64,000 bases of DNA from Sneathiella limimaris (GTDB lineage: Bacteria > Pseudomonadota > Alphaproteobacteria > Sneathiellales > Sneathiellaceae). The stretch spans positions 992,001 to 1,056,000 of the forward strand of contig NZ_JABBYJ010000001.1 of NCBI RefSeq assembly GCF_012932565.1. Reading direction: 5' to 3'. Position 1 is the stretch's first letter. The number at the start of each line of letters is the position of its first letter. A program made the position numbers and the translations under genes. Positions 1 through 64,000 of this stretch are shown here, in pieces. A model generated the notes under the pieces. The model worked only from the letters and a program-made list of their open reading frames with translations. It had not been told where the DNA came from and did no database searches.

Positions 1-39
1 TATGTTCACCCGTTTCCGTTCTTTTGGAGGAAATGTCTC

Positions 40-927
40 TTGCAAGCTGAAGAGATAAACAAAGACCAAGTCTTTCTGGACCTGCAAGGCAAGCTTCACC
101 GGCTTGCCTATCGCATGCTTGGAACCGTGGCAGAGGCGGAAGATGCGGTTCAGGAAGCCTGGATCCGCTGGCAGGCCGCGGGCAAACCGGATCTTGACTA
201 TCCCATGGCCTATTTTTCGAAAATTGTGACGCGGATCTGTTTGGACGCTCTGAAAAAAGTCTCTCGCCATCGGGAGTCTTATGTAGGGGTATGGCTCCCG
301 GAACCGGTTGTCGCGAATTGGAGCCTCAACGAATATTCGGATGCGCCAGACGAGCAGGAGGATATCTCATACGCTCTGATGATGGTGCTGGAAAGGCTGA
401 CGCCACTGGAGCGGGCCGCTTATCTCTTGCATGATCTTTTTGAGGTTCCCTTCAATGAAATTGCAGAGATAATCGAGCGCACACCCGCAACCTGCCGAAA
501 GCTCGCGACGCGCGCGCGGGAACATATTCAAAAGGAAGGCGTTCGTTATCAGCCGAGAGAAGCGGATCTTGAAAATCTGCTCACCGTGTTTAAAACGGCC
601 CGCAATACAGGAAATCTGGAGCCTCTGCAAAATCTACTCAGTGAGACTGTGATCTTCTATAACGATGGTGGCGGGAAAGTTCCGGCAGCCATTAACCCCA
701 TTTATGGTCAGGATCGGGTCTTGCGCTTCATCATGGGGCTGGCGTCCAAGTTCAAGCTGTTTGAGGCATCCGAGATTGACATCACCCTCTCCAACGGAAG
801 CCCTGCCCTCAAAATTATTGATGAGCAGGGGGTATTGCAGATCGTGTCATTTGATCTGGAGGAAAACGGCCTGATCACTACCTTTTACGGTCTCCGTAAT
901 CCGGAGAAACTGACCGCTTTTACCTGA
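40..927 (+). CDS. ECF41-type RNA polymerase sigma factor with SnoaL-like C-terminal domain
   Basis: Extracytoplasmic-function sigma factor of 295 residues. Sigma region 2 covers about residues 14-80 and sigma region 4 about 110-165. A fused NTF2/SnoaL-like domain fills the rest (about 175-290). The linker motif YVGVWLPEP at 81-89 and DGGGK at 209-213 are hallmarks of the ECF41 group, in which the C-terminal extension replaces a separate anti-sigma factor and modulates activity. The start is TTG at 40, nine bases after a GGAGG ribosome site at 26-30; the frame stays open to the window edge, so a longer form cannot be excluded. ECF41 genes usually sit beside a carboxymuconolactone-decarboxylase-like or oxidoreductase gene. 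None is downstream here (argS converges), so a partner would lie left of the window. Confidence 0.88.
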   Translation: MQAEEINKDQVFLDLQGKLHRLAYRMLGTVAEAEDAVQEAWIRWQAAGKPDLDYPMAYFSKIVTRICLDALKKVSRHRESYVGVWLPEPVVANWSLNEYSDAPDEQEDISYALMMVLERLTPLERAAYLLHDLFEVPFNEIAEIIERTPATCRKLATRAREHIQKEGVRYQPREADLENLLTVFKTARNTGNLEPLQNLLSETVIFYNDGGGKVPAAINPIYGQDRVLRFIMGLASKFKLFEASEIDITLSNGSPALKIIDEQGVLQIVSFDLEENGLITTFYGLRNPEKLTAFT

Positions 928-929
928 GC

Positions 930-2699
930 CTACATCCGTTCTGGAACATCAATGCCGAGGATATGAAGAACGGCTTCAATCTGGCGAAGGGTAATCGCAC
1001 AGAGGGTTAGCCGCGATGCCCGAACTGCAGGGTCTTTTTCGCCCAGCACATGGCAGTCATGATAGAAGCTGTTAAACTCCTGGGTCAACGCATAGACATG
1101 ATCGCAGAGGATATTTGGCGCGTTCTTTTCCGCCGCTCCTTTTGCCGCTTCGGGTAACCCTGCAAGCGCAAGGATAAGGTTCCGCTCTGCATCCGCCACC
1201 AACTGAACCGGCCCTTGGCTCAAGCTTTGTTCCTCAGCTTTTCTCAGCATGGACTTGATCCGAACCGCCGCATACATCTGGTAGGGGCCTGTGCGTCCTT
1301 CAAACTTTGTAAACCGCTCTAGATCAAAGACGTAGTTGGACATCCGTTGGTTAGACAGATCTGCATATTTAATAGCGGCAACACCGACCTTGGTCGCAAT
1401 ATTCTCAAGCTCTTCTGCACCAAATTTTTCGGCCATTCCAGCTTCGTTTACAACCTTACGGGCTTCGCTGATGGCATCGTCGATCAGGGATCTCAGGCGG
1501 ACAACACCGCCGTCCCGGGTTTTCAGCGGTTTGCCGTCTTTTCCATTGACGGTACCAAAGCCCACATGTTCCAGATGCACAGTATCACGCAGGCTCTTGC
1601 CTTTGCGGGCCGCGCGGAAGACCTGTTCAAAATGCAGGCTCTGGCGGGCATCCACCACATAGAGAATTTTGTCAGGGTGATGTTCTTCTTCACGAAGTTC
1701 AATGGTGGCAAGATCTGTTGTGCCATACATGACCGCGCCGTCCGATTTTTGCAAGATCAGGGGCGGCATTTCCTTTTTGTCGTCGTCTTCTTCGACGCGA
1801 ACGACTGTGGCGCCGTCAGAAATTTCTGAATATCCCTCATCCGCATAGCGTTTGAGCATGGCAGGGATATGATCATTGGTATCGGCCTCACCCTTCCATT
1901 CGGTGAAGTGGGCGCCCAGTAGGTCAAAATCCACCTTGGTTTCCGCAATGGAGATATCCAGCATATGCTGCCAAAGGGCCTTGTAACCCACGCGGCCCTG
2001 TTGCAGCTCAAAAGTTGCAAGCCGGGCGGCTTCCAGAAACTCTGGATCTTCTTTACTCCGGCTGGAGGCTTGCGGGTATAGAACCTGCAGCTCATCCACG
2101 GTGACAGGAGACGTATCCGGATATGGTCCTTCAAAGGCCGGATCGAAATAGGGCAGCTCTGGGTTGGACAGCTCAATTTCCTTAATCAGCAATCCCATGG
2201 GCAGGCCCCAGTCGCCAAAATGCACATCGCTGATAGTCTTATGGCCAAGAAACACGTTCAGCCGGCGTAAAGATTCCCCGATAATGGTGGCTCGCAAATG
2301 ACCCACATGCATGGCTTTCGCCACATTCGGTCCGCCATAATCCAGAATAACAGTTTCCGGTGTCACGCCATCTTTGGCCCCGAAAGAGGGATCATCGGCC
2401 AGTTCATTAAAATGTGCTGTCAGGGAAGCATCGGTCAGGTTCATATTGATGAACCCGGGGCCACCGGTTGTCAGGTCCTGAAAGCTGCCGTCCTTTTCAA
2501 GTTCTGCAACGACAGCCTCGGCGATCTCACGCGGATTTTTCTTCGCCTGTTTGGCAGCGGCTAGTGCACCGTTGCACTGAAACTGGCCCATCTCTTTGCG
2601 CTGGGCTCTGACAATCTTTCCAAGCGCTGGATCAAGGTCGAGTTTTTCAAAGGCTTGTCCGACACGGGTACTAAGCTGAACAAGAAGTGATTGGGCCAC
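930..2699 (-). CDS. argS: Arginine--tRNA ligase (E. coli-like type)
   Basis: Class I aminoacyl-tRNA synthetase that charges tRNA-Arg, cytoplasmic. The HIGH-type motif HVGHLR, the degenerate KMSKS region KPLKTRDGG and the C-terminal ending PERM match the E. coli enzyme closely along the whole length, about 589 residues against 577. The open frame reaches a TTG at 2720, but GTG at 2699 is preceded by AAGGGAAGA at good spacing and gives a normal N-terminus (VAQSLLVQL), so I chose it. The gene converges on the ECF41 sigma gene with only two bases between stops and is divergent from groES. Oddity: the resemblance is to the gammaproteobacterial form rather than the form I associate with alphaproteobacteria, which suggests a second or displaced copy. 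Confidence 0.93.
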   Translation of the reverse strand: MAQSLLVQLSTRVGQAFEKLDLDPALGKIVRAQRKEMGQFQCNGALAAAKQAKKNPREIAEAVVAELEKDGSFQDLTTGGPGFINMNLTDASLTAHFNELADDPSFGAKDGVTPETVILDYGGPNVAKAMHVGHLRATIIGESLRRLNVFLGHKTISDVHFGDWGLPMGLLIKEIELSNPELPYFDPAFEGPYPDTSPVTVDELQVLYPQASSRSKEDPEFLEAARLATFELQQGRVGYKALWQHMLDISIAETKVDFDLLGAHFTEWKGEADTNDHIPAMLKRYADEGYSEISDGATVVRVEEDDDKKEMPPLILQKSDGAVMYGTTDLATIELREEEHHPDKILYVVDARQSLHFEQVFRAARKGKSLRDTVHLEHVGFGTVNGKDGKPLKTRDGGVVRLRSLIDDAISEARKVVNEAGMAEKFGAEELENIATKVGVAAIKYADLSNQRMSNYVFDLERFTKFEGRTGPYQMYAAVRIKSMLRKAEEQSLSQGPVQLVADAERNLILALAGLPEAAKGAAEKNAPNILCDHVYALTQEFNSFYHDCHVLGEKDPAVRASRLTLCAITLRQIEAVLHILGIDVPERM

Positions 2700-2857
2700 G
2701 GGTCTTCCCTTGACTGTCAATGAATGAATTTGTTACGGATGCTGCATCAAGCGTTCCGCTTTGGGGCGTCTTCTATCGGAATTTCGGCATTTCGCCAAGA
2801 GATTCCCAAGATTCAGATGAAATTATTCTCGAATCTCCAACTTTTTTTCATGCACTT

Positions 2858-2887
2858 CTTGACTCTCAAAGCAACACCTCCTAAATC
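2858..2887 (+). promoter_or_regulatory. Candidate heat-shock promoter of groESL
   Basis: CTTGAC at 2858-2863, a 17-base spacer and CTAAAT at 2881-2886 resemble the alphaproteobacterial RpoH pattern (CTTGAC, then CYTATNT) and also a weak housekeeping promoter. The start of transcription would fall around 2893, placing the CIRCE element in the first transcribed bases, the usual arrangement for HrcA control. Confidence 0.5.
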
Positions 2888-2900
2888 GAAGAGGCAATTG

Positions 2901-2927
2901 TTAGCACTCTCAATGGGTGAGTGCTAA
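2901..2927 (+). promoter_or_regulatory. CIRCE operator (HrcA binding site)
   Basis: TTAGCACTC at 2901-2909, nine bases, then GAGTGCTAA at 2919-2927: a perfect match to the CIRCE consensus with the canonical nine-base spacing. HrcA repressor binds this inverted repeat to keep groESL low at normal temperature. It lies 47 bases before groES. Confidence 0.97.
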
Positions 2928-2973
2928 CAGAAGATCTATATTCTCATTAGAACTCATTATTTGGGAGAGTTTA

Positions 2974-3261
2974 ATGTCATTTCGTCCATTGCATGATCGT
3001 GTGCTGGTAAAGCGCGTGGAAAGCGAAGAAAAAACAGCTGGCGGAATTATTCTCGTCGACAGCGCTCAGGAAAAACCTTCTGAAGGTGAAGTTGTTGCAG
3101 TCGGCGGCGGCGCGATTAAAGAAGATGGCTCCGTTCGTCCACTTGACGTCAAAGTTGGCGACAAAGTTATGTTCGGTAAATGGTCCGGAACAGAAGTCAA
3201 GCTCAACGGTGAAGAACTGTTGATCATGAAAGAGTCCGACATCATGGGCATCTTGGGCTAA
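2974..3261 (+). CDS. groES: Co-chaperonin GroES
   Basis: The 95-residue lid subunit of the GroEL/GroES folding machine. The family core ([11 protein letters not shown] near the N-terminus, the mobile loop with [17 protein letters not shown], and the closing [16 protein letters not shown]) is intact and the length is standard. The ATG at 2974 follows GGGAGAG at 2963-2969. The frame is open further upstream, but that would begin inside the CIRCE element. First gene of the groES-groEL operon, 34 bases before groEL, under CIRCE control. Confidence 0.98.
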
Positions 3262-3283
3262 CCGGCGACAACACGAAGATTAG

Positions 3284-4948
<1,665 letters not shown>

Positions 4949-4976
4949 GCCATCCCCAACCGTTTATCCAAAAGAG

Positions 4977-5009
4977 AAGGGCTGCGAATTTCGCAGCCCT
5001 TTTTCTTTA
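4977..5009 (+). terminator. Rho-independent terminator of groESL
   Basis: AAGGGCTGCGAA (4977-4988) pairs with TTCGCAGCCCTT (4990-5001), followed by a T-rich run to 5009. An almost perfect 12-bp stem directly after groEL. Confidence 0.93.
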
Positions 5010-5052
5010 TCTTGAGCCATAGTCTCAGCCGCAAGCTTAGCCTTTTATCAGG

Positions 5053-5676
5053 TCAGGATTTCTGAAACACCTGAATGAAGTTATTGGCAGGCATAGCAAT
5101 GCTCTGCCGATGATGCAGCCCTTCTTTCTTCGCGACCTCTGAAACTTCCCCAATATCGCGAATACCAAATCCTGGGTTCAGTCCTTTCAGCCAGTCTTCA
5201 AACTTTTTGTTGCTGTCGGCTGTATGTTCTCCATCCACTTTGTAAGGCCCATAAAGGATCATCAGGTTTCCAGGTGACAGGATCCGCGATGCCCCGTTAA
5301 AGAGACCCAGCGTCACTTCCCAGGGGGAAATGTGGATCATGTTTGCATTGAAGATGGCCGAAATATCGCGATGCTCATAATCAGGCGCCTCCACCGGCCA
5401 CGGGTTTGCGCAGGCATCCAATCGCAAGGTTGGCTTGATATTGGCAAGCCCCGCATGCTCGCGCCAGGCTTCTGCGCTGGTAAAATGTTCATCATCAAAG
5501 TTGGTCGGCTGCCAGGTCACATCTGGAAAGGCGCTGGCAAAGTGGACGGCATGCTCCCCGGTGCCCGAGGCAATCTCAAGAACAGTTTCGCTTCCCTCCA
5601 AAAGGTCTTTTAAAACGGAAAGGATCGGGTCGCGGTTTCTTTCCGCAGCAGGGGCAAATTGTCGGTTATCACTCAC
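5053..5676 (-). CDS. DUF938-family SAM-dependent methyltransferase
   Basis: Predicted class I methyltransferase of 207 residues. The SAM-binding loop LEIASGTGEH, the opening FAPAAERNRDPIL and the central NANMIHISPW are typical of DUF938 proteins; the substrate of the family is not established. I chose GTG at 5676, which overlaps the upstream stop as GTGA and yields the usual start SDNRQFAPAAERN; a longer reading to ATG 5712 would run deep into the preceding gene. It is the last gene of the sigma / anti-sigma / sensor operon and is probably translated by coupling, so it may be a target of that regulatory unit. Confidence 0.85.
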   Translation of the reverse strand: MSDNRQFAPAAERNRDPILSVLKDLLEGSETVLEIASGTGEHAVHFASAFPDVTWQPTNFDDEHFTSAEAWREHAGLANIKPTLRLDACANPWPVEAPDYEHRDISAIFNANMIHISPWEVTLGLFNGASRILSPGNLMILYGPYKVDGEHTADSNKKFEDWLKGLNPGFGIRDIGEVSEVAKKEGLHHRQSIAMPANNFIQVFQKS

Positions 5677-6143
5677 TCGTTTTCTTCTTTCTCGTGTCTC
5701 CATCGGGACCATCTGGGAAAGCCCTCGCCGAAAAACGCTTTGCGTTGATCGGGCGATAAGGACTTGGCTGTTTCCAGCAAGGTCGTGAAGAACGTATTTT
5801 CTGCCAGTCGCTTATATTGAACAATGTTGTCATATTCTCGCGCGATCGCGTCTTCGTCCAGCGGATCTTCTGACAGCAGTTCCGCCAGCTTGTGATTATG
5901 GGCAATAATATTGCGGATTTCCCCACGAATTTTGTCTCTCCGCTGATGCCAGATATCGTGCACTGTCGATCGGTAGGACCCATCCAGCGTCGACATGGCG
6001 GCACGCCGATCAAACATCATTCCGCCAAGTCCGCCTTTGTGGTGACCATGGCGAAACCACTGCGCACCGATAAATCCAATTGCCATCAAATTGATCAAGA
6101 GGGAGATAATCAGGACAATCTTGAAAATACGGGATTTAGCCAT
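5673..6143 (-). CDS. Periplasmic metal-sensor-like protein (CnrX / heavy-metal sensor family)
   Basis: A 156-residue protein with one N-terminal membrane anchor (about residues 8-27) followed by a His-rich patch (RHGHHKGG) and a helical periplasmic domain of the CpxP/ZraP/CnrX sort (RDKIRGEIRN, LSPDQRKAFF). In cnrYXH systems CnrX senses nickel or cobalt and releases the sigma factor from its membrane anti-sigma partner. Here it overlaps the anti-sigma gene by eight bases and the methyltransferase gene by four, so co-translation is likely. The inducing signal cannot be read from sequence; metal or envelope stress are both possible. Confidence 0.75.
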   Translation of the reverse strand: MAKSRIFKIVLIISLLINLMAIGFIGAQWFRHGHHKGGLGGMMFDRRAAMSTLDGSYRSTVHDIWHQRRDKIRGEIRNIIAHNHKLAELLSEDPLDEDAIAREYDNIVQYKRLAENTFFTTLLETAKSLSPDQRKAFFGEGFPRWSRWRHEKEENE

Positions 6144-6579
6144 TGTTTAAATCTCCAAACCAATCGGAAACAGATCCTGACTGGGTCAGGGCATCGTAAC
6201 TTTGTAAATTATCTTGTATCAAGAATTCCAGGCTGTAACTGCCAATTAAAATTCCGAGACAGGCCGCCGCGATCAAGCCCCCAATTGGTGCCGGGGATAA
6301 CAGGTCCCGGAGGAAATCCCGAAGGGAGGGGGATGTGAGCGTTTCTTCCGCATCGGCCATGACCTTGCCCATCAAAAAGGCGGGTGCTGATTGCGGCGCC
6401 ACCTGATTTAAAAACAGGTCCACAGCTTTGGCTTCTGCAAGGCGATCGGACAAGGCAGGGTTTGTGGCAATCAGGGAATAAAGCGCGCGATCTGCCTCTG
6501 GCCATTTTTCGGGGTCGGCCCCGTAACTGTCCAGCAGATGGTTCAAGCGGTTCATTTTTTCTGTTTCTGACTGAGTCAT
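6136..6579 (-). CDS. Putative membrane anti-sigma factor (YGADP type)
   Basis: A 147-residue protein between an ECF sigma gene and a periplasmic sensor gene. The N-terminus carries RLNHLLDSYGADPEKWPEADR, a pattern common in small alphaproteobacterial anti-sigma-like proteins. One membrane span is predicted at about 97-117 (IGGLIAAACLGILIGSYSL), leaving a short periplasmic tail. The start overlaps the sigma-factor stop as ATGA (6576-6579), the classical coupling of a sigma gene with its antagonist. Function is inferred from position and topology, as no zinc-binding HxxxCxxC motif is present. Confidence 0.7.
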   Translation of the reverse strand: MTQSETEKMNRLNHLLDSYGADPEKWPEADRALYSLIATNPALSDRLAEAKAVDLFLNQVAPQSAPAFLMGKVMADAEETLTSPSLRDFLRDLLSPAPIGGLIAAACLGILIGSYSLEFLIQDNLQSYDALTQSGSVSDWFGDLNNG

Positions 6580-7148
6580 TTGACAACTCCACCTAGCTCA
6601 CCCCGTTGAGGGGTCAATAGTTCGCGTAATTTGCGGCGCCCTCGTGCCAGCAGGGATTCAAGGGCATCGACAGAGATATCCATTTTGGCCGCGGCATCGA
6701 TATTTGAACACTCTTCGAAATGGACCAGTGTGACAGCAACGCGCTGCCGCGCAGGAAGTTGCTGGATCGCCTGCTGGACCTGATCGTTTACCTGATCTCT
6801 TTGCCTCTGTTCCAGTGGATCCGGCGCCGGATCCTCAATTTCCGGCATTTCCCCATCGGAAAAGCGGTTTTCCTTTCGCAGCCGATCAATGCAAAGATTA
6901 TGAATGACCGTGTGCAGCCAGGTTGAAATTTGCGCTTTGGCCTGCCATTTGGGGGCTATTTTCCAAAGTCTTAAAAAAGCATCCTGTACCACATCCTCGC
7001 TGTGGCTGGCATTTCCGAGCATCATATAGGCAACCGAATAGGCCCTGTTCATATGTGCTGAACAGAGGTCTCTACAGGCCTTCATGTCGCCTTTGGCAAC
7101 TTTTGCCATCAGGTCAGCATCCTGCCGTCTTAGGTCTTCACTTTGCAT
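6576..7148 (-). CDS. ECF RNA polymerase sigma factor
   Basis: A 190-residue ECF sigma factor. Region 2 covers about 25-95 (AYSVAYMMLGNASHSEDVVQ, then FLRLWKIAPKW) and region 4 about 125-180 (LPARQRVAVTLVHFEECSN and the helix-turn-helix SVDALESLLARGRRKLRELL). It heads a four-gene operon with anti-sigma, CnrX-like sensor and DUF938 methyltransferase, all overlapping by 4-8 bases. By analogy with CnrH it would be held at the membrane until the sensor responds. Upstream, GGAAT (revcomp of 7210-7214) is a possible -35, but I see no -10 at standard spacing. Confidence 0.9.
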   Translation of the reverse strand: MQSEDLRRQDADLMAKVAKGDMKACRDLCSAHMNRAYSVAYMMLGNASHSEDVVQDAFLRLWKIAPKWQAKAQISTWLHTVIHNLCIDRLRKENRFSDGEMPEIEDPAPDPLEQRQRDQVNDQVQQAIQQLPARQRVAVTLVHFEECSNIDAAAKMDISVDALESLLARGRRKLRELLTPQRGELGGVVK

Positions 7149-7292
7149 TCGCTACGAATTCTGCCTACTTTTTTGCCAAGGCTTTAGCCTTAAACGGGTC
7201 AGAGAGCATATTCCGTCGATTTAATTTGCTCATGGAAAGAGGCTTTTCATTTTCACCCTGAAACGATACAAGCTCCGCATGGAGAATTTAAG

Positions 7293-7499
7293 ATGAAAAG
7301 AAAAAAGTTACTGGGCCTCTTTCTGTTTCTGGTCTTCATCACTGTTTATGTGTTTGCGGTGATGTTGCTTGCGGTACATGTCCTGCCGGATAATCGCTGG
7401 GTAGAGCTTATCTTTTATCCAATCGCTGGTATCGTCTGGATTTTTCCGGCCAAGTCGCTGGTCCGACTGATGTTGCCTGGAGATGATTCTTCCCAGTGA
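7293..7499 (+). CDS. DUF2842 small membrane protein
   Basis: A 68-residue protein with two predicted membrane spans (about 6-28 and 40-60) and the WVELIFYPIAGIVWIFPA segment typical of DUF2842, a family largely limited to alphaproteobacteria and of unknown function. ATG at 7293 follows GGAG at 7281-7284. It is divergent from the ECF operon and stands alone. Confidence 0.8.
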   Translation: MKRKKLLGLFLFLVFITVYVFAVMLLAVHVLPDNRWVELIFYPIAGIVWIFPAKSLVRLMLPGDDSSQ

Positions 7500-7514
7500 T
7501 GGAGCAAAAAAGAA

Positions 7515-7585
7515 GCCGGACCGAGAGGGGGGGTATCGGCCCGGCTGGATCAGCTTATCAGTGGGAGAGGGGAGTTTCTCACTGA
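7515..7585 (+). other. Two tandem stem-loops in an intergenic region
   Basis: GCCGG-A-CCGA (7515-7524) pairs with TCGG-C-CCGGC (7536-7545), and TCAGTGGGAGA (7558-7568) pairs with TCTCACTGA (7577-7585) with one bulge. Neither is followed by a T-run, so they are not ordinary terminators. They lie between the convergent DUF2842 and Nudix genes. A structured RNA 3' end, a transcription-blocking structure or a repeat element are possible. Confidence 0.45.
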
Positions 7586-7692
7586 TTAGCAAATCTCTAA
7601 TTACTCACACTAATATTGATATAGGCATCACATTAAAAATTTCTACTATGAAAGCCTAAAATTTATTGCTTTTTTGAGAAAATAAGAGGGGC

Positions 7693-8124
7693 TTAGAAAG
7701 TTCTGTGCGCACGTGATTTTTCAACGGCCTGAACGGTGCCCTCAGAAAGGTCCAGCGAATATAGATCCGCGTAGGCAATCCACTTCGCGTCCTCGGCGTC
7801 ATCCCCGGCCTGCAAGGTACCGTTCACATAGCGTGCGACAAACACCAGAATGGAAAAATGAAAGCGTGTTTTTGACGCGTCATCCTCCTCAATCACTTCG
7901 ATCAGATCAATGAGGGGGCCAACCTCAGCGGTGATATCCGTCTCCTCCAACACTTCCCGGCGAACGCCAATTTCTGCCGTTTCGCCCAGACTTTGTGCGC
8001 CGCCCGGCAGATACCAGTCTCCTTTGGAGGGCTCTTTCCCCCGCTTGATCAGCAGAAACTCATCATCCCTCCAAACCACTGCGCACAGGCAGCAATAGGG
8101 ACGGGCTGGATATTCCCGGCTCAT
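7693..8124 (-). CDS. Nudix hydrolase
   Basis: A 143-residue Nudix protein. The Nudix box runs from GGAQSLGE to REVLEETDI at about residues 41-63. The usual glycine near the end of the box is Asp here, while the catalytic REVLEE core is intact. Nudix enzymes hydrolyse nucleoside diphosphates linked to another group; the substrate cannot be assigned. The ATG at 8124 lies three bases after the alpha/beta hydrolase stop, so the two form an operon. Confidence 0.87.
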   Translation of the reverse strand: MSREYPARPYCCLCAVVWRDDEFLLIKRGKEPSKGDWYLPGGAQSLGETAEIGVRREVLEETDITAEVGPLIDLIEVIEEDDASKTRFHFSILVFVARYVNGTLQAGDDAEDAKWIAYADLYSLDLSEGTVQAVEKSRAHRTF

Positions 8125-8127
8125 GAC

Positions 8128-8883
8128 CTACCGGCTGACCTTGGCGCAAACCGTTTCCACCGCGATGAAGAGCCGGTTTATATCGTCCTGCTCGGAAAGT
8201 CGGTGATCGCCATCCTTGACCAGGGTTACATCCACATCGGTGCTGGTCAGTTTTTCCTGGATCTGAAGGGCCGTCTCCCAAGGGACGCTGTCATCTTTCA
8301 TCCCCTGTAGCAAATGCACTGGACCATCAAAGGGAATGTCACCCTGCATGACCAGATTACGATCGCCATCATCCAGCAGTTTTCTGGTGATGGTGTATGG
8401 CTCATCTGAATATTCGGTTGGCTCTTCCCAATATCCCTGCCGTTCAATATCGGCCTTGGCTTCATCGCTCATATCTGCGCGCATGCGCAAGGTGAAATCC
8501 GGTGCAGCGGCAATGCCGACAAATCCGGCAACCCGATCAGGCCGCAAAAGCGCCATGCGAAGTCCGATCCATCCGCCCATGGAGGAGCCGACAATGACTT
8601 GCGGTCCAGCTGTGCAATTATCCAGAACCGCCAGCGCGTCATCAGTCCAGCGGCTGATGCAGCCATCTGTGAAATTTCCTGTCGATTGTCCGTGCCCCAG
8701 ATAATCAAACCGTGTATAGCTTCTGCCGATACCCTGCATCGCGGCTTCTAGGGCGATGGCCTTGGTGCCTTCCATGTCGGACATGAAGCCGGAACAGAAA
8801 ATCACACCGGCACTCTCGCCTGCGCTATGATGATAGGCTATAGATTGTCCATCTGGACGTTGCAGAAGTTCAGGAGTAGACAT
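8128..8883 (-). CDS. Alpha/beta hydrolase (ABHD10-like)
   Basis: A 251-residue serine hydrolase of the alpha/beta fold. The nucleophile elbow is GSSMGGW (Ser near residue 97), the acid is probably in MKDDSVPW and the catalytic His in KDGDHRLS. The overall pattern, including RFDYLGHGQSTG, resembles the mitochondrial ABHD10 thioesterase/esterase group, which has alphaproteobacterial relatives. The frame continues far upstream, but that part is antisense to the GT4 gene; ATG at 8883 gives the normal N-terminus (MSTPELLQRPDGQSIAYH). It is cotranscribed with the Nudix gene and divergent from the glycosyltransferases. Confidence 0.85.
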   Translation of the reverse strand: MSTPELLQRPDGQSIAYHHSAGESAGVIFCSGFMSDMEGTKAIALEAAMQGIGRSYTRFDYLGHGQSTGNFTDGCISRWTDDALAVLDNCTAGPQVIVGSSMGGWIGLRMALLRPDRVAGFVGIAAAPDFTLRMRADMSDEAKADIERQGYWEEPTEYSDEPYTITRKLLDDGDRNLVMQGDIPFDGPVHLLQGMKDDSVPWETALQIQEKLTSTDVDVTLVKDGDHRLSEQDDINRLFIAVETVCAKVSR

Positions 8884-8916
8884 ATTTTTTCTAACCGAGC
8901 TAGAGATTAAAGAACC

Positions 8917-10098
8917 TTGACTGACCATAACACTCCAGAGCGTGCGAATGAAACCCACCCAATGACAATTTTGCAGGTGCTGCCCAGCCTGGAGGGCGGC
9001 GGTGTTGAGCGGGGCACGATTGAAATTGCAGCGGCTATTCAGGCGGCTGGCGGCCGGGCTATTGTCGTCTCGGCTGGCGGCAAAATGGTTTATGAGTTGG
9101 ATCGTGTTGGCGCCAAGCATATTACCTTGCCCGTTCAGTCCAAGAACCCTCTCGTCATCCGAAAGAACACCAAGCGGCTCCTGAAAGTTATTGAGGACGA
9201 AAAAGTCGATTTGGTTCATGCCAGAAGCCGGGCCCCCGCATGGAGTGCCATGGGCGCTGCCAAGGCCGCGAAAATTCCGTTTGTAACCACCTTCCATGCG
9301 GCTTACGGTCGGGGCGGGGTTCTGAAAAACTGGTATAACTCGGTCATGGCCAAGGGGGATCGGGTGATCGCGATCTCTGATTTTATTGCCCGGCATATTC
9401 AGGAAAATTACCAGACACCCGCAGAGAAAATCATCACCATCGCCCGCGGTGTCGATTGCCGGAAATTCAACCCCGCCGCCGTCAGTGCGGAGCGGATTAT
9501 TAAAATGGCAACCGATTGGGCGCTGCCCGATGGGGTACCGGTGATCATGATGCCCGGTCGCCTGACCCGCCTGAAAGGCCATGTTGAACTGATAGAGGCG
9601 CTCGCCAAACTGGAAAACCGGAACTTTCTTGCACTGTTTGTGGGGGCGGGCTCCGGCCGGGAAGCCTATCGCAATGAGCTCAATAATCTGGTGATCCAGA
9701 AAGGCCTGCAGGGGAAAGTTCAGATCAAGGATTACTGCGCTGATATGTCTGCTGCTCTCATGCTGGCAGATGTGGTGATTTCCGCAACTAACGTACCTGA
9801 AGGCTTTGGGCGTGTCGCTGTTGAAGCACAGGCGATGGGCCGTCCGGTCATCGCAACCGCCCATGGTGGATCGCTGGAGACCATTAAAGACGGCGAGACA
9901 GGCTGGCTTGTGCCGGTAGGGGATACAGACGCCATGGCAAAGGCTATCGATCAGGCCCTTGGGATGTCACCGGCTGAGCGCGAAGTGATTGCCGAAAAAA
10001 CCCGCCAGTTTGTTTTGCAGAACTTCACGGTTGAGAAAATGTGTAACGCGACCCTCGATGTGTATCGGAATCTGCTGCAAAAGCCTGCCGGTTTATAA
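8917..10098 (+). CDS. Glycosyltransferase family 4
   Basis: A 393-residue GT-B glycosyltransferase. The N-terminal acceptor domain carries LPSLEGGGVERGT, and the C-terminal donor domain has GRLTRLKGH, then EGFGRVAVEAQAMGRPVIAT, the E-x7-E retaining-GT motif of family GT4. It probably adds a sugar during lipopolysaccharide core or polysaccharide synthesis at the inner face of the membrane. The reading starts at TTG 8917; ATG at 8962 (378 residues, MTILQVLPSLEGGG) is an equally plausible start, since neither has a strong ribosome site. It is immediately followed by a GT9 gene. Confidence 0.9.
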   Translation: MTDHNTPERANETHPMTILQVLPSLEGGGVERGTIEIAAAIQAAGGRAIVVSAGGKMVYELDRVGAKHITLPVQSKNPLVIRKNTKRLLKVIEDEKVDLVHARSRAPAWSAMGAAKAAKIPFVTTFHAAYGRGGVLKNWYNSVMAKGDRVIAISDFIARHIQENYQTPAEKIITIARGVDCRKFNPAAVSAERIIKMATDWALPDGVPVIMMPGRLTRLKGHVELIEALAKLENRNFLALFVGAGSGREAYRNELNNLVIQKGLQGKVQIKDYCADMSAALMLADVVISATNVPEGFGRVAVEAQAMGRPVIATAHGGSLETIKDGETGWLVPVGDTDAMAKAIDQALGMSPAEREVIAEKTRQFVLQNFTVEKMCNATLDVYRNLLQKPAGL

Positions 10099-10107
10099 TT
10101 GAGTAAC

Positions 10108-11040
10108 ATGCCGGAAAAAACTGAGAATATACTGGTGATCAAGCATGGGGCGCTTGGGGATGTTGTGTTGGCGCAAACACCGTTTCAGGCGATCCGCGCC
10201 CATCACCCGGATGCACATATCACCTTACTGACCACAAAACCCTACAAAGGGTTTTTGGCGCCGATGGGACTTTTTGATGAGATTTGGGTCGATGAAAAGC
10301 CGAAACTCTGGAACTTTCTGAAGCTCGGGCGATTGCGGGATCGGTTAAATAAGGGGCAGTTTGACCGGGTTTATGACTTGCAAACCTCGTCCCGGTCCAG
10401 CTCCTACCTCGCATTGTTTCAAAGCCCTAAGCCGGAATGGTCAGGCATTGCCGGGGGATGCAGCCATCCCCATGATAATCCGGACCGCGGTAAGCTCCAT
10501 ACGATCGAGCGTCAGCGGGAACAGCTGGAACAGGCCGGGATTACCAAGTTTCCGGACCCGGATTTTTCGTCCATCATGACCGATATTTCCCATCTGAATC
10601 TCCCTGCGAAATTTGCCTTGCTGGTGCCTGGGGGATCTGCCCATCGGCCTGAAAAACGCTGGCCCGCGGCAAGCTATGCAAAACTCGCCAGCTGGCTGGT
10701 GGATCAGGGGTTGACGCCTGTGCTCCTCGGCGGGGCGGCGGAAGCAGATGTGTTGTCGGTGATTGAGACTGCCTGCTCTGAGGCGATTAATCTGTCGGGG
10801 AAAACTTCCCTTGGGGATATTGCCTCCCTTGGCCGGGATGCGGTCGTCGCGATTGGAAATGACACAGGCCCTCTTCATCTGATTGCGGCCGTGGGCTGTC
10901 CGGTCACGGTTATTTTCTCTTATGCGTCTGATCCGGCGCGGGCACGGCCGCGGGGAGCGGATGTCACCGTTCTCAGGGAGGAAGACCTGGAGAATCTCAG
11001 CCTTGAAAAAGTGATAGAAACGCTCAAAATCCCTAATTAG
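10108..11040 (+). CDS. Glycosyltransferase family 9 (heptosyltransferase-like)
   Basis: A 310-residue protein with the GT9 pattern: VIKHGALGDVVLAQTPFQAI at the start, PGGSAHRPEKRWP in the centre and GNDTGPLHLIAAVGCPV near the end. GT9 enzymes transfer heptose or related sugars to the lipopolysaccharide core. ATG at 10108 is preferred; a TTG at 10099 directly after the GT4 stop would add three residues. Near-zero spacing to the GT4 gene indicates one operon for cell-surface glycan assembly. Confidence 0.9.
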   Translation: MPEKTENILVIKHGALGDVVLAQTPFQAIRAHHPDAHITLLTTKPYKGFLAPMGLFDEIWVDEKPKLWNFLKLGRLRDRLNKGQFDRVYDLQTSSRSSSYLALFQSPKPEWSGIAGGCSHPHDNPDRGKLHTIERQREQLEQAGITKFPDPDFSSIMTDISHLNLPAKFALLVPGGSAHRPEKRWPAASYAKLASWLVDQGLTPVLLGGAAEADVLSVIETACSEAINLSGKTSLGDIASLGRDAVVAIGNDTGPLHLIAAVGCPVTVIFSYASDPARARPRGADVTVLREEDLENLSLEKVIETLKIPN

Positions 11041-11104
11041 CGCTCTTAAAGTGACAGTTTTCTGAAATCTGGCGGATTTCTGGACCGTTTGATAGGTCTC
11101 CGCC

Positions 11105-11132
11105 TTGACAGGATGGGTTAAATTTTTACAGT
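11105..11132 (+). promoter_or_regulatory. Housekeeping promoter before thrS
   Basis: TTGACA at 11105-11110, a 16-base spacer and TACAGT at 11127-11132. The -35 is perfect and the -10 matches four of six positions. It lies about 50 bases before thrS. I see no T-box-like leader or threonine-rich leader peptide. Confidence 0.6.
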
Positions 11133-11184
11133 CGCTACTCCTGAAACCCGGTTCAGGTCAGGGTATTGATCGGAACCCAACCCA

Positions 11185-13128
11185 TTGGTGGTAAAAGTGC
11201 AAAACGCAAATGTGAACATTACGCTTCCAGATGGAAGCGTTCGAAGCTTCGACAATCCTGTGAGTGGTCTGGAGCTGGCTGCAGATATTGGCCCTGGTTT
11301 GGCCAAGGCGGCCCTGGCTCTTCGAATTGACGGCGAAATGCGGGATCTGAAAACCGTTCTTGATCAAGACGTCGCTGTTGAGATTGTGACGACCAAGGAA
11401 GACGGTGACGAAGTTCTGGAATTGATCCGCCATGATGCGGCTCATGTGATGGCCGAAGCGGTGAAGGAGCTGTATCCGGAAACCCAGGTCACCATTGGCC
11501 CAGCGATTGAAGACGGTTTCTACTACGATTTTGCAAGGGATAAGCCTTTCACGCCGGAAGATCTGGAAAAGATCGAGCAGCGGATGCATGAAATTGTCGA
11601 TCGCGACGAGAGCATCGACCGTGAGGAATGGGACCGCGATGAGGCCGTCCGTTTCTTCGAAGGACAGGGCGAGAAATATAAAGCCGAGATTATTGCCTCC
11701 ATTCCAGCGGATCAGCCGATCGGTATTTACAAGCAGGGTGCCTTTCAGGATCTCTGCCGGGGACCGCATTTGCCGTCCACGAAGAAACTGGGTCACGCTT
11801 TTAAGCTGATGAAGCTGGCGGGTGCCTATTGGCGCGGTGATTCCAAGAATGAAATGCTGCAGCGGGTTTATGGAACCGCCTGGCGGAACGAGAAAGAGCT
11901 GAAAGCCTATCTCAACCGTCTGGAAGAGGCCGAGCGCCGCGATCACCGGAAACTCGGCCGTGAGATGGATCTCTTCCACATGCAGGAAGAGGCTGTTGGC
12001 ATGGTGTTCTGGCACAAACATGGCTGGACCCTTTATCGGACCCTGGAAAGCTATATCCGCAACAAGCTTGAGAAAGCTGATTATCAGGAAGTGAAGACAC
12101 CGCAACTGGTGGATCGCAAGCTGTGGGAAGATTCGGGTCACTGGGAAAAGTTCCGGGAAAATATGTACACCACGGAATCAGAGGAGCGGACTTTCGCCCT
12201 CAAGCCCATGAACTGCCCCTGCCACGTGCAGATTTATAATCAGGGCATCACCAGCTATCGTGATCTGCCACTTCGCATGGCGGAATTTGGGTCTTGCCAT
12301 CGGTATGAGCCATCAGGTGCCCTGCACGGAATTATGCGGGTTCGGGGGTTTACGCAGGATGATGCGCATATTTTCTGTACAGAAGATCAGATTACCTCTG
12401 AAACTGAGGCGTTCTGTGACCTGCTACTGGATATTTACAAGGATTTCGGGTTTACCGAGGTTCGGGTGAAATTCTCCGATCGGCCGGAAGTGCGGGCCGG
12501 GGATGACAGCATCTGGGACAAGGCGGAAGGCTCTTTGCGCGAAGCCATTGAGGCAACGGGCATGAGCTACACCATGAACCCGGGCGAGGGTGCCTTTTAT
12601 GGTCCGAAGTTGGAATTTGTACTGACCGATGCCATTGGTCGGGACTGGCAGTGCGGAACCTTGCAGGTTGACTTTGTTCTGCCAGAGCGGTTAAACGCCA
12701 ATTACATTGGTGAAGATGGGGCAAAGCACCGTCCTGTGATGCTGCACCGGGCAATCTTCGGATCCATGGAGCGCTTCATCGGTATCCTGATCGAGGAATA
12801 CGCAGGTCGCTTCCCGCTGTGGCTGTCACCACAGCAGGTCGTCATCGCCACGATTACGGACGAGGCGGATGATTATGCCCGTGAGGTTCTTGCCGAAGCA
12901 CAGAAACGGGGACTTCGGGCGGAGCTGGATCTTCGAAATGAGAAGATTAACTACAAGGTTCGTGAGCATAGCCTCGCCAAGGTGCCAGCCCTTTTGGTTG
13001 CTGGTAAGCGGGAGGCAGAGGAAAATACCATTTCCGTTCGTCGCCTTGGAGAAAAGCATCAGAAGGTTATGTCACTGACCGAAGCTTTGGACAGTCTTGC
13101 AGAAGAAGCGCGGGTTCCGGGTTTTTAA
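11185..13128 (+). CDS. thrS: Threonine--tRNA ligase
   Basis: Class II aminoacyl-tRNA synthetase of 647 residues. It contains a TGS domain (about 10-72), the editing domain with the [14 protein letters not shown] segment, the class II catalytic core with zinc-binding MNCPCHV and the closing anticodon-binding domain ([10 protein letters not shown] onwards). It aligns along its length with E. coli ThrS. The start is uncertain: TTG 11185, GTG 11188 and GTG 11197 are all in frame, the last having GGTGG four bases ahead. It stands before infC, rpmI, rplT and pheST, the conserved order of a translation gene block. Confidence 0.96.
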
Positions 13129-13150
13129 GGGCTAACCCTGATTGAAATGA

Positions 13151-13179
13151 TTGGAACCTTTACCGTAAAGGTGTAATAT
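13151..13179 (+). promoter_or_regulatory. Candidate infC promoter with palindrome in its spacer
   Basis: TTGGAA at 13151-13156 and TAATAT at 13174-13179 are separated by 17 bases. A perfect inverted repeat, ACCTTTA-CCG-TAAAGGT (13156-13172), fills the spacer and could be an operator or a leader structure. A second imperfect hairpin, ATTGCCGGG / CCTGGCAAT, follows at 13188-13212, ahead of the ribosome site. Confidence 0.45.
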
Positions 13180-13239
13180 TGTTAAGGATTGCCGGGTAGA
13201 TTGCCTGGCAATTCGGATTAATGACTAAGGAGAAGGTAA

Positions 13240-13782
13240 ATAGCACGTCCATCTAGAAATACGATGCCGGCCAAAGAAGGCCCTCGTATGAACGAAGACA
13301 TCGAAAGCGCTGACGTCCGTCTGATTATGGATGACGGCAACAATATCGGTGTGGTTTCTGTTGAAATTGCTGCAGGTCTTGCGGATGAAGCGGGACTGGA
13401 CCTTGTGGAGGTTTCCCCAGGGCAGACCCCTGTTTGCAAGATTATGGACTACGGCCGGGCCAAATTTGAAGCTCAGAAGAAGGCGGCAAAGGCGCGTAAG
13501 AAGCAGAAAACAGTCGACATTAAGGAACTTAAGCTGCGTCCTGGTATCGAAGAGCATGATTACCAGGTGAAAATGCGCAACATGGTTCGCTTTATCGAGG
13601 CTGGTGACAAGGTGAAGCTGACAATCCGCTTCCGCGGCCGTGAAATGGCCCATCCTGAAAACGGCATGAAACTGCTGAATCGGGTTCGGGATGAATATAC
13701 GGAATTGGTGAAAGTTGAGCTGAATCCGAAGATGGAAGGCCGGATGATGACTATGATCGTCGCCCCGGCAAACGCCAAATAG
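13240..13782 (+). CDS. infC: Translation initiation factor IF-3 (AUA start)
   Basis: IF-3 binds the 30S subunit and checks start-codon pairing. About 180 residues with the N-domain (GPRMNEDIESADVRL, EAGLDLVEVSPGQTPVCKIMDYG) and C-domain (ELKLRPGIEEHDYQVKMRN, FRGREMAHPE). I place the start at ATA 13240: it directly follows an in-frame TAA (13237-13239) and sits seven bases after GGAG (13229-13232), whereas the first ATGs (13264 and 13288) lack a ribosome site. Rare start codons at infC are the known basis of IF-3 autoregulation (AUU in E. coli). A terminator follows before rpmI. Confidence 0.93.
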   Translation: MARPSRNTMPAKEGPRMNEDIESADVRLIMDDGNNIGVVSVEIAAGLADEAGLDLVEVSPGQTPVCKIMDYGRAKFEAQKKAAKARKKQKTVDIKELKLRPGIEEHDYQVKMRNMVRFIEAGDKVKLTIRFRGREMAHPENGMKLLNRVRDEYTELVKVELNPKMEGRMMTMIVAPANAK

Positions 13783-13810
13783 CCGATAGATAGGCCTTAG
13801 TGGCCTGATG

Positions 13811-13853
13811 AAAAAAGGAGGCTTTCCTCAGGGTTGAGGATAGGCCTCTTTTT
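13811..13853 (+). terminator. Terminator after infC
   Basis: A nested hairpin: GAGGC (13818-13822) with GCCTC (13844-13848), and inner CCTCA (13826-13830) with TGAGG (13835-13839), flanked by six A on the left and a T-run on the right (13849-13853). It separates infC from the rpmI promoter. Confidence 0.85.
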
Positions 13854-13978
13854 GCAATCAATTGATATTATTGGGAAAAGTCGGGTTTTGATCCTTCTGG
13901 AGATGAGGATGAACGCTCTTGCAGGTGGTCGATGACAATCCAGCGATGCGAAAGCCTTGAAATGATCAAAACTAGGGC

Positions 13979-14007
13979 TTGATCTCTCTAATATCCGCGG
14001 GTATAAC
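13979..14007 (+). promoter_or_regulatory. Promoter of rpmI-rplT
   Basis: TTGATC at 13979-13984, a 17-base spacer and TATAAC at 14002-14007, both close to the housekeeping consensus. It leaves an untranslated leader of about 75 bases before rpmI, where L20 feedback could act as in other bacteria. Confidence 0.65.
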
Positions 14008-14088
14008 CCTCGCTTCGTCGAACATTCCGGCTAAAAAGGGCTGCCGAGTTTGTTCAGTCGCTTAACTCTTTTTACAAGGGAAGCCAAA

Positions 14089-14286
14089 ATGCCCAAGTTG
14101 AAAACCAAAAGTGGTGTCAAGAAGCGTTTTTCTCTGACAGCCAAGGGAAAGGTTCGCAGTGCACAGGCCGGCAAACAGCACGGCATGATCAAGCGGACAA
14201 ACAAACAGATCCGGAACCAGCGTGGTACCACAATCCTGTCTGAACAGGATGCACGGATCGTCAAAAAGTTTCTACCATACGGCTAA
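14089..14286 (+). CDS. rpmI: Ribosomal protein L35 (bL35)
   Basis: A 65-residue very basic 50S subunit protein. [19 protein letters not shown] at the start and [16 protein letters not shown] in the centre are family signatures, and the length is standard. ATG 14089 follows AAGGGA (about 14077-14082). It is cotranscribed with rplT, 13 bases downstream. Confidence 0.97.
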
Positions 14287-14299
14287 AGGAGAGTAGACC

Positions 14300-14662
14300 A
14301 TGGCACGTGTTAAACGCGGTGTGACTACTCACGCCCGCCACAGAAAAGTTATCAAAGCAGCTAAAGGTTATTACGGTCGTCGTAAAAACACCTTCCGCAC
14401 AGCAGTTCAGGCCGTTGAAAAAGCCGGACAGTACGCTTACCGCGATCGTCGCGTTAAAAAGCGGAACTTCCGTGCGCTTTGGATCCAGCGGATCAACGCG
14501 GCATCTCGTGAACTCGGCATGACATACGGCAACTTTATGCACGGCCTCAAGCTGGCTGGCATTGATCTGGACCGGAAGGTTCTTGCTGATATCGCCGTAC
14601 GCGAGCCTGAGGCCTTCAAGGCATTGGTGGAAGCTGCTGAAAAGGCAACTGCCAAAGCCTGA
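14300..14662 (+). CDS. rplT: Ribosomal protein L20 (bL20)
   Basis: A 120-residue 50S assembly protein. [34 protein letters not shown] and the C-terminal domain ([21 protein letters not shown]) are conserved. ATG 14300 follows AAAGGAGAG. L20 also represses its own operon in bacteria studied. A terminator follows at 14725. Confidence 0.98.
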
Positions 14663-14724
14663 TCTGATCGGGCCCTCGAAATCTTCACGCAAGAGTACTA
14701 GACTTTTTCGAAGACCACTTTATT

Positions 14725-14760
14725 AAAAAGGGGGCCCGGCGCTTACGGGTCCCCTTTTTT
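14725..14760 (+). terminator. Terminator between rplT and pheS
   Basis: AAAAAGGGGGCCCG (14725-14738) pairs with CGGGTCCCCTTTTT (14746-14759), loop of seven bases, then T-run. It ends only 15 bases before pheS, so any reading from rplT into pheS must pass it; I found no phenylalanine-rich leader peptide with a start codon that would make it a classical attenuator. Confidence 0.92.
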
Positions 14761-14774
14761 ACTTGAAAGAGACG

Positions 14775-15851
14775 ATGCAGGATATAAACGAGCTTGAAAG
14801 CGAATTGCTGAGCGAAATTAGCAATGCAAAGGATCTGGACACCTTGGAAGCGGTGCGGATCTCCGCCCTTGGCAAAAAGGGGCGCGTCAGTCTGATGATG
14901 CGTGGCCTCGGACAGATGGCACCAGAAGAACGCCAGGAAGTCGCGCCAAAACTGAACCAGTTAAAGAAATCTATCGGTGATGCGATCGACACTGCCAAGG
15001 GAGAGCTGAACAAGGCTGCCCTTGAAGCGAAGCTGGCGTCTGAAACCGTGGATATTACCCTGCCGGTTCGCCCCGAGCATAAAGGGCGTATTCACCCGAT
15101 CAGCCAGGTCACTGATGAGATTATCGAGATCTTTGCCGATATGGGCTTTTCCATCGCGGAAGGCCCGGACATCGAAGATGATTTCCATAACTTCACGGCG
15201 CTCAACATTCCGCCGGAGCATCCTGCTCGTCAGATGCATGACACATTCTATCTGCCGGAAAAAGAAGATGGCTCCCGTCAGCTGCTGCGGACCCATACGT
15301 CTTCTGTGCAGATCCGCACGATGGAAACGGTTAAGCCGCCACACCGGATTGTGGTTCCTGGCCGGACATACCGAAGCGATTCTGATCAGACCCATACCCC
15401 GATGTTCAACCAGATCGAGGGACTGGTCATTGATAAGACCAGCCACATGGGTCACCTGAAAGGGGTCCTGAAGGAATTCTGCCAGGCCTATTTCGAGGTA
15501 GATGACGTGGAAATGCGGTTCCGTCCCTCTTACTTTCCGTTCACTGAGCCGTCCGCTGAAATGGATATCCGCTGCACGTTTGCTGGCGATCATATCAAGG
15601 TTGGTGAGGGCGATGACTGGATGGAAATCCTCGGCTGCGGCATGGTCAACCCGCGGGTGCTGGAACATTGCGGCATCGATTCAACAGAATATCAGGGCTT
15701 TGCCTGGGGCATGGGCATCGACCGGATTGCCATGCTGAAATACGGCATTCCTGATCTTCGTGCCTTCTTTGACTGTGATCTTCGCTGGCTCAAGCATTAT
15801 GGATTTGTGCCACTGGATGTTCCAACACTGGGCGGAGGGCTGTCACGATGA
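14775..15851 (+). CDS. pheS: Phenylalanine--tRNA ligase, alpha subunit
   Basis: A 358-residue catalytic subunit of the heterotetrameric PheRS. The coiled-coil N-terminal arm is followed by the class II core: motif 2 around [12 protein letters not shown] and [21 protein letters not shown], and motif 3 [23 protein letters not shown] 14775 is chosen over TTG 14763 since it follows GAAAGAGACG and gives the usual beginning. It overlaps pheT by four bases (ATGA, 15848-15851). Confidence 0.97.
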
Positions 15852-18256
15852 AATTCACTGTTTCCTGGTTAAGAGAATATCTGGATTTCGATGCGTCCCT
15901 TGATGAGCTGTCTGAAAAGCTGACAGCGATCGGTCTGGAAGTTGAGGAAATCGTCGATCGTGCCAAAGAGCTGGAAGCCTTTAAAGTCTGCCATGTCCTG
16001 ATGGCGGAACAGCACCCAGATGCGGATCGCCTGCGGGTTTGTCAGGTGGATACAGGCAAGGAAGTTGTGCAGGTTGTTTGCGGCGCGCCAAATGCCAAAA
16101 CCGGCATGAAAGGTGTGTTTGCGCCGTCCGGCTCCTACGTTCCGGGTACGGATCTATGGCTGAAGCCATCCAAGATCCGCGGCGTTGAAAGTAACGGTAT
16201 GCTGGTTTCCGAGCGGGAAATGGGCCTCTCCGACGATCATGACGGCATTATTGAATTGCCAAATGACACTGAGGTTGGCGTTGAGTTTGCCAAGCTTGTC
16301 GGGCTTGATGATCCGGTGATTGAAATCGCGATCACCCCAAACCATCAGGATGCGCTTGGCGTTTACGGGATCGCGCGGGATCTGGCGGCCGCTGGTTTTG
16401 GCACTTTGAAAGCGCCAAACCTGACACCGGTTGAGGGTAGTTTCGAAAGCCCGGTTGGCGTTCGTTTGAGCTTTCCTGAAGGAACTGACCCGCTGCCTTG
16501 CTCCAAATTCCTGGGGCGTTATGTGCGCGGTGTGAAAAATGGTCCAAGCCCGAAATGGATGCAGGACCGTCTGCTCTCTATTGGACTTCGCCCGATCTCA
16601 GCACTTGTTGATATCACCAACTTCGTGACCTTTGATCTGGGTCGTCCGCTGCATGTGTTTGATGCGGACAAGCTTGCCGGTGATATTCAGCCCCGTTTTG
16701 CAAAAGAAGGGGAAACCTTGCTGGCGCTCGACGGTGAAGAATATACCCTCGCGTCTACTGATTGTGTGATTGCCGATGATAAAGCGCCACAAGGACTTGG
16801 CGGTATCATGGGCGGAGAGCTGAGCGGCTGTACTGAAGAGACAACCAACGTCTTTATCGAGGCGGCTTTGTTCGATCCGATTGTGATCGCCACAACTGGA
16901 CGCCGTCTTGGCATTGAATCCGATGCCCGTTACCGTTTTGAGCGCGGCGTGGATCCGGCTTTTGTTGAAAGCGGCATTGAGGTTGCAACTCGTTTGGTGA
17001 TGGAGCTTTGCGGCGGTGAAGCCAGTCACGTTGTTGCTGATGGCGCCGGCCCTGAGTGGGAGAAGAAAGTTTCTCTCCGCAAAACTCGGGTCAAGGAACT
17101 TGGCGGCGTTGACGTGTCTGCAGATCGCATGATCGACATTCTGGATCGCCTTGGCTTTAAGCCGGTTGATGCGGGTGACGTCATCGAGACGGAAGTGCCG
17201 TCCTGGCGGATGGATATTGATGGGGAGGCGGATCTCGTGGAAGAGGTCATGCGGATCGTTGGCTATGACCAGATCCCAACGGTTGCCTTGCCGCGTTTGT
17301 CTGTTGTGGCCAAGCCGTCTGTAACCCCGGCGCAGCGCCGGGTTCGGACAGCCAAACGGGCCCTTGCCGGTCGTGGCATGATTGAGGCCGTAACCTATTC
17401 CTTCCTGCCGCGCGCCCATGCAGAACTGTTTGGCGGCGTGAACGAGGATGTGGTTCTGGCCAACCCGATCAGTGCTGATCTGGATGTGATGCGGCCATCG
17501 CTGCTGCCTAATCTGGTGGCGGCTGCGGGTCGGAATCAGGCGCGTGGTTTCCATGATATCAACCTGTTTGAGGTTGCTGGTGAGTATCATTCAGACAAAC
17601 CCGATGGCCAGCGCATGGTCGCTGCCGGTATTCGGGTGGGCTCTGACAGTGATCGCCACTGGTCAGGCGCTGGCCGGGCTTATGATGTCTTTGATGTGAA
17701 GGCTGATGTCCTTGATCTGCTGGACGCAATCGGCGGTCCGGCTGCAACTGCGCAGATCGTGACCGGCGCTCCTGAATGGTATCACCCTGGCAGAAGCGGT
17801 GTGATCCAACTGGGTCCACAAAAACGCCTGGCTGTCTTTGGGGAATTGCATCCGTCTGTTCTGTCCGCCATGAAGGTTAAAGGTCCGGTTTTGGCGTTTG
17901 AACTGTATCTGGATGAGGTGCCATTACCGAAATCCACTGGCAAAACCGCCCGGGATCCATTGAAGGTTTCCGACTATCAGGCAGTTGAGCGGGACTTTGC
18001 TTTTGTCATGGCATCCGATGTTCCGGCAGACAAGATCCTTCGCGCTGCCAAGGGGGCAGACAAGAAGCTGATTACCGATGCCACAATCTTTGACATCTAT
18101 GAAGGGGATAAGATTGAGGCGGGGATGAAGTCCGTTGCCTTCTCCATCCGCTTGGAGCCGCAGGATAAAACCCTGACGGATGAAGAGATTGAGGCGGTGG
18201 CTGCCAAGGTGATTGCCAATGTCGAAAAAACAAGTGGCGGCACGCTGCGTCGATAG
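15848..18256 (+). CDS. pheT: Phenylalanine--tRNA ligase, beta subunit
   Basis: An 802-residue subunit. It has the tRNA-binding EMAP-like domain (about 39-148), the B3/B4 editing domain (about 210-385), the B5 domain (about 405-475), a catalytic-like core and the C-terminal anticodon-binding FDX-ACB domain (about 708-801, [19 protein letters not shown]). It edits misacylated Tyr-tRNA-Phe and contacts the anticodon. The start overlaps the pheS stop (ATGA), indicating translational coupling that keeps the subunits equal. Confidence 0.97.
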
Positions 18257-18280
18257 CATCGACTGAGTTGATTAACATGG

Positions 18281-18310
18281 AATTGGGGGGCGTCTGGCGT
18301 CCCCCATTTT
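18281..18310 (+). terminator. Terminator after pheT
   Basis: TGGGGG (18284-18289) pairs with CCCCCA (18301-18306) across an 11-base loop, followed by four T. Of moderate strength, in the right place after pheT. Confidence 0.6.
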
Positions 18311-18329
18311 GAATTTCAGGAACCAAAAA

Positions 18330-18782
18330 ATGACAGAAAATATCCCTGAAGGATTTAAACTTTTTCCCAAGATTCCAGGTTTTCTGGAAACAACAGGCCC
18401 GCTCTATGTGCGCTATGAAAAGGGCGCGGCGGAGCTTGGCCTTTGGGTTGAGGAGAAGCACGTTAACATCGCCAATATCTGCCATGGCGGTATGCTGATG
18501 ACCTTTGCGGATATGCAGCTTGGTATTGGCTCCCAGGCGGCGATGGGAATGCGTAAATTCCTGCCGACCATGCATATGAGCTGTGATTTTGTGGCGCCAA
18601 CTCCGCTGGGCGCCTGGCTGCAGGGATCGACTACCGTCATCAAGCAGACCCGTAAATCCGTCTTTGCCACCTGTATTCTGACCGCCGATGGGGAAACTGT
18701 GTTCAGCGCCTCTGGAATTATGAAGATTCCCGGAGATAATGGCGGACAGTTTTCTGATATTGTGCTATCGGATCCCAGTTAA
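18330..18782 (+). CDS. PaaI-family hotdog thioesterase
   Basis: A 150-residue single-domain hotdog protein. [23 protein letters not shown] is the PaaI-type active-site region (acidic residue on the long helix after HGG), followed by [19 protein letters not shown]. Such enzymes hydrolyse aryl- or acyl-CoA thioesters; the substrate cannot be read. ATG 18330 follows AGGA at 18319-18322; an upstream ATG at 18309 lies in the pheT terminator. It is a single gene between pheT and lepA. Confidence 0.85.
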
Positions 18783-18838
18783 ACTTTATTCAGGTCCCTG
18801 AGTTACCGGGACTTGAGAGTGCTTTAGATAGTGACACC

Positions 18839-20641
18839 ATGACAGACCTTAGCAAAATCCGGAATTTTTCCATCATTGCCCATATCGATCACGGCAAGTC
18901 GACCCTGGCTGACCGGCTGATCCAGGATTGCGGCGGCCTTGATGATCGGGAGATGCAACAGCAGGTTCTGGATAATATGGATATTGAGCGCGAGCGCGGG
19001 ATTACCATTAAGTCCCAGACCGTTCGCTTGCTCTATACAGCCAAAGATGGGGAGACCTATACTCTCAACCTGATTGACACACCGGGCCATGTGGACTTTG
19101 CCTATGAGGTGAACCGCTCCCTCTCGGCTTGTGAAGGCTCGTTGCTGGTGGTGGATGCGAGCCAGGGTGTTGAGGCTCAGACCCTTGCTAACGTTTATCA
19201 GGCGATTGAGGTGGATCACGAGATTATTCCGGTTCTCAACAAGGTTGACCTGCCAGCGGCGGATGTGGATCGGGTCTCCGAACAGATTGAGGATGTGATC
19301 GGCATTGATGCGTCCGAAGCGATCGCGGTATCGGCCAAGACCGGTCTTGGGATTGAGGAAGTTCTGGAAGCCGTCGTGCAGAAAATTCCGGCGCCGGTTG
19401 GCGATCGGGACAAGCCCCTGCAGGCGCTTTTGATCGACAGTTGGTATGATGCCTATCTTGGCGTGGTGGTGCTTTTCCGGGTGCGTCAGGGTGTCATCAA
19501 GAAAGGCCAGCGGATCCGCCTGATGGAAACGGGCGCGGCCTATCCTGTTGATCGTGTCGGTGTCTTTACACCGAAAGGGCTTTTGGTCGATGAGCTGGGG
19601 CCGGGTGAAATCGGTTTCATGACGGCCGCCATCAAGGAGGTTGCCGACACCAATGTGGGTGACACCATCACCGATGATCGTAAACCTGCAGATGCGCCGT
19701 TGCCAGGCTTTAAGCCGAACCAGCCAGTTGTTTTCTGTGGCCTCTTCCCAGTGGATTCTGCTGATTTTACAGAATTGAAGGCAAGCTTGGCCAAGCTGCG
19801 GCTCAATGATGCCAGCTTCTCCTTTGAGGCAGAGACCTCAGCCGCTCTCGGCTTTGGTTTCCGCTGTGGCTTCCTTGGCCTTTTGCATCTGGAGATTATT
19901 CAGGAGCGGTTGGAGCGGGAGTTTGACCTCGACCTGATCACCACGGCGCCTTCCGTTGTCTATCATATCTACAAGACCAACGGGGAAATGGAAGAGCTGC
20001 ATAATCCGGCCGACATGCCCGACGTGATGAAGGTTGATCATGTGGAAGAGCCTTGGATTAAGGCGACCATCATGGTGCCGGATGATTACCTTGGACAGGT
20101 TCTGAAACTTTGCGAGGACAAACGCGGCGTTCAGCTGGATCTGACCTATGCCGGTAACCGGGCCATGGTTGTCTATAAACTACCGCTGAACGAGGTGGTG
20201 TTCGACTTCTATGATCGCCTGAAATCCGTGAGCCGGGGTTATGCCAGCTTTGACTATGAAATGATGGGCTATGAGGAAAGTGACCTTGTGAAGCTGTCTA
20301 TTCTGGTGAACGCGGAGCCGGTAGACGCCTTGGCCATGCTGGTGCATCGCTCTCAAGCCGAAGCCCGCGGGCGTCACCTCTGTGAACGTCTCAAAGACCT
20401 CATCCCACGACAGCTCTTCAAGATTGCCCTGCAGGCGGCGATTGGCGGCAAGGTCATCGCGCGGGAAACCATTAGCGCCATGCGCAAAGACGTGACCGCC
20501 AAATGTTATGGCGGTGATATTACCCGGAAGAAGAAGCTGCTGGAGAAGCAGAAGAAGGGTAAGAAGCGGATGCGCTCCATTGGCAATGTGGATATTCCGC
20601 AAAGTGCCTTCGTGGCAGCGCTGAAAATGGGGGACGACTAG
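18839..20641 (+). CDS. lepA: Elongation factor 4 (back-translocase LepA)
   Basis: A 600-residue translational GTPase. G1 is [13 protein letters not shown] (residues about 14-26), G3 DTPGHVDF, G4 NKVD; the LepA-specific C-terminal domain ends with [16 protein letters not shown] and VDIPQSAF. The length equals the E. coli protein. It acts on stalled or mis-translocated ribosomes and is partly membrane-stored. ATG 18839 directly follows the GTGACACC leader. I see no clear terminator downstream. Confidence 0.98.
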
Positions 20642-20682
20642 TCCCTCACTCAGTCCCCCAAAAAGGGTGCGATGAGCTGAGA

Positions 20683-20707
20683 TATTTAGCTAAGGTATTT
20701 AGCTAAG
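20683..20707. repeat. Tandem 13-base repeat
   Basis: TATTTAGCTAAG occurs at 20683-20694 and again at 20696-20707, with period 13. The second copy contains the stop codon of the convergent membrane protein gene. Probably a small slippage duplication. Confidence 0.7.
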
Positions 20708-21019
20708 ATATTTCCGGGGGGCGAAGTTGTTGGCCCGCTGACGAAACAGCAGAAGCAGCGCCACCCCGGGGATCGCAAAGACAAGCCAGGCTGGCCATAG
20801 CAGAATTTCGACAACCACTGGGTCCCAAAGCTGCGGGATTAAATAGCGCTGGATGATGGCTTGTGTAAGGTTGAGGCTTTCAGGATGCAGTTCAAACCAC
20901 AATTGTCCAAGAAGCTGTGGGGTCCATTCCCCGGCGCGAAGCGATAAGAGAAGCTCGCTTCCAAACAGCATCAAACTCAAAATAATACAAATCCACCCAA
21001 AAAATCGTCCGACTATCAC
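20699..21019 (-). CDS. Small membrane protein of unknown function
   Basis: A 106-residue protein with two hydrophobic spans (about 3-25 and 76-98) around a conserved-looking centre (LGQLWFELHPESLNLTQAIIQRYLIPQLWDPV). I recognise similar small proteins in related alphaproteobacteria but no assigned function. GTG at 21019 gives a compact protein opening with a membrane helix; the frame remains open to ATG 21100 (133 residues), whose N-terminus looks unlike a membrane-protein start. It is convergent with lepA and ends within a tandem repeat. Confidence 0.6.
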   Translation of the reverse strand: MIVGRFFGWICIILSLMLFGSELLLSLRAGEWTPQLLGQLWFELHPESLNLTQAIIQRYLIPQLWDPVVVEILLWPAWLVFAIPGVALLLLFRQRANNFAPRKYLS

Positions 21020-21137
21020 AGGGTCTTGCTCCCACCAGCAACCAACAAATCGGGGACTTCTGTACCGCCAATCTGCCAAGCCTACCCCTAAATTTCCCAA
21101 ATGCCCAATCTTTTTAATTTGAACAAGGTTTGAGCAC

Positions 21138-21165
21138 TTGCATTCTCAGCCTTGTTGGGTATATT
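21138..21165 (+). promoter_or_regulatory. Promoter of tRNA-Ser
   Basis: TTGCAT at 21138-21143, a 16-base spacer and TATATT at 21160-21165, about 30 bases before the tRNA 5' end. Good position and match. Confidence 0.6.
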
Positions 21166-21194
21166 CCCCCGGTCCCGTTCAAATGAACGTTTGC

Positions 21195-21285
21195 GGAGGG
21201 GTGGCCGAGTGGCTGAAGGCGCACGCCTGGAAAGTGTGTATACGGCAACACCGTATCGGGGGTTCGAATCCCCCTCCCTCCGCCA
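21195..21285 (+). tRNA. tRNA-Ser(GGA)
   Basis: A 91-base gene with encoded CCA. The acceptor GGAGGGG (21195-21201) pairs with TCCCTCC, the discriminator is G, and the anticodon arm CACGC-CTGGAAA-GTGTG gives anticodon GGA, which reads UCC and UCU. A long variable arm (TATACGGCAACACCGTAT) and the T arm GGGGGTTCGAATCCCCC confirm a class II serine tRNA. Its last 15 bases recur at 22158, suggesting use as an integration site. Confidence 0.97.
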
Positions 21286-21288
21286 TTT
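21274..21288 (+). repeat. Putative attachment site, copy 1 (tRNA-Ser 3' end)
   Basis: CTCCCTCCGCCATTT covers the last 12 bases of tRNA-Ser including CCA plus three following bases. An identical 15-base copy is at 22158-22172 in direct orientation. Direct repeats of a tRNA 3' end are the typical footprint of tyrosine-recombinase integration. Confidence 0.6.
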
Positions 21289-21338
21289 CCCTGATTTTCC
21301 GCATTCCCTAAAACTCGCCAAATCGCGGTTTTTGAAAG

Positions 21339-21354
21339 TTTAAGTCGACTTAAA
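21339..21354. repeat. 16-base perfect palindrome
   Basis: TTTAAGTCGACTTAAA, self-complementary over all 16 bases, lies between the tRNA and the stop of the convergent VPLPA-CTERM gene. It could be a weak terminator stem or a protein site; there is no T-run. Confidence 0.6.
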
Positions 21355-21362
21355 TAGAAATT

Positions 21363-21992
21363 CTAATTCTGCCGTTTGCGTCTGTTCAGTAATCCCAGTA
21401 CAACTATTCCAGCGCCAAACATTGGAAGAGCGAAAGGAAGTGGGACTACCGAAGGTCTAATAAGCCAAGCGGAGTGACCTCTGTAGTTCACAGAGTCGAC
21501 CTGATTGAGGCCAAAATCTCCTGGCGGTTCATAGTAGGGTGGATATTCCACTCCATAGCCGCCATTCCACCAAACGTAACCCCATAAAGCATCATCATCA
21601 CTAACTTGTAAAGAAGTCCAGCCCTGAGCGGCTTCGCCGTGAGTGCGCCCCACAACATCCAGAGTATGAATAAGTGCGTCATAATCTCGAGCGTCGCTAA
21701 AACTTAAATCTGTGTAGTTTGCAAGCGGGTCAAGTGAGTTCCAAAACGCCAAGACTTGTTCAGGGGAGGCTAGTATCCAATTTGAGCCTAAAGCATCGAA
21801 GCCATCAGTATTTAGTTCATTCCATGAGAGGCTTGTAATGCCAGGTGTATCAAGACGCAGAAAATCCAGTCCATTCACTTCATCAGTAATGTAACCATCA
21901 TGAACGGTAAAAGTCGAAGTCGCTTGCGCGTTTGACGCGAAGGCCATCAGGCATACAAAAAACGCCAAAAAAGCATTCAAGGCTCTACTCAT
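21363..21992 (-). CDS. VPLPA-CTERM sorting-domain protein 1
   Basis: A 209-residue secreted protein of unknown function. It has an N-terminal signal peptide (ALNAFLAFFVCLMAFASNAQA) and the C-terminal sorting signal VPLPFALPMFGAGIVVLGLL followed by RRKRQN. This is the PEP-CTERM variant VPLPA-CTERM, recognised in other bacteria by an exosortase for cell-surface or exopolysaccharide-linked export. No exosortase gene is in the window. ATG 21992 follows a G-run ribosome site (GGGGGG). The gene lies wholly inside the segment bounded by the two copies of the tRNA-Ser 3' end, so it is probably cargo of an insertion. Middle part (WGYVWWNGGYG) not recognised. Confidence 0.75.
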   Translation of the reverse strand: MSRALNAFLAFFVCLMAFASNAQATSTFTVHDGYITDEVNGLDFLRLDTPGITSLSWNELNTDGFDALGSNWILASPEQVLAFWNSLDPLANYTDLSFSDARDYDALIHTLDVVGRTHGEAAQGWTSLQVSDDDALWGYVWWNGGYGVEYPPYYEPPGDFGLNQVDSVNYRGHSAWLIRPSVVPLPFALPMFGAGIVVLGLLNRRKRQN

Positions 21993-22058
21993 TACATATC
22001 CCCCCCAGGAACAAAATTTATACAGCTCCATCCTAGATTTGAACGACTTACAATACAA

Positions 22059-22480
22059 CTAAGTATTAAATAATTGAAAAAGTTTAGAGAGTTTTTAGGT
22101 TGTAGGGGTTTCAAAACTCCATGTTTGTTTAGTTCGCGCTAAGCGCTTGGATAACTACTCCCTCCGCCATTTATCTTCCCAAAAATAAACTCCGCAGAAC
22201 TGCTGCTTAAGTTTCCTGATTTGACGTTACAGGACTGACCCGAACTTCGAGGCGTTTTGGTTTCAAATACAAATATGGCGAGAGAGATTCTCATCCCTTC
22301 ATTCTCTTATTTCTAGCCCATCAGCGCAGTTTGATTTTGTAAATTGTAATATTTAAATAACAAAAAATAGAGTAAACACCCTGAAAAACCAACTATTTAT
22401 GGTTAATGAAATATTAATGTTGCATTATAGGTGCAATCTCTTGTTATATGAGAAAATCATTTAATGAGGGGTAATCTAAA
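22059..22480. other. Gene-free stretch with second attachment-like repeat and a promoter
   Basis: About 420 AT-rich bases between divergent VPLPA-CTERM genes. I find the 15-base tRNA-end repeat (22158-22172), and a possible promoter for the right-hand gene, TTGCAT (22420-22425), 18 bases, TTATAT (22444-22449). The -35 overlaps a small palindrome, TTGCA-7-TGCAA. No coding sequence is convincing. Confidence 0.6.
22158..22172 (+). repeat. Putative attachment site, copy 2
   Basis: CTCCCTCCGCCATTT, identical to the tRNA-Ser 3' end at 21274-21288 and in the same direction, 884 bp away. Flanks differ on both sides, so the match is exactly 15 bases. Confidence 0.6.
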
Positions 22481-23089
22481 ATAAAGAAGTTGCTTATCGC
22501 ACTAGCGGCGATTGTGTTTTCGGACTCTGTTGCCAATGCAGATACATTGAATTTCCTGGAATGGGAAGAAGCGGGAGTTCCCAAATACTCGACAGGTGAA
22601 ACAGAACTTTCCTTAAGCAATGCTACGGTTAAAACTACAGGACCCCAAATCTACTATGCAGGTGCCGGTGGTTGGTCGGGCGATAAAGGTCTGGGAACCG
22701 TTGGAGCGTGTGACGTGTACGGGTACTGTTCTTATGATCTTGAGATTGCCTTTAAGCAGCCCATTTTCAATCTTTCCTTTGATGCTGTCGCTGTGGGACT
22801 TAAAGACATTGTAAAGATCTCAGCCTATAACGGCGCGACTAATGTGGGAGAAGTTACACTTCAAAATAGCAATAATTCTAAAGGTTTTTATTTCTCCAAG
22901 TTTGGGACGATTACCCGTTTAGTCTTCGATGATCTGGGTTCGGAGAATGCCGGGGTTCTCTATAATGATTTCTATTTTGAAACGGCATCCGTGAGTGCTG
23001 TACCGCTTCCTGCGGCGCTTCCGCTCTATGGGGCTGGAATGGCCGTTCTTGGGTTTATGGGCTGGCGGCGAAAGAAGACATCTGCTTGA
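22481..23089 (+). CDS. VPLPA-CTERM sorting-domain protein 2 (apparent AUA start)
   Basis: A 202-residue secreted protein. Signal peptide KKLLIALAAIVFSDSVANA, a beta-rich middle, and C-terminal VPLPAALPLYGAGMAVLGFM with a closing WRRKKTSA, a textbook VPLPA-CTERM anchor/sorting domain. The start is odd: the frame is TAA TCT AAA ATA AAG AAG TTG, with GAGGGG at 22466-22471. ATA 22481 sits nine bases after the ribosome site and yields the lysine pair expected at a signal-peptide start. TTG 22490 is the first conventional start but is 18 bases from the ribosome site and loses both lysines. Either AUA is used or an ATG has mutated. A strong terminator follows. Confidence 0.7.
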   Translation: MKKLLIALAAIVFSDSVANADTLNFLEWEEAGVPKYSTGETELSLSNATVKTTGPQIYYAGAGGWSGDKGLGTVGACDVYGYCSYDLEIAFKQPIFNLSFDAVAVGLKDIVKISAYNGATNVGEVTLQNSNNSKGFYFSKFGTITRLVFDDLGSENAGVLYNDFYFETASVSAVPLPAALPLYGAGMAVLGFMGWRRKKTSA

Positions 23090-23112
23090 TGATCATGCCG
23101 AAACCTGAAGAA

Positions 23113-23137
23113 AGCGGCCCCATTCGGGGCCGTTTTT
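23113..23137 (+). terminator. Terminator after VPLPA-CTERM protein 2
   Basis: CGGCCCC (23115-23121) pairs with GGGGCCG (23126-23132), loop ATTC, then TTTTT (23133-23137). Confidence 0.9.
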
Positions 23138-23309
23138 AGTTTGAATATTAGGTGTTTATGGAAGATCAAGTCTTTGGAATATCGATTGATGCAACGCTTT
23201 TTCCAATTCCCTGATGCTCGAATTGCCCGTGCCTCATATGGCCGATCCAGCGGCCCACCATCCCATAATCCAGGCCGACAGTTCGAAAGGTTTTCTTTAA
23301 GACGTAAGT

Positions 23310-23396
23310 CTAAATATCCATAAAGACCGTGGCGCCGATGCCGATAGCAAGCGCTGCGGTCAGGAAATTGAAAAGTGAAGATTGGATTTCGAGCAT
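23310..23396 (-). CDS. 28-residue hydrophobic peptide
   Basis: A short frame encoding MLEIQSSLFNFLTAALAIGI and eight more residues (GATVFMDI), one predicted membrane helix covering most of it. ATG 23396 is preceded by AAAAGGAC at seven-base spacing, a better ribosome site than most genes here. The rest of 23141-23502 has nothing else convincing. Size and topology resemble small membrane-protein regulators; the function is unknown and coding status unproved. Confidence 0.45.
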   Translation of the reverse strand: MLEIQSSLFNFLTAALAIGIGATVFMDI

Positions 23397-23502
23397 AATA
23401 TGTCCTTTTGAGTTGTGTCTCAGGGGACGATACAAGCTCAAGCTAACGTGAGGTTAAGTGGCAAAGTTAATGCCGCCAGACAATAATTTCCACGGTTCTT
23501 TT

Positions 23503-23883
23503 CTAAGAGCTAGAATGATGTAAATCAGGCTCATCCGTACCTGCGACGATATAATCCCCCGCCTCTAACTGATTTACGGTGAAATTCACATCCCGGTAGC
23601 GGGTGCGCAGGAGTGTTTTGAATTTTTCGGCTAAGCCGGGTTCGATATTTATCAGGTGAAGCGTCAGGTTATATTGGCGGAGATCTTCTACGATTAAGTG
23701 GGCAAGACTATGAACCACAAAAGGCTCTTTTTCTTGAAAGCTTGATCCATCCAGGACGATTGTATTCAGGTTTTGCTTGAGAACATTCTCGATCACTTTC
23801 TTCCACAGATCCTGGACCAAATGATGGTCTTCAGAATTGAAGGCCCCCGTTTTAGATTTGTATAGATATACAACTGGCTTCAC
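23503..23883 (-). CDS. Hypothetical cytoplasmic protein, possibly STAS-like
   Basis: A 126-residue protein that I do not recognise. It has no signal peptide or membrane span. The central pattern, a strand (TIVLDGSSF) then a helix (VVHSLAHLIVEDLRQY) then a strand (LTLHLINI) then EPGLAEKFKTLL, faintly resembles a STAS or MlaB fold, but key residues are not conserved. The start is GTG 23883, eight bases after GGAG. It stands alone, flanked by gene-poor DNA. Confidence 0.55.
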   Translation of the reverse strand: MKPVVYLYKSKTGAFNSEDHHLVQDLWKKVIENVLKQNLNTIVLDGSSFQEKEPFVVHSLAHLIVEDLRQYNLTLHLINIEPGLAEKFKTLLRTRYRDVNFTVNQLEAGDYIVAGTDEPDLHHSSS

Positions 23884-24646
23884 TTAATACTCCAACCTTG
23901 CAATAAATTACATTAGGCAAAATGTAATTTAATAAAGATTAACTGAAATAGTTTTATTTGTAACTAATTTGCGGGTGAGAGGGCGTAACTCCCATCTAAA
24001 CCCTTCGTAAATTTCTAAAACCACACCCCAAAAGGCCCGCAAACACGAAGTTCGTGCCGGGTGGGAGGTGTCGATAGGATGTGGTTTGGGTGGTTGATCT
24101 GTTATTAGTAATTTTATGAGCCAGATCAATCCATTAGCCGCTTTACGGCGTGTATTTCTGCATGGTGTCTCATCCCCCAATGAGCGTGTTTATATACGCA
24201 ACCGGAAAAAAGACCGGTGATGCGGTTACTTCTGCACTAACAGGTTACTCGGTATCAATTTTTGGTACGCATGCATCACCGGCAAGTTTACTGAATTTTT
24301 AAAATGGTTTTGCACGTGTCGAAGATTTGGATCAGGCGCTTATCTTGTCGCTCACTTGTGCCCGACGCCCTGATCACAGGAAACCCAAAGAGACGTAAAC
24401 TCAGAGGAAGCCCTTTCTGCACAGAAAAGCCCATATGGGAGGGCCAAACCCGTATTTCAAGAATTTTCTCAACAATCATTCAATTATATTATTTATTCGA
24501 GATATAAGGATCAGGACCCACCTGCAACAGGTTCGAACTCTTGGCGCCCTTCTTTGCGATACTCAGTTGCAAGTTAATAGATTTTTTTCAATTTGATAGT
24601 TAAGGATGAAACTGGATTTTGGTTTTGAGTGAAAAGTGGGTGAGAG
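23884..24646. other. Gene-poor stretch with a 10-bp inverted repeat
   Basis: About 760 bases without a convincing gene. CCGGTGATGC (24214-24223) and GCATCACCGG (24273-24282) form a perfect inverted repeat around 49 bases that contain GGTTAC twice. A 34-codon frame at 24116-24220 (MSQINPLAALRRVF and so on) looks protein-like but has no good ribosome site and runs into the left arm. It could hold an untranslated RNA or decayed genes. Confidence 0.5.
24116..24220 (+). CDS. Possible 34-residue peptide
   Basis: ATG 24116 to TGA 24220 encodes a basic peptide (opening MSQINPLAALRRVFLHGVSS, ending RNRKKDR). Composition is protein-like, but the ribosome site is poor (TTAGTAATTTT before ATG). Listed as weak. 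Confidence 0.18.
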   Translation: MSQINPLAALRRVFLHGVSSPNERVYIRNRKKDR

Positions 24647-25423
24647 ATGAGCTTAAAAGGCGTTATCCGATTTGGTCGGTTGCCACTTCTGGCACTGGTA
24701 TGTGCTGCTTCCCTGTCGACGACTGCGGTCGCTGACGGTGACAAGGAATGGGAGGGCATGTATCTCGGTTTTGGGCTGGGCGGTGGATATGGTATCGCCA
24801 GTCCGGACAGTCACATCTCCATCGGTTATTTTACGGCGGGTGATCCGGAACAGGTCGATCCGGGATTGCAGGAAAGCATCGAAGATGGATATTTGAGTGG
24901 CAGCGCGATTGCCGGTTATGATGTCCAGAGAGGCGACTGGGTGTTTGGCTTTGAGGCAAGTCTGACGGCCTCAAATTTTTCCGATACCAACGCAGCGGGC
25001 CCCACGTCCTACACGAGTTTTCCGGCTGTGAATTTCACGACCCGGACCACGATTGAGCATGATTTTGCCTTTAGCCTTCGCCCGAAGATCGGCTATGCCC
25101 TCGGTGATGTGCTGCTGCATGCCGCGCTTGGGCCAACGATCGGGACCTTCAAATATAAACTCCGCTATAATGAAACCGGGGCCACCACAAATTCATACAG
25201 TTATACTGATGATAGAGTTGCGTTTGGTATATCTTCGAATATCGGGGCGAGCTAACAGATGGGCGGCGGATGGCGCCTCAGGGGCGACTACATATTTGAT
25301 TACTATCCAGAGATCATTAATGAGAGAGATGTCTTTAACGTCGGCGCCTTTACGAGCTACTTCACGCATGACTCGGATTTTCAATCTCATGCGTTCCGAC
25401 TGTCTCTCATCAAACAGTTTTAA
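24647..25423 (+). pseudogene. Outer-membrane beta-barrel protein interrupted by an in-frame stop
   Basis: The frame opens with a signal peptide (LPLLALVCAASLSTTAVA) and an opacity/OmpA-like barrel (WEGMYLGFGLGGGYG, then LSGSAIAGYDVQRGDWVFGFEASL). It meets TAA at 25253-25255 and continues in the same frame, without indel, as QMGGGWRLRGDYIFDYYPE to a terminal strand ending SLIKQF at 25423. Alternating strand pattern and the final Phe are the barrel C-terminal signature, so the stop falls where a Tyr codon (TAC/TAT) would fit. It is a recent nonsense mutation, read-through, or a sequencing error. The truncated 202-residue product lacks the last two strands and the BAM signal, so it is unlikely to insert. 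The strong terminator at 25441 fits the full-length end. Confidence 0.8.
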
Positions 25424-25440
25424 GCGTGCAATCAGATTAT

Positions 25441-25471
25441 AAAAAAGCGGGGTGACTGAAATTCGTCACCC
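25441..25471. terminator. Bidirectional terminator
   Basis: AAAAAAGCGGGGTGAC (25441-25456) pairs with GTCACCCCGCTTTTTT (from about 25465), with T-runs outward on both strands. It serves both the barrel gene and the convergent Gly/Asp-repeat gene. Confidence 0.95.
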
Positions 25472-25493
25472 CGCTTTTTTTAGTTTTCAGAAC

Positions 25494-26039
25494 TTAGCGT
25501 TGAGCCTGATTGTCAGAGCTTGAGCTTGAGCTTGAGCTGGCGCCATCGTCACCAGACTCTCCGCCATCATCACCGCTTTCGCCGCCGTCATCAGCGCCAT
25601 CGTCACCGGACTCGCCACCATCGTCAGCGCCATCGTCCCCAGACTCGCCACCATCGTCCCCAGACTCACCGCCATCATCGCCAGACTCGCCGCCTTCACC
25701 GCCGTCGCCGTCGCCGTCACCGTCACCATCTCCACCTTCGCCATCGTCACCGGACTCGCCACCATCGCCGTCGCCGTCGCCGTCTCCACCTTCGCCGCCT
25801 TCGCCGCCGCCATCGCCGTCGCCGTCACCACCGCCTTCGCCGCCGCCATCGCCGTCACCGTCGCCATCACCGCCGCCTTCACCGCCTTCACCGCCATCAG
25901 CGAAAGCAATGGGGTTTTTCAGGGCCGGCCCATCCTGTGTGAAATCAACTGTGATTGGGGTTAGAGCGAGAGTTAAGGCCAGCGCACTTGTGCCTGTGAT
26001 GCCACCGAGTAGTCTGAAAAGCTTCTGTTTGTCTTCCAT
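25494..26039 (-). CDS. Secreted Gly/Asp-repeat protein A
   Basis: A 181-residue protein with a hydrophobic leader (about 9-27, GGITGTSALALTLALTPITV), a short linker ending AFA, then about 130 residues of nearly pure Gly, Asp, Glu and Ser: DGDGDGDGG units first, later ESGDDGG units, then eight Ser. Very acidic and low-complexity, it could bind calcium or other cations or act as an extended surface polymer; no RTX nonapeptide is present. It is a paralogue of the protein at 27141, with shared leader core LALTPITV and the same first repeat block. ATG 26039 follows CAGGAGA. A promoter of the locus-specific type lies at 26103-26127. The repeat DNA is in-frame codon repetition. Confidence 0.7.
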   Translation of the reverse strand: MEDKQKLFRLLGGITGTSALALTLALTPITVDFTQDGPALKNPIAFADGGEGGEGGGDGDGDGDGGGEGGGDGDGDGGGEGGEGGDGDGDGDGGESGDDGEGGDGDGDGDGDGGEGGESGDDGGESGDDGGESGDDGADDGGESGDDGADDGGESGDDGGESGDDGASSSSSSSSDNQAQR

Positions 26040-26102
26040 GGGAATTTCTCCTGAACTTTTATCCCTGCCGCATGGCGAGATTTCGTCTGTTTCTGTAAGG
26101 AG

Positions 26103-26127
26103 AACACCTGGATCAGGATTTTATTCC
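26103..26127 (-). promoter_or_regulatory. ECF-type promoter P2 before Gly/Asp-repeat protein A
   Basis: On the minus strand, GGAATAAA (26127-26120), 12 bases, then GTGTT (26107-26103). The two elements and the spacing are identical to the site before the ECF sigma gene at 27809, which makes a shared promoter of that sigma factor likely. It starts about 65 bases before the gene, just after the dioxygenase stop. Confidence 0.65.
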
Positions 26128-26135
26128 AAAAAAAA

Positions 26136-26807
26136 TTAAGTTTCAGACCACATTCTTTGCAGGTTGGCATAACTCTTAAAGGCGAGGTCTGTCTCAGGGG
26201 CATCTTTTTTGCTTTTATGCAGGGCCCTGCGGACCAGATCCAGATCACGCAATATTTCCCGTTTATGCGGATCCCGAATATAGCTCTCAAGCCAGGTCAC
26301 AGCCACAAGCCGCTCCCCTTTGGTCACGGGTGCGACCCGATGAAGGGTGAGTGACGGGTAAGCAACCGCACAGCCTGCGGGCAGTTTGATGGTTTGCGGA
26401 CCGAAGGGGCTGTCCATCTCCAACTCACCCCCCTCATAATCATCGGGGTTATTCAAAAAGACGGTGACGGAAATATCCGTTCGGGTCTTGGGGTTTTTGC
26501 CCATCAAGGCGTCATCCACGTGATAGCCATATTCCATTCCGGGATTGTATCGGCTGATCAAGGGGGGACGTATTTTCTTGGGAAAAGCAAATCGCTGAAA
26601 CTCGGTGGAGGCCATCAGGCGATCGATGACAAGCTTGTTGAGCTCTTTCTTGGCATCAGAGCCACTATCCATCTGTTCATTTTTCTTGACCTGTTTAGCC
26701 CTGAACCCTGCTGTTTTCCGACCATCAACAAAGCTGTCTTGCTCAATCAAGCTGTGGATATGCTTGAGGTCAGTACGGTCCAGTATATCTGTAAAAATAT
26801 CCAACAT
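26136..26807 (-). CDS. PKHD-type Fe(II)/2-oxoglutarate dioxygenase (YbiX/PiuC family)
   Basis: A 223-residue oxygenase aligning along its length with E. coli YbiX. The iron ligands are His and Asp in YGYHVDD (about residues 94-98) and His in LHRVAPV, and the 2-oxoglutarate-binding Arg is in KGERLVAV. The C-terminal domain (RDPHKREILRDLDLVRRAL) is also typical. The family includes PiuC, linked to iron uptake in Pseudomonas, and is annotated as prolyl/lysyl hydroxylase-like. ATG 26807 comes one base after the lipoprotein stop (TGACATG), so it is translationally coupled. Being flanked by two Gly/Asp-repeat secreted proteins is unusual; hydroxylation of a partner protein is only a guess, as the enzyme lacks a signal peptide. 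Confidence 0.88.
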   Translation of the reverse strand: MLDIFTDILDRTDLKHIHSLIEQDSFVDGRKTAGFRAKQVKKNEQMDSGSDAKKELNKLVIDRLMASTEFQRFAFPKKIRPPLISRYNPGMEYGYHVDDALMGKNPKTRTDISVTVFLNNPDDYEGGELEMDSPFGPQTIKLPAGCAVAYPSLTLHRVAPVTKGERLVAVTWLESYIRDPHKREILRDLDLVRRALHKSKKDAPETDLAFKSYANLQRMWSET

Positions 26808-26808
26808 G

Positions 26809-27141
26809 TCAGCTACTCACAGTGATCCATTTTCCGTGCTTATTGCGACAGGCAGTGGCTGTCGTTTTGGCCTGGAGCGTTCTGTCATTCCAGGCTTCAG
26901 TTATGTAGGAGCGGCAGAAGTGGCCGGTAACTGATTTCCAGGTTTTGACGGGCGTGACAATCACTCTGTCCGTGTTGGTGAGTTGAAGGCCGCCGCTTTG
27001 GCCACTGACGTTCTTTTCCAGAACGTTTTGGATGAGGCTCTGTTTTTCCTGTTCGGGATCCTGAGCCGGGGAAGGGGTCACGCAAGCCGTAGTCAAAAGT
27101 GTAAAGGGTAGAAGCAGAGTGAGGACCGGGTATCTGTTCAT
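26809..27141 (-). CDS. Lipoprotein with RT0821/Lpp0805-like surface-antigen domain
   Basis: A 110-residue predicted lipoprotein: signal peptide LTLLLPFTLLTTAC with lipid-attachment Cys20. Its C-terminal domain (about 36-108) has TPVKTWKSVTGHFCRSY and ATACRNKHGKW with two Cys (76 and 98), the pattern of the COG4520 RT0821/Lpp0805 surface-protein family. The same domain forms the periplasmic end of the anti-sigma factor encoded divergently at 28344 (PVKTYKSSSGHWCREF, VACRELKGRW), with similar Cys spacing (22 against 21). The start overlaps the upstream stop as TAATG, and the next gene starts one base after its stop. It could feed back on the anti-sigma factor by sharing its ligand. Confidence 0.78.
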   Translation of the reverse strand: MNRYPVLTLLLPFTLLTTACVTPSPAQDPEQEKQSLIQNVLEKNVSGQSGGLQLTNTDRVIVTPVKTWKSVTGHFCRSYITEAWNDRTLQAKTTATACRNKHGKWITVSS

Positions 27142-27710
27142 TATTCCCAGCCCTTTGAAATCATATCCTGTTCCTGTTCAACGGACAGACTTTCGCTGGA
27201 AGGTTCTGCAGACCCTGAGAAACCACTTTCCCCGCCGTCGTCGTCATTTTCGTTTTCTACCTCATTTTCCTCGCTGTCATCGCTGTCGTCGCTGTCGTCG
27301 CTATCGTCACTCTCTCCGCTTTCACCGCTTTCGCCAGAGTCATCTCCATCATCGCCGGACTCACCGCCATCATCACCGGACTCGCCGCCTTCGCCACCAT
27401 CGCTGTCACCGTCGCCATCGCCGTCGCCATCACCGTCACCGTCGCCATCACCGTCGCCATCGCCGTCACCGTCGCCATCGCCGTCACCATCACCACCGTC
27501 GCCGTCGCCATCACCACCATCACCATCACCGTCGCCATCACCACCGCCTTCGCCGCCTTCGCCGCCATCGGCATAGGCATGTGGGACTTTGAGGAACAGG
27601 CCGTCATCAGCGACATGTACTGTAATGGGGGTCAGCGCGAGCATAAGGGCAAGGGAACAGGTGCCGATTGCCAGGCTCGCCTTGAAGTGACTTTGAAAGC
27701 TAACTTTCAT
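27141..27710 (-). CDS. Secreted Gly/Asp-repeat protein B
   Basis: A 189-residue paralogue of the protein at 25494. Leader about 10-32 (GTCSLALMLALTPITV) ending HAYA, then GGEGGEGGGDGDGDGDGG, a long pure DG tract (at least 14 units), ESGDDGG units, DDS repeats and a more complex acidic tail (SESLSVEQEQDMISKGWE) that protein A lacks. ATG 27710 is preferred over GTG 27722 four codons upstream. It is the first gene of a minus-strand operon with the lipoprotein and the dioxygenase. The pure DG tract is made of GATGGC/GATGGT-type codons and is prone to length change. Confidence 0.7.
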   Translation of the reverse strand: MKVSFQSHFKASLAIGTCSLALMLALTPITVHVADDGLFLKVPHAYADGGEGGEGGGDGDGDGDGGDGDGDGGDGDGDGDGDGDGDGDGDGDGDGDGDGDGDSDGGEGGESGDDGGESGDDGDDSGESGESGESDDSDDSDDSDDSEENEVENENDDDGGESGFSGSAEPSSESLSVEQEQDMISKGWE

Positions 27711-27751
27711 GCAATAATCCACTTTGGTTTTTGTGACTGCTATAGTTAGAT

Positions 27752-27776
27752 AACACTTATGAACTTATTCTCATCC
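27752..27776 (-). promoter_or_regulatory. Candidate ECF-type promoter P3 before protein B
   Basis: Minus strand GGATGAGA (27776-27769), 12 bases, GTGTT (27756-27752). The -10 and spacing equal P1 and P2; the -35 agrees at five of eight positions. It lies 42 bases before ATG 27710. Confidence 0.4.
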
Positions 27777-27808
27777 GTCCTCATGATAATTTTTTTTAAA
27801 ATTTTTTG

Positions 27809-27833
27809 GGAATAAATTTCTTACCCGCGTGTT
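27809..27833 (+). promoter_or_regulatory. ECF-type promoter P1 before the sigma factor gene
   Basis: GGAATAAA (27809-27816), 12 bases, GTGTT (27829-27833), 32 bases before the sigma gene start. It is identical in both elements and spacing to the site at 26103-26127. Autoregulated ECF genes normally carry their own recognition sequence, so this is probably the sigma factor's own promoter. Confidence 0.65.
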
Positions 27834-27864
27834 GTTCTACAAATAGAGGCTTGAAGGGATATTC

Positions 27865-28347
27865 GTGAGAGATCAGGTGCGTGAACAGATGATCGGGTAT
27901 TTACCCCGATTAAGGCGTTTTGCGTTGACGTTGACTGGTCATGAAGCGGATGCCGATGATCTCGTGCAGTCGACTTACCTGAAAGCGATTGAAAATCTGG
28001 AGAAATGGGAGCTGGGCACGCGGCTTGACAGCTGGCTCTATCGGATCGCGCAGAACCTGTGGCTGAATACGGTGCGGCATCAGAAGGTAAAAACCGCCTA
28101 TGCCGAGGATAAAAGCCATTTTCAGGATACGGTTGTGGATGGGGAAGACGCGGTCGTCCAGAAAAGTGAATTGAAGCAGGTGGAGAAGAGCGTAGAGGCT
28201 CTCCCGCCTGATCAGAAAGTGGTTCTGCTGCTTGTGGCAGTTGAGGGATATGGCTACCAGGAGGCCGCAGAAATTCTGGAAATACCGATTGGCACCTTGA
28301 CCAGTCGGCTGGCGCGAGCCAGGCAAAGTCTCTTAGAGAAGAGGTGA
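27865..28347 (+). CDS. ECF RNA polymerase sigma factor
   Basis: A 160-residue ECF sigma factor. Region 2 is at about 8-75 (LPRLRRFALTLTGHEADADDLVQSTYLKAI and RLDSWLYRIAQNLWLN, with the GHEADADDLVQ core) and region 4 at about 105-157 (ALPPDQKVVLLLVAVEGYGYQEAAEIL and the helix GTLTSRLARARQSL). GTG 27865 follows AAGGGA. The last four bases overlap the anti-sigma start as GTGA. Promoter P1 suggests autoregulation, and P2/P3 suggest control of the divergent Gly/Asp-repeat operon. Confidence 0.92.
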   Translation: MRDQVREQMIGYLPRLRRFALTLTGHEADADDLVQSTYLKAIENLEKWELGTRLDSWLYRIAQNLWLNTVRHQKVKTAYAEDKSHFQDTVVDGEDAVVQKSELKQVEKSVEALPPDQKVVLLLVAVEGYGYQEAAEILEIPIGTLTSRLARARQSLLEKR

Positions 28348-29015
28348 CGGTGATGGATGATAAAGACCTGTTTGAGAACCTGTCGACATATAAAGATGGG
28401 GAGCTTTCAGAGGAGGAGAGCCGGAAAATCCGCGAGCTGATTGCGGAAAATGAAGACGCGGCGAGCCTTTATGAAGGTATCAAGACTGTTGATGAGCAGG
28501 CCAGCCGGGAATTTGATGCAATGCTTACGGCGCCGGTACCGCTGTCTCATGTCAGCAGCATTCATGCCGCGTTCGAGGCGCACAATCCTCCTCCGGCGCC
28601 GCGTCAGGCCCCTTGGTGGACGACGGCGATTGCCGCCTCTATCGTGTCCATTATGGTGAGTGGTGTGATCGGGTTCTTCGTGTTTGACCATTACGTCACC
28701 AGTTTGAGGCAGGAAATGCAGCAGGCCCGTGTTTCAGCAAATGATAAGCTGGCCGTGTTGTTTCAGGAAGCTCTGGAAGGCCGCTCCAGCGGTCAAGTTA
28801 TCTCCTTTACAGATCCCGTTGCGGAGATCTCTTTCGAGTTAAAACCTGTAAAGACTTATAAAAGCTCGTCAGGGCACTGGTGCCGTGAATTTCAGGAACG
28901 TATTGAGCAAGACGGCCGTTTTGAAGTGCGTCAGGGCGTGGCTTGCCGGGAACTGAAAGGTCGCTGGTATCGTTTGAAGACGACAATTGATGGTGAGATG
29001 TCCAGGTTGCTCTGA
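28344..29015 (+). CDS. Transmembrane anti-sigma factor with surface-antigen-like sensor domain
   Basis: A 223-residue protein coupled to the sigma gene (GTGA overlap; ATG 28353 with GAGG ahead is an alternative start, 220 residues). The cytoplasmic N-terminus (ENLSTYKDGELSEEESRKI) is of the small anti-sigma type, without zinc ligands. One membrane span lies at about 93-115. The periplasmic part (about 136-212) is an RT0821/Lpp0805-like domain: PVKTYKSSSGHWCREF, then VACRELKGRW, with Cys180 and Cys201. It matches the lipoprotein encoded at 26809 along about 75 residues, including LEGRSSGQ against LEKNVSGQ. I infer that this domain senses an envelope state or ligand to which the lipoprotein also binds. 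Confidence 0.8.
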   Translation: MTVMDDKDLFENLSTYKDGELSEEESRKIRELIAENEDAASLYEGIKTVDEQASREFDAMLTAPVPLSHVSSIHAAFEAHNPPPAPRQAPWWTTAIAASIVSIMVSGVIGFFVFDHYVTSLRQEMQQARVSANDKLAVLFQEALEGRSSGQVISFTDPVAEISFELKPVKTYKSSSGHWCREFQERIEQDGRFEVRQGVACRELKGRWYRLKTTIDGEMSRLL

Positions 29016-29290
29016 GACTTGAGGGTGCCTGCTGTCCTGTAAGACGGCTCGTGAGCGAGTATAAAAAAGGGCGAATTCGCTTGCGATTCTTTTGAATTGG
29101 CCCGTTTCGGATCTTGCATTTTGACAAAATATCAGATTCCCAAAATTCGATTATTGAAAATAAACAGCTTTTCATTTTGAGCTCGACTGACGTTTTACTT
29201 GGTCCTTTAAATTGACTAGAGTCCTCTCGAATTTGAACTGGGGGCAGAGCTGCCGATCCGATTTCTCGGCTAACGGTGGCCAGCAGATCA

Positions 29291-29605
29291 ATGATTGAAA
29301 CAGATCCAATAAAGACAGTTTACGCCCTGATAACCCATGATTGGGTAAGGGCGAGACTATATCGGGATGCATCAGATTATCTATATCTGGAAGCTGTCCG
29401 AAAAGATCAGAATAAGCACAAAACAGCGCTTGAGGCGCATGAGCATCGGTTGGAGATTTTCCGCCAGAGCCCATCTCGAAAAGAGCAAACGCATCAGTTT
29501 ATGTTCGTCTTTTCCATGATCCGTCAGCCGGTTTACTGCGATGGGCTGGATAGCATGGTCCGGAAATTTGCCCTGATCGATCGCCAGCGGCAGGAATATA
29601 ACTGA
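29291..29605 (+). CDS. Hypothetical protein
   Basis: A 104-residue soluble protein I do not recognise (opening MIETDPIKTVYALITHDWVR). It is rich in charged residues and aromatic pairs, and has no signal peptide or membrane span. An upstream GTG at 29276 would add five residues. It is convergent with the histidine kinase gene, eleven bases away. A TTGACA at 29121-29126 may be part of its promoter, but no -10 is clear. The preceding 29016-29275 region holds only an imperfect stem (GGGC-AATTC against GAATT-GCCC, about 29070-29103). Confidence 0.5.
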   Translation: MIETDPIKTVYALITHDWVRARLYRDASDYLYLEAVRKDQNKHKTALEAHEHRLEIFRQSPSRKEQTHQFMFVFSMIRQPVYCDGLDSMVRKFALIDRQRQEYN

Positions 29606-29615
29606 CGCGGATCCG

Positions 29616-30809
29616 TCAGGCCGCGGATTGTAGATAGTTTCTATCGCTCGGGAAGAGGATGGAGACGGTCGTTCCAACGCCAATCTCACTGGAAATTTCA
29701 AAATGGGCATCGTGAAGGTCAGAGAGCGCCTTAACGATGGCAAGACCAAGCCCGGTTCCTTCTGTCTTGTTATTATGCCCTGAAGAGACCTGGACAAATG
29801 GTTCGGTGATCCGGGTTAATTCTTTGGCGGGGATCCCTGGACCATTGTCCCTAACGGTGACATGGATTTCCCGGTTGATGCTCTCAACAATCCGAAGGCT
29901 AACGTGCCCCTCATTTTCTGTATATTTGATCCCGTTTGACAGAAGATTAAGCAGGATCTGTTTGATGGCCCGTGGATCCCCAAGCACAACGGGGGAAGGG
30001 TTGGAAATGTCATAGTCGAGCTTAATCCCTTTATTATCCGCCAGAACGCTACACATTTTGACAGCATGGCGGGCGATACCGTGCAGTTCGACAGCCTGTT
30101 CGTTCAGTTCATACCGTCCAGCCTCGATCTTGCTCATATCCAGAATATCGCTGATCATGGTGAGCAGATGTCGCCCGCCATCGAGAATATCCTCAACATA
30201 CTGTTTGTATTTTGGGGGCGATATGGGGCCAAAAGCCTCCTGCACGATGAGTTCTGAGAACCCGATAATGGCATTCAAAGGGGTGCGGAGCTCGTGGCTC
30301 ATACCCGCCAAAAACTGGGATTTCACCTCGTTCGCATGTTTGGCGAGCTGGGTACTGATCTCCAGCTGCTGGTTCTGCAGCCGCGTGCGTTTCACACTTT
30401 CACGCATCAGGGCAAGGACATTGCCCATGCCGGCATAGTCACCGTTCTGAGAGACAATGAACCCGGCGGAAAGGGCGCTTTCAAATCCGTCAGTGATCAG
30501 GTGCTCGACCTGATCGATGCCGTCGTTAATGTCCACAACCAGTGGGTTTCGGAGCATCATTTCGGCAACTGGTCGTTTCCCATAAACCGCATGACCGAAC
30601 TGGGTTGCAAGCCGGATGGTCAGGTGGTCCCTGGCGATAATGCCAATCGGTTTTCCGAGCCGGACGACGGCAAACCCCTCTACGCCATCCAACTGGCGAA
30701 AGAGTTCAGCGGCCTGATGGCAGGACGTGGTCTCAGAAACCGGAGGAATAGTCTCCAGCAAATTGGCCATGGTTACCTGACGAATTTCTGTTTCGGATAT
30801 ATAATTCAA
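29616..30809 (-). CDS. Soluble histidine kinase with N-terminal CBS-like domain
   Basis: A 397-residue sensor kinase. The N-terminal 130 residues resemble the CBS-pair region found in some GGDEF and kinase proteins (GFAVVRLGKPIGIIARDHL, then PVAEMMLRNPLVVD). The HisKA helix is SHELRTPLNAIIGFSEL with the phospho-His, and the ATPase domain has NLLSNGIKYT, DNGPGIP and GTGLGLAIV. No membrane span, so it is cytoplasmic. TTG 30809 is chosen since a GAGGGGGG ribosome site lies seven bases ahead; the frame extends to ATG 30905 but without a ribosome site. No response regulator is adjacent, so it is an orphan kinase. Confidence 0.88.
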   Translation of the reverse strand: MNYISETEIRQVTMANLLETIPPVSETTSCHQAAELFRQLDGVEGFAVVRLGKPIGIIARDHLTIRLATQFGHAVYGKRPVAEMMLRNPLVVDINDGIDQVEHLITDGFESALSAGFIVSQNGDYAGMGNVLALMRESVKRTRLQNQQLEISTQLAKHANEVKSQFLAGMSHELRTPLNAIIGFSELIVQEAFGPISPPKYKQYVEDILDGGRHLLTMISDILDMSKIEAGRYELNEQAVELHGIARHAVKMCSVLADNKGIKLDYDISNPSPVVLGDPRAIKQILLNLLSNGIKYTENEGHVSLRIVESINREIHVTVRDNGPGIPAKELTRITEPFVQVSSGHNNKTEGTGLGLAIVKALSDLHDAHFEISSEIGVGTTVSILFPSDRNYLQSAA

Positions 30810-31147
30810 GTCTCGGCCCCCCTCTTGTACGCAAACGCAAATAGCCGACCGCTCTGATAAGATGGCAAGACGATTGACCCAACCATGGCGCGTGTCAATT
30901 GTCATATTGTTAAACTATTGTGACATCTTAACCAGTTGTTAATGAAGGTTAAATTTCTTCAATCTGCAATTTATAAGAGTGGCGTAAATCAAGCCATCGG
31001 AGACAGGGTATGGGGTTTTAAAATTAACCATAACCCAGATTTTTGGATTTTTCTCGAGCTGGGGTTTTTCGAATTCTCCGACATTTCCGCTGAAAAAACG
31101 TGACAGCCTGAGGATTAAGAGAATCGAGACACGAGCCCTTTTGAGGA

Positions 31148-32452
31148 TCAGGCGAGGAGATTTGGGATAAAGGAAATGACCCAGGCAGCACCCGCTGAAA
31201 GAAGAAGCATGGTGCCGATTTTCCACTTGAGGAAAAACAGCATGATCAAGTTGAGAAGAACTAACGTGACCACATCCAGTTGCAGGGTTGTAAACTGTGG
31301 TTGCAAGAGGGTGATCAGGCCTTTGTCTTTTGTTTCCAGCGTCTGAAAAAGGACATGCTGTGCAAACCACACCGACAAGTTCAGGATGACGCCGACCACA
31401 GTTGCGGTAACTGCAGAAAACGCCCCGTTAAGACGCGGGTGGGATGTGATCCGCTCCAGATAAGGGGCGCCTGCGAAAATCCAGATAAAGCAGGGCACAA
31501 AAGTCACCCATAGACAAACCACTGTGGCGACGAGCGCGCTCAACAGACCCTCAGCCTTGAAGGCAGAGAGAAAGGCCACAAACTCGGTTACAAGGATGAG
31601 TGGGCCGGGTGTCGTTTCTGCAAGCCCCAGCCCATCCATCATTTCACCCGTGGTTAGCCAGCCATATGTGCTGACCACATCCTGGCTCATATAGGCGAGC
31701 ACAGCGTAGGCGCCGCCAAAGGTAACCACCGCGAGTTTTGAGAAAAAAATTCCGATTTCGGTCAGTAAATGGGTGCCGGGTAGAAGACTGAGCAGCAGCA
31801 GAGGTCCAAACCAAATGAGAAGCCCAAAGCCGATAATTTTCACGCTGTAGAAACGGGACAGAGCGGGTGTTTGAGAATGAGACTCCACCGGATGGGCATT
31901 TCGAAAGGCGAAAAAGCCAAGAAGGGCGGCCGCCAGAATGATAAAGGGAAAGGGGATTTGCAGGAAGAAAATGGCAATAAAGGCAAACCCTGCAACACCC
32001 CAGTGGGCCGCTGATTTCAGGGCTTTTTTGGAGACCTTCAGGAGGGCTTCGAGTACGATGACAAGGACCGCAGCTTTGATCCCCAGAAATAGTGTCGCAA
32101 TCAGGGGAAGCGTTCCATAGAAGCTGTAGATGAGTGCGAGCGCCAGCATGAAGGCGGCACCCGGAAGGACAAACAACAGTCCTGCAATCAGTCCGCCAGA
32201 TATTCCGGCAACCCGCCAACCGGCGTAGGTTGCCAATTGCATGGCCTCAGGCCCTGGCAAAAGCATGCAGTAATTAAGGGCGTTCAGAAACCGGTTTTCA
32301 CTCAGCCATTTGCGATCATCCACCAGTAATTTATGCATTAGCGAGATTTGCGCTGCAGGCCCGCCAAAGGACTGCAGACCGATTTGTCCAAAGACAAGCC
32401 ATTGGTCTTTGAAGCTTGGATGCAAGTCAGTTTCTGGCGCAGCTGAGGTCAT
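31148..32452 (-). CDS. chrA: Chromate transporter ChrA
   Basis: A 434-residue inner-membrane protein of the CHR family, two-domain form. Each half begins with the family motif: FGQIGLQSFGGPAAQI near residue 21 and FFSKLAVVTFGGAYAVLAYM near 238, each followed by a PGP segment (LLPGPEAMQ; TTPGPLILV). About 10-12 membrane spans. It exports chromate, giving resistance. It stands alone; no chrB regulator is nearby. Downstream, 30906-31147 holds no gene. Confidence 0.93.
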   Translation of the reverse strand: MTSAAPETDLHPSFKDQWLVFGQIGLQSFGGPAAQISLMHKLLVDDRKWLSENRFLNALNYCMLLPGPEAMQLATYAGWRVAGISGGLIAGLLFVLPGAAFMLALALIYSFYGTLPLIATLFLGIKAAVLVIVLEALLKVSKKALKSAAHWGVAGFAFIAIFFLQIPFPFIILAAALLGFFAFRNAHPVESHSQTPALSRFYSVKIIGFGLLIWFGPLLLLSLLPGTHLLTEIGIFFSKLAVVTFGGAYAVLAYMSQDVVSTYGWLTTGEMMDGLGLAETTPGPLILVTEFVAFLSAFKAEGLLSALVATVVCLWVTFVPCFIWIFAGAPYLERITSHPRLNGAFSAVTATVVGVILNLSVWFAQHVLFQTLETKDKGLITLLQPQFTTLQLDVVTLVLLNLIMLFFLKWKIGTMLLLSAGAAWVISFIPNLLA

Positions 32453-32558
32453 GTATTTGAAGATCCTCGATCTGATTTTCTAAGTGGAATAATTTGACCA
32501 GCCTTATTAAGGCAAGATTACAAGGAGATGTCATTTCAAACTTTTTCTGAGCGAGTTT

Positions 32559-32583
32559 GAACCTTTTGCGCCCTTCGATCGTC
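32559..32583 (+). promoter_or_regulatory. Candidate ECF promoter of the barrel-subtilase operon
   Basis: GAACC at 32559-32563, 16 bases, CGTC at 32580-32583. This is a good fit to the general ECF pattern (GAAC, 16-17 bases, CGTC) and differs from the GGAATAAA type seen at 27809. The encoded ECF factor at 35939 is the natural candidate. Confidence 0.4.
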
Positions 32584-32594
32584 AGAGAGTGAAA

Positions 32595-32624
32595 TGATCC
32601 CTTCTGCCAGACAGTTAGGGATCA
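32595..32624. repeat. Inverted repeat in the operon leader
   Basis: TGATCCCT (32595-32602) and AGGGATCA (32617-32624) are perfect complements around 14 bases. Just after the candidate promoter, so an operator or 5' mRNA hairpin. Confidence 0.5.
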
Positions 32625-32782
32625 GGCTACTCGATGTTGGCAGGTGATGTGTGGAGAAATGGCAACAGGTTGCTTTGAATGGGATACGATTGCAGGTGAA
32701 TGGCTATAATAGAGTCGTGAAATCTGTGGTTTCATCTTATTCAGCTAATGGGTCGTGGATCGGGAACTTGGGGAAATCTCGC

Positions 32783-34840
32783 GTGGGAAAGCTGTTTGGG
32801 GTATGTTTGGCGGTGTTTTTGGGCGTGTGCAGTTTGGCGCAGGCAGAAACAGATGCCATTAATGCAAAGCTCATTGCGCCTGTAGGATCAACGGATCCCC
32901 TCAAAATTGATCTCCCTGATGATATGGATCTGTTGCTCCTGACCACTCTTTCGGTTGAGCTGGATCAGGTAGATGTGACCTCGCTTTTATCGCTCGATGG
33001 TCAGGATTTTCTCTACCAGCCGCCAGAACCCTTAAGCGCCGGGACCCATGAAGTTAAACTCCTCAGCTTAACTGATCCCGCAAATCCGGTAGTGGTTGGC
33101 CAATGGACGTTTGAGATTACCGGTGGGGCCGGTGGGTCTGTTTCACTGAACCAGCAGCCCACTGAAGAGCAAATTGCCCGCGCGGAAAAAGCGATGACGA
33201 GCGCTAATTTCAGAGCCGATACTTTGACAGAGTTCAGCTATCGGTTTGATGATGAGCGGATTACGTCTGAACCTGACCGCGCCATTTTAAGTGGTGCTGG
33301 TGATCTGAGTGGTGAAATTGAAAGCGGGAACTGGCGGTTTTCCAGCCGTGGGAATTATCTTCTGCAAACCGATAATGATCTGTCCTTGACCGGCAATGCG
33401 CTGGATATTGGCGAATATGACCTGCGGCTCGATTATGCGGGAGATACTGTTCAGGGCGGTGCTGTTCTGGGTCATCACGATATTGGGCAGCGCTCCCTGA
33501 TCATGGATGGGTTTTATCGCCGGGGCATGTCGGTTCGGCTCGGCGATGCGGGGCAACATATCACGGCGCAGGGTTTTTCCTTCGGAACTGAGTCCTTGAG
33601 CGGTGGTGATAACCTGATGGGCCTCAATGATGAGGATGAACGTCTGTCTGGCGGTCTTGTAACCGTGCAGCCCTTTTCCAATGATATTGATGCCTTAAAG
33701 ATTACGGGTATTTATTATCAGGGCAAAGGCGCTGGTATCGGGGATGGTATCATGATCACCGAGCCCGTTGCCGATGGCAGGGGCTGGGGCGCCATTGTTA
33801 AAAAAGGCTTTGCAAATCAGCAGCTTACTATTCGCGGCGAATATGCTGAAACCCGCTATGACCAGGATGGTGATGAGGGAACTGCTCCTGAAGAGGATGC
33901 GCATGCGATTTCGGTTGTTGTTGAAGGACGTCCGTTTGCTGAAGGTCCCATTCTGCTCGGCAATGCTACAGATGTATTTCTTGGTGCCCGGTATGATCGG
34001 GTGGGAACCTATTTCCAAAGCCTTGCAAATTATGGCCTTGCCGGGGACCGGGATGCCTATACCGCCTATGGCAATCTGAACTGGGGCGCGCTGGCGACAA
34101 ACCTGCAATATTCGTATGAGACAAACAACGTGGATGATCTGGACTCACTTCCCACCGATCGTCTGCAGAACCTGAGTTTTGGGCTTAATTACACCTTCAT
34201 GCCGCAATCCGAGGGGCTAGCGTGGCTTGGAACCCCAAATGTTTATCTTTCCGGATATCTTGCAGATATGGATCGTGTGGACACGCCGGGCGGTTATCTG
34301 GGGCCAGATACAGATAATACATCTACATCCCTCACTGCGGGTGTGAACACGAGCTATGGGAATTGGAGTTGGGGCTTGTCCCATTCCATTTCGACCTATG
34401 AAGATGATACGGATTTGAGCAGCGATACCATCAATAACGGAACTGCGCTGAACGTAAACTGGTCAGATTATGATCGGTTCTCCATCGGGAGTAGCGTGCA
34501 GTTCAACGTGTTTGAAGACCGGGATACCAACGAGATCAGCTATGGTACCAACTTCCTGGTGGATATCTCCGCCGAGGTGATCAAGGATACCCTCAATCTT
34601 AATTTGGATTATAATTTGAACCTTGCAGCCGGTTCAGGCGACCAACCAGATACACACCTTGTAAATGGTGAAGTTGAATGGACTTTTCTTCAGCCGGAAC
34701 GCAATCAACCCGGATTGGCGCTGGCTTTAGGCGGCTCAATGGAGAATACAAATGACAATGCAATCAGCACAGATGATGAAACGGTCTACCAGGCTTTCTT
34801 TATCATCAGGGTTAAAGCCCCTTTTGCATATAATGACTAG
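32783..34840 (+). CDS. Large outer-membrane beta-barrel-like protein
   Basis: About 685 residues. GTG 32783, after GGGGAAA, gives a clean signal peptide (GKLFGVCLAVFLGVCSLAQA); a GTG at 32651 would add 44 residues ahead of it. After a short N-terminal domain (about 25-130) the rest is rich in alternating strands with aromatic ends (YRFDDERI, YLSGYLADMDRV, WSWGLSHSIS, LNLDYNLNLAAG), as in large porin-like or autotransporter-type barrels. It ends RVKAPFAYND, not in the usual terminal Phe. I cannot assign a family. It heads a five-gene operon: the next start overlaps its stop by eight bases. By context it may be a secretion channel or adhesin controlled by the ECF pair. Confidence 0.7.
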   Translation: MGKLFGVCLAVFLGVCSLAQAETDAINAKLIAPVGSTDPLKIDLPDDMDLLLLTTLSVELDQVDVTSLLSLDGQDFLYQPPEPLSAGTHEVKLLSLTDPANPVVVGQWTFEITGGAGGSVSLNQQPTEEQIARAEKAMTSANFRADTLTEFSYRFDDERITSEPDRAILSGAGDLSGEIESGNWRFSSRGNYLLQTDNDLSLTGNALDIGEYDLRLDYAGDTVQGGAVLGHHDIGQRSLIMDGFYRRGMSVRLGDAGQHITAQGFSFGTESLSGGDNLMGLNDEDERLSGGLVTVQPFSNDIDALKITGIYYQGKGAGIGDGIMITEPVADGRGWGAIVKKGFANQQLTIRGEYAETRYDQDGDEGTAPEEDAHAISVVVEGRPFAEGPILLGNATDVFLGARYDRVGTYFQSLANYGLAGDRDAYTAYGNLNWGALATNLQYSYETNNVDDLDSLPTDRLQNLSFGLNYTFMPQSEGLAWLGTPNVYLSGYLADMDRVDTPGGYLGPDTDNTSTSLTAGVNTSYGNWSWGLSHSISTYEDDTDLSSDTINNGTALNVNWSDYDRFSIGSSVQFNVFEDRDTNEISYGTNFLVDISAEVIKDTLNLNLDYNLNLAAGSGDQPDTHLVNGEVEWTFLQPERNQPGLALALGGSMENTNDNAISTDDETVYQAFFIIRVKAPFAYND

Positions 34841-35927
34841 GTATCTGGTTCTGATATTACTGTGTCTGGCGCCAGGTCTTGCCAGCGCGACGATTAACAG
34901 TGTCACAACCACCCCGTCCAGCGTGGCAATTCCAGTAACAGGAAGTGCGCGTGTCACAGTGACCTGGATTGTCAACCGGACATCCGCTGCGGGTCGCGTT
35001 GTGCCGGTAACCTCTGCTAATGCGGAGTTGCGGATCGGGGGTGTTCTGATCACCAATCTCGCCGGGAGCTTGAGCGCGACTTCCTCGGTTGGAGTTGGCG
35101 TGACAGATATCCTGCAATTTACGGAAACCTATACCCTGACGCCTGCGCAAACCTCAGAGATTGCCAAAGCAAGCGCGGGGAGCGTGAGCGTGCGCCGGAT
35201 TTTTACAGATACGGAAAACACAGTTATTGGAACGCTGAATGTCGGGGCTGGTGCGAGCAATTCGGGGGATTTATCCCTTCGCCGGATTGAGCTGTCCTTT
35301 GAGAACACGTCTAAAACAGACGTTGTGCGTCAGGGCGAGCGGCAACGAGCGGTTGCTGAAATCAGCTTTAGGAGCAGTGGCCTTATTAAAGGTGAGTGGC
35401 GCCTGGCTGATCCGTCCAGCACCAATGGGTCTAGTCGCTATCGCGTTTTGCAGGTTGTTCGTCAGCAGTTGGTGAGTTCCGGTCAGGGTCGTACCCGGAT
35501 CGTAAGTCCGCCGCTGCCAACCAATAAAATCGGTCTCTATCTTGTCACATTCGTCGCCGAGGATGGTGATGACAGCCTTGAGTTTCCTGTCCTTCGATAC
35601 TTTGTTCTGCAAGGTCAGCAGGGCGTTGCTCAGGAAAATCTGGAAACCTATACGCCTGCAGAAGGGGCAGCCGTCAGCCCGAACACGGTTTTCTCATGGC
35701 CGGTTGTGCCAAACGCCTTTGCCTATCAGGTTGAGATCCTTGAAAAGGGTAAGGCGGATGTGGTGAGCGGAAAGCTTGTAAAGGCAGAGGATTTAAGCCT
35801 GTCTTTGGAAAGTTTCTCAATCGATCATCTTGAGGCAGGTAAGGTATATGATTGGCGTTTGCGGGCCTTTGGCGCAGGTGGACAGGTTATCGGCGTCTCC
35901 CCCCGGAAAACTCTGTATGTACCTTAA
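34833..35927 (+). CDS. Secreted protein with fibronectin-III-like C-terminus
   Basis: A 364-residue exported protein. ATG 34833 opens a signal peptide (RYLVLILLCLAPGLASA) and overlaps the barrel gene's stop by eight bases. The N-terminal half has beta-sandwich-like repeats rich in Thr/Val/Ser (TTPSSVAIPVTGSARVTVTW). The C-terminal 100 residues (YTPAEGAAVSPNTVFSWPVV, then AYQVEIL, GKVYDWRLRAFGAGG) look like an FN3 module. No enzymatic motif. Position between barrel and ECF genes suggests an envelope partner of the barrel or a subtilase substrate. Confidence 0.65.
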   Translation: MTRYLVLILLCLAPGLASATINSVTTTPSSVAIPVTGSARVTVTWIVNRTSAAGRVVPVTSANAELRIGGVLITNLAGSLSATSSVGVGVTDILQFTETYTLTPAQTSEIAKASAGSVSVRRIFTDTENTVIGTLNVGAGASNSGDLSLRRIELSFENTSKTDVVRQGERQRAVAEISFRSSGLIKGEWRLADPSSTNGSSRYRVLQVVRQQLVSSGQGRTRIVSPPLPTNKIGLYLVTFVAEDGDDSLEFPVLRYFVLQGQQGVAQENLETYTPAEGAAVSPNTVFSWPVVPNAFAYQVEILEKGKADVVSGKLVKAEDLSLSLESFSIDHLEAGKVYDWRLRAFGAGGQVIGVSPRKTLYVP

Positions 35928-35938
35928 GATGAGGTAGC

Positions 35939-36490
35939 ATGAGCGAGAGCCCAGGAGAGTTACTGACCAAGATCAGCAAAGGCGATGAGAAGGCCTTTGC
36001 TGATTTTTTTCGCTTGTTTGAAAAGCGCCTCTATAATTTTATCAAACAAAAATTGAACGATCCGTTTGAAGCGGCCGACATACTGAATGAGACGTTCCTT
36101 GAAGTCTGGCGAAAAGCCGAGACATTTGAGGGACGGTCAAAAGTGTCAACCTGGCTATTTGGAATAGCCTATTTCAAAACGGTGGATCGTATGCGTAAAA
36201 ATGGCAAAGTGATTGTCGATAGCGATAGCATTCCTGAAATTGAGGATGACAGCGCGGATGCCATGGCCTGTCTTCTGTCCAAGGAGAACGGTGCCCATAT
36301 TCGCTTTTGTCTGGAGCAATTAAAGTTGCCACATCGAACTGTGATCGAGCTGGCCTTTTTGCAGGACATGGCCTATGGCGAGATTGCGTCGGTTGTTGAC
36401 TGCCCTGAAAACACAGTCAAGACCCGTATGTTCCATGCCAAGCAGTTGATGAAGAATTGCTTGTCCAACCGTTTAGGAGGGACAGTATGA
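35939..36490 (+). CDS. ECF RNA polymerase sigma factor
   Basis: A 183-residue ECF sigma factor. Region 2 about 15-85 (LYNFIKQKLNDPFEAADILNE, FLEVWRKAETFEGRSKVSTWLFGIA), region 4 about 120-175 (LPHRTVIELAFLQDMAYGEIA, NTVKTRMFHAKQLMKNCL). ATG 35939 follows GAGG. The stop overlaps the anti-sigma start as ATGA. It sits inside an operon of exported proteins, which it probably controls. Confidence 0.92.
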   Translation: MSESPGELLTKISKGDEKAFADFFRLFEKRLYNFIKQKLNDPFEAADILNETFLEVWRKAETFEGRSKVSTWLFGIAYFKTVDRMRKNGKVIVDSDSIPEIEDDSADAMACLLSKENGAHIRFCLEQLKLPHRTVIELAFLQDMAYGEIASVVDCPENTVKTRMFHAKQLMKNCLSNRLGGTV

Positions 36491-37116
36491 GCAAGGAAAT
36501 AGAACAGTTATTGCCGTTTTATGTGAACGGAACCCTATCCGATGCCGAGCGGAAGGAAGTTGAAGCAGCGCTTGAAACCAGCCCGGAACTTCAGGAGGAA
36601 GTTAAAATGCTGAAAGCGCTCCGGACTGAGATGCAGGCGATAGAGCTGGAAAGCTCCCCTGGTGAGTTGGGGCTGAAGCGGCTTCAGAAATCCCTTGCGG
36701 CGGAAACGGGTCCAAGCGAGTTTGCGGAGCTTACAGGCGCGGCCAATGACAATGTGGTCCGATGGGGCTGGAAAGCAGCGGCCGTTGCGGCTTGCCTTCT
36801 TCTGGCAGTGCAAAGCTTCTTCATGGTTCAGCAGAGCAATCTGTCTGATGAGGATCTTGTTGCGGCAAGTGGCAAGCAGGTTATCGCCGTGCAAGGCCCG
36901 ATCTATAGCGTGACCTTTGTCCCGACAGCCAAGGAAGAGGATATTCGTGCCCTTTTGCTGTCAGTGAACGGCAGAATTATTAATGGTCCTTCCGCCATTG
37001 GCGTCTATCAGGTTTCAATCCCTGGGGAGCAGGCACCGATTTTGAAAAAGCTGAAAGCCAGAGGAAATCTGATCGATACGGTTCAGCTTGAAGGCACGAG
37101 CCAGAAGAGCCAGTGA
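36487..37116 (+). CDS. Anti-sigma factor with subtilase-propeptide-like periplasmic domain
   Basis: A 209-residue protein. N-terminal anti-sigma region (EQLLPFYVNGTLSDAERKEVEAAL), one membrane span at about 95-115, then a periplasmic domain at about 133-201: YSVTFVPTAKEEDIRALLLS, NGRIINGPSAIGVYQVSIP, ILKKLKARGNLIDTVQ. This strand-helix-strand-strand-helix-strand order and the V-F-P/G-x-Y-x-V pattern resemble propeptides of subtilases. ATG 36487 follows AGGAGGG, and the stop overlaps the subtilase start (TGATG). I infer that the encoded subtilase binds and cuts this domain, or is inhibited by it. Family assignment of the domain needs a structure comparison. Confidence 0.75.
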   Translation: MSKEIEQLLPFYVNGTLSDAERKEVEAALETSPELQEEVKMLKALRTEMQAIELESSPGELGLKRLQKSLAAETGPSEFAELTGAANDNVVRWGWKAAAVAACLLLAVQSFFMVQQSNLSDEDLVAASGKQVIAVQGPIYSVTFVPTAKEEDIRALLLSVNGRIINGPSAIGVYQVSIPGEQAPILKKLKARGNLIDTVQLEGTSQKSQ

Positions 37117-38816
37117 TGCAAAAATGTCTTCTGATACTCAGTCTGTTCCTGATGATTGGAACAGCGGCGGCGCAAACACGCTCGGGTTCAGTGCCTGGCA
37201 CAGCGCCGGGAACGCCGCCTGCCGCAACAGATCCAACGGGTGCCGGCCAAACAGGATCTTCTTTGCCGTCTGTACCTTCTACCTCCGCCACACCGGAGCG
37301 GGACCCTACGGGCGCTCCTTTGCGAGAAACCTCTCGAGAAACCCGGCCAGAGCCTGAGAGAGAGCCTCAAAGAGTTCCGGCAAGGGTGCCGGAAAGGCCA
37401 TCAGCAAAGGAGCCGGAAACCGATCGGGCCCCTTCGCAGCAGCGCGATGTTCGTATCCCGCAACCAGCACCAACACAGCTTCAGTTCGCCAGGGTCATGC
37501 CGGGCTGCGTTTCGCCGGGGCAAACCTTTCTTATTCAGGGGCAAGGGTTTGCTAACCTCGATCCCGTGGCGGCCTTTATAAACTCACCGTCGCAAAAGAT
37601 CAGGGCGCGAATTGTTGGCGTTAGTCCGACACAAATTGCCTTGCAGCTTCCAAAAGCACCTGAACTTCAAAGCCAGAGCTATGGCGTCACCTTTGCAACC
37701 AAGGGAGCAACGGTCGAGACAGATACACAGCTGTCATTGCGTCCTTGTGGGGAAAGAACTGGTGTCAGCAGAGCTGAGTTGCTGATGATGGGACCGCTTG
37801 ATCAGTTTCAGGCGGTTACGGCGGAGCTCGCCGCACGGAACCTTCAGGTTTCAGAAAGCTATGATTTGCAGGGGTTTGCTCAGTTTCTTCTTGTCGTTGA
37901 GGCAATCGATGCCCAGACCCTCATCGCCGAGTTCCAGACCCTGTTCCCTGATGTGACGATTGATTTCAATTCAAGCCTGGAAGCGGCCTCAACACCAGCC
38001 CCAAGATTGTTTGCAAAATCATTGGTCAATTGGCCAGACAAGGCACAATGCGCCCAAGCTCAAGCAGAGATCAAGATCGGGCTGTTGGATGGCGTTGTTG
38101 AACGAACGCATCCTGCTTTCCAGTCAGGTTCAATCGTCGGGGAGCTATTTATCAAGGATGCCCGCCCAGATCTGGGGCATGGTACGGCCATTGCGTCCAT
38201 TCTGATCGGGGATGCGCCAGATCTTGGAATTTCCGGACTTCTCCCAAAAGCCACGATCTATAATGCGGTCGTCCTTCGGGAAAGCCAAGCAGGCCCGCTG
38301 GCAAGTGTGAAAGCCATCGTGAGGGGGTTGGATTGGCTGGCCGTCCAGAAGGTTCGGCTTGTGGGTGTTTCGCTTGCGACGTTAAGTCAAAATCGCGTGC
38401 TGGAGCGCGCGTCCCGTTTTGCCCTGCAGCAGGGTATGATCCTGTTTGCCGCTGCCGGCAATAATGGGCCAGAGGCAGGGAGTGCGTATCCTGCAGCCTA
38501 TCCTGGGGTCTTTGCGGTAACGGCCGTCGACGCGGCAAAGCGCCTTTATCAGCAGGCGAATGTTGGAGATTACATTTCTTTTGCCGCCCCTGGTGTGGAC
38601 GTCTGGGTGGCAACTCCTGATGGCAGTGGTGCCTATAAAACCGGGACGTCATTTGCAACGCCATATGCCATGGCGACCGCCGCCCTTTTCCTCGCGAGGA
38701 ACCCATCGTTATCACGTCAAGTTCTGGAAAAGGTCCTGGCGCAAACAGTTACCCCGCTTGGCGAGCCGGGAGAGGAGCGGCTGTTTGGCAAAGGGTTGCT
38801 GCAGGCAAAATGCTAG
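37116..38816 (+). CDS. Secreted S8 subtilisin-like protease
   Basis: A 566-residue secreted protease. Signal peptide at 1-20, a Pro/Arg/Glu-rich linker (about 21-120), an IPT/TIG-like domain (about 128-210, VSPGQTFLIQGQGF), a propeptide-like module (about 225-286) and the S8 catalytic domain: Asp325 in LLDGVVERTHP, His355 in GHGTAIAS, Asn449 in AAAGNN, Ser512 in GTSFATP. All catalytic residues are present. ATG 37116 overlaps the anti-sigma stop (TGATG); a GTG at 37113 is also possible. Genetic coupling to an anti-sigma factor with a propeptide-like domain suggests a role in sigma activation or in processing the barrel or FN3 protein. Confidence 0.9.
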   Translation: MQKCLLILSLFLMIGTAAAQTRSGSVPGTAPGTPPAATDPTGAGQTGSSLPSVPSTSATPERDPTGAPLRETSRETRPEPEREPQRVPARVPERPSAKEPETDRAPSQQRDVRIPQPAPTQLQFARVMPGCVSPGQTFLIQGQGFANLDPVAAFINSPSQKIRARIVGVSPTQIALQLPKAPELQSQSYGVTFATKGATVETDTQLSLRPCGERTGVSRAELLMMGPLDQFQAVTAELAARNLQVSESYDLQGFAQFLLVVEAIDAQTLIAEFQTLFPDVTIDFNSSLEAASTPAPRLFAKSLVNWPDKAQCAQAQAEIKIGLLDGVVERTHPAFQSGSIVGELFIKDARPDLGHGTAIASILIGDAPDLGISGLLPKATIYNAVVLRESQAGPLASVKAIVRGLDWLAVQKVRLVGVSLATLSQNRVLERASRFALQQGMILFAAAGNNGPEAGSAYPAAYPGVFAVTAVDAAKRLYQQANVGDYISFAAPGVDVWVATPDGSGAYKTGTSFATPYAMATAALFLARNPSLSRQVLEKVLAQTVTPLGEPGEERLFGKGLLQAKC

Positions 38817-38879
38817 CCATATAACCGAAGAGTATGCTAGCACCACTAAATAAGAGTTTCTAAGCGAGCTTGGACTGCG

Positions 38880-39224
38880 GTGATTAAAAAAGGACTTTTG
38901 ACGCTATATCTTTTGATGGCCCTGTTTGGGTCTTCGCTTGTCGCCGGGGCTACGTCTTCGCCGGGCGCACATGATTGCGCGGACTGTCCCAGCCATAGCC
39001 AAAGCCTTCTTTCGCATGAGGCGCATGACGTGCCTGCGTGTGAGGGTATGATGAGCGGAAACTGTCTCCATGCTCAAATTCAGATGGTTTATGCCACGTC
39101 CATAGATAACCATTCTGCACCCATTATCAGATCGGAAATGTTCCGGCTGACCCATGACAAGGCTGATGGTCTCATACATGATCAGCTTGGAAAACCGCCC
39201 AAGTCTTTCACTCTCTCTGCATAG
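38880..39224 (+). CDS. Small exported Cys/His-rich protein, CopL/DUF2946-like
   Basis: A 114-residue protein with a signal peptide (GLLTLYLLMALFGSSLVAGA) and a mature part carrying HDCADCPSHSQ, HEAHDVPACEGMM and NCLHAQ: four Cys and several His and Met. This composition resembles CopL-like and DUF2946 proteins linked to copper resistance, but identity is weak. GTG 38880 is the start; TTGGA is the only ribosome-site-like sequence. A c-type cytochrome follows 83 bases later. Confidence 0.55.
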   Translation: MIKKGLLTLYLLMALFGSSLVAGATSSPGAHDCADCPSHSQSLLSHEAHDVPACEGMMSGNCLHAQIQMVYATSIDNHSAPIIRSEMFRLTHDKADGLIHDQLGKPPKSFTLSA

Positions 39225-39307
39225 CTGTTCCTGCGCTGGACAGGATTCGATTTGATTTATGACCACCACCTGTTTTCAGGTTGCTGGTCATCCGTTGAGG
39301 AGTGAAA

Positions 39308-39727
39308 ATGAAATTCAATAAATATATTATAGGGTTAGCGGCTCTGGTTGGTTTGGCTGTTATCGCAACTGCAATTTGGCAAGATCAGATGAGCGGTGAA
39401 GAAGCCTCTGCACCCCAGTCTTCTGCCGCTCAGGTCGCAAGCACGAATTCTGCCACCTTAAATGGCAGAGAGCTGTATCAGCAGAACTGTGCGTCCTGCC
39501 ATGGTGAGCAGGCAAATGGAACTGAAAATGGTCCGCCCTTCCTGCATAAGGTCTATGTGCCCTCTCATCATTCGGACGCAGCTTTCCTGCTGGCAGTTAA
39601 AAGAGGCGTGCGAGCCCATCATTGGAATTTTGGTGATATGCCGCCGGTGCCAGGGGTGTCTGAAGACGAAGCCAAAGCAATTACAAAATATGTACGGCAA
39701 CTTCAAAGAACAGTAGGTTTTCAATAA
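39308..39727 (+). CDS. Membrane-anchored mono-haem cytochrome c
   Basis: A 139-residue protein. N-terminal anchor (IIGLAALVGLAVIATAIW), a Ser/Ala-rich linker, then a class I cytochrome c domain: haem motif CASCH in LYQQNCASCHGEQANG and a probable axial Met in GDMPPVPG. Periplasmic electron carrier. ATG 39308 is preferred over GTG 39302 because GAGGAG lies directly before it. It follows the CopL-like gene; similar pairs occur in copper-handling loci, though no copper transporter is here. Confidence 0.85.
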   Translation: MKFNKYIIGLAALVGLAVIATAIWQDQMSGEEASAPQSSAAQVASTNSATLNGRELYQQNCASCHGEQANGTENGPPFLHKVYVPSHHSDAAFLLAVKRGVRAHHWNFGDMPPVPGVSEDEAKAITKYVRQLQRTVGFQ

Positions 39728-39736
39728 AAAGAAGCA

Positions 39737-39769
39737 TCACCATTCAGGGCATTCTATCCTGAGTGGTGA
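39737..39769 (+). terminator. Strong hairpin after cytochrome c
   Basis: TCACCATTCAGG (39737-39748) pairs with CCTGAGTGGTGA (39758-39769): 12 pairs including one G-T, nine-base loop. No T-run follows, so intrinsic termination is doubtful; it may protect the mRNA 3' end. Confidence 0.55.
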
Positions 39770-39870
39770 CCTCTATCCCTTTGAGGTTATGACTATATTA
39801 GTATATGCAATTAGATAAAAATTAACTATTTGTGTTTAATTTTACTTCAAACATTAGTTGGAGTAAAAAA

Positions 39871-40485
39871 ATGAGAAAATCCCTCCTCAATCAGGTTGCC
39901 AGTTTGAGCCTCCTGGCTTTCTGCGCCTTTCCCCTATCCTTACAGGCAAAAGAAACTGCCCCCAGTACGTCCATCATTGCAGATGCGGAGTTAGCGGAAA
40001 TCCGAAAGTGGATGTCTAACCCCGTTGTAGAGATTTCGGTTTCTTCGCAGAATCGGGTCTATAAGGATGTGTCGCAAGAAGATATTGATCGTCTGGATAA
40101 GCAGTGGCGTGCTGAACGCAAAGCCGATGACCAGCCCCTGATTGCAACCACACTCAGCAGTCCGCTTTCCAGCTACCTCACCCAAATTCAGGCGGCTTCT
40201 GGTGGGCTTTTCACTGAGATCTTCGTGATGGACTCAAATGGTCTCAATGTGGGGCAGAGCGCTATCACATCGGATTTTTGGCAAGGCGATGAAGGGAAAT
40301 TCCAGAAAACATTTCCAAATGGGCCTGATGCTGTGTTTATCGACGAAGCAGAATTTCATGAAGGCAGCAAAACCTGGCGCACCCAAATTAACATGAGCCT
40401 GGTCGACAAGAATAACCAGACCATCGGGGCCGTTACTGTTGAATATAACTTGACAGAATTACAACGTCGCAAATCAACCAACTAA
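39871..40485 (+). CDS. Secreted Cache-like sensor protein
   Basis: A 204-residue exported protein. Signal peptide (NQVASLSLLAFCAFPLSLQA) and a domain with TEIFVMDSNGLNVGQSAITS, DFWQGDEGKFQKTF and IGAVTVEYNL, the order of strands and motifs of a PDC/Cache ligand-binding fold. No membrane anchor or signalling domain. ATG 39871 follows GGAG. The gene ends 29 bases before a chemoreceptor gene whose own periplasmic part is a helical bundle, so I infer that this is a soluble ligand-binding partner of that receptor. Confidence 0.65.
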   Translation: MRKSLLNQVASLSLLAFCAFPLSLQAKETAPSTSIIADAELAEIRKWMSNPVVEISVSSQNRVYKDVSQEDIDRLDKQWRAERKADDQPLIATTLSSPLSSYLTQIQAASGGLFTEIFVMDSNGLNVGQSAITSDFWQGDEGKFQKTFPNGPDAVFIDEAEFHEGSKTWRTQINMSLVDKNNQTIGAVTVEYNLTELQRRKSTN

Positions 40486-40514
40486 AGTAAAACGTACAAA
40501 GAATAGAGGCTAAG

Positions 40515-42284
40515 ATGAAGTTCCTCACAAACTTAAAAATCGGGAAGAAATTAACGGTCGGTTTTGCCGTGTTGATCGGCATTGTTGTGATTATGTCTGC
40601 AGTTTCCCTCACCTCCATGAACGACATCCGAAATGCAGACAGTGAAAACAAAGCTGTCCGGGATCTGGGTGTCGCCTATCTTCAGTATCAGCGTGGATTT
40701 GCGACCCAGCGTCAGCATTTGACCTCCTTTTTGCTGACAGGTGATCGCAAGGAATTGGAATATTACACGAAGACGGGTGAAACAGTCGCCCAGTTCCATA
40801 AGGCGCTTGTGGAATTGGCAAAGGATCAAGCATCGATCTTGCCGATTGTTGAAGAGATGAACAGCGCTTACCAGAAATGGCTTGGTGACTTCTCGGAAGT
40901 TCAGATTAAATTGATGCGCAATTATCTGACAGTGAACCAGGCGCGGGCGATTGAGGTTTCTGGTGAGCCGGGTCTTGTCATTGATCAGTTTGATGCGGCT
41001 GCGTTGAAATTGTCTGACGAGCTTGGTGTCATTTCCGCCAAAGTGGCGAGCATGAAAGATTCAGCAAATAACCGTTTCTTTGTCTCGGTTGTCTCTGGTC
41101 TTGTGATCATGATTGTTGTGGCCTTGGCGGCTGGCTTCCTTCTAACCCGTTCAATCGCTGTACCAATCGGCCGGATGACCAGTCTGATGACGGATCTGGC
41201 GAAGGGTAACCTTGATATTGAAGTAGAGGGCACTGATCGTCTCGACGAAATTGGTGATATGGCTAAATCGGTTGTTGTCTTTAAGGATAATGGCCTTGAG
41301 CAACGCCGGATGCAGGAACGTGAAAAAGAAGAGAAGGAAGCCTTGGCACAGGCCATGGAAAGCCTGAAGCAGAAAGAGATTGAGCAACGCGAAGCCCATG
41401 AACGCGAATTGGCCAAGCAGGAAAAAGAGCGGGAAAGAGCAGAAAAACTTGATCAGTTGATGCAAGACTTTGACGCGAAAATGAAATCCGGCTTGGGTGT
41501 TGTGGCAGAATCTGTCGGCGCTGTAAGTAACTCAGCTTCTACCATGTTTAATAACGCGGAAAGAACCCAAGGATTGTCCCAGGACGCCTCCTCAAGCATT
41601 GACTCTGCAACAGGAAATATTCAGACCGTTTCTGCAGCAACCACGCAGTTGTCTTCGTCCATCAGTGAAATTTCACGGCAGATGAGCAAGGCATCCGAGG
41701 TTTCCCGCACTGCGGTTTCTGAAATTGAGACTACCAACTCCCGCGTTGAGGCACTGAATGATGCAGCGGAAAGTATTGGTCAGGTGATCCAGATCATCAG
41801 CGACATTGCCAACCAGACAAACTTGCTGGCACTTAATGCGACGATTGAATCTGCACGGGCAGGTGAAGCCGGTAAGGGGTTTGCCGTTGTGGCAAGTGAG
41901 GTGAAAAACCTGGCCACTCAAACCAGTAAGGCAACTGAGGATATTGCGAACAAGATCGCGGAAATTCAGAATGAGACTTCCGCGGCTGCAACTTCCGTTC
42001 TTGGGATCGGGGATACTATTCGCAAGATTGATGAGTTGACTGCTGCGGTTGCCAGTGCGGTTGAAGAGCAGGGTGCTGCAACTAACGAGATTGCCCAGAA
42101 TGTTGAAAGAGCTTCTCAAGGAACTGCGGAAGTTGCGAGGGTGGTCAGTGAAGTGGCCGGCGCTGCATCTGAGACTGAGAAGCTGGCAGATAATCAGCGC
42201 GAAGTGGTCAGCAACCTTGACCAGAATAATCACGTACTGAAAGATGATATCAGTGGCTTCCTGGAGCGCGTAAAAGCCCTCTAG
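40515..42284 (+). CDS. Methyl-accepting chemotaxis protein
   Basis: A 589-residue chemoreceptor. TM1 about 12-31, a helical periplasmic module about 32-185 (four-helix-bundle/CHASE3 type), TM2 about 188-210, HAMP about 211-263, a charged coiled coil ([12 protein letters not shown]) and the signalling domain about 340-560. The hairpin tip ([37 protein letters not shown]) is intact for CheA/CheW coupling. It ends FLERVKAL, with no CheR-binding pentapeptide. Probably cotranscribed with the Cache-like gene. A strong terminator follows. Confidence 0.95.
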
Positions 42285-42302
42285 CTATTCAGAAACTGAA
42301 TG

Positions 42303-42333
42303 AAAAAAGCTGGCTTTTAGCCAGCTTTTTTTT
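42303..42333 (+). terminator. Terminator after the chemoreceptor gene
   Basis: AAAAAAGCTGGCT pairs with AGCCAGCTTTTTT across a TTT loop, followed by more T. Confidence 0.95.
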
Positions 42334-42712
42334 GGGCAAACACCAAAAAATTGAACTTAGAAACGGTATTGACGCTTATTCAATACACTTCTATAGTTCG
42401 CGGTGTTTAAATACAGGCTTCAAAGTGCCTCGCACTTTTGCCGAGATGGGGGGCTTCGGCTGAGGCAGCCAGTATATGGGGGTATATTTGGCGCCGGTTG
42501 AACCAAGCGGCATTTCGCTAGCCGAAGTCACCCAGCCTCTGCCTTTATACTTATCACTCCACATCAATTTCGCAAGTGCGAACACGATAAAACGTGACGA
42601 GTTGCACAGTCTGCGGCGCATTTTCAAGCGTTACTTCTCAAGAGCGGAATGGGCATGCTGACACCGCGGGTGGTTTTAAACCTGTCCCGCAGTGCTTCAA
42701 CCGGTTTAGTTT
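42334..42712. other. Unassigned stretch
   Basis: About 380 bases between the terminator and the acyl-CoA dehydrogenase stop. A 78-codon frame on the minus strand (42391-42627, opening MKMRRRLCNSSRF) and a 61-codon frame on the plus strand (42476-42661) overlap each other. Neither has a good ribosome site or a recognisable family. It may be a gene remnant. Confidence 0.5.
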
Positions 42713-43918
42713 TTAAAGTTCCAGAACCTGTTTGGAGAGAACAGTGCGTTGAACTTCGCTCGAGCCTGCATAGATAGTTGCTGCCCTTGCGTTCAGATAT
42801 TTGGCCGGTGCGGTCATGGCATGCTTTGGGCCCGGGAAGGTCACGTTGCTGCCAGGTTCCCGCGATTCAGGAAGGTAGGGAAGCGCATAATGAGCTACGG
42901 CTTCCATTCTCAACTCCCCAATATCCTGCAGAAGTTCGGACCCGGTCAGCTTGAACATTGACGCAGCCGCGCCGGGGTTCTGGCCCTGGCTCAAGGCAGA
43001 CATATAGCGCTTTTCAGTGAATTCAGCAGCTTGCAGGCGCACTTCGAGCTGAGTGAGCTTGCGGATGAAGTCCGGATCCTCAATCAACGGGGCGCCGCCA
43101 TTACCATTTTCCATCCTGGCGATGTCCCGAACGTTATCGAGGCCCGCTTTCAGGCCCGGTGTATAGGCAACGCCGCCGCGTTCAAATTCCAGCAGGTATT
43201 TGGCAACGGTCCAGCCTTCGTTTTCCTTGCCGATCAGGTTTTCTTTTGGAACCCGGACATCATCGAAAAAGATCTGGTTCAGTTCGTGATCGCCCGAGAT
43301 GGAAATGATCGGCTTGATATCAATGCCGGGTGTATCCATGTCGATCAGGATGAAGGAAATGCCTTCCTGCTTTTTCCCCTCAGATGAGGTGCGGACAAGA
43401 CAGAAACAGCGGTTGGCATAGTGGCCGCCGGTCGTCCAGATTTTGGTGCCGTTAATGACATACTCATCCCCATCCAGCACAGCCTTGGTCTGCAAAGAGG
43501 CAAGGTCAGAGCCTGCGCCCGGCTCAGAATAACCCTGACACCAACTGTCTTCGTGCTTTCGGATCCGGGGGAGGTAGAACTCCTTTTGCGCCTCTGTGCC
43601 GAACTTGCCAATGAGAGGACCGATCATCCGATAGCCCATGGAATTGATGGCAGGCGCACCCGCTTTGGCGCATTCATATTCAAAGATGTAACGTTGAACC
43701 GTATCCCAGCCCGGACCGCCCATTGTCGTTGGCCAGTTATAGGCAAGCCATCCTTTTTGACCCAGGATGCGGCCCCACTCATTGGCGGTTTCTGGATCTG
43801 TCCGGATCGAAGCCTGAATGGCTGTGTTTTGTTTCAGATGGTCAGACAAGTTCTGGTCAAGGAAGTCGCGAACTTCAGTCTGAAAGGCAAGATGCTGATC
43901 AGTGAGGTTGAGGTCCAT
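42713..43918 (-). CDS. Acyl-CoA dehydrogenase family protein
   Basis: A 401-residue FAD-dependent acyl-CoA dehydrogenase. The N-terminal helical domain is followed by the signature QGYSEPGAGSDLASLQTKA, the middle beta domain (GTKIWTTGGHYANR) and a C-terminal helical domain ending IYAGSSEVQRTVLSKQVLEL. It introduces a double bond into acyl-CoA; the chain is not predictable. No beta-oxidation partners adjoin. It is divergent from guanine deaminase. Confidence 0.93.
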   Translation of the reverse strand: MDLNLTDQHLAFQTEVRDFLDQNLSDHLKQNTAIQASIRTDPETANEWGRILGQKGWLAYNWPTTMGGPGWDTVQRYIFEYECAKAGAPAINSMGYRMIGPLIGKFGTEAQKEFYLPRIRKHEDSWCQGYSEPGAGSDLASLQTKAVLDGDEYVINGTKIWTTGGHYANRCFCLVRTSSEGKKQEGISFILIDMDTPGIDIKPIISISGDHELNQIFFDDVRVPKENLIGKENEGWTVAKYLLEFERGGVAYTPGLKAGLDNVRDIARMENGNGGAPLIEDPDFIRKLTQLEVRLQAAEFTEKRYMSALSQGQNPGAAASMFKLTGSELLQDIGELRMEAVAHYALPYLPESREPGSNVTFPGPKHAMTAPAKYLNARAATIYAGSSEVQRTVLSKQVLEL

Positions 43919-44099
43919 TGGATACTCTTTTTATTGTTATTCATTTGCGGTCGACTTGCTGTCGTACCTGTTCCATAAAGTGAAAAAACACATTCAGATA
44001 TATGTGTCAATATTGGAAAAGACTCTGCGGGAGGTTCCGGATCTGTTACGTTCGGCCGTTTGTTGCTTTTTTTCGATGATGGATGGATAAGGACAGGTT

Positions 44100-45434
44100 A
44101 TGGAACTCGCGCTTCGAGGATCCGTTCTCAGCTTCACGGACAACCCATTTCTGGCTCCAGAAGAAGACTGTTATGTCTTTGAGGAGGACGGGCTAGTTGT
44201 CATCGAAAATGGCAAGATCAAGAAGGTGGGACATGCACCCAACCTGCTACCAGAGTTGAGCCCTGAGACAAAGATCACGCATTATAAAAGCGGATTGATC
44301 CTTCCAGGCTTTATCGACTGCCATGTGCATTATCCCCAGATCGAAGTGATCGGAGCTTACGGCAAGCAGCTGATTGACTGGCTGAATAAATATACCTTTG
44401 TGGCGGAGCAGAAATACAAGGACCTCGATTATGCAAAGCAGGCCGCAGACTTGTTTCTGAGGGAGCTGCTGCAATCGGGAACGACATCTGCTTCCGTGTT
44501 TTGTACCGTTGCCCCGCAATCAGTTGACGCATTTTTTGAAACCTCTGAAAAGTTTGGCATGCTCAATCTGGCAGGCAAGGTTCTGATGGATCGAAACGCG
44601 CCGGAGGGTCTTCTGGATACAGCTCAGACCGGTTATGACCAGTCAAAAGCCCTGATTGAGAAATGGCATGGCAGGGGACGTAACCTCTATAGTCTGACCC
44701 CTCGTTTCGCGCCGACGAGTACGCCAGAACAAATGGAAATGACAGGGGCACTTTGGAAGGAATTTCCGGGAACTTATTTGCAATCGCATATCTCGGAGAA
44801 CAAGGGTGAAATCGAGTGGGTCCAGGAGCTATTCCCTGACTGCAAGGACTATTTGGATGTGTATGACCATTTCGGCCAGCTTGGGGAGCGGGCGATCTAT
44901 GGTCATGGTATTCATTTAAGCGAACGGGAATTCGCCCGTCTTCATGAAACCGGAACCACACTTGCCCATTGCCCGACGTCAAACCTGTTCCTCGGGAGTG
45001 GTCTGTTCAGCTTTGAAAAAGCTTATGATCCGGCGCGGCCGGTTCATGCGGGTCTTGCCACAGATGTTGGGGGTGGTACCAGTTTTTCACAGCTGGCGAC
45101 CATGTCAGAAGCCTATAAAGTTGCCCAAATGCGGGGGTCTTCCCTGCGCGCGTTCCAGGCCTTTTATATGGCCACCCGCGGCGCGGCAGAAGCCCTTTAC
45201 CTGACGGATCGGGTTGGAAGTATTGAGCCTGGGCTGGACGCGGATCTAACCGTGATTGACCTGAAAGCCACCCCGCTTTTGGAATATCGCCTGTCCCATG
45301 CGGAGACACTTCATGACATTCTGTTTGTCTTGATGATCTTAGCTGAAGCCCAAAGCATTAAGGCCACATATGTTGGCGGGAAGTGCCTGATGGAGCGGGT
45401 GAATGGATCCGTTCGTTTCGCGGATCCACTCTAG
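44100..45434 (+). CDS. guaD: Guanine deaminase
   Basis: A 444-residue amidohydrolase that converts guanine to xanthine. Zinc ligands: HVH in GFIDCHVHYPQ, His in LQSHISEN, His in YGHGIHLSE and the Asp in GLATDVGGGTS. The YPQIEVIGAYG and MATRGAAEALYL stretches are typical of bacterial GuaD. ATG 44100 is preceded by GGACAGGTT. It converges on the IclR gene with five bases between. No xanthine dehydrogenase or other purine gene is in the window. Confidence 0.94.
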   Translation: MELALRGSVLSFTDNPFLAPEEDCYVFEEDGLVVIENGKIKKVGHAPNLLPELSPETKITHYKSGLILPGFIDCHVHYPQIEVIGAYGKQLIDWLNKYTFVAEQKYKDLDYAKQAADLFLRELLQSGTTSASVFCTVAPQSVDAFFETSEKFGMLNLAGKVLMDRNAPEGLLDTAQTGYDQSKALIEKWHGRGRNLYSLTPRFAPTSTPEQMEMTGALWKEFPGTYLQSHISENKGEIEWVQELFPDCKDYLDVYDHFGQLGERAIYGHGIHLSEREFARLHETGTTLAHCPTSNLFLGSGLFSFEKAYDPARPVHAGLATDVGGGTSFSQLATMSEAYKVAQMRGSSLRAFQAFYMATRGAAEALYLTDRVGSIEPGLDADLTVIDLKATPLLEYRLSHAETLHDILFVLMILAEAQSIKATYVGGKCLMERVNGSVRFADPL

Positions 45435-45439
45435 TCCTT

Positions 45440-46243
45440 TCAAGCGGTTGCTGGAATTTTACCGCCGAGGGCAGCGGTGATCTGACGGGAGACGGCTTTG
45501 ACCTGCTCGCCAAGCTCCATCAGTCTTTCAGGCTGAACACGGGCGGCCGGGCCAGAAATTGAGACGGCGGCAAAAGGTTCGGCATATTCATCAAAAATGA
45601 CGCTGGCGACGCATCTGAGGCCAACCGCATGTTCTTCATCATCAATAGCGAACCCGCGCTTTCGGCTTTCATTCAGCTCTTTGGTCAGTGCCTCAACGGA
45701 TGAAATGGTTTTGTCGGTGAGCTGGTTAAGCCCATTCTCCAGAGCACGGCGGGCGATTTCCTCATCACTGGCCATCATGAGAATGGCCTTGCCAACACCT
45801 GAGCAATGAAGGGGAACCCGATTGCCGGGCTTGGAGTAGACGCGCATCATTTCCCGGCTTTCAATCTGGGCCATGTAAATCACATCGTCGCCTTCTGAGA
45901 TTGCGAGATTGACTGTCTCTCCGCTTTCTTCCATCAGGCGCCGCATATGAGGCCTCGCAACGGTGACAAGATCCCGGGAAATCAGAAAGCCATTTCCCGT
46001 CACAAATGCCTGTATCCCGATTTGCCAGCGGGAGCTATCCCGGTCATACTGCACATAGCGTTCTTCCTGCAAAGTTGTCAGTAACCGGTGCGTTGTTGAA
46101 GGCGCCAGTCCCAGAGTTTTTGAAATTTCTGTCAGTTTAAGGCCGCTGTTACTTTCGGCGACAGTATTGAGAATGGAAAGAGCCCGGTTCAGGGATTGAA
46201 CCTGACCTGTCCGGGTGGCATCGGTTTTAGGGGCGGCGCTCAT
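45440..46243 (-). CDS. IclR-family transcriptional regulator
   Basis: A 267-residue regulator. Winged helix at about 15-80 (SLNRALSILNTVAESNSGLKLTEIS, LAPSTTHRLLTTLQEERYV) and an IclR ligand domain at about 90-260 (PLHCSGVGKAILM, GFAIDDEEHAVGLRCVASVIFD). It is divergent from malate synthase G, so it very probably controls glcB in response to glyoxylate or a related acid. Confidence 0.92.
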   Translation of the reverse strand: MSAAPKTDATRTGQVQSLNRALSILNTVAESNSGLKLTEISKTLGLAPSTTHRLLTTLQEERYVQYDRDSSRWQIGIQAFVTGNGFLISRDLVTVARPHMRRLMEESGETVNLAISEGDDVIYMAQIESREMMRVYSKPGNRVPLHCSGVGKAILMMASDEEIARRALENGLNQLTDKTISSVEALTKELNESRKRGFAIDDEEHAVGLRCVASVIFDEYAEPFAAVSISGPAARVQPERLMELGEQVKAVSRQITAALGGKIPATA

Positions 46244-46248
46244 TAGAT

Positions 46249-46298
46249 ATTTCCGTAATGTGAAAACGTTTCCATTTATTATTTTGCAGAATTGGAAA
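46249..46298. promoter_or_regulatory. Candidate IclR operator region
   Basis: In the 123-base divergent gap, TTTCCA at 46269-46274 and TGGAAA at 46293-46298 are inverted halves of the IclR-type site (TGGAAA/TTTCCA), and a further TTTCC...GAAAA pair lies just to the left (about 46249-46266). Halves are 18 bases apart, wider than the E. coli IclR site, so the exact unit is uncertain. Confidence 0.4.
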
Positions 46299-46366
46299 GA
46301 ATGTCAATATGCTGGCAAAAGGATTCATGGGCGAACGGCCCGCCGCCTTCGTTTAAGGAGATACTC

Positions 46367-48541
46367 GTGACCAAATATATCCCCATCGGCCAATTGCAGG
46401 TCGCTTCAGAGTTGGTTGATTTTGTCGATAATAAACTGCTGCCCGGACTTGATCTCACGGCCGAAGGGCTTTGGGCTTCGCTGGAAAAGCTTCTCACCAA
46501 TTTTGCACCGAGAAATCGGGAATTGCTGATCAAGCGGGATGAGCTACAGGAGAAGTTGGACGAATGGTGCCAGGATCACGTTGGCAAAGCGATTGATTTA
46601 GAAGCCTATAAAGCTTTTCTGACAGAGATTGGATACCTGGTGCCGGAAGGACCCGCATTTCAGGTGACAACCGCAAATGTCGATCCGGAAATCGCATCTG
46701 TTGCAGGACCGCAGCTGGTTGTGCCTGTGATGAACGCGCGCTACGCACTGAATGCGGCCAACGCGCGTTGGGGTAGCCTTTATGATGCGCTTTATGGAAC
46801 GGACCTGATCGCGGAAGAGGCCGGCGCCGAAAAAGGCACGTCCTATAATCCGGGCCGGGGTGCAAAAGTGATCGCCCGCGCTTCTGAAATTTTGGATGGC
46901 ATTGCGCCTTTAAAAAATGGTAGCCATGCGGATGTCAGCGCTTACAGCCTTTCCGGCGCAGGGGACCTTGTGGTGACCTTGAAAGGGGGATCAGAAACTG
47001 CCCTTTCAAATGACGATCAGTTCGCCGGGTATCTTGCGGATGGTGACCGGTTGACGTCGGTTCTTCTGAAGAACAACGGTCTGTATCTGGATATCCAAAT
47101 TGATCCATCCCATCCAGTGGGCAAGGACCATCCAGCTGGGGTCAAGGATGTGTTGATGGAATCAGCGCTTTCCACCATTCAGGACTGCGAAGACTCTGTT
47201 GCGGCAGTGGATGCAGAAGATAAAGCCCTTGTTTACAGTAACTGGCTGGGACTGATGAAAGGGGACCTTGCAGACAGTTTTGAGAAAAACGGCAAAACGG
47301 TAACCCGGACCCTGGCCAAAGATCGGATCTACACAGCTAAAGATGGTTCAGAACTTCGCCTGCATGGCCGGAGTTTGTTGCTGGTTCGAAATGTCGGTCA
47401 TCTGATGACAACCGGCGCTGTGCTTTACGGAGATGGTATTGAAGCGCCTGAAGGTATTCTGGATGCACTGATGACTACCGCCTGCGCCCTTCACAACTTG
47501 AAAGGGTCGACAGAATATAAAAACAGCCGGGCAGGCAGTGTCTATATTGTGAAGCCGAAAATGCACGGCCCTGAAGAAGCGGCCTTTACCAATGATCTTT
47601 TCAACGCGGTAGAGGATGAGCTTGGGCTTGCCAGAAACACGGTTAAAGTCGGTGTGATGGATGAGGAACGCCGGACAACCGTTAATCTGAAGGAATGTAT
47701 TCGGGCGGTATCAGAGCGGATTTTCTTCATTAACACGGGCTTCCTGGATCGGACCGGTGATGAAATTCATACCAGCATGCTGGCCGGTGCATTTTTGCGC
47801 AAAGATGATTGCAAGGCGGAGCCATGGATTGCCGCTTATGAGGACTGGAACGTGGATATCGGTCTTGAGGTTGGCCTGCCTGGTCATGCCCAGATTGGTA
47901 AAGGCATGTGGGCAAAGCCTGATGAAATGGCGGAAATGATGGCAACCAAGCAGGGCCATCCGATGGCTGGTGCCAACTGCGCCTGGGTTCCTTCCCCAAC
48001 AGCGGCAACCCTGCATGCCATTCATTATCATCAGATCTCTGTTGCAGATCGGCAGGCTGAACTGAAATCCCGTGGCCGGGCCAGTCTGGATGCGATCCTG
48101 ACACCACCCTTGATGAAGGGGCAAAACCTGTCACCGGATGAAGTCACCGCAGAACTTGAAAATAACGCGCAAGGTATTCTGGGGTATGTGGTTCGCTGGA
48201 TTGATCAGGGCGTTGGTTGTTCCAAGGTCCCCGACATTCATGATGTGGGATTGATGGAAGATCGGGCAACTTTGCGGATCTCCAGCCAGCATATTGCGAA
48301 TTGGCTCTGTCATGGTGTCTGCAGTGAGGCAGAGGTCACAGCCGTGATGAAACGGATGGCGGAAGTCGTGGACAAGCAAAATGCCGGTGATCCTCTTTAT
48401 GAGCCGATGGCTTCAAATTTTGAAGGGTCTATTGCGTTTCAGGCTGCGATGGATCTTGTATTCCAGGGGCAATCTCAGCCGAGTGGGTATACGGAGCCTA
48501 TCTTGCATGCCCGCCGCATTGAGAAGAAATCGCAAAAGTAG
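46367..48541 (+). CDS. glcB: Malate synthase G
   Basis: A 724-residue enzyme joining glyoxylate and acetyl-CoA to malate; the length equals E. coli GlcB (723), with near-identity in many segments ([54 protein letters not shown]). The catalytic region includes MDEERRT and [13 protein letters not shown] 46367 follows AAGGAG by six bases; an in-frame ATG at 46292 lies within the presumed operator. No isocitrate lyase is nearby, so it may serve glyoxylate made by other routes. A terminator follows. Confidence 0.97.
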
Positions 48542-48559
48542 AATTAAGGACGCAAGTCG

Positions 48560-48586
48560 AGGGGGAATACTGAATTCCCCCTTTTT
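48560..48586 (+). terminator. Terminator after glcB
   Basis: AGGGGGAAT (48560-48568) pairs with ATTCCCCCT (48574-48582), five-base loop, then T-run. Confidence 0.93.
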
Positions 48587-48721
48587 CATGCTTTTGTTGC
48601 CCGGAAAACATAATTTCCGCTTTCCGTCTTAAAAGTCTTGATTATGGGGGTTTCTAACGCCTATAAACTAAACATGTGCTCAGAAGCGCATATAGACGAA
48701 AAGTACTGGGAGAGATTTTTC

Positions 48722-49195
48722 GTGTCATCAAAGAATAGTGTACGCAAGTCGGATGAGAGTGCTCATGCCGCGATGGACCTCGGTGCCCTTGAGCATAACG
48801 TAGGGTACTATATGAGGAAGGCTGTTCTTGCAGCCCAGAGTAGTTTTCTAAAAGAAACGGGTGTGAAATTGATGACCGGGCAATATTCCGTCATGGAAAT
48901 TATTGCCAATAATCCCGGCAGAACCCAATCGGCGATAGCCTGGGCTGCGGGTCTTGATCGCTCCTCCCTTGTTCCAATTCTGAACCAGTTTGAAAAGAAC
49001 GGTTTCATCAAAAAAGAACAGGTCGCCAACGACAAGCGGGCTTATGCGGTTTCTTTAACTGCGGCCGGCGAGAAAGAGCTTGCGGACCTGCGGGTGAAGA
49101 TTGAGGAGATGGAGCAGCTTTTTATCAAGGGAATGGGCGCGCGAAACCACAAGCAGTTGATCAATCTGCTGAAGAAGTTTCTGGATACCCTTTAG
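48722..49195 (+). CDS. MarR-family transcriptional regulator
   Basis: A 157-residue MarR protein. The winged helix is TGQYSVMEIIANNPGRTQSA, WAAGLDRSSLVPILNQFEKN, with the wing KKEQVANDKRAYAVSLTAAG, flanked by dimerisation helices. GTG 48722 follows GGGAGAG at eight-base spacing; the frame continues upstream to 48638, but without a ribosome site. It is a single gene; its target may be itself or the genes after the palindromes at 49302. Confidence 0.87.
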   Translation: MSSKNSVRKSDESAHAAMDLGALEHNVGYYMRKAVLAAQSSFLKETGVKLMTGQYSVMEIIANNPGRTQSAIAWAAGLDRSSLVPILNQFEKNGFIKKEQVANDKRAYAVSLTAAGEKELADLRVKIEEMEQLFIKGMGARNHKQLINLLKKFLDTL

Positions 49196-49217
49196 AAGCT
49201 AAATCACCCCCGATTCG

Positions 49218-49340
49218 ATTAAACTTTAAAGTTGCAATTTTTGCGTGCGCTTAGCATTAAGCGTGTAGGTTGTATGCGCAACAAGATCTGGTAGGTCGAC
49301 TAATTCAGATACATAGGCCTTATCTGAATTAAACTTTAAA
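49218..49340. promoter_or_regulatory. Direct and inverted repeats upstream of a small membrane protein gene
   Basis: ATTAAACTTTAAA occurs at 49218-49230 and 49328-49340. Between them, AATTCAGATA (49302-49311) and TATCTGAATT (49321-49330) form a perfect inverted repeat with a nine-base spacer. The layout suggests paired operator sites, plausibly for the preceding MarR regulator. Confidence 0.45.
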
Positions 49341-49436
49341 AGTGTTATTTATGGCTATAAATCTATCTTAAGGCTTGAAGCTTCTTACCGCAGGGGCATA
49401 CTTCTTTTCAGTCACCCAACGACAGAGGAGGAGTTG

Positions 49437-49622
49437 ATGCTCAGGGATTTTAACACAGCTTTGCGGGTCCGAACTGCATACGCAAACTTGATGAATTCGA
49501 TCTCTATGATTGCGTCGGTCTTCTTTCTTTTAAGTTCGGTATATTTCTTCGCGACAGAAGCCTCTGCAGATAAACAGCTTGTGTCTTCTTCGAGCGTTTG
49601 CGAAAGCTCCTATATCAACTGA
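49437..49622 (+). CDS. Small membrane or exported protein
   Basis: A 61-residue protein with one hydrophobic segment (about 20-40, NSISMIASVFFLLSSVYFFA) followed by TEASADKQL, which could be a signal-peptide cleavage region. Not recognised. ATG 49437 has GGAGGAG directly upstream, a very strong ribosome site. Preceded by the repeats at 49218-49340. Confidence 0.55.
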   Translation: MLRDFNTALRVRTAYANLMNSISMIASVFFLLSSVYFFATEASADKQLVSSSSVCESSYIN

Positions 49623-49729
49623 GGAAATTTCCTTACTCCAGAGCTTTGAAAATTAGAAAAACACACATTTCCTTAAGGATTTTCCCCTAAACCAAGCTGA
49701 AAGTACTATGTATTACGGAAGGTTTGGGC

Positions 49730-50323
49730 TTGTCCCAGTGTGAAATGTCTGAAAATTTATCTGAGTTAGAGAAATATAGGGCGCAGGCGGTCGGAACAAA
49801 TGTAAACGCAACGTCCCTTCTGGCGACTGATTACCTCAATCATTTTAACGAGGCCTTGATGCTTGCCGAAATGCTGGTGGATATGCCGGACCTGGCAGAT
49901 GAGTTCGCAGCATGGGATCCAAAGCTCTACAAAGAACATTTTGAAAGCAGCGGGATTGCCGATAAGGAACTGGCTATCGCCGCTTATGACCACTGTCCCA
50001 AGGAATATAAAGCTCCCTTCGACAGCACGGTTGCAAAAATCAACAGACAGCTTGTTCTGTTACAGAAGTCCCTGTTGACGGATCGCGCTGCATTGGAAGC
50101 CGGTGAAAAATCTGCGTTTCTGGAAGCTAAATGTAACCTTATTCGCAAATTGATTGACCGGGCTGCCGGAATTATCAATGGACAGCTGCTTTTGGAAGGT
50201 CCGGAAGAAATTCCTGATAAACCCTCTCGTCGGGGCTTGCCTGAAACTGGTCAGCAAAAGGTTGTCGAAGTTGAAACAGGTAGTACACTTGGTCAGGCAG
50301 ATATTGATGCCCTCTTTGATTAA
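49730..50323 (+). CDS. Signalling protein with C-terminal FliM-like motif
   Basis: A protein of about 197 residues, mostly helical and soluble, not matched to a named family. Its last residues, TLGQADIDALFD, resemble the CheY-binding peptide at the N-terminus of FliM (LSQDEIDALL), here at the C-terminus as CheZ carries its own CheY-binding tail. TTG 49730 has GGAAGG seven bases ahead; ATG 49745 is the other candidate (192 residues). It is followed by an exported protein, a PilZ protein and a receiver protein, so a link to motility or chemotaxis signalling is likely. Confidence 0.6.
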   Translation: MSQCEMSENLSELEKYRAQAVGTNVNATSLLATDYLNHFNEALMLAEMLVDMPDLADEFAAWDPKLYKEHFESSGIADKELAIAAYDHCPKEYKAPFDSTVAKINRQLVLLQKSLLTDRAALEAGEKSAFLEAKCNLIRKLIDRAAGIINGQLLLEGPEEIPDKPSRRGLPETGQQKVVEVETGSTLGQADIDALFD

Positions 50324-50330
50324 GGTTCGG

Positions 50331-51017
50331 ATGAAACTCAGATTTCACACAATTCTGGCCAGCTTTCTGGCTTTTTGTCTGATCAGTGTATTTCCAGCTG
50401 TCTCAAGAGCGAACGTCGATTTTTGTAAAGAAACCAGTTTCCGGCCCAATGTGTCCTTTAAACATGAAAATGTGCAGACACAGCTTATTCGCAGTAAATC
50501 CCCGCGCCAGATAACCCAGCTTTCGGCCAATCGGTTGGACTATCAGCATTCGGATGAGACAGTCTTACTGGGTTTGGCGCTTACAGAGGTCGCGCATCCC
50601 ATTCGGATTGAAACCCGTAGTCAGCAAATTGGGAATAAACATTGTGTTTGGCTGGTCAATGTCGAGATGACATTTGGACAGCGCCGCAGCGAAGTATATG
50701 TCGCCAATAAGTACAAAGCCGGTAGTTGTCCTTTCCGGGCAATTTTACGTCATGAAAACCAGCATATGGACATTAACCTGAAAGTTCAGACGAAATATGC
50801 GGCTAAAATTGAGCAGGCGCTTCATAACATGGCATTGGCGTTAAAACCGTTTTACACAACAAGCCCTAAAAAGGCCCCGCAGCTGTTCGGCTCCCAGATC
50901 CAGGCAAACCTGAAACCCTACCTGGAGGCGTTCTATGAGGAACGTCAGCGAGAAAACGCTAAAATCGATACGGCCCGGAGCTATCAGAATGTTCGCAGCC
51001 AATGCGCGAAATGGTAG
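50331..51017 (+). CDS. Exported protein with HExxH motif (putative DUF922-like)
   Basis: A 228-residue exported protein. Signal peptide (LASFLAFCLISVFPAVSRA), then a domain with CVWLVNVEMTF, CPFRAILRHENQHMDINLKV. HENQH fits the HExxH zinc-protease pattern, and the setting recalls DUF922 secreted putative metalloproteases (HEQGHFDIA). The rest is helical. ATG 50331 begins eight bases after the previous stop. Zinc binding or activity is inference. Confidence 0.6.
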   Translation: MKLRFHTILASFLAFCLISVFPAVSRANVDFCKETSFRPNVSFKHENVQTQLIRSKSPRQITQLSANRLDYQHSDETVLLGLALTEVAHPIRIETRSQQIGNKHCVWLVNVEMTFGQRRSEVYVANKYKAGSCPFRAILRHENQHMDINLKVQTKYAAKIEQALHNMALALKPFYTTSPKKAPQLFGSQIQANLKPYLEAFYEERQRENAKIDTARSYQNVRSQCAKW

Positions 51018-51114
51018 AAAGCTGTTTGCCTTTTATTAATGTCTCTCTGGTTTAATCACCCGTCAGTGTTCGAATGGACAGATTTGAGTTCCTTTTGAAA
51101 GAGAAGGCAGTTTT

Positions 51115-51513
51115 ATGATTATTGGTAAAGATATTCACCAGATGCTGAATGAGCTTGATATGCAACGGGCTCGTGAACTGGGTGAGGCGCCGAAAAACTA
51201 TACAGAAAATAGAAAATATCGGCGGAGCCGTGTGGTTTGGGAAGCCCAGGTTAAAGTTTACTTCAATGACATTACCCTCAAGAGCGAAGTGCGGGAAGTC
51301 CATGGGGTTGTCCGGGATATCTCGGCAAATGGGGCGCGATTGGACCTGGATCAGCCTATTATTGAAAAAGTTGGCTTGGTTCTGGTTATTCCAAAACTCG
51401 GTAAATTCCCATGCGAGACGATGTGGTGCAAAGGGAAACAGGTGGGGATCCAGTTCAAGGATTCTCCGGATAACGTCTTTCAGCATCTGATCAAGGTTCT
51501 GCCCAACGCGTAA
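51115..51513 (+). CDS. PilZ-domain protein
   Basis: A 132-residue cytoplasmic protein. The PilZ signature is present in order: RRSR in RKYRRSRVVWEAQV (about residues 35-38) and DISANGARLDL (about 68-78), so cyclic di-GMP binding is likely. A GGxR-free short N-terminal helix precedes it. It lies 14 bases before the receiver-domain gene. Confidence 0.85.
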   Translation: MIIGKDIHQMLNELDMQRARELGEAPKNYTENRKYRRSRVVWEAQVKVYFNDITLKSEVREVHGVVRDISANGARLDLDQPIIEKVGLVLVIPKLGKFPCETMWCKGKQVGIQFKDSPDNVFQHLIKVLPNA

Positions 51514-51526
51514 GGCGCCTATTTGA

Positions 51527-52468
51527 ATGATAGATCAGCGGTTCGGTACATCTTCGGTTCTGCTTTATGACCCCCAATCTACCCTGCGACACAACACACG
51601 TGTCGCTCTTTTGGATTTGGGGTTTGGCGAGGTTGAGGCTGTTCAGAATTGGTCTGAATTTCTGCAAATGGCGGAGAAAAACTCCTACGATCTTATTGTT
51701 GGGGATCTTGTGACTAGAGAAGGGTCGCTGGAGCAAATCATCAAGAGAGTGCGGCACAACGATCTGGGGTCCAATCCTTTTGTGAACATCATCGTCACGC
51801 TGTGGCACACGACACCGGAATCTGTAAATGAGGGGATCCAGGCGGGTGCAGATGATATTCTCTCTCGCCCCATGTCGGCCAACCAGCTGTCTGACCGGGT
51901 ACATGGGCTGATCACTGCGCGTAAACCCTTTATTGTCACTGAAGATTATATCGGCCCAGACCGGCGTCAGATCGTTCGTGGGCTGTCACAGCCGGGCCTG
52001 ATGGTGGTTCCAAATTCCCTGAAGGCGAAAGTCGAAAATCGTCCGGAGTTTGATGCAACCCCTGAAAATATCGAACTTGCCCTCTCAGCGGTGAAGGATC
52101 GACAGGTCTCCATCTTAACAGAGCAGTTTCTTCGGCTTTCCACCAAAGTCATGGGTCTTGGGACTGAACTTCAGGATATTGACGCTCGTCATGAAATGAT
52201 CGGTCATATGATCGAGATGAACAATAATCTGCAAAAAATTGTTTTTGGAACTGAATATGCCCATATCGAAGCATTGATTAGTGCGTTTGATGATGTCCTC
52301 AGCCGGATCAAGGCCTCAGTAAAACCTTTGTCGGAGCAGGATCAGGAACTGATGTTTCAAATTCCGTTTGCGATCCATACGGCCTGTAAAGAAGTTCGCC
52401 ATTCGGCCAGCCTTGCCTTCGATATCGAACAGGTTTCCCAGCAACTTCGCGGGACCGGAACCAGCTAG
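51527..52468 (+). CDS. Response-regulator-like protein with degenerate receiver
   Basis: A 313-residue protein. The N-terminal receiver (about 8-130) keeps the phospho-acceptor Asp (SYDLIVGDLV), but the conserved Lys of the K-P motif is Arg (DDILSRPMS) and the acidic pair is reduced (LLYDPQ). A YIGPDRRQ motif follows, seen in other alphaproteobacterial regulators, and a long helical C-terminal part (about 170-310) without a DNA-binding or enzyme motif. Possibly a scaffold or phosphate sink acting with the PilZ protein. Confidence 0.75.
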   Translation: MIDQRFGTSSVLLYDPQSTLRHNTRVALLDLGFGEVEAVQNWSEFLQMAEKNSYDLIVGDLVTREGSLEQIIKRVRHNDLGSNPFVNIIVTLWHTTPESVNEGIQAGADDILSRPMSANQLSDRVHGLITARKPFIVTEDYIGPDRRQIVRGLSQPGLMVVPNSLKAKVENRPEFDATPENIELALSAVKDRQVSILTEQFLRLSTKVMGLGTELQDIDARHEMIGHMIEMNNNLQKIVFGTEYAHIEALISAFDDVLSRIKASVKPLSEQDQELMFQIPFAIHTACKEVRHSASLAFDIEQVSQQLRGTGTS

Positions 52469-52552
52469 TCATCTCTTTGCCACCTTTACTTTTTAGTGTG
52501 AAAAGGTATGTCTTATTAAATGGTTCGATTTTTTCCGGGAAAGGTAGTTTAA

Positions 52553-53572
52553 ATGATCCAATTCTCTCGTTTAAAAGTGTGTCTGTTAAGCGGGATATTG
52601 GTTTTAATTCTCGGATTACCTTTAACCTTTGCCCAAGAGCTCACCTTTTTCCGAATAGGGACAGGATCAAGCTCGGGAACCTATTTCCCCATTGGCACCT
52701 TAATCGGTGCGACAATTACAGGACCGCCCGGTAGCCGCCCATGCGAAGACGGAGGCTCCTGCGGTGTTCCAGGCTTGATTGCCGCGGCCCAGACAACACG
52801 GGGGTCTGTTGTTAATATCCGCGCCGTTCTAAAAGGGGAGCTTGAATCTGCGCTCGCCCAATCGGATCTTATCTATGCAGCCTATTACGGGACAGGATCG
52901 TTCGAAAACCAGAAGCCCTCTGGCAAATCGCTTCGAGTGATTGCCAACCTCTATCCTGAAGATGTGCATCTGGTTATCCGAAAAGCTGCTGGTATCAAAA
53001 GTTTTGAAGACCTCAAAGGCAAGCGGATTTCCATAGATCTGCCGGGATCTGGCACGCGCCTGAATGCAATTAACATCCTGAAAGCTTATGGGATAGGGAG
53101 CAGCGACTATGAAGCGGTCGATGCAAACGCGGATAAGGCGCTGGCTTTATTGCAGTCTGGCAAGCTGGATGCGTTCTTTTTTATCGCGGGCTATCCGGTC
53201 AATGCAGTGTCGGAGCTTGCGAAACAGGATCTCGTGGATTTGCTTCCCATTGACGGAGCGTTGGCGAAGAAGATTACCAATCTCTATGAGTTTTTTACGG
53301 TGTCCCAAATTCCGGAAGGAACCTATCAGGGGATTGAAAAAACATCGACATTGGCGGTCAGCACCCAGTGGATTGTCAACGCTTCCATGTCTGAGGAATT
53401 GGCTTACGGACTGGCAAAATCCCTGTGGCACCCGCGTAATCGGGTGCTGCTTGACAGTGGCCATGTGAAAGGGAAATTGATCCGGTATGAAAATTCCCGC
53501 AAAGGGGTCGGGATCCCAATTCACGCCGGGGCTCAAAAATATTATGAAGAAAGAGACGAGAGATCTCAATAA
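52553..53572 (+). CDS. TAXI-family TRAP transporter solute receptor
   Basis: A 339-residue exported binding protein. Signal peptide (LLSGILVLILGLPLTFA), then FRIGTGSSSGTYFPIGTLIG and GVPGLIAAAQTTRGSVVNI, typical of the TAXI group (TRAP-associated extracytoplasmic immunogenic). No DctQM or fused permease gene is near, so it is an orphan receptor that must use a permease elsewhere or serve sensing. Confidence 0.9.
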   Translation: MIQFSRLKVCLLSGILVLILGLPLTFAQELTFFRIGTGSSSGTYFPIGTLIGATITGPPGSRPCEDGGSCGVPGLIAAAQTTRGSVVNIRAVLKGELESALAQSDLIYAAYYGTGSFENQKPSGKSLRVIANLYPEDVHLVIRKAAGIKSFEDLKGKRISIDLPGSGTRLNAINILKAYGIGSSDYEAVDANADKALALLQSGKLDAFFFIAGYPVNAVSELAKQDLVDLLPIDGALAKKITNLYEFFTVSQIPEGTYQGIEKTSTLAVSTQWIVNASMSEELAYGLAKSLWHPRNRVLLDSGHVKGKLIRYENSRKGVGIPIHAGAQKYYEERDERSQ

Positions 53573-53663
53573 GAGTTTGAAGCCTTTGAGCAACTGCCGC
53601 TGAAAGCAGTTGTTGAGACGTCCATCCTTTGATAATTTGCGGACAACAAACAAGGAGAATTCC

Positions 53664-55046
53664 GTGGTCCCCTATATTTCAACTTCCGAAGACATTGTAT
53701 CCAAGCCTATTCATGCCGTCCTGATTGATAAGTATGACGGTTGGCTCAAAAAGCAGACGGATTTTGTTAAAAAATGGCTGGATCAGCACGGATTTGAAGC
53801 CAAGGATGGCAAATTTATTGCCCTTCCAGATGAAAGTGGGGCAATTGCCTCCATTCTTTTTGTGCATGCGAAAGAGGACTGGCATATTTGGTCACTGGCT
53901 GCTCTTCCAACTGCAATTCCAGTTGGCGCCTATCACCTGGAAGGGAAGGTTAAACCAAAGCAGGCCACTGACATTGCCATCGGCTGGTCATTGGCGACAT
54001 ACAAGTTTGACCGCTACAAGAAAAGCGAGAAGAAATTCGCGACCCTGATGTTACCCGCGGGCGCGGATCTTGAGCATGTGGAGCGAACTGTTTATGGCAC
54101 CAATCTGGCCCGTGAACTGATCAACATCCCAACTGCCGATATGGGGCCGAAAGCGCTGGAAGGTGCCGCCTCGCAAATCGCGGGAGAGTTTGAAGCCCGT
54201 CAGATGAACATCATCGGCGATGATCTTTTGACCTACCATTTCCCAATGGTTCATGCCGTCGGCCGCGCTTCAGACCAGGCGCCAAGACTTGTAGACATGG
54301 TGTGGGGTGATGCAGATGCGCCAAAGGTCACTATTGTGGGCAAAGGCGTGTGCTTTGATACAGGTGGACTGGATCTGAAGCCCTCCTCAGCCATGTTGCT
54401 GATGAAGAAGGATATGGGCGGGGCCGCAATGGCACTTGGTCTTGCGCATATGATCATGCATGCCAATTTGCCGGTTCGTCTTCGGGTTTTGATCCCGGCT
54501 GTTGAAAATGCGGTGTCTGGAAATGCCTTTAGACCAGGCGATATCCTGACCAGCCGCGCAGGCATTACGGTTGAGATTGGTAATACGGATGCAGAAGGCC
54601 GGTTGATCCTTGCCGATGCTCTGACAGCAGCGGATGAGGAAGAGCCGGATCTGTTGATTGATTTCGCGACCCTGACTGGTGCTGCACGCGTTGCCGTCGG
54701 AACGGAGCTTGCGGCGACTTTCACCGATGATGATGAGCTTTATAACCTGATTTACAGCAAATCCGTCGCGGAGAAAGATCCGGTATGGCGGCTGCCGCTT
54801 TGGGATGAATACCGGAGCCTGATCGATAGCCCGATTGCGGATATCAATAATGCTGGAAGCTCTTCCTTTGCAGGGGCTATTACGGCCGGATTGTTCCTCA
54901 AGGATTTTGTCAAGAATGCCAAAAGCTGGGTGCATTTCGACATTATGGCCTACAACAACCGGGAGCGTCCCGGTCGCCCACAAGGAGGCGAAGCCTATGG
55001 CATCCGGACCATGTTTGAAGTGATCAAGGAGCGCTTTGGCGGGTAA
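53664..55046 (+). CDS. Leucyl aminopeptidase family M17
   Basis: A 460-residue M17 metallo-aminopeptidase. The catalytic domain has GKGVCFDTGGLDLKP, MKKDMGGAA, the signature NTDAEGRL and DFATLTGAA; all metal ligands seem present. It frees N-terminal residues from peptides in the cytoplasm. GTG 53664 follows AAGGAG by six bases. A short hairpin (CAACTGC/GCAGTTG, 53591-53612) lies before it. Its stop is one base from the convergent LysE stop. Confidence 0.92.
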   Translation: MVPYISTSEDIVSKPIHAVLIDKYDGWLKKQTDFVKKWLDQHGFEAKDGKFIALPDESGAIASILFVHAKEDWHIWSLAALPTAIPVGAYHLEGKVKPKQATDIAIGWSLATYKFDRYKKSEKKFATLMLPAGADLEHVERTVYGTNLARELINIPTADMGPKALEGAASQIAGEFEARQMNIIGDDLLTYHFPMVHAVGRASDQAPRLVDMVWGDADAPKVTIVGKGVCFDTGGLDLKPSSAMLLMKKDMGGAAMALGLAHMIMHANLPVRLRVLIPAVENAVSGNAFRPGDILTSRAGITVEIGNTDAEGRLILADALTAADEEEPDLLIDFATLTGAARVAVGTELAATFTDDDELYNLIYSKSVAEKDPVWRLPLWDEYRSLIDSPIADINNAGSSSFAGAITAGLFLKDFVKNAKSWVHFDIMAYNNRERPGRPQGGEAYGIRTMFEVIKERFGG

Positions 55047-55047
55047 G

Positions 55048-55665
55048 TTATCGTTCCGTCAGGGCCAATTTAGCGCTCAAGGCAACAAAGACACCGGCCA
55101 AACCCCTGTTAAACCATTTCAGGAAACTGGGCCGACTGAGGATGTGCCGGCTGAGTGTGGCGGCAAACAGACCGTAAATCACGAAAACACCAAATGTCAG
55201 CAGCATGAACACCAGTCCTAACACGCCCATATCCTGAGACGGTGTGGGCGTTCCGGGTAAAATAAACTGGGGCAGAAATGCCAAAAAGAAAATGGACAGT
55301 TTCGGGTTCAGGATATTGATCAGGAACCCAGTCGAAATCAGCTTGCCAATGCTTCTGGATTTTTCAGCTTCTGACGATTGCAGGGAAATTGTCCCGTTCC
55401 CCTTTAAAACCTGCCAGGCGAGATAGAGCAGATAGGCCACGCCGGCATATTTGATGCTTTCAAACAAAAGGGCACTGGTATGCAGAATGGCTGCCAGTCC
55501 CAAAATACTGGCCAACAGGTGGGGGATAATTCCCATTGTACATCCAAATGCCGCGGCGATAGAAGCCGAGCGGCCTTTCGAGAGTCCAATGGCAACCGTG
55601 TATATGACGCCCGTACCCGGTGCCAGAACAACGATTAGTGCGGTTAGAAGAAATTCTGGGGACAT
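55048..55665 (-). CDS. LysE/RhtB-family amino-acid exporter
   Basis: A 205-residue inner-membrane protein with about six spans. The N-terminal PGTGVIYTVAIGLSKGRSASIAAAFGC and the middle GFLINILNPKLSIFFLAFLPQF are family signatures. It exports an amino acid or related compound. It is divergent from a MarR-like regulator gene, which may control it, and convergent with the aminopeptidase, with no room for a terminator between. Confidence 0.93.
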   Translation of the reverse strand: MSPEFLLTALIVVLAPGTGVIYTVAIGLSKGRSASIAAAFGCTMGIIPHLLASILGLAAILHTSALLFESIKYAGVAYLLYLAWQVLKGNGTISLQSSEAEKSRSIGKLISTGFLINILNPKLSIFFLAFLPQFILPGTPTPSQDMGVLGLVFMLLTFGVFVIYGLFAATLSRHILSRPSFLKWFNRGLAGVFVALSAKLALTER

Positions 55666-55778
55666 AAGGGATATTCCGTCATTTGACCGGGAAGCTGATC
55701 ATATGATGGGGCGCGGAGTAGGAGAATGTCAACTCTGTTACGCTTGCGAAATAAACCTGTTTGTGGGATACTCTGCTA

Positions 55779-56135
55779 ATGCAAGCAACCTCAACAACAC
55801 AAGCCACACTTAATATGTGGAAACAGGCCCTCGGCCAACTGGTTAGCCGTCAGGGGCCGGACTTGTCATCTCGACAGATGGCGATTTTGCTGATTGTTTA
55901 TCTGGAAGACCCGCCGCATACAGTTCGCGGATTGGCCGCCCGCTTGAAAATCTCCAAGCCTGCGGTTACCCGTGCTTTGGACAGTCTCGGGAAGTTAGAG
56001 CTTTTGAAGCGCAAACCTGATGAAAAGGATATGCGGTCCGTCAATGTGGTGCGGACGGTTAAGGGCTCGGTTTATCTCAGTGAGATCGCTGAAGTCATTG
56101 AAAAAGCGGCGTGGGAAAACCTGGGCGGAACCTGA
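55779..56135 (+). CDS. MarR-like winged-helix regulator
   Basis: A 118-residue protein with a winged helix: LSSRQMAILLIVYLEDPPHT, VRGLAARLKISKPAVTRALD, then a wing with RKPDEKDMRSVNVVRT. It is shorter than usual MarR proteins, with reduced flanking helices. ATG 55779 is chosen over TTG 55761. It is divergent from the LysE exporter gene and probably its regulator. Confidence 0.82.
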   Translation: MQATSTTQATLNMWKQALGQLVSRQGPDLSSRQMAILLIVYLEDPPHTVRGLAARLKISKPAVTRALDSLGKLELLKRKPDEKDMRSVNVVRTVKGSVYLSEIAEVIEKAAWENLGGT

Positions 56136-56150
56136 TTTTCCCCTATAGCT

Positions 56151-57080
56151 TTAGTACCCGCGATCTACATCGACCTGATTGAGCAGTTTCTCACCATTTC
56201 TGGCGCGAATGATATTTTGCGCAACAAGGGCGGCAACCCGGTTTGGGGCTGCAATACTTGCCACATGCGGGGTGATGCGGATTTTCTCGTGGCTCCAAAG
56301 TGGGCTGTCTTCAGGAAGCGGCTCTGTCCGAAATACATCCAGCGTTGCACATGACATATGTCCACTGTCCAGGGCCTTGATCAGATCCTCTTCAACAAGG
56401 TGAGGGCCGCGTCCTGGATTGATCAGGGACGCACCTTCAGGCAGTTTTGCAAAAAGATCGGCGTTCAAAATACCTTCTGTTTCCTCAGTCAATGGAAGCA
56501 GGCAAACCAGGATCTCGACTTCAGACAGGAACTGATCCAGCTCCCCCGCTCCAGCATAGCTTTTGACCGATGGAATTTCTTTCTTGCTGCGGCTCCAGCC
56601 TGACACCTGAAAGCCGAGGGAAGCCAGCGTTTTGGCGGCATGATTACCCAGAGCACCTAGTCCCAGGATACCGACTTTTCGGGCTGTTGCGGCTGGCGGA
56701 TGATGGACTTTCCAAACTTTTTGCCGCTGTTGATGATCATATGTGAGCTGATCCCGGTGATGGTTCAGCACATGCTGGACCACATATTCGGTCATACGCG
56801 CGCTCAATTCATCATCCACTACGCGCGCTAGCGGAACATGCTTTGGAAAAGTTGGATCTTTGAAAAAGTGATCGACACCTGCCCCTAAGGAAAAAATAGC
56901 CTTCAGGTTCTTGAAACGGGCGAGCTCACCTTCTGGCATGTTGAAGCAGAGCGCAAATTCAATGTCATCAGGATTACCAACGTCAGGGTGAAAACGCATT
57001 TCCAGATCCGGAACATGCTTCGCCATTTCAGCGCGCCACCAATCGTCACGTTTGATGGAACTGTGGAAAATGAGTGCCAT
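56151..57080 (-). CDS. ghrA: Glyoxylate/hydroxypyruvate reductase A
   Basis: A 309-residue D-2-hydroxyacid dehydrogenase of the GhrA type. NAD(P)-binding GILGLGALGNHAAKTL, catalytic Arg in LINPGRGPHLVEEDL, Glu in FRTEPLPEDSPLW and His in ITPHVAS. It reduces glyoxylate to glycolate or hydroxypyruvate to glycerate. It starts 26 bases after yejF and may share its transcript. Glyoxylate links it to the malate synthase G encoded earlier in the window. Confidence 0.92.
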   Translation of the reverse strand: MALIFHSSIKRDDWWRAEMAKHVPDLEMRFHPDVGNPDDIEFALCFNMPEGELARFKNLKAIFSLGAGVDHFFKDPTFPKHVPLARVVDDELSARMTEYVVQHVLNHHRDQLTYDHQQRQKVWKVHHPPAATARKVGILGLGALGNHAAKTLASLGFQVSGWSRSKKEIPSVKSYAGAGELDQFLSEVEILVCLLPLTEETEGILNADLFAKLPEGASLINPGRGPHLVEEDLIKALDSGHMSCATLDVFRTEPLPEDSPLWSHEKIRITPHVASIAAPNRVAALVAQNIIRARNGEKLLNQVDVDRGY

Positions 57081-57106
57081 TAGGGGTCTCCAGTTTCTTA
57101 TTTGTT

Positions 57107-58705
57107 TTATGTAGCCAGATCGAAGGCGGCTTTCATGAGTTTCCTGGTGTAGTCAGTTGTTGGATTGTCAAAGATTTGATGGGCGGAGCCCTGCTCGACA
57201 ACCTGACCGTCCTTCATAACCAGAACCTCATCGGCAAGTGCCTTGACGACTTTCAAGTCATGACTGATGAAGAGATAGGAGAGATTATATTTTTTCTGCA
57301 AGTCCCGCAACAGATCAACGATTTGAGCCTGGACAGACATATCCAGTGCTGAAGTTGGTTCATCCAGAACAATAAACCGGGGTTTGAGGATCAGGGCACG
57401 GGCAATGGAGATCCGTTGGCGCTGCCCTCCGGAAAATTCATGGGGATAGCGATCCTGAGCGGAGCCATCGATCCCGACCTCTTCAAGGGTCTTGGCGATC
57501 AGCTCCCGTCGCTCTTGCCGATTTCCCTTACCCTGATGAACCAGCAGGCCTTCTTCAATAATCTGCCCGACAGAGAGACGGGGGCTTAAGCTGGAATAGG
57601 GATCCTGGAACACAATCTGAATTTCTGATCGCAGAGGCCGCAGTTCTTTCCATTGCTTTGACTGGATCGAATTGCCGTTATAGAGGATATCGCCTTCCGA
57701 TTTCAGCAATCGCAAAAGCGCAAGGCCAAGGGTGGACTTGCCAGAGCCGCTTTCACCCACGACACCAACTGTATGCCCCTCTCGGACATTGACCGAAATG
57801 TCGTCAACGGCCCGAACATAATCCACGGTGCGTTTCAAAAGTCCCTTTTTGATTGGGAAGTAGACTTTGACATTCTTGCCTTCGATGACAGATTTCGCCT
57901 CTGGATCCTTGGATGAGGGAAGGCCTTTGGGCTCCGCACCCAATAGCATTTTTGTGTAAGGATGCTCAGGGTCAGTGAAGATTTTTTCGGTCGGGCCTGC
58001 CTCAACAACCTCACCTTTGGTCATAATGCAGATCTTTTTGGCCATCTTCCGGACAATACCAAGATCATGGGTGATGAGCAGGATTGCCATGCCCAACCGT
58101 TCCTGAAGGTCTTTCAACAGCTCCAGAATCTGAGCCTGGATCGTGACATCAAGGGCCGTGGTCGGCTCGTCCGCAATCAACAAATCTGGCTCATTTGCCA
58201 GCGCCATGGCAATCATCACCCGTTGCCGTTGCCCACCGGAAAGCTGATGGGGAAAGGCGTTGAGGCGATCTTCTGTTGCAGGGAGGCCAACAAGTTCCAA
58301 CAGCTCTTTCACTCGAGCGCTCGCCTCAGCCTTGCTGTAGCCCTTGTGAACCAGCAGGGTTTCATTGATCTGTTTCTCAATAGTGTGAAGCGGGTTCAGG
58401 GAGGTCATGGGCTCCTGAAAGATCATGGAGATCTTATTGCCTCGGATCTTGTGAAGGTCCTGAAAGGGCGCCCCGATTACATTCTGGCCATCAATAAGGA
58501 TTTCCCCATGGGGATGTGATGCCAACGGATAAGGGAGCAGCTGCAGAATACTCAGCGCTGTAATGGATTTACCCGACCCACTTTCGCCCACAAGCGCAAG
58601 GGTTTCCCCATGCTCGATATCAAAGGAGACATGTTTTACCGCAGGAACCTGTTCACCCTTAACCCGAAAGGAAATTGCCAGATCTTTAACAGAAACAAAC
58701 GCCAT
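57107..58705 (-). CDS. yejF: Peptide ABC transporter ATP-binding protein YejF
   Basis: A 532-residue protein with two ABC domains in one chain. First: Walker A GESGSGKS near residue 38, signature LSGGQRQRV, Walker [13 protein letters not shown]. Second: GESGSGKS near 315, [21 protein letters not shown]. This double form is characteristic of YejF. It powers uptake of oligopeptides or microcin C-like compounds. The ATG overlaps the yejE stop (TGATG). Confidence 0.95.
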
Positions 58706-59733
58706 CAGTTAAACGTCTTTCTGGGATCAAACGCGTCCCGAATTCCTTCTTGCATGAAGAAGGCGAGTGTCAACATGACAGAGAGCACCATGAAGGCAGT
58801 GATACCGAGCCAGGGCGCCTGCAGGTTTGCCTTGCCCTGTGCCAGGAGTTCACCGAGGGAGGGTGATCCCGGCGGCAGTCCAAGCCCGAGGAAGTCAAGC
58901 GAGGTGAGGCTGACAATGGAGCCTGTCAGGATAAAGGGCATGAAGGTGAGGGCGGAGACCATGGAGTTGGGCAATAGATGCTTGAACATGATCACGCTAT
59001 CGCGGACCCCAAGAGCTCGTGCCGCCCGCACATAATCAAAGTTGCGGGACCTTAGAAATTCCGCGCGCACCACACCCACCAGGCTGGGCCAGCTAAAGAG
59101 TAGGAGAAGAACCAGCAGGATCAGGAAGCTTGGCTCAATCAGGGCGGCGAGAATAATTAGAATGTAGAGGCTTGGCATTCCGCCCCAAATTTCCAGAAGG
59201 CGCTGGAATATAAGGTCGGTCATACCCCCAAAATAGCCCTGAACTGCGCCTGCGGCGATACCAATAATGGAGCTGAGAATGGTGAGGATAAGACCGAAAG
59301 CCACCGAAATTCGGTAGCCATAGATTACCCTTGCCAGAACGTCGCGGCCCTGATCATCTGTTCCGAGCCAGTTTTCACTATCAGGCGGGCTTGGGGCCGG
59401 GGATTTCAAATCATAATTGATTGTGGTGTAGCTGTAGCGAATGAGGGGCCAGACTGTCCAGCCATCTGCCTCCTTAATCAGGTCCATGACGAACGGATCG
59501 CGGTAATCCGCTTCCGTTTCAAAGTCACCGCCAAAGGTTGTTTCCGGATAAGTCACCAGAAAAGGGGTATAAAGTTCCCCTTCGTAGGAGATCAGCAGGG
59601 GCTTGTCATTGGCGATCAACTCGGCAAACAGGGAGATGACAAACAGACCCAGAAACAGGAGCATGGAATAGTAGCCCCGCCGGTTGGCCTTGAAATTTTC
59701 TAGTCGTCTTTGGTTAAGCGGAGAGAGAGCCAT
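58705..59733 (-). CDS. yejE: Peptide ABC transporter permease YejE
   Basis: A 342-residue inner-membrane permease of the DppC/OppC class. N-terminal span after NRRGYYSMLLFLGLFVISLF, a periplasmic loop, then GTDDQGRDVLARVIYGYRIS and the EAA-type loop RAARALGVRDSVIMFKHLLPN. ATG 59733 lies three bases after the yejB stop. Confidence 0.94.
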   Translation of the reverse strand: MALSPLNQRRLENFKANRRGYYSMLLFLGLFVISLFAELIANDKPLLISYEGELYTPFLVTYPETTFGGDFETEADYRDPFVMDLIKEADGWTVWPLIRYSYTTINYDLKSPAPSPPDSENWLGTDDQGRDVLARVIYGYRISVAFGLILTILSSIIGIAAGAVQGYFGGMTDLIFQRLLEIWGGMPSLYILIILAALIEPSFLILLVLLLLFSWPSLVGVVRAEFLRSRNFDYVRAARALGVRDSVIMFKHLLPNSMVSALTFMPFILTGSIVSLTSLDFLGLGLPPGSPSLGELLAQGKANLQAPWLGITAFMVLSVMLTLAFFMQEGIRDAFDPRKTFN

Positions 59734-59736
59734 TTT

Positions 59737-60846
59737 TTAAGCCTCCCGCGCTTCAAAATCGATCCGGGGATCGATAATGGTATAGGTCAGATCTCCGATC
59801 AGGTTCATGATCAACCCAAGGAGGGAGAAAACATAGACGGTCGCGAAAATAACCGGATAGTCCCGATTGATTGCTGCCTCAAAACCAAGCAGCCCCAACC
59901 CATCCAGGCTGAAGATAACCTCGATCAGCAGGGATCCGGTAAACAGGATCCCGATAAAGGCACTTGGAAAACCGGCGATGACGATCAGCATGGCGTTCCG
60001 AAAGACATGGCCATAAAGGACCCGTTTTTCTGTCAGCCCCTTGGCCCGCGCTGTCAGCACATATTGCTGGTTGATCTGATCAAGAAAAGAGTTCTTGGTC
60101 AGCTGGGTGAGGGCCGCAAAGCCACCAATGACCATGGCCGTGACTGGCAGGGCAATGTGCCAGAAATAATCCGCAATCTTGCCAAAGAGACTAAGCTCAT
60201 CAAAATTTTCAGAGGTTAAGCCCCGAAGCGGGAACCAGTCGAGATAGGACCCACCGGCAAAAAAGACAATCAGGGCAACGGCAAAGAGAAAGCTGGGGAT
60301 GGCGTTGCCGACAATAATCAGGCTGCTGGTCCAGACGTCAAAGCGCGTGCCATCCTTCACAGCTTTGCGAATACCTAGCGGGATGGAGATGATGTAGACG
60401 AGCAGCGTCGTCCAAAGCCCCAATGAGATGGAAACGGGCATTTTTTCCAGCACCAGATTGATGACGCTCTCATCGCGGAAGTAACTGTTGCCAAAATCGA
60501 AGACCAGATAGCTCTTGATCATCTGGAAAAAGCGCTCATGCGCGGGCTTATCGAAGCCGAACTGTTTCTCCAGTTCCTTGATAAATTCAGGATCTAGCCC
60601 TTGTGCACCCCGATAGCTGCTCTCGTTTGTTCCTGAGGTGGTTGAGGTTGAGCCGCCGCCGCCGAGATCACCGCTACCCGATCCGCCGATCCGAGCTGTT
60701 GCTCCGATGGCAGTCCCCTGAATTTCGGCAATAATCTGCTCAACAGGACCGCCTGGGGCAAACTGGATAATCGCGAAATTCAGTAGCATGATCCCGAATA
60801 GAGTCGGGATCATCAATAACAGCCGTCTGATGATATATGCCAGCAA
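59737..60846 (-). CDS. yejB: Peptide ABC transporter permease YejB
   Basis: A 369-residue permease of the DppB class: [20 protein letters not shown] at the start and the EAA loop [20 protein letters not shown]. About six spans. Between spans one and two is a Gly/Ser/Thr-rich insertion ([20 protein letters not shown]), which lengthens the periplasmic loop. It starts ten bases after yejA. Confidence 0.94.
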
Positions 60847-60856
60847 GCTGAGCCCC

Positions 60857-62725
60857 CTATTGACCGTTAATCTGCTTTAACTTAGCGGCTTTTTCCGGAT
60901 CATACCACCAACTATGAAGAGCCGCCCTGTCATAGCCGGGTTTTTGCGCCTCTGGCCGTCCAAATTTATCCCAAAATGCAACGAAATGACTGGCCTTGAA
61001 CCACTGGGGGATGGTGACATGGGAATGCATGATTACCCGATCAAGAGCACGGGCAGCAACGACTAAGTCCTCTTTGTTATCTGCCTTGATGATGCTTTCA
61101 ATCAGGCTATCAACTGCTGGGCTTTGAATACCCGATACATTCAGGCCGCCAACCGTTTTGGCCGCCCCCGATCCCCACCAATTGCGAAGCTCAACGCCTG
61201 GATAGGCAGGCTGCCCAAACCGCCTTGTGGCGATTTCAAAGTCAAACTCCTGCATTCTGTTTTGCCAGCTGGCTAAATCCAGAAGTCGAATATTTGCCTG
61301 AATGCCAATCCGCTCCAAGTTTCGAATAAAGGGGTTGATAATCCGCTCAAAAGAGCGGCTGTAGAGCAAAAATTCCATAGTGAAGGGCTGCCCTTCGGAA
61401 TTGAGGAGTTTTTTGTCCTGTATTGTCCAGCCGGCTTCCTTCAGATCTTTCAATGATTGGCGAATAGCCGTTCGCATCCGGCCATCCCCCTTTGTTTTTT
61501 CAGGCACAAAACTGGCGCCAAAGACTTCTGGCGGAAGCTGTTCTTTCCAGGGGGTTAGGAGGGCAAGTTCAGCATCGCTGGGGCTATCAATAGCCTTCAT
61601 CTCTGAGTTCTCGAAAATGGAGGTCAGGCGCTCGTAACTATCATAAAACAGGTTTTTATTGGTCCATTCAAAATCGAACATGCGGGCAATGGCCCTGCGA
61701 ACCCGAATGTCGCTGAATTTTTCGAGGCGTGTATTAAAGAAAAATGCCTGAAAACCAGTCATTGAGGCATCCGGGAGAGTCTCTTTTATAATTGAGCCGT
61801 TTTTAAAAGCCGGTTTTCCGTCATATTCAACGGCCCAACTGCGGGAAGTGAACTCTTCGCGAAAATCGTATTCTCCGGCAAAGAAGGCCTCCAGAGCTAT
61901 GGTGCGATCACGGTAATAGTCGACCTGGATGCTGTCAAAGTTGAAGCGGCCAACATGAACTGGAAGATTTTCTGCCCAATGGTTTTTGATCCGCTCATAA
62001 GTGACGGACCGACCGGGTTGCACATCGACAATCTTGTAAGGGCCTGACCCCAGCAGGGGCTCAAGCGTTGTCTCATTGAAGGCACGAGTTTCAAAAGACA
62101 CTTTGGAGAGGATTGGCATGGTCGCGACTTGCAGTGCCAAGCCCCGGGTTAAAGCATTTTTGTTGAAGTCAAATCGGACAGAAGCCGGTCCCGTAATCTT
62201 TGCGCTTTCAATGTCCTTATAGGAGACTTGATAACGAGGGTGACCTTCATTTTTGAGGGTTTCGAAACTGAAAACGATATCGTCCGGTGTGATGGGGGAG
62301 CCATCATGGAACTGCGGTCCTTCGCGCAAATGAAATTCCACCCATTTGCCGTCAGGATCCAAATCGGCTTCCTTCGCAACGAGCCCATAGACCGCATCCG
62401 GCTCATCATGGGCGCGGGTCATCAGGGTGGCGAAATTGAAGAAAAGATCACCACCCTTGTCGGAATTCAGAACCTCAGAAACCCCTTTGAGGATAAAGGG
62501 GTTTACACTGTCAAAACTATTGAGGTTACGAAGGCGAATGCTACCGCCCTTGGGTGCGTTTGGATCGACATAGTCAAAATGGGCAAAATCAGCGCCATAT
62601 TTCAGGTTGCCAAAACTGGAAAGCCCGTGAGTTTTTATGCCTTGCTCCGCAGCGATTGCAGACTGCAGGCTTAGTGCACCGACAAGAATGAGGGACGCGG
62701 ATTTCAAAGCGGAAAGGAAGCGCAT
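60857..62725 (-). CDS. yejA: Peptide ABC transporter substrate-binding protein YejA
   Basis: A 622-residue periplasmic binding protein (SBP family 5). Signal peptide [14 protein letters not shown], then [20 protein letters not shown] and [10 protein letters not shown], typical of YejA. Signature-like segment [26 protein letters not shown]. It captures oligopeptides for YejBEF. A second, related binding-protein gene lies 14 bases upstream in the same operon. Confidence 0.94.
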
Positions 62726-62739
62726 CAGTTATCCTCTTG

Positions 62740-64000
62740 CTAGTTGGAGTCTTTTTTCAGAGTTTCCAAGCCTTCTTTCAGCTTCCGTTGTTTTTCGGGA
62801 TCAACCCACCAGGCGGTAATATCAGTGCCTTGGGATGGGTAGACATCTGTCTTGCCAAATTTGTTCCAGTAAGCAATTCGTTCATAGGCAGAGGTGAATT
62901 GCGGGATAATATAGAAATTCCAGGTCAGCACGCGATCCAGTGCCCGAACAATCGGCTTCAGGCTTTCATAATCCGGTGCCGAGATCAGCCGCTCAATCAG
63001 ATCATCAACAACGGGGTTATCAATCCCCATCAGGTTTCGGCTACCGGGACGCTTACCAGCTGCACTGCCCCAAAATTCCCGCTGTTCATTGCCGGGACTA
63101 ATGGATTGGCCAAAAACAGACGTGACAATATCGAAATCATAATTGCGGAGCCGTTCCGTATATTGGGCGGTATCGACAACGCGGGACGTAGCAGTAACCC
63201 CCAATTTTTCGAGATTTTTGATAAAGGGGCCAAGAATACGAAGGCTGTTCGGGTCATAGGCCAGAAACTCGATTTCTAGCGGCTTTCCGGTTTTTGGATC
63301 GATCAGCTTGCCATCCTTCACATCCCATCCGGCTTTTTTCAGGATTGCTTTTGCAGCTCGTAGCGGCTTGCGATCCCGCCCGGAACCATCCGAGACAGGG
63401 GGCTCGTAAGCTGGGCCAAAGACGCGCTCAGGAACTTTCCCCCGGTATTCTTCGAGGATTTCCAGCTCTTTCCCCTCCGGTTTTCCCGTTGCGGCCATGA
63501 CGGAGTTATAAAAGAAGCTGTTGGTCCGTTCATACTGATCGTAGAAGATATTTTTATTGAGCCATTCAAAATCGAAAGCATAGGACAGGGCTTCGCGTAA
63601 AGCCGGGTCCTGAAACTTTTCTTTGCGGAGGTTATAGACATATCCCTGCTGCCCCGCTGGCGTTTTGCTGGGAATATTTTCCTTAACAACAAGGCCTTTC
63701 TTCAAGGCGGGGAAATCATATCCCGTAGCCCAGTTTTTTGCGCTATTTTCAGCCCTGAAATCATATTCGCCGGCTTTAAAGGCTTCCAGCAGAACGGAGC
63801 TATCCCGATAATAGTCATAGCGATAAGTATCAAAGTTATAGCGGCCTTTATTTATGGGCAGATCTTTTCCCCAATAATCCTTCACCCGCTCGTATTCTAT
63901 GAAGCGATTGGCTTCAAACTCTTTGATTTTATAGGGGCCGGATCCCATGATCGGATCAAGGGTAGTAGAGGTAAAGTCCCTGTTCTCAAAGTGCTTTTTG
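62740..64000 (-). CDS. Second YejA-like substrate-binding protein (partial)
   Basis: A 3' portion of a further family 5 binding protein, about 420 residues to the window edge; the frame is open through 64000, so the N-terminus lies outside. It parallels the neighbouring YejA: MGSGPYKIKEFEANRFIEYE against [20 protein letters not shown], and DFEWLNKNIFYDQYERTNSF against [20 protein letters not shown]. It is a tandem paralogue that probably broadens the substrate range of one importer. Confidence 0.9.
   Translation of the reverse strand, partial: KKHFENRDFTSTTLDPIMGSGPYKIKEFEANRFIEYERVKDYWGKDLPINKGRYNFDTYRYDYYRDSSVLLEAFKAGEYDFRAENSAKNWATGYDFPALKKGLVVKENIPSKTPAGQQGYVYNLRKEKFQDPALREALSYAFDFEWLNKNIFYDQYERTNSFFYNSVMAATGKPEGKELEILEEYRGKVPERVFGPAYEPPVSDGSGRDRKPLRAAKAILKKAGWDVKDGKLIDPKTGKPLEIEFLAYDPNSLRILGPFIKNLEKLGVTATSRVVDTAQYTERLRNYDFDIVTSVFGQSISPGNEQREFWGSAAGKRPGSRNLMGIDNPVVDDLIERLISAPDYESLKPIVRALDRVLTWNFYIIPQFTSAYERIAYWNKFGKTDVYPSQGTDITAWWVDPEKQRKLKEGLETLKKDSN

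Follow-up and report, generated by a model that had tools for sequence, protein, structure and literature searches.

A recurrent anti-sigma factor/subtilase gene pair in Sneathiella limimaris and a candidate dock-and-cut sigma switch

Anti-sigma factor release by proteolysis is textbook knowledge and, for many ECF systems, no site-1 protease or signal is known to have been assigned. The locus described here shares with the RseA/DegS/RseP system, as outlined in the relevant parts of PMC8103513 and PMC10028731, a single-pass anti-sigma factor, an ECF sigma factor and a supposed site-1 cut in the periplasm, after which a site-2 metalloprotease acts, whereas the presumed site-1 enzyme here is a subtilase encoded beside the sigma and anti-sigma genes, and the anti-sigma factor carries a propeptide-like domain together with an apparent mimic of the enzyme's own junction. 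The Bacillus ECF anti-sigma factors RsiP (PMC8844934) and RsiV are also cut at site 1, but by a general signal peptidase. In the type III-E CRISPR system Csx29/Csx30/CASP-sigma, the protease gene lies with those of an ECF-like sigma factor and its inhibitor, and the protease cuts the inhibitor, recognising this substrate through its C-terminal domain; in contrast to the present enzyme, Csx29, a CHAT protease, works as part of a CRISPR effector complex and is activated by target RNA, and the excerpt describing it mentions no propeptide-like domain (PMC10028731). Subtilase genes also lie near the ECF sigma gene in the ECF54 group, together with carboxypeptidase and CHAT genes, but that group is proposed, in the part of PMC8999054 that treats it, to work without an anti-sigma factor. 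POIA1 and the subtilase propeptides (I9; PF22148) resemble the predicted fold of the anti-sigma periplasmic domain, which here is instead presented by an anti-sigma factor, mostly lacks an active-site tail and shows weak sequence similarity. Our literature search found no description of the anti-sigma/S8 pairing, and the ECF classification groups (doi 10.1093/nar/gkaa1229) may mention S8 neighbours.

We analyzed a 64,000-nt stretch of the S. limimaris genome (the window), in which a block of genes on one strand encodes two exported proteins, an ECF sigma factor, an anti-sigma factor and a secreted S8 protease (Table 1). The ECF sigma gene adjoins and overlaps the anti-sigma gene by 4 bases, and the anti-sigma and S8 reading frames lie at the coordinates given in the preliminary description and are joined by the TGATG overlap noted there (stop TGA at 37114-37116, ATG at 37116; one codon before this ATG there is a GTG). 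The product of the first gene had no match in a Pfam scan, and relatives carry a homologue of it at the same block position; in Kiloniella-like and gamma relatives the block likewise includes two exported proteins besides the S8. The homologue of the second exported protein in one relative has a weak Ig/Fn3-like C-terminus. A shared sigma-dependent promoter was sought upstream of the first gene of the block and was not found. Elsewhere, the genome encodes an M50 metalloprotease of the site-2 type (E 2.8e-66).

Table 1. Features of the gene block, in coordinates of the window.
Feature	Coordinates	Strand	Basis
Predicted exported protein, ~690-729 aa, at the start of the conserved block	32651..34840	+	ORF
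Exported protein	34752..35927	+	ORF; gene order conserved in relatives
ECF sigma factor, 183 aa	35939..36490	+	Sigma70_r2 E 1.3e-13, r4_2 E 1e-10
Anti-sigma factor, 209 aa	36487..37116	+	ORF, Pfam, AlphaFold2 model
Anti-sigma domain, residues 3-63	36493..36675	+	zf-HC2 at 3-34; RslA 3hug_B Z 7.3
Single transmembrane helix, about residues 99-119	36781..36843	+	Model helix 92-119; hydropathy
L124-V-A-A127-S-G motif of the linker, with a putative cut after A127	36856..36873	+	Conservation, S8-junction mimicry
Propeptide-like periplasmic domain, residues 139-201	36901..37089	+	AlphaFold2, Foldseek, VIA-align 2
Secreted S8 subtilase, 566 aa	37116..38816	+	From ATG 37116; ORF, Pfam
IPT/TIG-like domain, residues 134-206	37515..37733	+	E 0.0063, below Pfam cut-off; modelled strands within 123-210
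Cis prodomain of the S8, residues 218-285	37767..37970	+	Structure model
Propeptide-mature junction L288-E-A-A291-S, putative autoprocessing site	37977..37991	+	3' of prodomain strand 4
Catalytic domain: D325 (38088), H355 (38178), N449 (38460), S512 (38649)	38067..38795	+	Alignment

We propose, at a probability of roughly 0.58, that these genes encode a dock-and-cut switch, in which the S8 protease would dock via the propeptide-like domain, cut the anti-sigma linker and free the sigma factor. The anti-sigma factor, spanning the membrane, would keep the cytoplasmic ECF sigma factor inactive and would display the propeptide-like module in the periplasm, tethered by a flexible linker with the protease's cleavage signature. 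Once the exported S8 has shed its propeptide, the anti-sigma domain could dock on the emptied propeptide-binding surface, and positions P4 to P1 of the linker (L124-A127) could enter the active site for the site-1 cut; the remaining stub would then pass to the site-2 metalloprotease of the genome, releasing the sigma factor. Since the genes for sigma, anti-sigma and protease are packed tightly together, the amount of protease would influence the switch by feedback. The S8 is most likely a site-1 protease dedicated to this step and held by the anti-sigma's propeptide-like domain, and its cleavage of the neighbouring anti-sigma factor probably switches genes on. The gene order, the predicted fold, the intact catalytic residues, the linkage, the motif mimicry and the site-2 family member in the genome are what the analysis shows, and docking, cleavage, release and feedback are inferred. 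For this ECF system, the sequence points to a site-1 enzyme, to a domain for docking and to the bond that is cut; if this is true, an unassigned site-1 step becomes a two-protein test, and a propeptide, which usually serves in cis as chaperone and inhibitor, has been repurposed as a signal receiver.

Both partners have the parts that such a switch would use. The S8 protease had been described as having an intact Asp/His/Asn/Ser set and a propeptide-like module of its own, and both statements hold: residues 318-560 match PF00082 (E 9.1e-28; 97.8 bits against a cut-off of 21.8), D325, H355, N449 and S512 align with those of subtilisins, and the model of residues 218-566, prodomain included, matches pro-subtilisin E (3whi_A) with Z 40.2. 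It is the single PF00082 match in the genome. A protein-only scan of the genome_contigs collection with the S8 found no relative. Among 74 aligned S8 rows, the Asp is present in all, the His in 73 with one masked, and the Asn and Ser in 73 with one truncated; the S8 N-termini that are readable in other groups appear prodomain-like too, as judged by eye. The product of 36487-37116 has the traits of a class I membrane anti-sigma factor, namely the N-terminal domain, an adjacent ECF sigma gene, and one helix with a periplasmic part. Its residues 3-34 match zf-HC2 above the Pfam cut-off (E 6.9e-7), with no zinc-binding His/Cys in the sequence of the window copy, and VIA-align 2 aligned the N-terminus with RslA over 60 residues at rmsd 4.1, a modest match for helices. 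The transmembrane helix has a mean hydropathy of 1.95 over 19 residues, and the following linker (residues 120-130) is predicted by AlphaFold2 to be disordered (pLDDT <50).

The linker carries a motif, hydrophobic-x-x-[AL]-[SG], that reads LVAAS in the window, where the junction of its own S8 reads LEAAS. The A127 column is conserved in 73 of the 74 aligned rows, and P4 is F, Y, L, V or M in 71 of them. By sequence scoring, the linker is closer to the propeptide junction of the cognate S8 than to those of other loci (mean BLOSUM62 6.33 versus 3.31 permuted; p 5e-5 with 52 representatives and p 0.0097 with 15 clades, in a register chosen after viewing the sequences and with a clade grouping of our own), and the excess is located at P4, P2 and P1, with none at P3 or P1'. 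A register scan gave Z 5.2 at offset 0, the 110 offsets more than 5 away peaking at 3.84; other offsets reach Z 3.3-3.8, and shared ancestry inflates the linker/junction scores. In the window, L288-E-A-A291-S is the top-scoring match to the linker motif across the entire S8, but the junction, whose processing site is assigned by position, is the best linker match within its own S8 in just 10/52 cases, and the P4 classes disagree in 15/74 linker/junction pairs. Since the motif precedes the domain in the anti-sigma factor and follows the prodomain in the protease, the docking geometry would differ from that of a propeptide. A signal-peptidase cut in the linker was set aside, as residues such as E, Q and R, which occupy -3 in many relatives, are unsuitable for this enzyme.

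The anti-sigma/S8 pairing recurs in many bacteria. At 74 of 79 GTDB loci the S8 gene adjoins the anti-sigma gene, and chance adjacency is ruled out by a zf-HC2 anti-sigma control, which was run with self-built profiles and had an S8 gene within about 6 kb at 0/20 loci (a divergent C14 match, E 7.7e-8, occurs at the control locus L260). Searches with the domain only, which found it in about 9% of 398 sampled Pseudomonadota genomes (36 genomes with a match, one of these false), gave 52 evaluable places including the window, of which 43 have S8, seven a caspase-fold C14 protease and two (L229, L231) no protease; these places are not independent, 17/39 in one domain search coming from families f171 and f174. 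At L090 and L093 the domain is present with neither sigma nor S8 in the flanks fetched. Across the domain-search loci, the motif regular expression matched 35/43 S8-linked linkers, 0/5 C14-linked linkers and 0/4 of those without a protease, against a weak control of five usable zf-HC2 linkers. The persistence of the domain while its protease partner is swapped or lost, together with the two other exported proteins in the Kiloniella-like and gamma blocks, would also suit a scheme in which some other signal in the periplasm is sensed by the domain, the cut is made by DegS or a similar general site-1 protease, and S8 or C14 is no more than an output of the sigma factor; we regard this scheme as unlikely, as it leaves unexplained the linker mimicry of the cognate junction at P4, P2 and P1, the lack of the motif in the C14-linked linkers tested and the domain's likeness to propeptides.

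This likeness, which the preliminary description had read from the order of strands and helices, was returned by structure prediction. The AlphaFold2 model, based on a 58-row alignment, orders the domain as beta-alpha-beta-beta-alpha-beta (strands 139-144, 163-166, 173-177 and 196-201; helices 150-159 and 182-191), with a mean pLDDT of 90-96 per ten-residue block from 141 to 200 and less confident flanks (75 for 131-140, 58 for 201-209). The best Foldseek matches in the PDB were POIA1 (1itp; E 7e-3) and EpiP (3qfh), with Atx1 third and the BPN' prosegment (1spb) fifth, none reaching E 0.001. VIA-align 2 placed the Tk-subtilisin propeptide (2z58_B) first at Z 7.9, rmsd 4.0 and 66 aligned residues, in a range (Z <8) that may, by the tool's own warning, reflect merely a common arrangement; 26 of the 50 matches listed, counted by hand, are S8 prodomains, pro-subtilases or POIA1, and unrelated ferredoxin-like structures score up to Z 7.6. 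The ferredoxin-like plait is widespread among families, and non-propeptide structures score almost equally in both tools. At the sequence level, the window copy matched no Pfam family and no propeptide profile over its cut-off, whereas the domain of one relative (L052), among 20 scanned singly, passes the cut-off of PF22148, the fervidolysin prodomain (23.9 versus 21 bits), and 13/42 domains in a joint scan including the window matched it at E up to 10. Run against PDB sequences, the domain profile gave two chance-level matches and no propeptide. Against the prodomain of its own S8, hhalign assigned the domain a probability of 4%, although 48 columns aligned colinearly; reciprocal hmmsearch found 1/74 cognate pairs at E<0.01 each way (shuffles, 0 and 1 of 740), and 16% of cognate pairs exceeded the 95th percentile of shuffles in pairwise scoring; none of these comparisons is significant. 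Since the similarity between domain and cognate prodomain barely exceeds that of shuffles, we do not claim that they share an ancestor. Taken as a model, the subtilase-propeptide-like fold is supported, and the domain's tie to the protease extends beyond the window.

I9-type inhibitors plug the active site of the protease with a C-terminal tail. The anti-sigma domain might act in this way in trans and silence the S8 at the membrane; the anti-sigma state and the sigma output would then change whenever the protease is lost or titrated. The top Foldseek match is indeed a stand-alone inhibitor, and the window copy keeps an eight-residue tail after strand 4, whose residue 209 VIA-align 2 pairs with residue 69, the end of the Tk-subtilisin propeptide chain, so that inhibition is conceivable for this one protein. 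However, 60/74 aligned sequences have at most three residues after strand 4, which makes pure inhibition less likely; the S8, and apparently those of the other groups, has its own prodomain, so a second inhibitor is unneeded; and the domain profile also picks up C14-linked relatives, so a natural inhibitor of S8 is not the whole story. Overall we consider inhibition in trans improbable. Of the two outcomes put forward in the preliminary description, binding that quiets the protease is thus weakened by the missing tails, while release of the sigma factor by cleavage is favoured at the sequence level by the linker's mimicry of the junction. That the domain is instead a foldase maturing the S8 at the membrane, such that only membrane-docked protease is active, would fit the propeptide-like fold and a gene overlap suggestive of co-production, and is highly improbable given the well-formed cis prodomain of the S8.

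Returning to the dock-and-cut switch, we think the chances even that it represents a widespread, apparently unnamed module, in which the anti-sigma factor combines a propeptide decoy with an autoprocessing-site mimic and captures the maturing enzyme at the membrane, and in which S8 has at some loci been swapped for a caspase-fold enzyme with the docking fold retained and the linker signature altered. The apparent S8 to C14 swap under the same domain would be a natural experiment in rewiring. One genome (G604) has two domain copies with a C14 gene and no S8 match in the whole genome. In a tree of 55 anti-sigma rows, the C14 rows form long branches of uncertain placement, and the three rows with no protease nest among the S8-linked rows.

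The anti-sigma and S8 subtilase genes belong to a block of five genes (see table), in which the sigma and anti-sigma genes overlap by 4 bases and the anti-sigma and S8 genes by 1 base. The genome measures 3.66 Mb, with the window on its contig 1, and the window S8 is the only match to PF00082 in the whole genome. In several relatives another conserved protein is encoded upstream of the block (L023 2-976, L024 8722-9000 and L045 3-1334; mutual identity 44-49%); no homologue of it was found among the ORFs of at least 100 aa at window positions 26001-33000.

Genes of the sigma/anti-sigma/S8 block in the window
Feature	Coordinates	Position in block
Exported protein	32651-34840	first of five same-direction genes
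Exported protein	34752-35927	second of five same-direction genes
ECF sigma factor	35939-36490	third of five same-direction genes
Anti-sigma factor	36487-37116	fourth of five same-direction genes
S8 protease	37116-38816	fifth of five same-direction genes

The anti-sigma factor has a zf-HC2 match at its N-terminus, which modestly resembles the RslA anti-sigma domain by fold (Z 7.3, VIA-align 2). Its transmembrane helix runs to about residue 119, the predicted model has a pLDDT below 50 for residues 120-130, and residues 139-201 form a confidently predicted beta-alpha-beta-beta-alpha-beta domain. The structure prediction that the preliminary description had proposed to compare with propeptides gave a propeptide-like fold with modest PDB matches: Foldseek ranked the proteinase inhibitor POIA1 first (E 7e-3) and placed the EpiP prodomain and other S8 propeptides after it, in a list that also mixes in unrelated ferredoxin-like proteins and in which no entry reached E 0.001. 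With VIA-align 2, the first four rows were all propeptides or POIA1 at Z 7.7-7.9, a range below the Z of 8 under which the program warns of a mere common arrangement; this set filled 26 of 50 rows (manual count), and a ribosomal protein (Z 7.6) and an elongation factor (Z 7.5) were also listed. A Pfam scan of the window's domain gave no match, while the fervidolysin prodomain family PF22148 was matched by 13 of 42 isolated anti-sigma domains at E up to 10, and its cut-off was passed by one (L052) of 20 relatives scanned singly. Given the fold matches and the weaker sequence evidence, we use "propeptide-like" as a statement about the predicted fold with partial sequence support, which does not imply descent from a propeptide.

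The S8 protease consists of a signal peptide (assigned by eye), a Pro-rich stretch, a TIG-like domain, a prodomain (218-285) and the catalytic domain. Since its model superposes on pro-subtilisin E over residues 218-566 at Z 40.2, it is predicted to carry an ordinary cis-acting propeptide of its own. The catalytic residues are retained at every readable position of 74 aligned S8 sequences. The predicted fold, the matches and the alignment thus bear out the initial observation of a propeptide-like domain coupled to an S8 protease with intact catalytic residues and its own propeptide. In the closest relative (L020, genome G008), the anti-sigma frame is broken inside the propeptide-like domain, and the S8 frame is nevertheless open with the catalytic residues present.

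Within the genus, the anti-sigma factor occurs in 7 of 24 genomes, the window's own included, and all seven have an adjoining S8 gene; in a further genome of the genus (G020), the S8 match adjoins a different anti-sigma factor. A search of 385 genomes at the class level matched 14 genomes at 16 places (manual count). The C-terminal domain is present at 14 of these places, 13 of which have a neighbouring S8 (on the opposite strand in L050, beyond a gap in L048), and neither of the two places without the domain has one. In a scan of GTDB contigs, S8 lies downstream on the same strand at 74 of 79 loci, one of them (L100) with a 791-base gap; at L099 and L112 the contig edge is reached or at most 600 bases away, and at L090, L093 and L111 (Denitrobaculum or uncultured Kiloniellaceae) the fetched flanks hold neither sigma nor S8. 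In Denitrobaculum and uncultured Kiloniellaceae, we also observed anti-sigma and S8 genes with no sigma match in the fetched flanks (L047, L079-L081), and an additional anti-sigma copy without sigma and without S8 (L049, L090, L093). L100, labelled Oceanobacillus, clusters with Paracoccaceae in the anti-sigma tree; its assembly is probably mislabelled or contaminated.

When 398 Pseudomonadota genomes were searched with a profile built on the domain alone, 36 of them matched, at 39 places including the window; these are not independent, 17 coming from two families (f171, f174). The neighbouring protease was S8 at 32 places and the caspase-fold C14 at six, and one place was not an anti-sigma factor. 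The C14 gene adjoins in G625 and G745, the latter match being partial (E 2.1e-8), and lies one or more genes off within the cluster at the two places of G695 and the two of G604. A second domain profile, applied to 274 genomes from a different class of the same phylum, found 18 places: 11 with S8 (L235 by its prodomain alone, before the contig end), two with C14 (one already counted, the other found with a C14 profile that we built), two cut by contig ends, two without a protease and one false. Pooled, the 52 evaluable places comprise 43 with S8, seven with C14 and two with neither. As a control, 20 of 32 zf-HC2 places from 86 genomes of the window's class were read up to ~6 kb on each side, giving S8 at 0/20, the domain at 0/20 and C14 at 1/20; at 29 zf-HC2 loci, not counting the window, none of the three was found within 1.5 kb. 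S8 linkage therefore follows the presence of the domain.

Between membrane and domain, the anti-sigma linker has Ala at position 127 in 73 of 74 aligned sequences, F, Y, L, V or M three residues before it in 71, and S or G directly after it in 71. P4 and P1 are the main specificity positions of subtilases, and the aligned pattern around Ala127 could have the look of a subtilase site. The S8 propeptide-mature junction was assigned at a fixed distance past prodomain strand 4; it follows the same pattern as the linker, with LEAAS against LVAAS in the window. Among 74 non-independent pairs, linker and junction share their P4 class in 59 (49 aromatic, 10 aliphatic) and differ in 15. For the mimicry tests, 52 representatives were taken from 95 pairs, one per close group by our judgement; L230 and L238, whose junctions are missing or ambiguous, were never paired. 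Cognate pairs scored 6.33 versus 3.31 when permuted (p 5e-5), and the excess persisted when the pairs were grouped into 15 clades of our own definition (p 0.0097). By position, p was 0.0019 at P4, 0.33 at P3, 1e-4 at P2, 4e-4 at P1 and 0.43 at P1'. Because the register had been spotted by eye ahead of the tests, the offset scan along S8 is the control to weigh: the excess peaked in register (Z 5.2 at offset 0), and no value as high occurred among the 110 offsets that lay further than 5 residues from it (maximum Z 3.84, standard deviation 1.33). The Z of 3.3-3.8 at offsets -26, -6 and 26 shows the reach of shared ancestry alone. The junction was the best match to the cognate linker within its own S8 in 10/52 (non-cognate mean 3.8, maximum 9; letter-shuffled mean 0.56, maximum 4), and within the top 1% in 20/52 (non-cognate mean 7.9, maximum 15; shuffled mean 1.4, maximum 6); for the window linker, the best match in its S8 is the junction. 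When distant pairs carry Leu at linker P1, they often also have Leu at junction P1 (for example YRTL/FKVL and YGTL/YGVL), and in the window's group Ala at linker P1 is paired with Ala, Ser or Gly.

In the domain searches, the motif (hydrophobic-x-x-[AL]-[SG]), written as a regular expression, matched 35 of 43 S8-linked loci, 0/5 C14-linked loci (a single protein from each) and 0/4 loci without a protease. Bacterial caspase-fold enzymes often cut after Arg or Lys; Arg is present in all five C14-linked linkers, and at times in S8-linked ones. Whole-genome searches found no S8 match in G604 (C14-linked) or in G848 (no protease neighbour). The C14-linked rows are long branches in the anti-sigma tree, and a swap of protease partner may have gone in either direction. 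At L168 and L169, two domain-bearing anti-sigma-like proteins lie near each other, alongside genes for a sulfate-permease-family protein and a C14/Sel1 protein, and their domains tend to have an extra Cys pair near the ends (by eye).

Judging from the predicted folds and the sequence patterns, the S8 protease would probably handle the anti-sigma factor like a further propeptide, docking onto the propeptide-like domain and then cutting the linker; this is the simplest account of such a domain combined with a mimic of the autoprocessing site. Since the first strand of the propeptide-type fold begins beside the end of the last, and 11 residues separate A127 from the domain, looping of the linker back to the S8 active site would be feasible. 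The preliminary description had offered two branches, in which binding of the domain keeps the protease quiet or cleavage frees the sigma factor. A propeptide-type tail is missing in 60 of 74 anti-sigma sequences, which argues for docking over inhibition as far as the alignment goes; the window copy has a tail of 8 residues, and for it both could apply. That interpretation is thus borne out in part: the cleavage branch is favoured, by the linker/junction mimicry and the missing tails, and the inhibition branch is disfavoured by the latter. The genome also encodes a site-2 type protease. The proposed mechanism resembles the regulated proteolysis of RseA, RsiP and RsiV, and Csx29/Csx30 (PMC10028731) likewise has a dedicated protease gene; unlike all of these, the present pairing involves another enzyme clan, a propeptide-like receiver and site mimicry. 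Subtilases near ECF54 sigma factors are proposed, according to a review, to act without an anti-sigma factor (PMC8999054). No description of a propeptide-like anti-sigma/S8 pairing was found in the literature searched, whose coverage is incomplete.

The window holds a second ECF sigma/anti-sigma pair (27865-28347 and 28344-29015; region 26809-29015). The periplasmic end of this anti-sigma factor weakly matches PF16998, a family of 17-kDa surface antigens, at an E of 0.011 that falls short of the cut-off. Encoded on the opposite strand (26809-27141) is a short exported protein in which a similar [WY]-K-S-x-x-G-H-[WF]-C-R stretch was recognised by eye; the anti-sigma factor of this pair is possibly another anti-sigma factor resembling a neighbouring secreted protein. 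Two alike exported proteins, mostly Gly/Asp/Glu/Ser repeats, are encoded near this pair on the minus strand (25494-26039 and 27141-27722). A similar Gly-Asp stretch occurs in the S8 protease of G020 (L026 5686-7110), whose neighbouring anti-sigma factor weakly matches the 17-kDa antigen.
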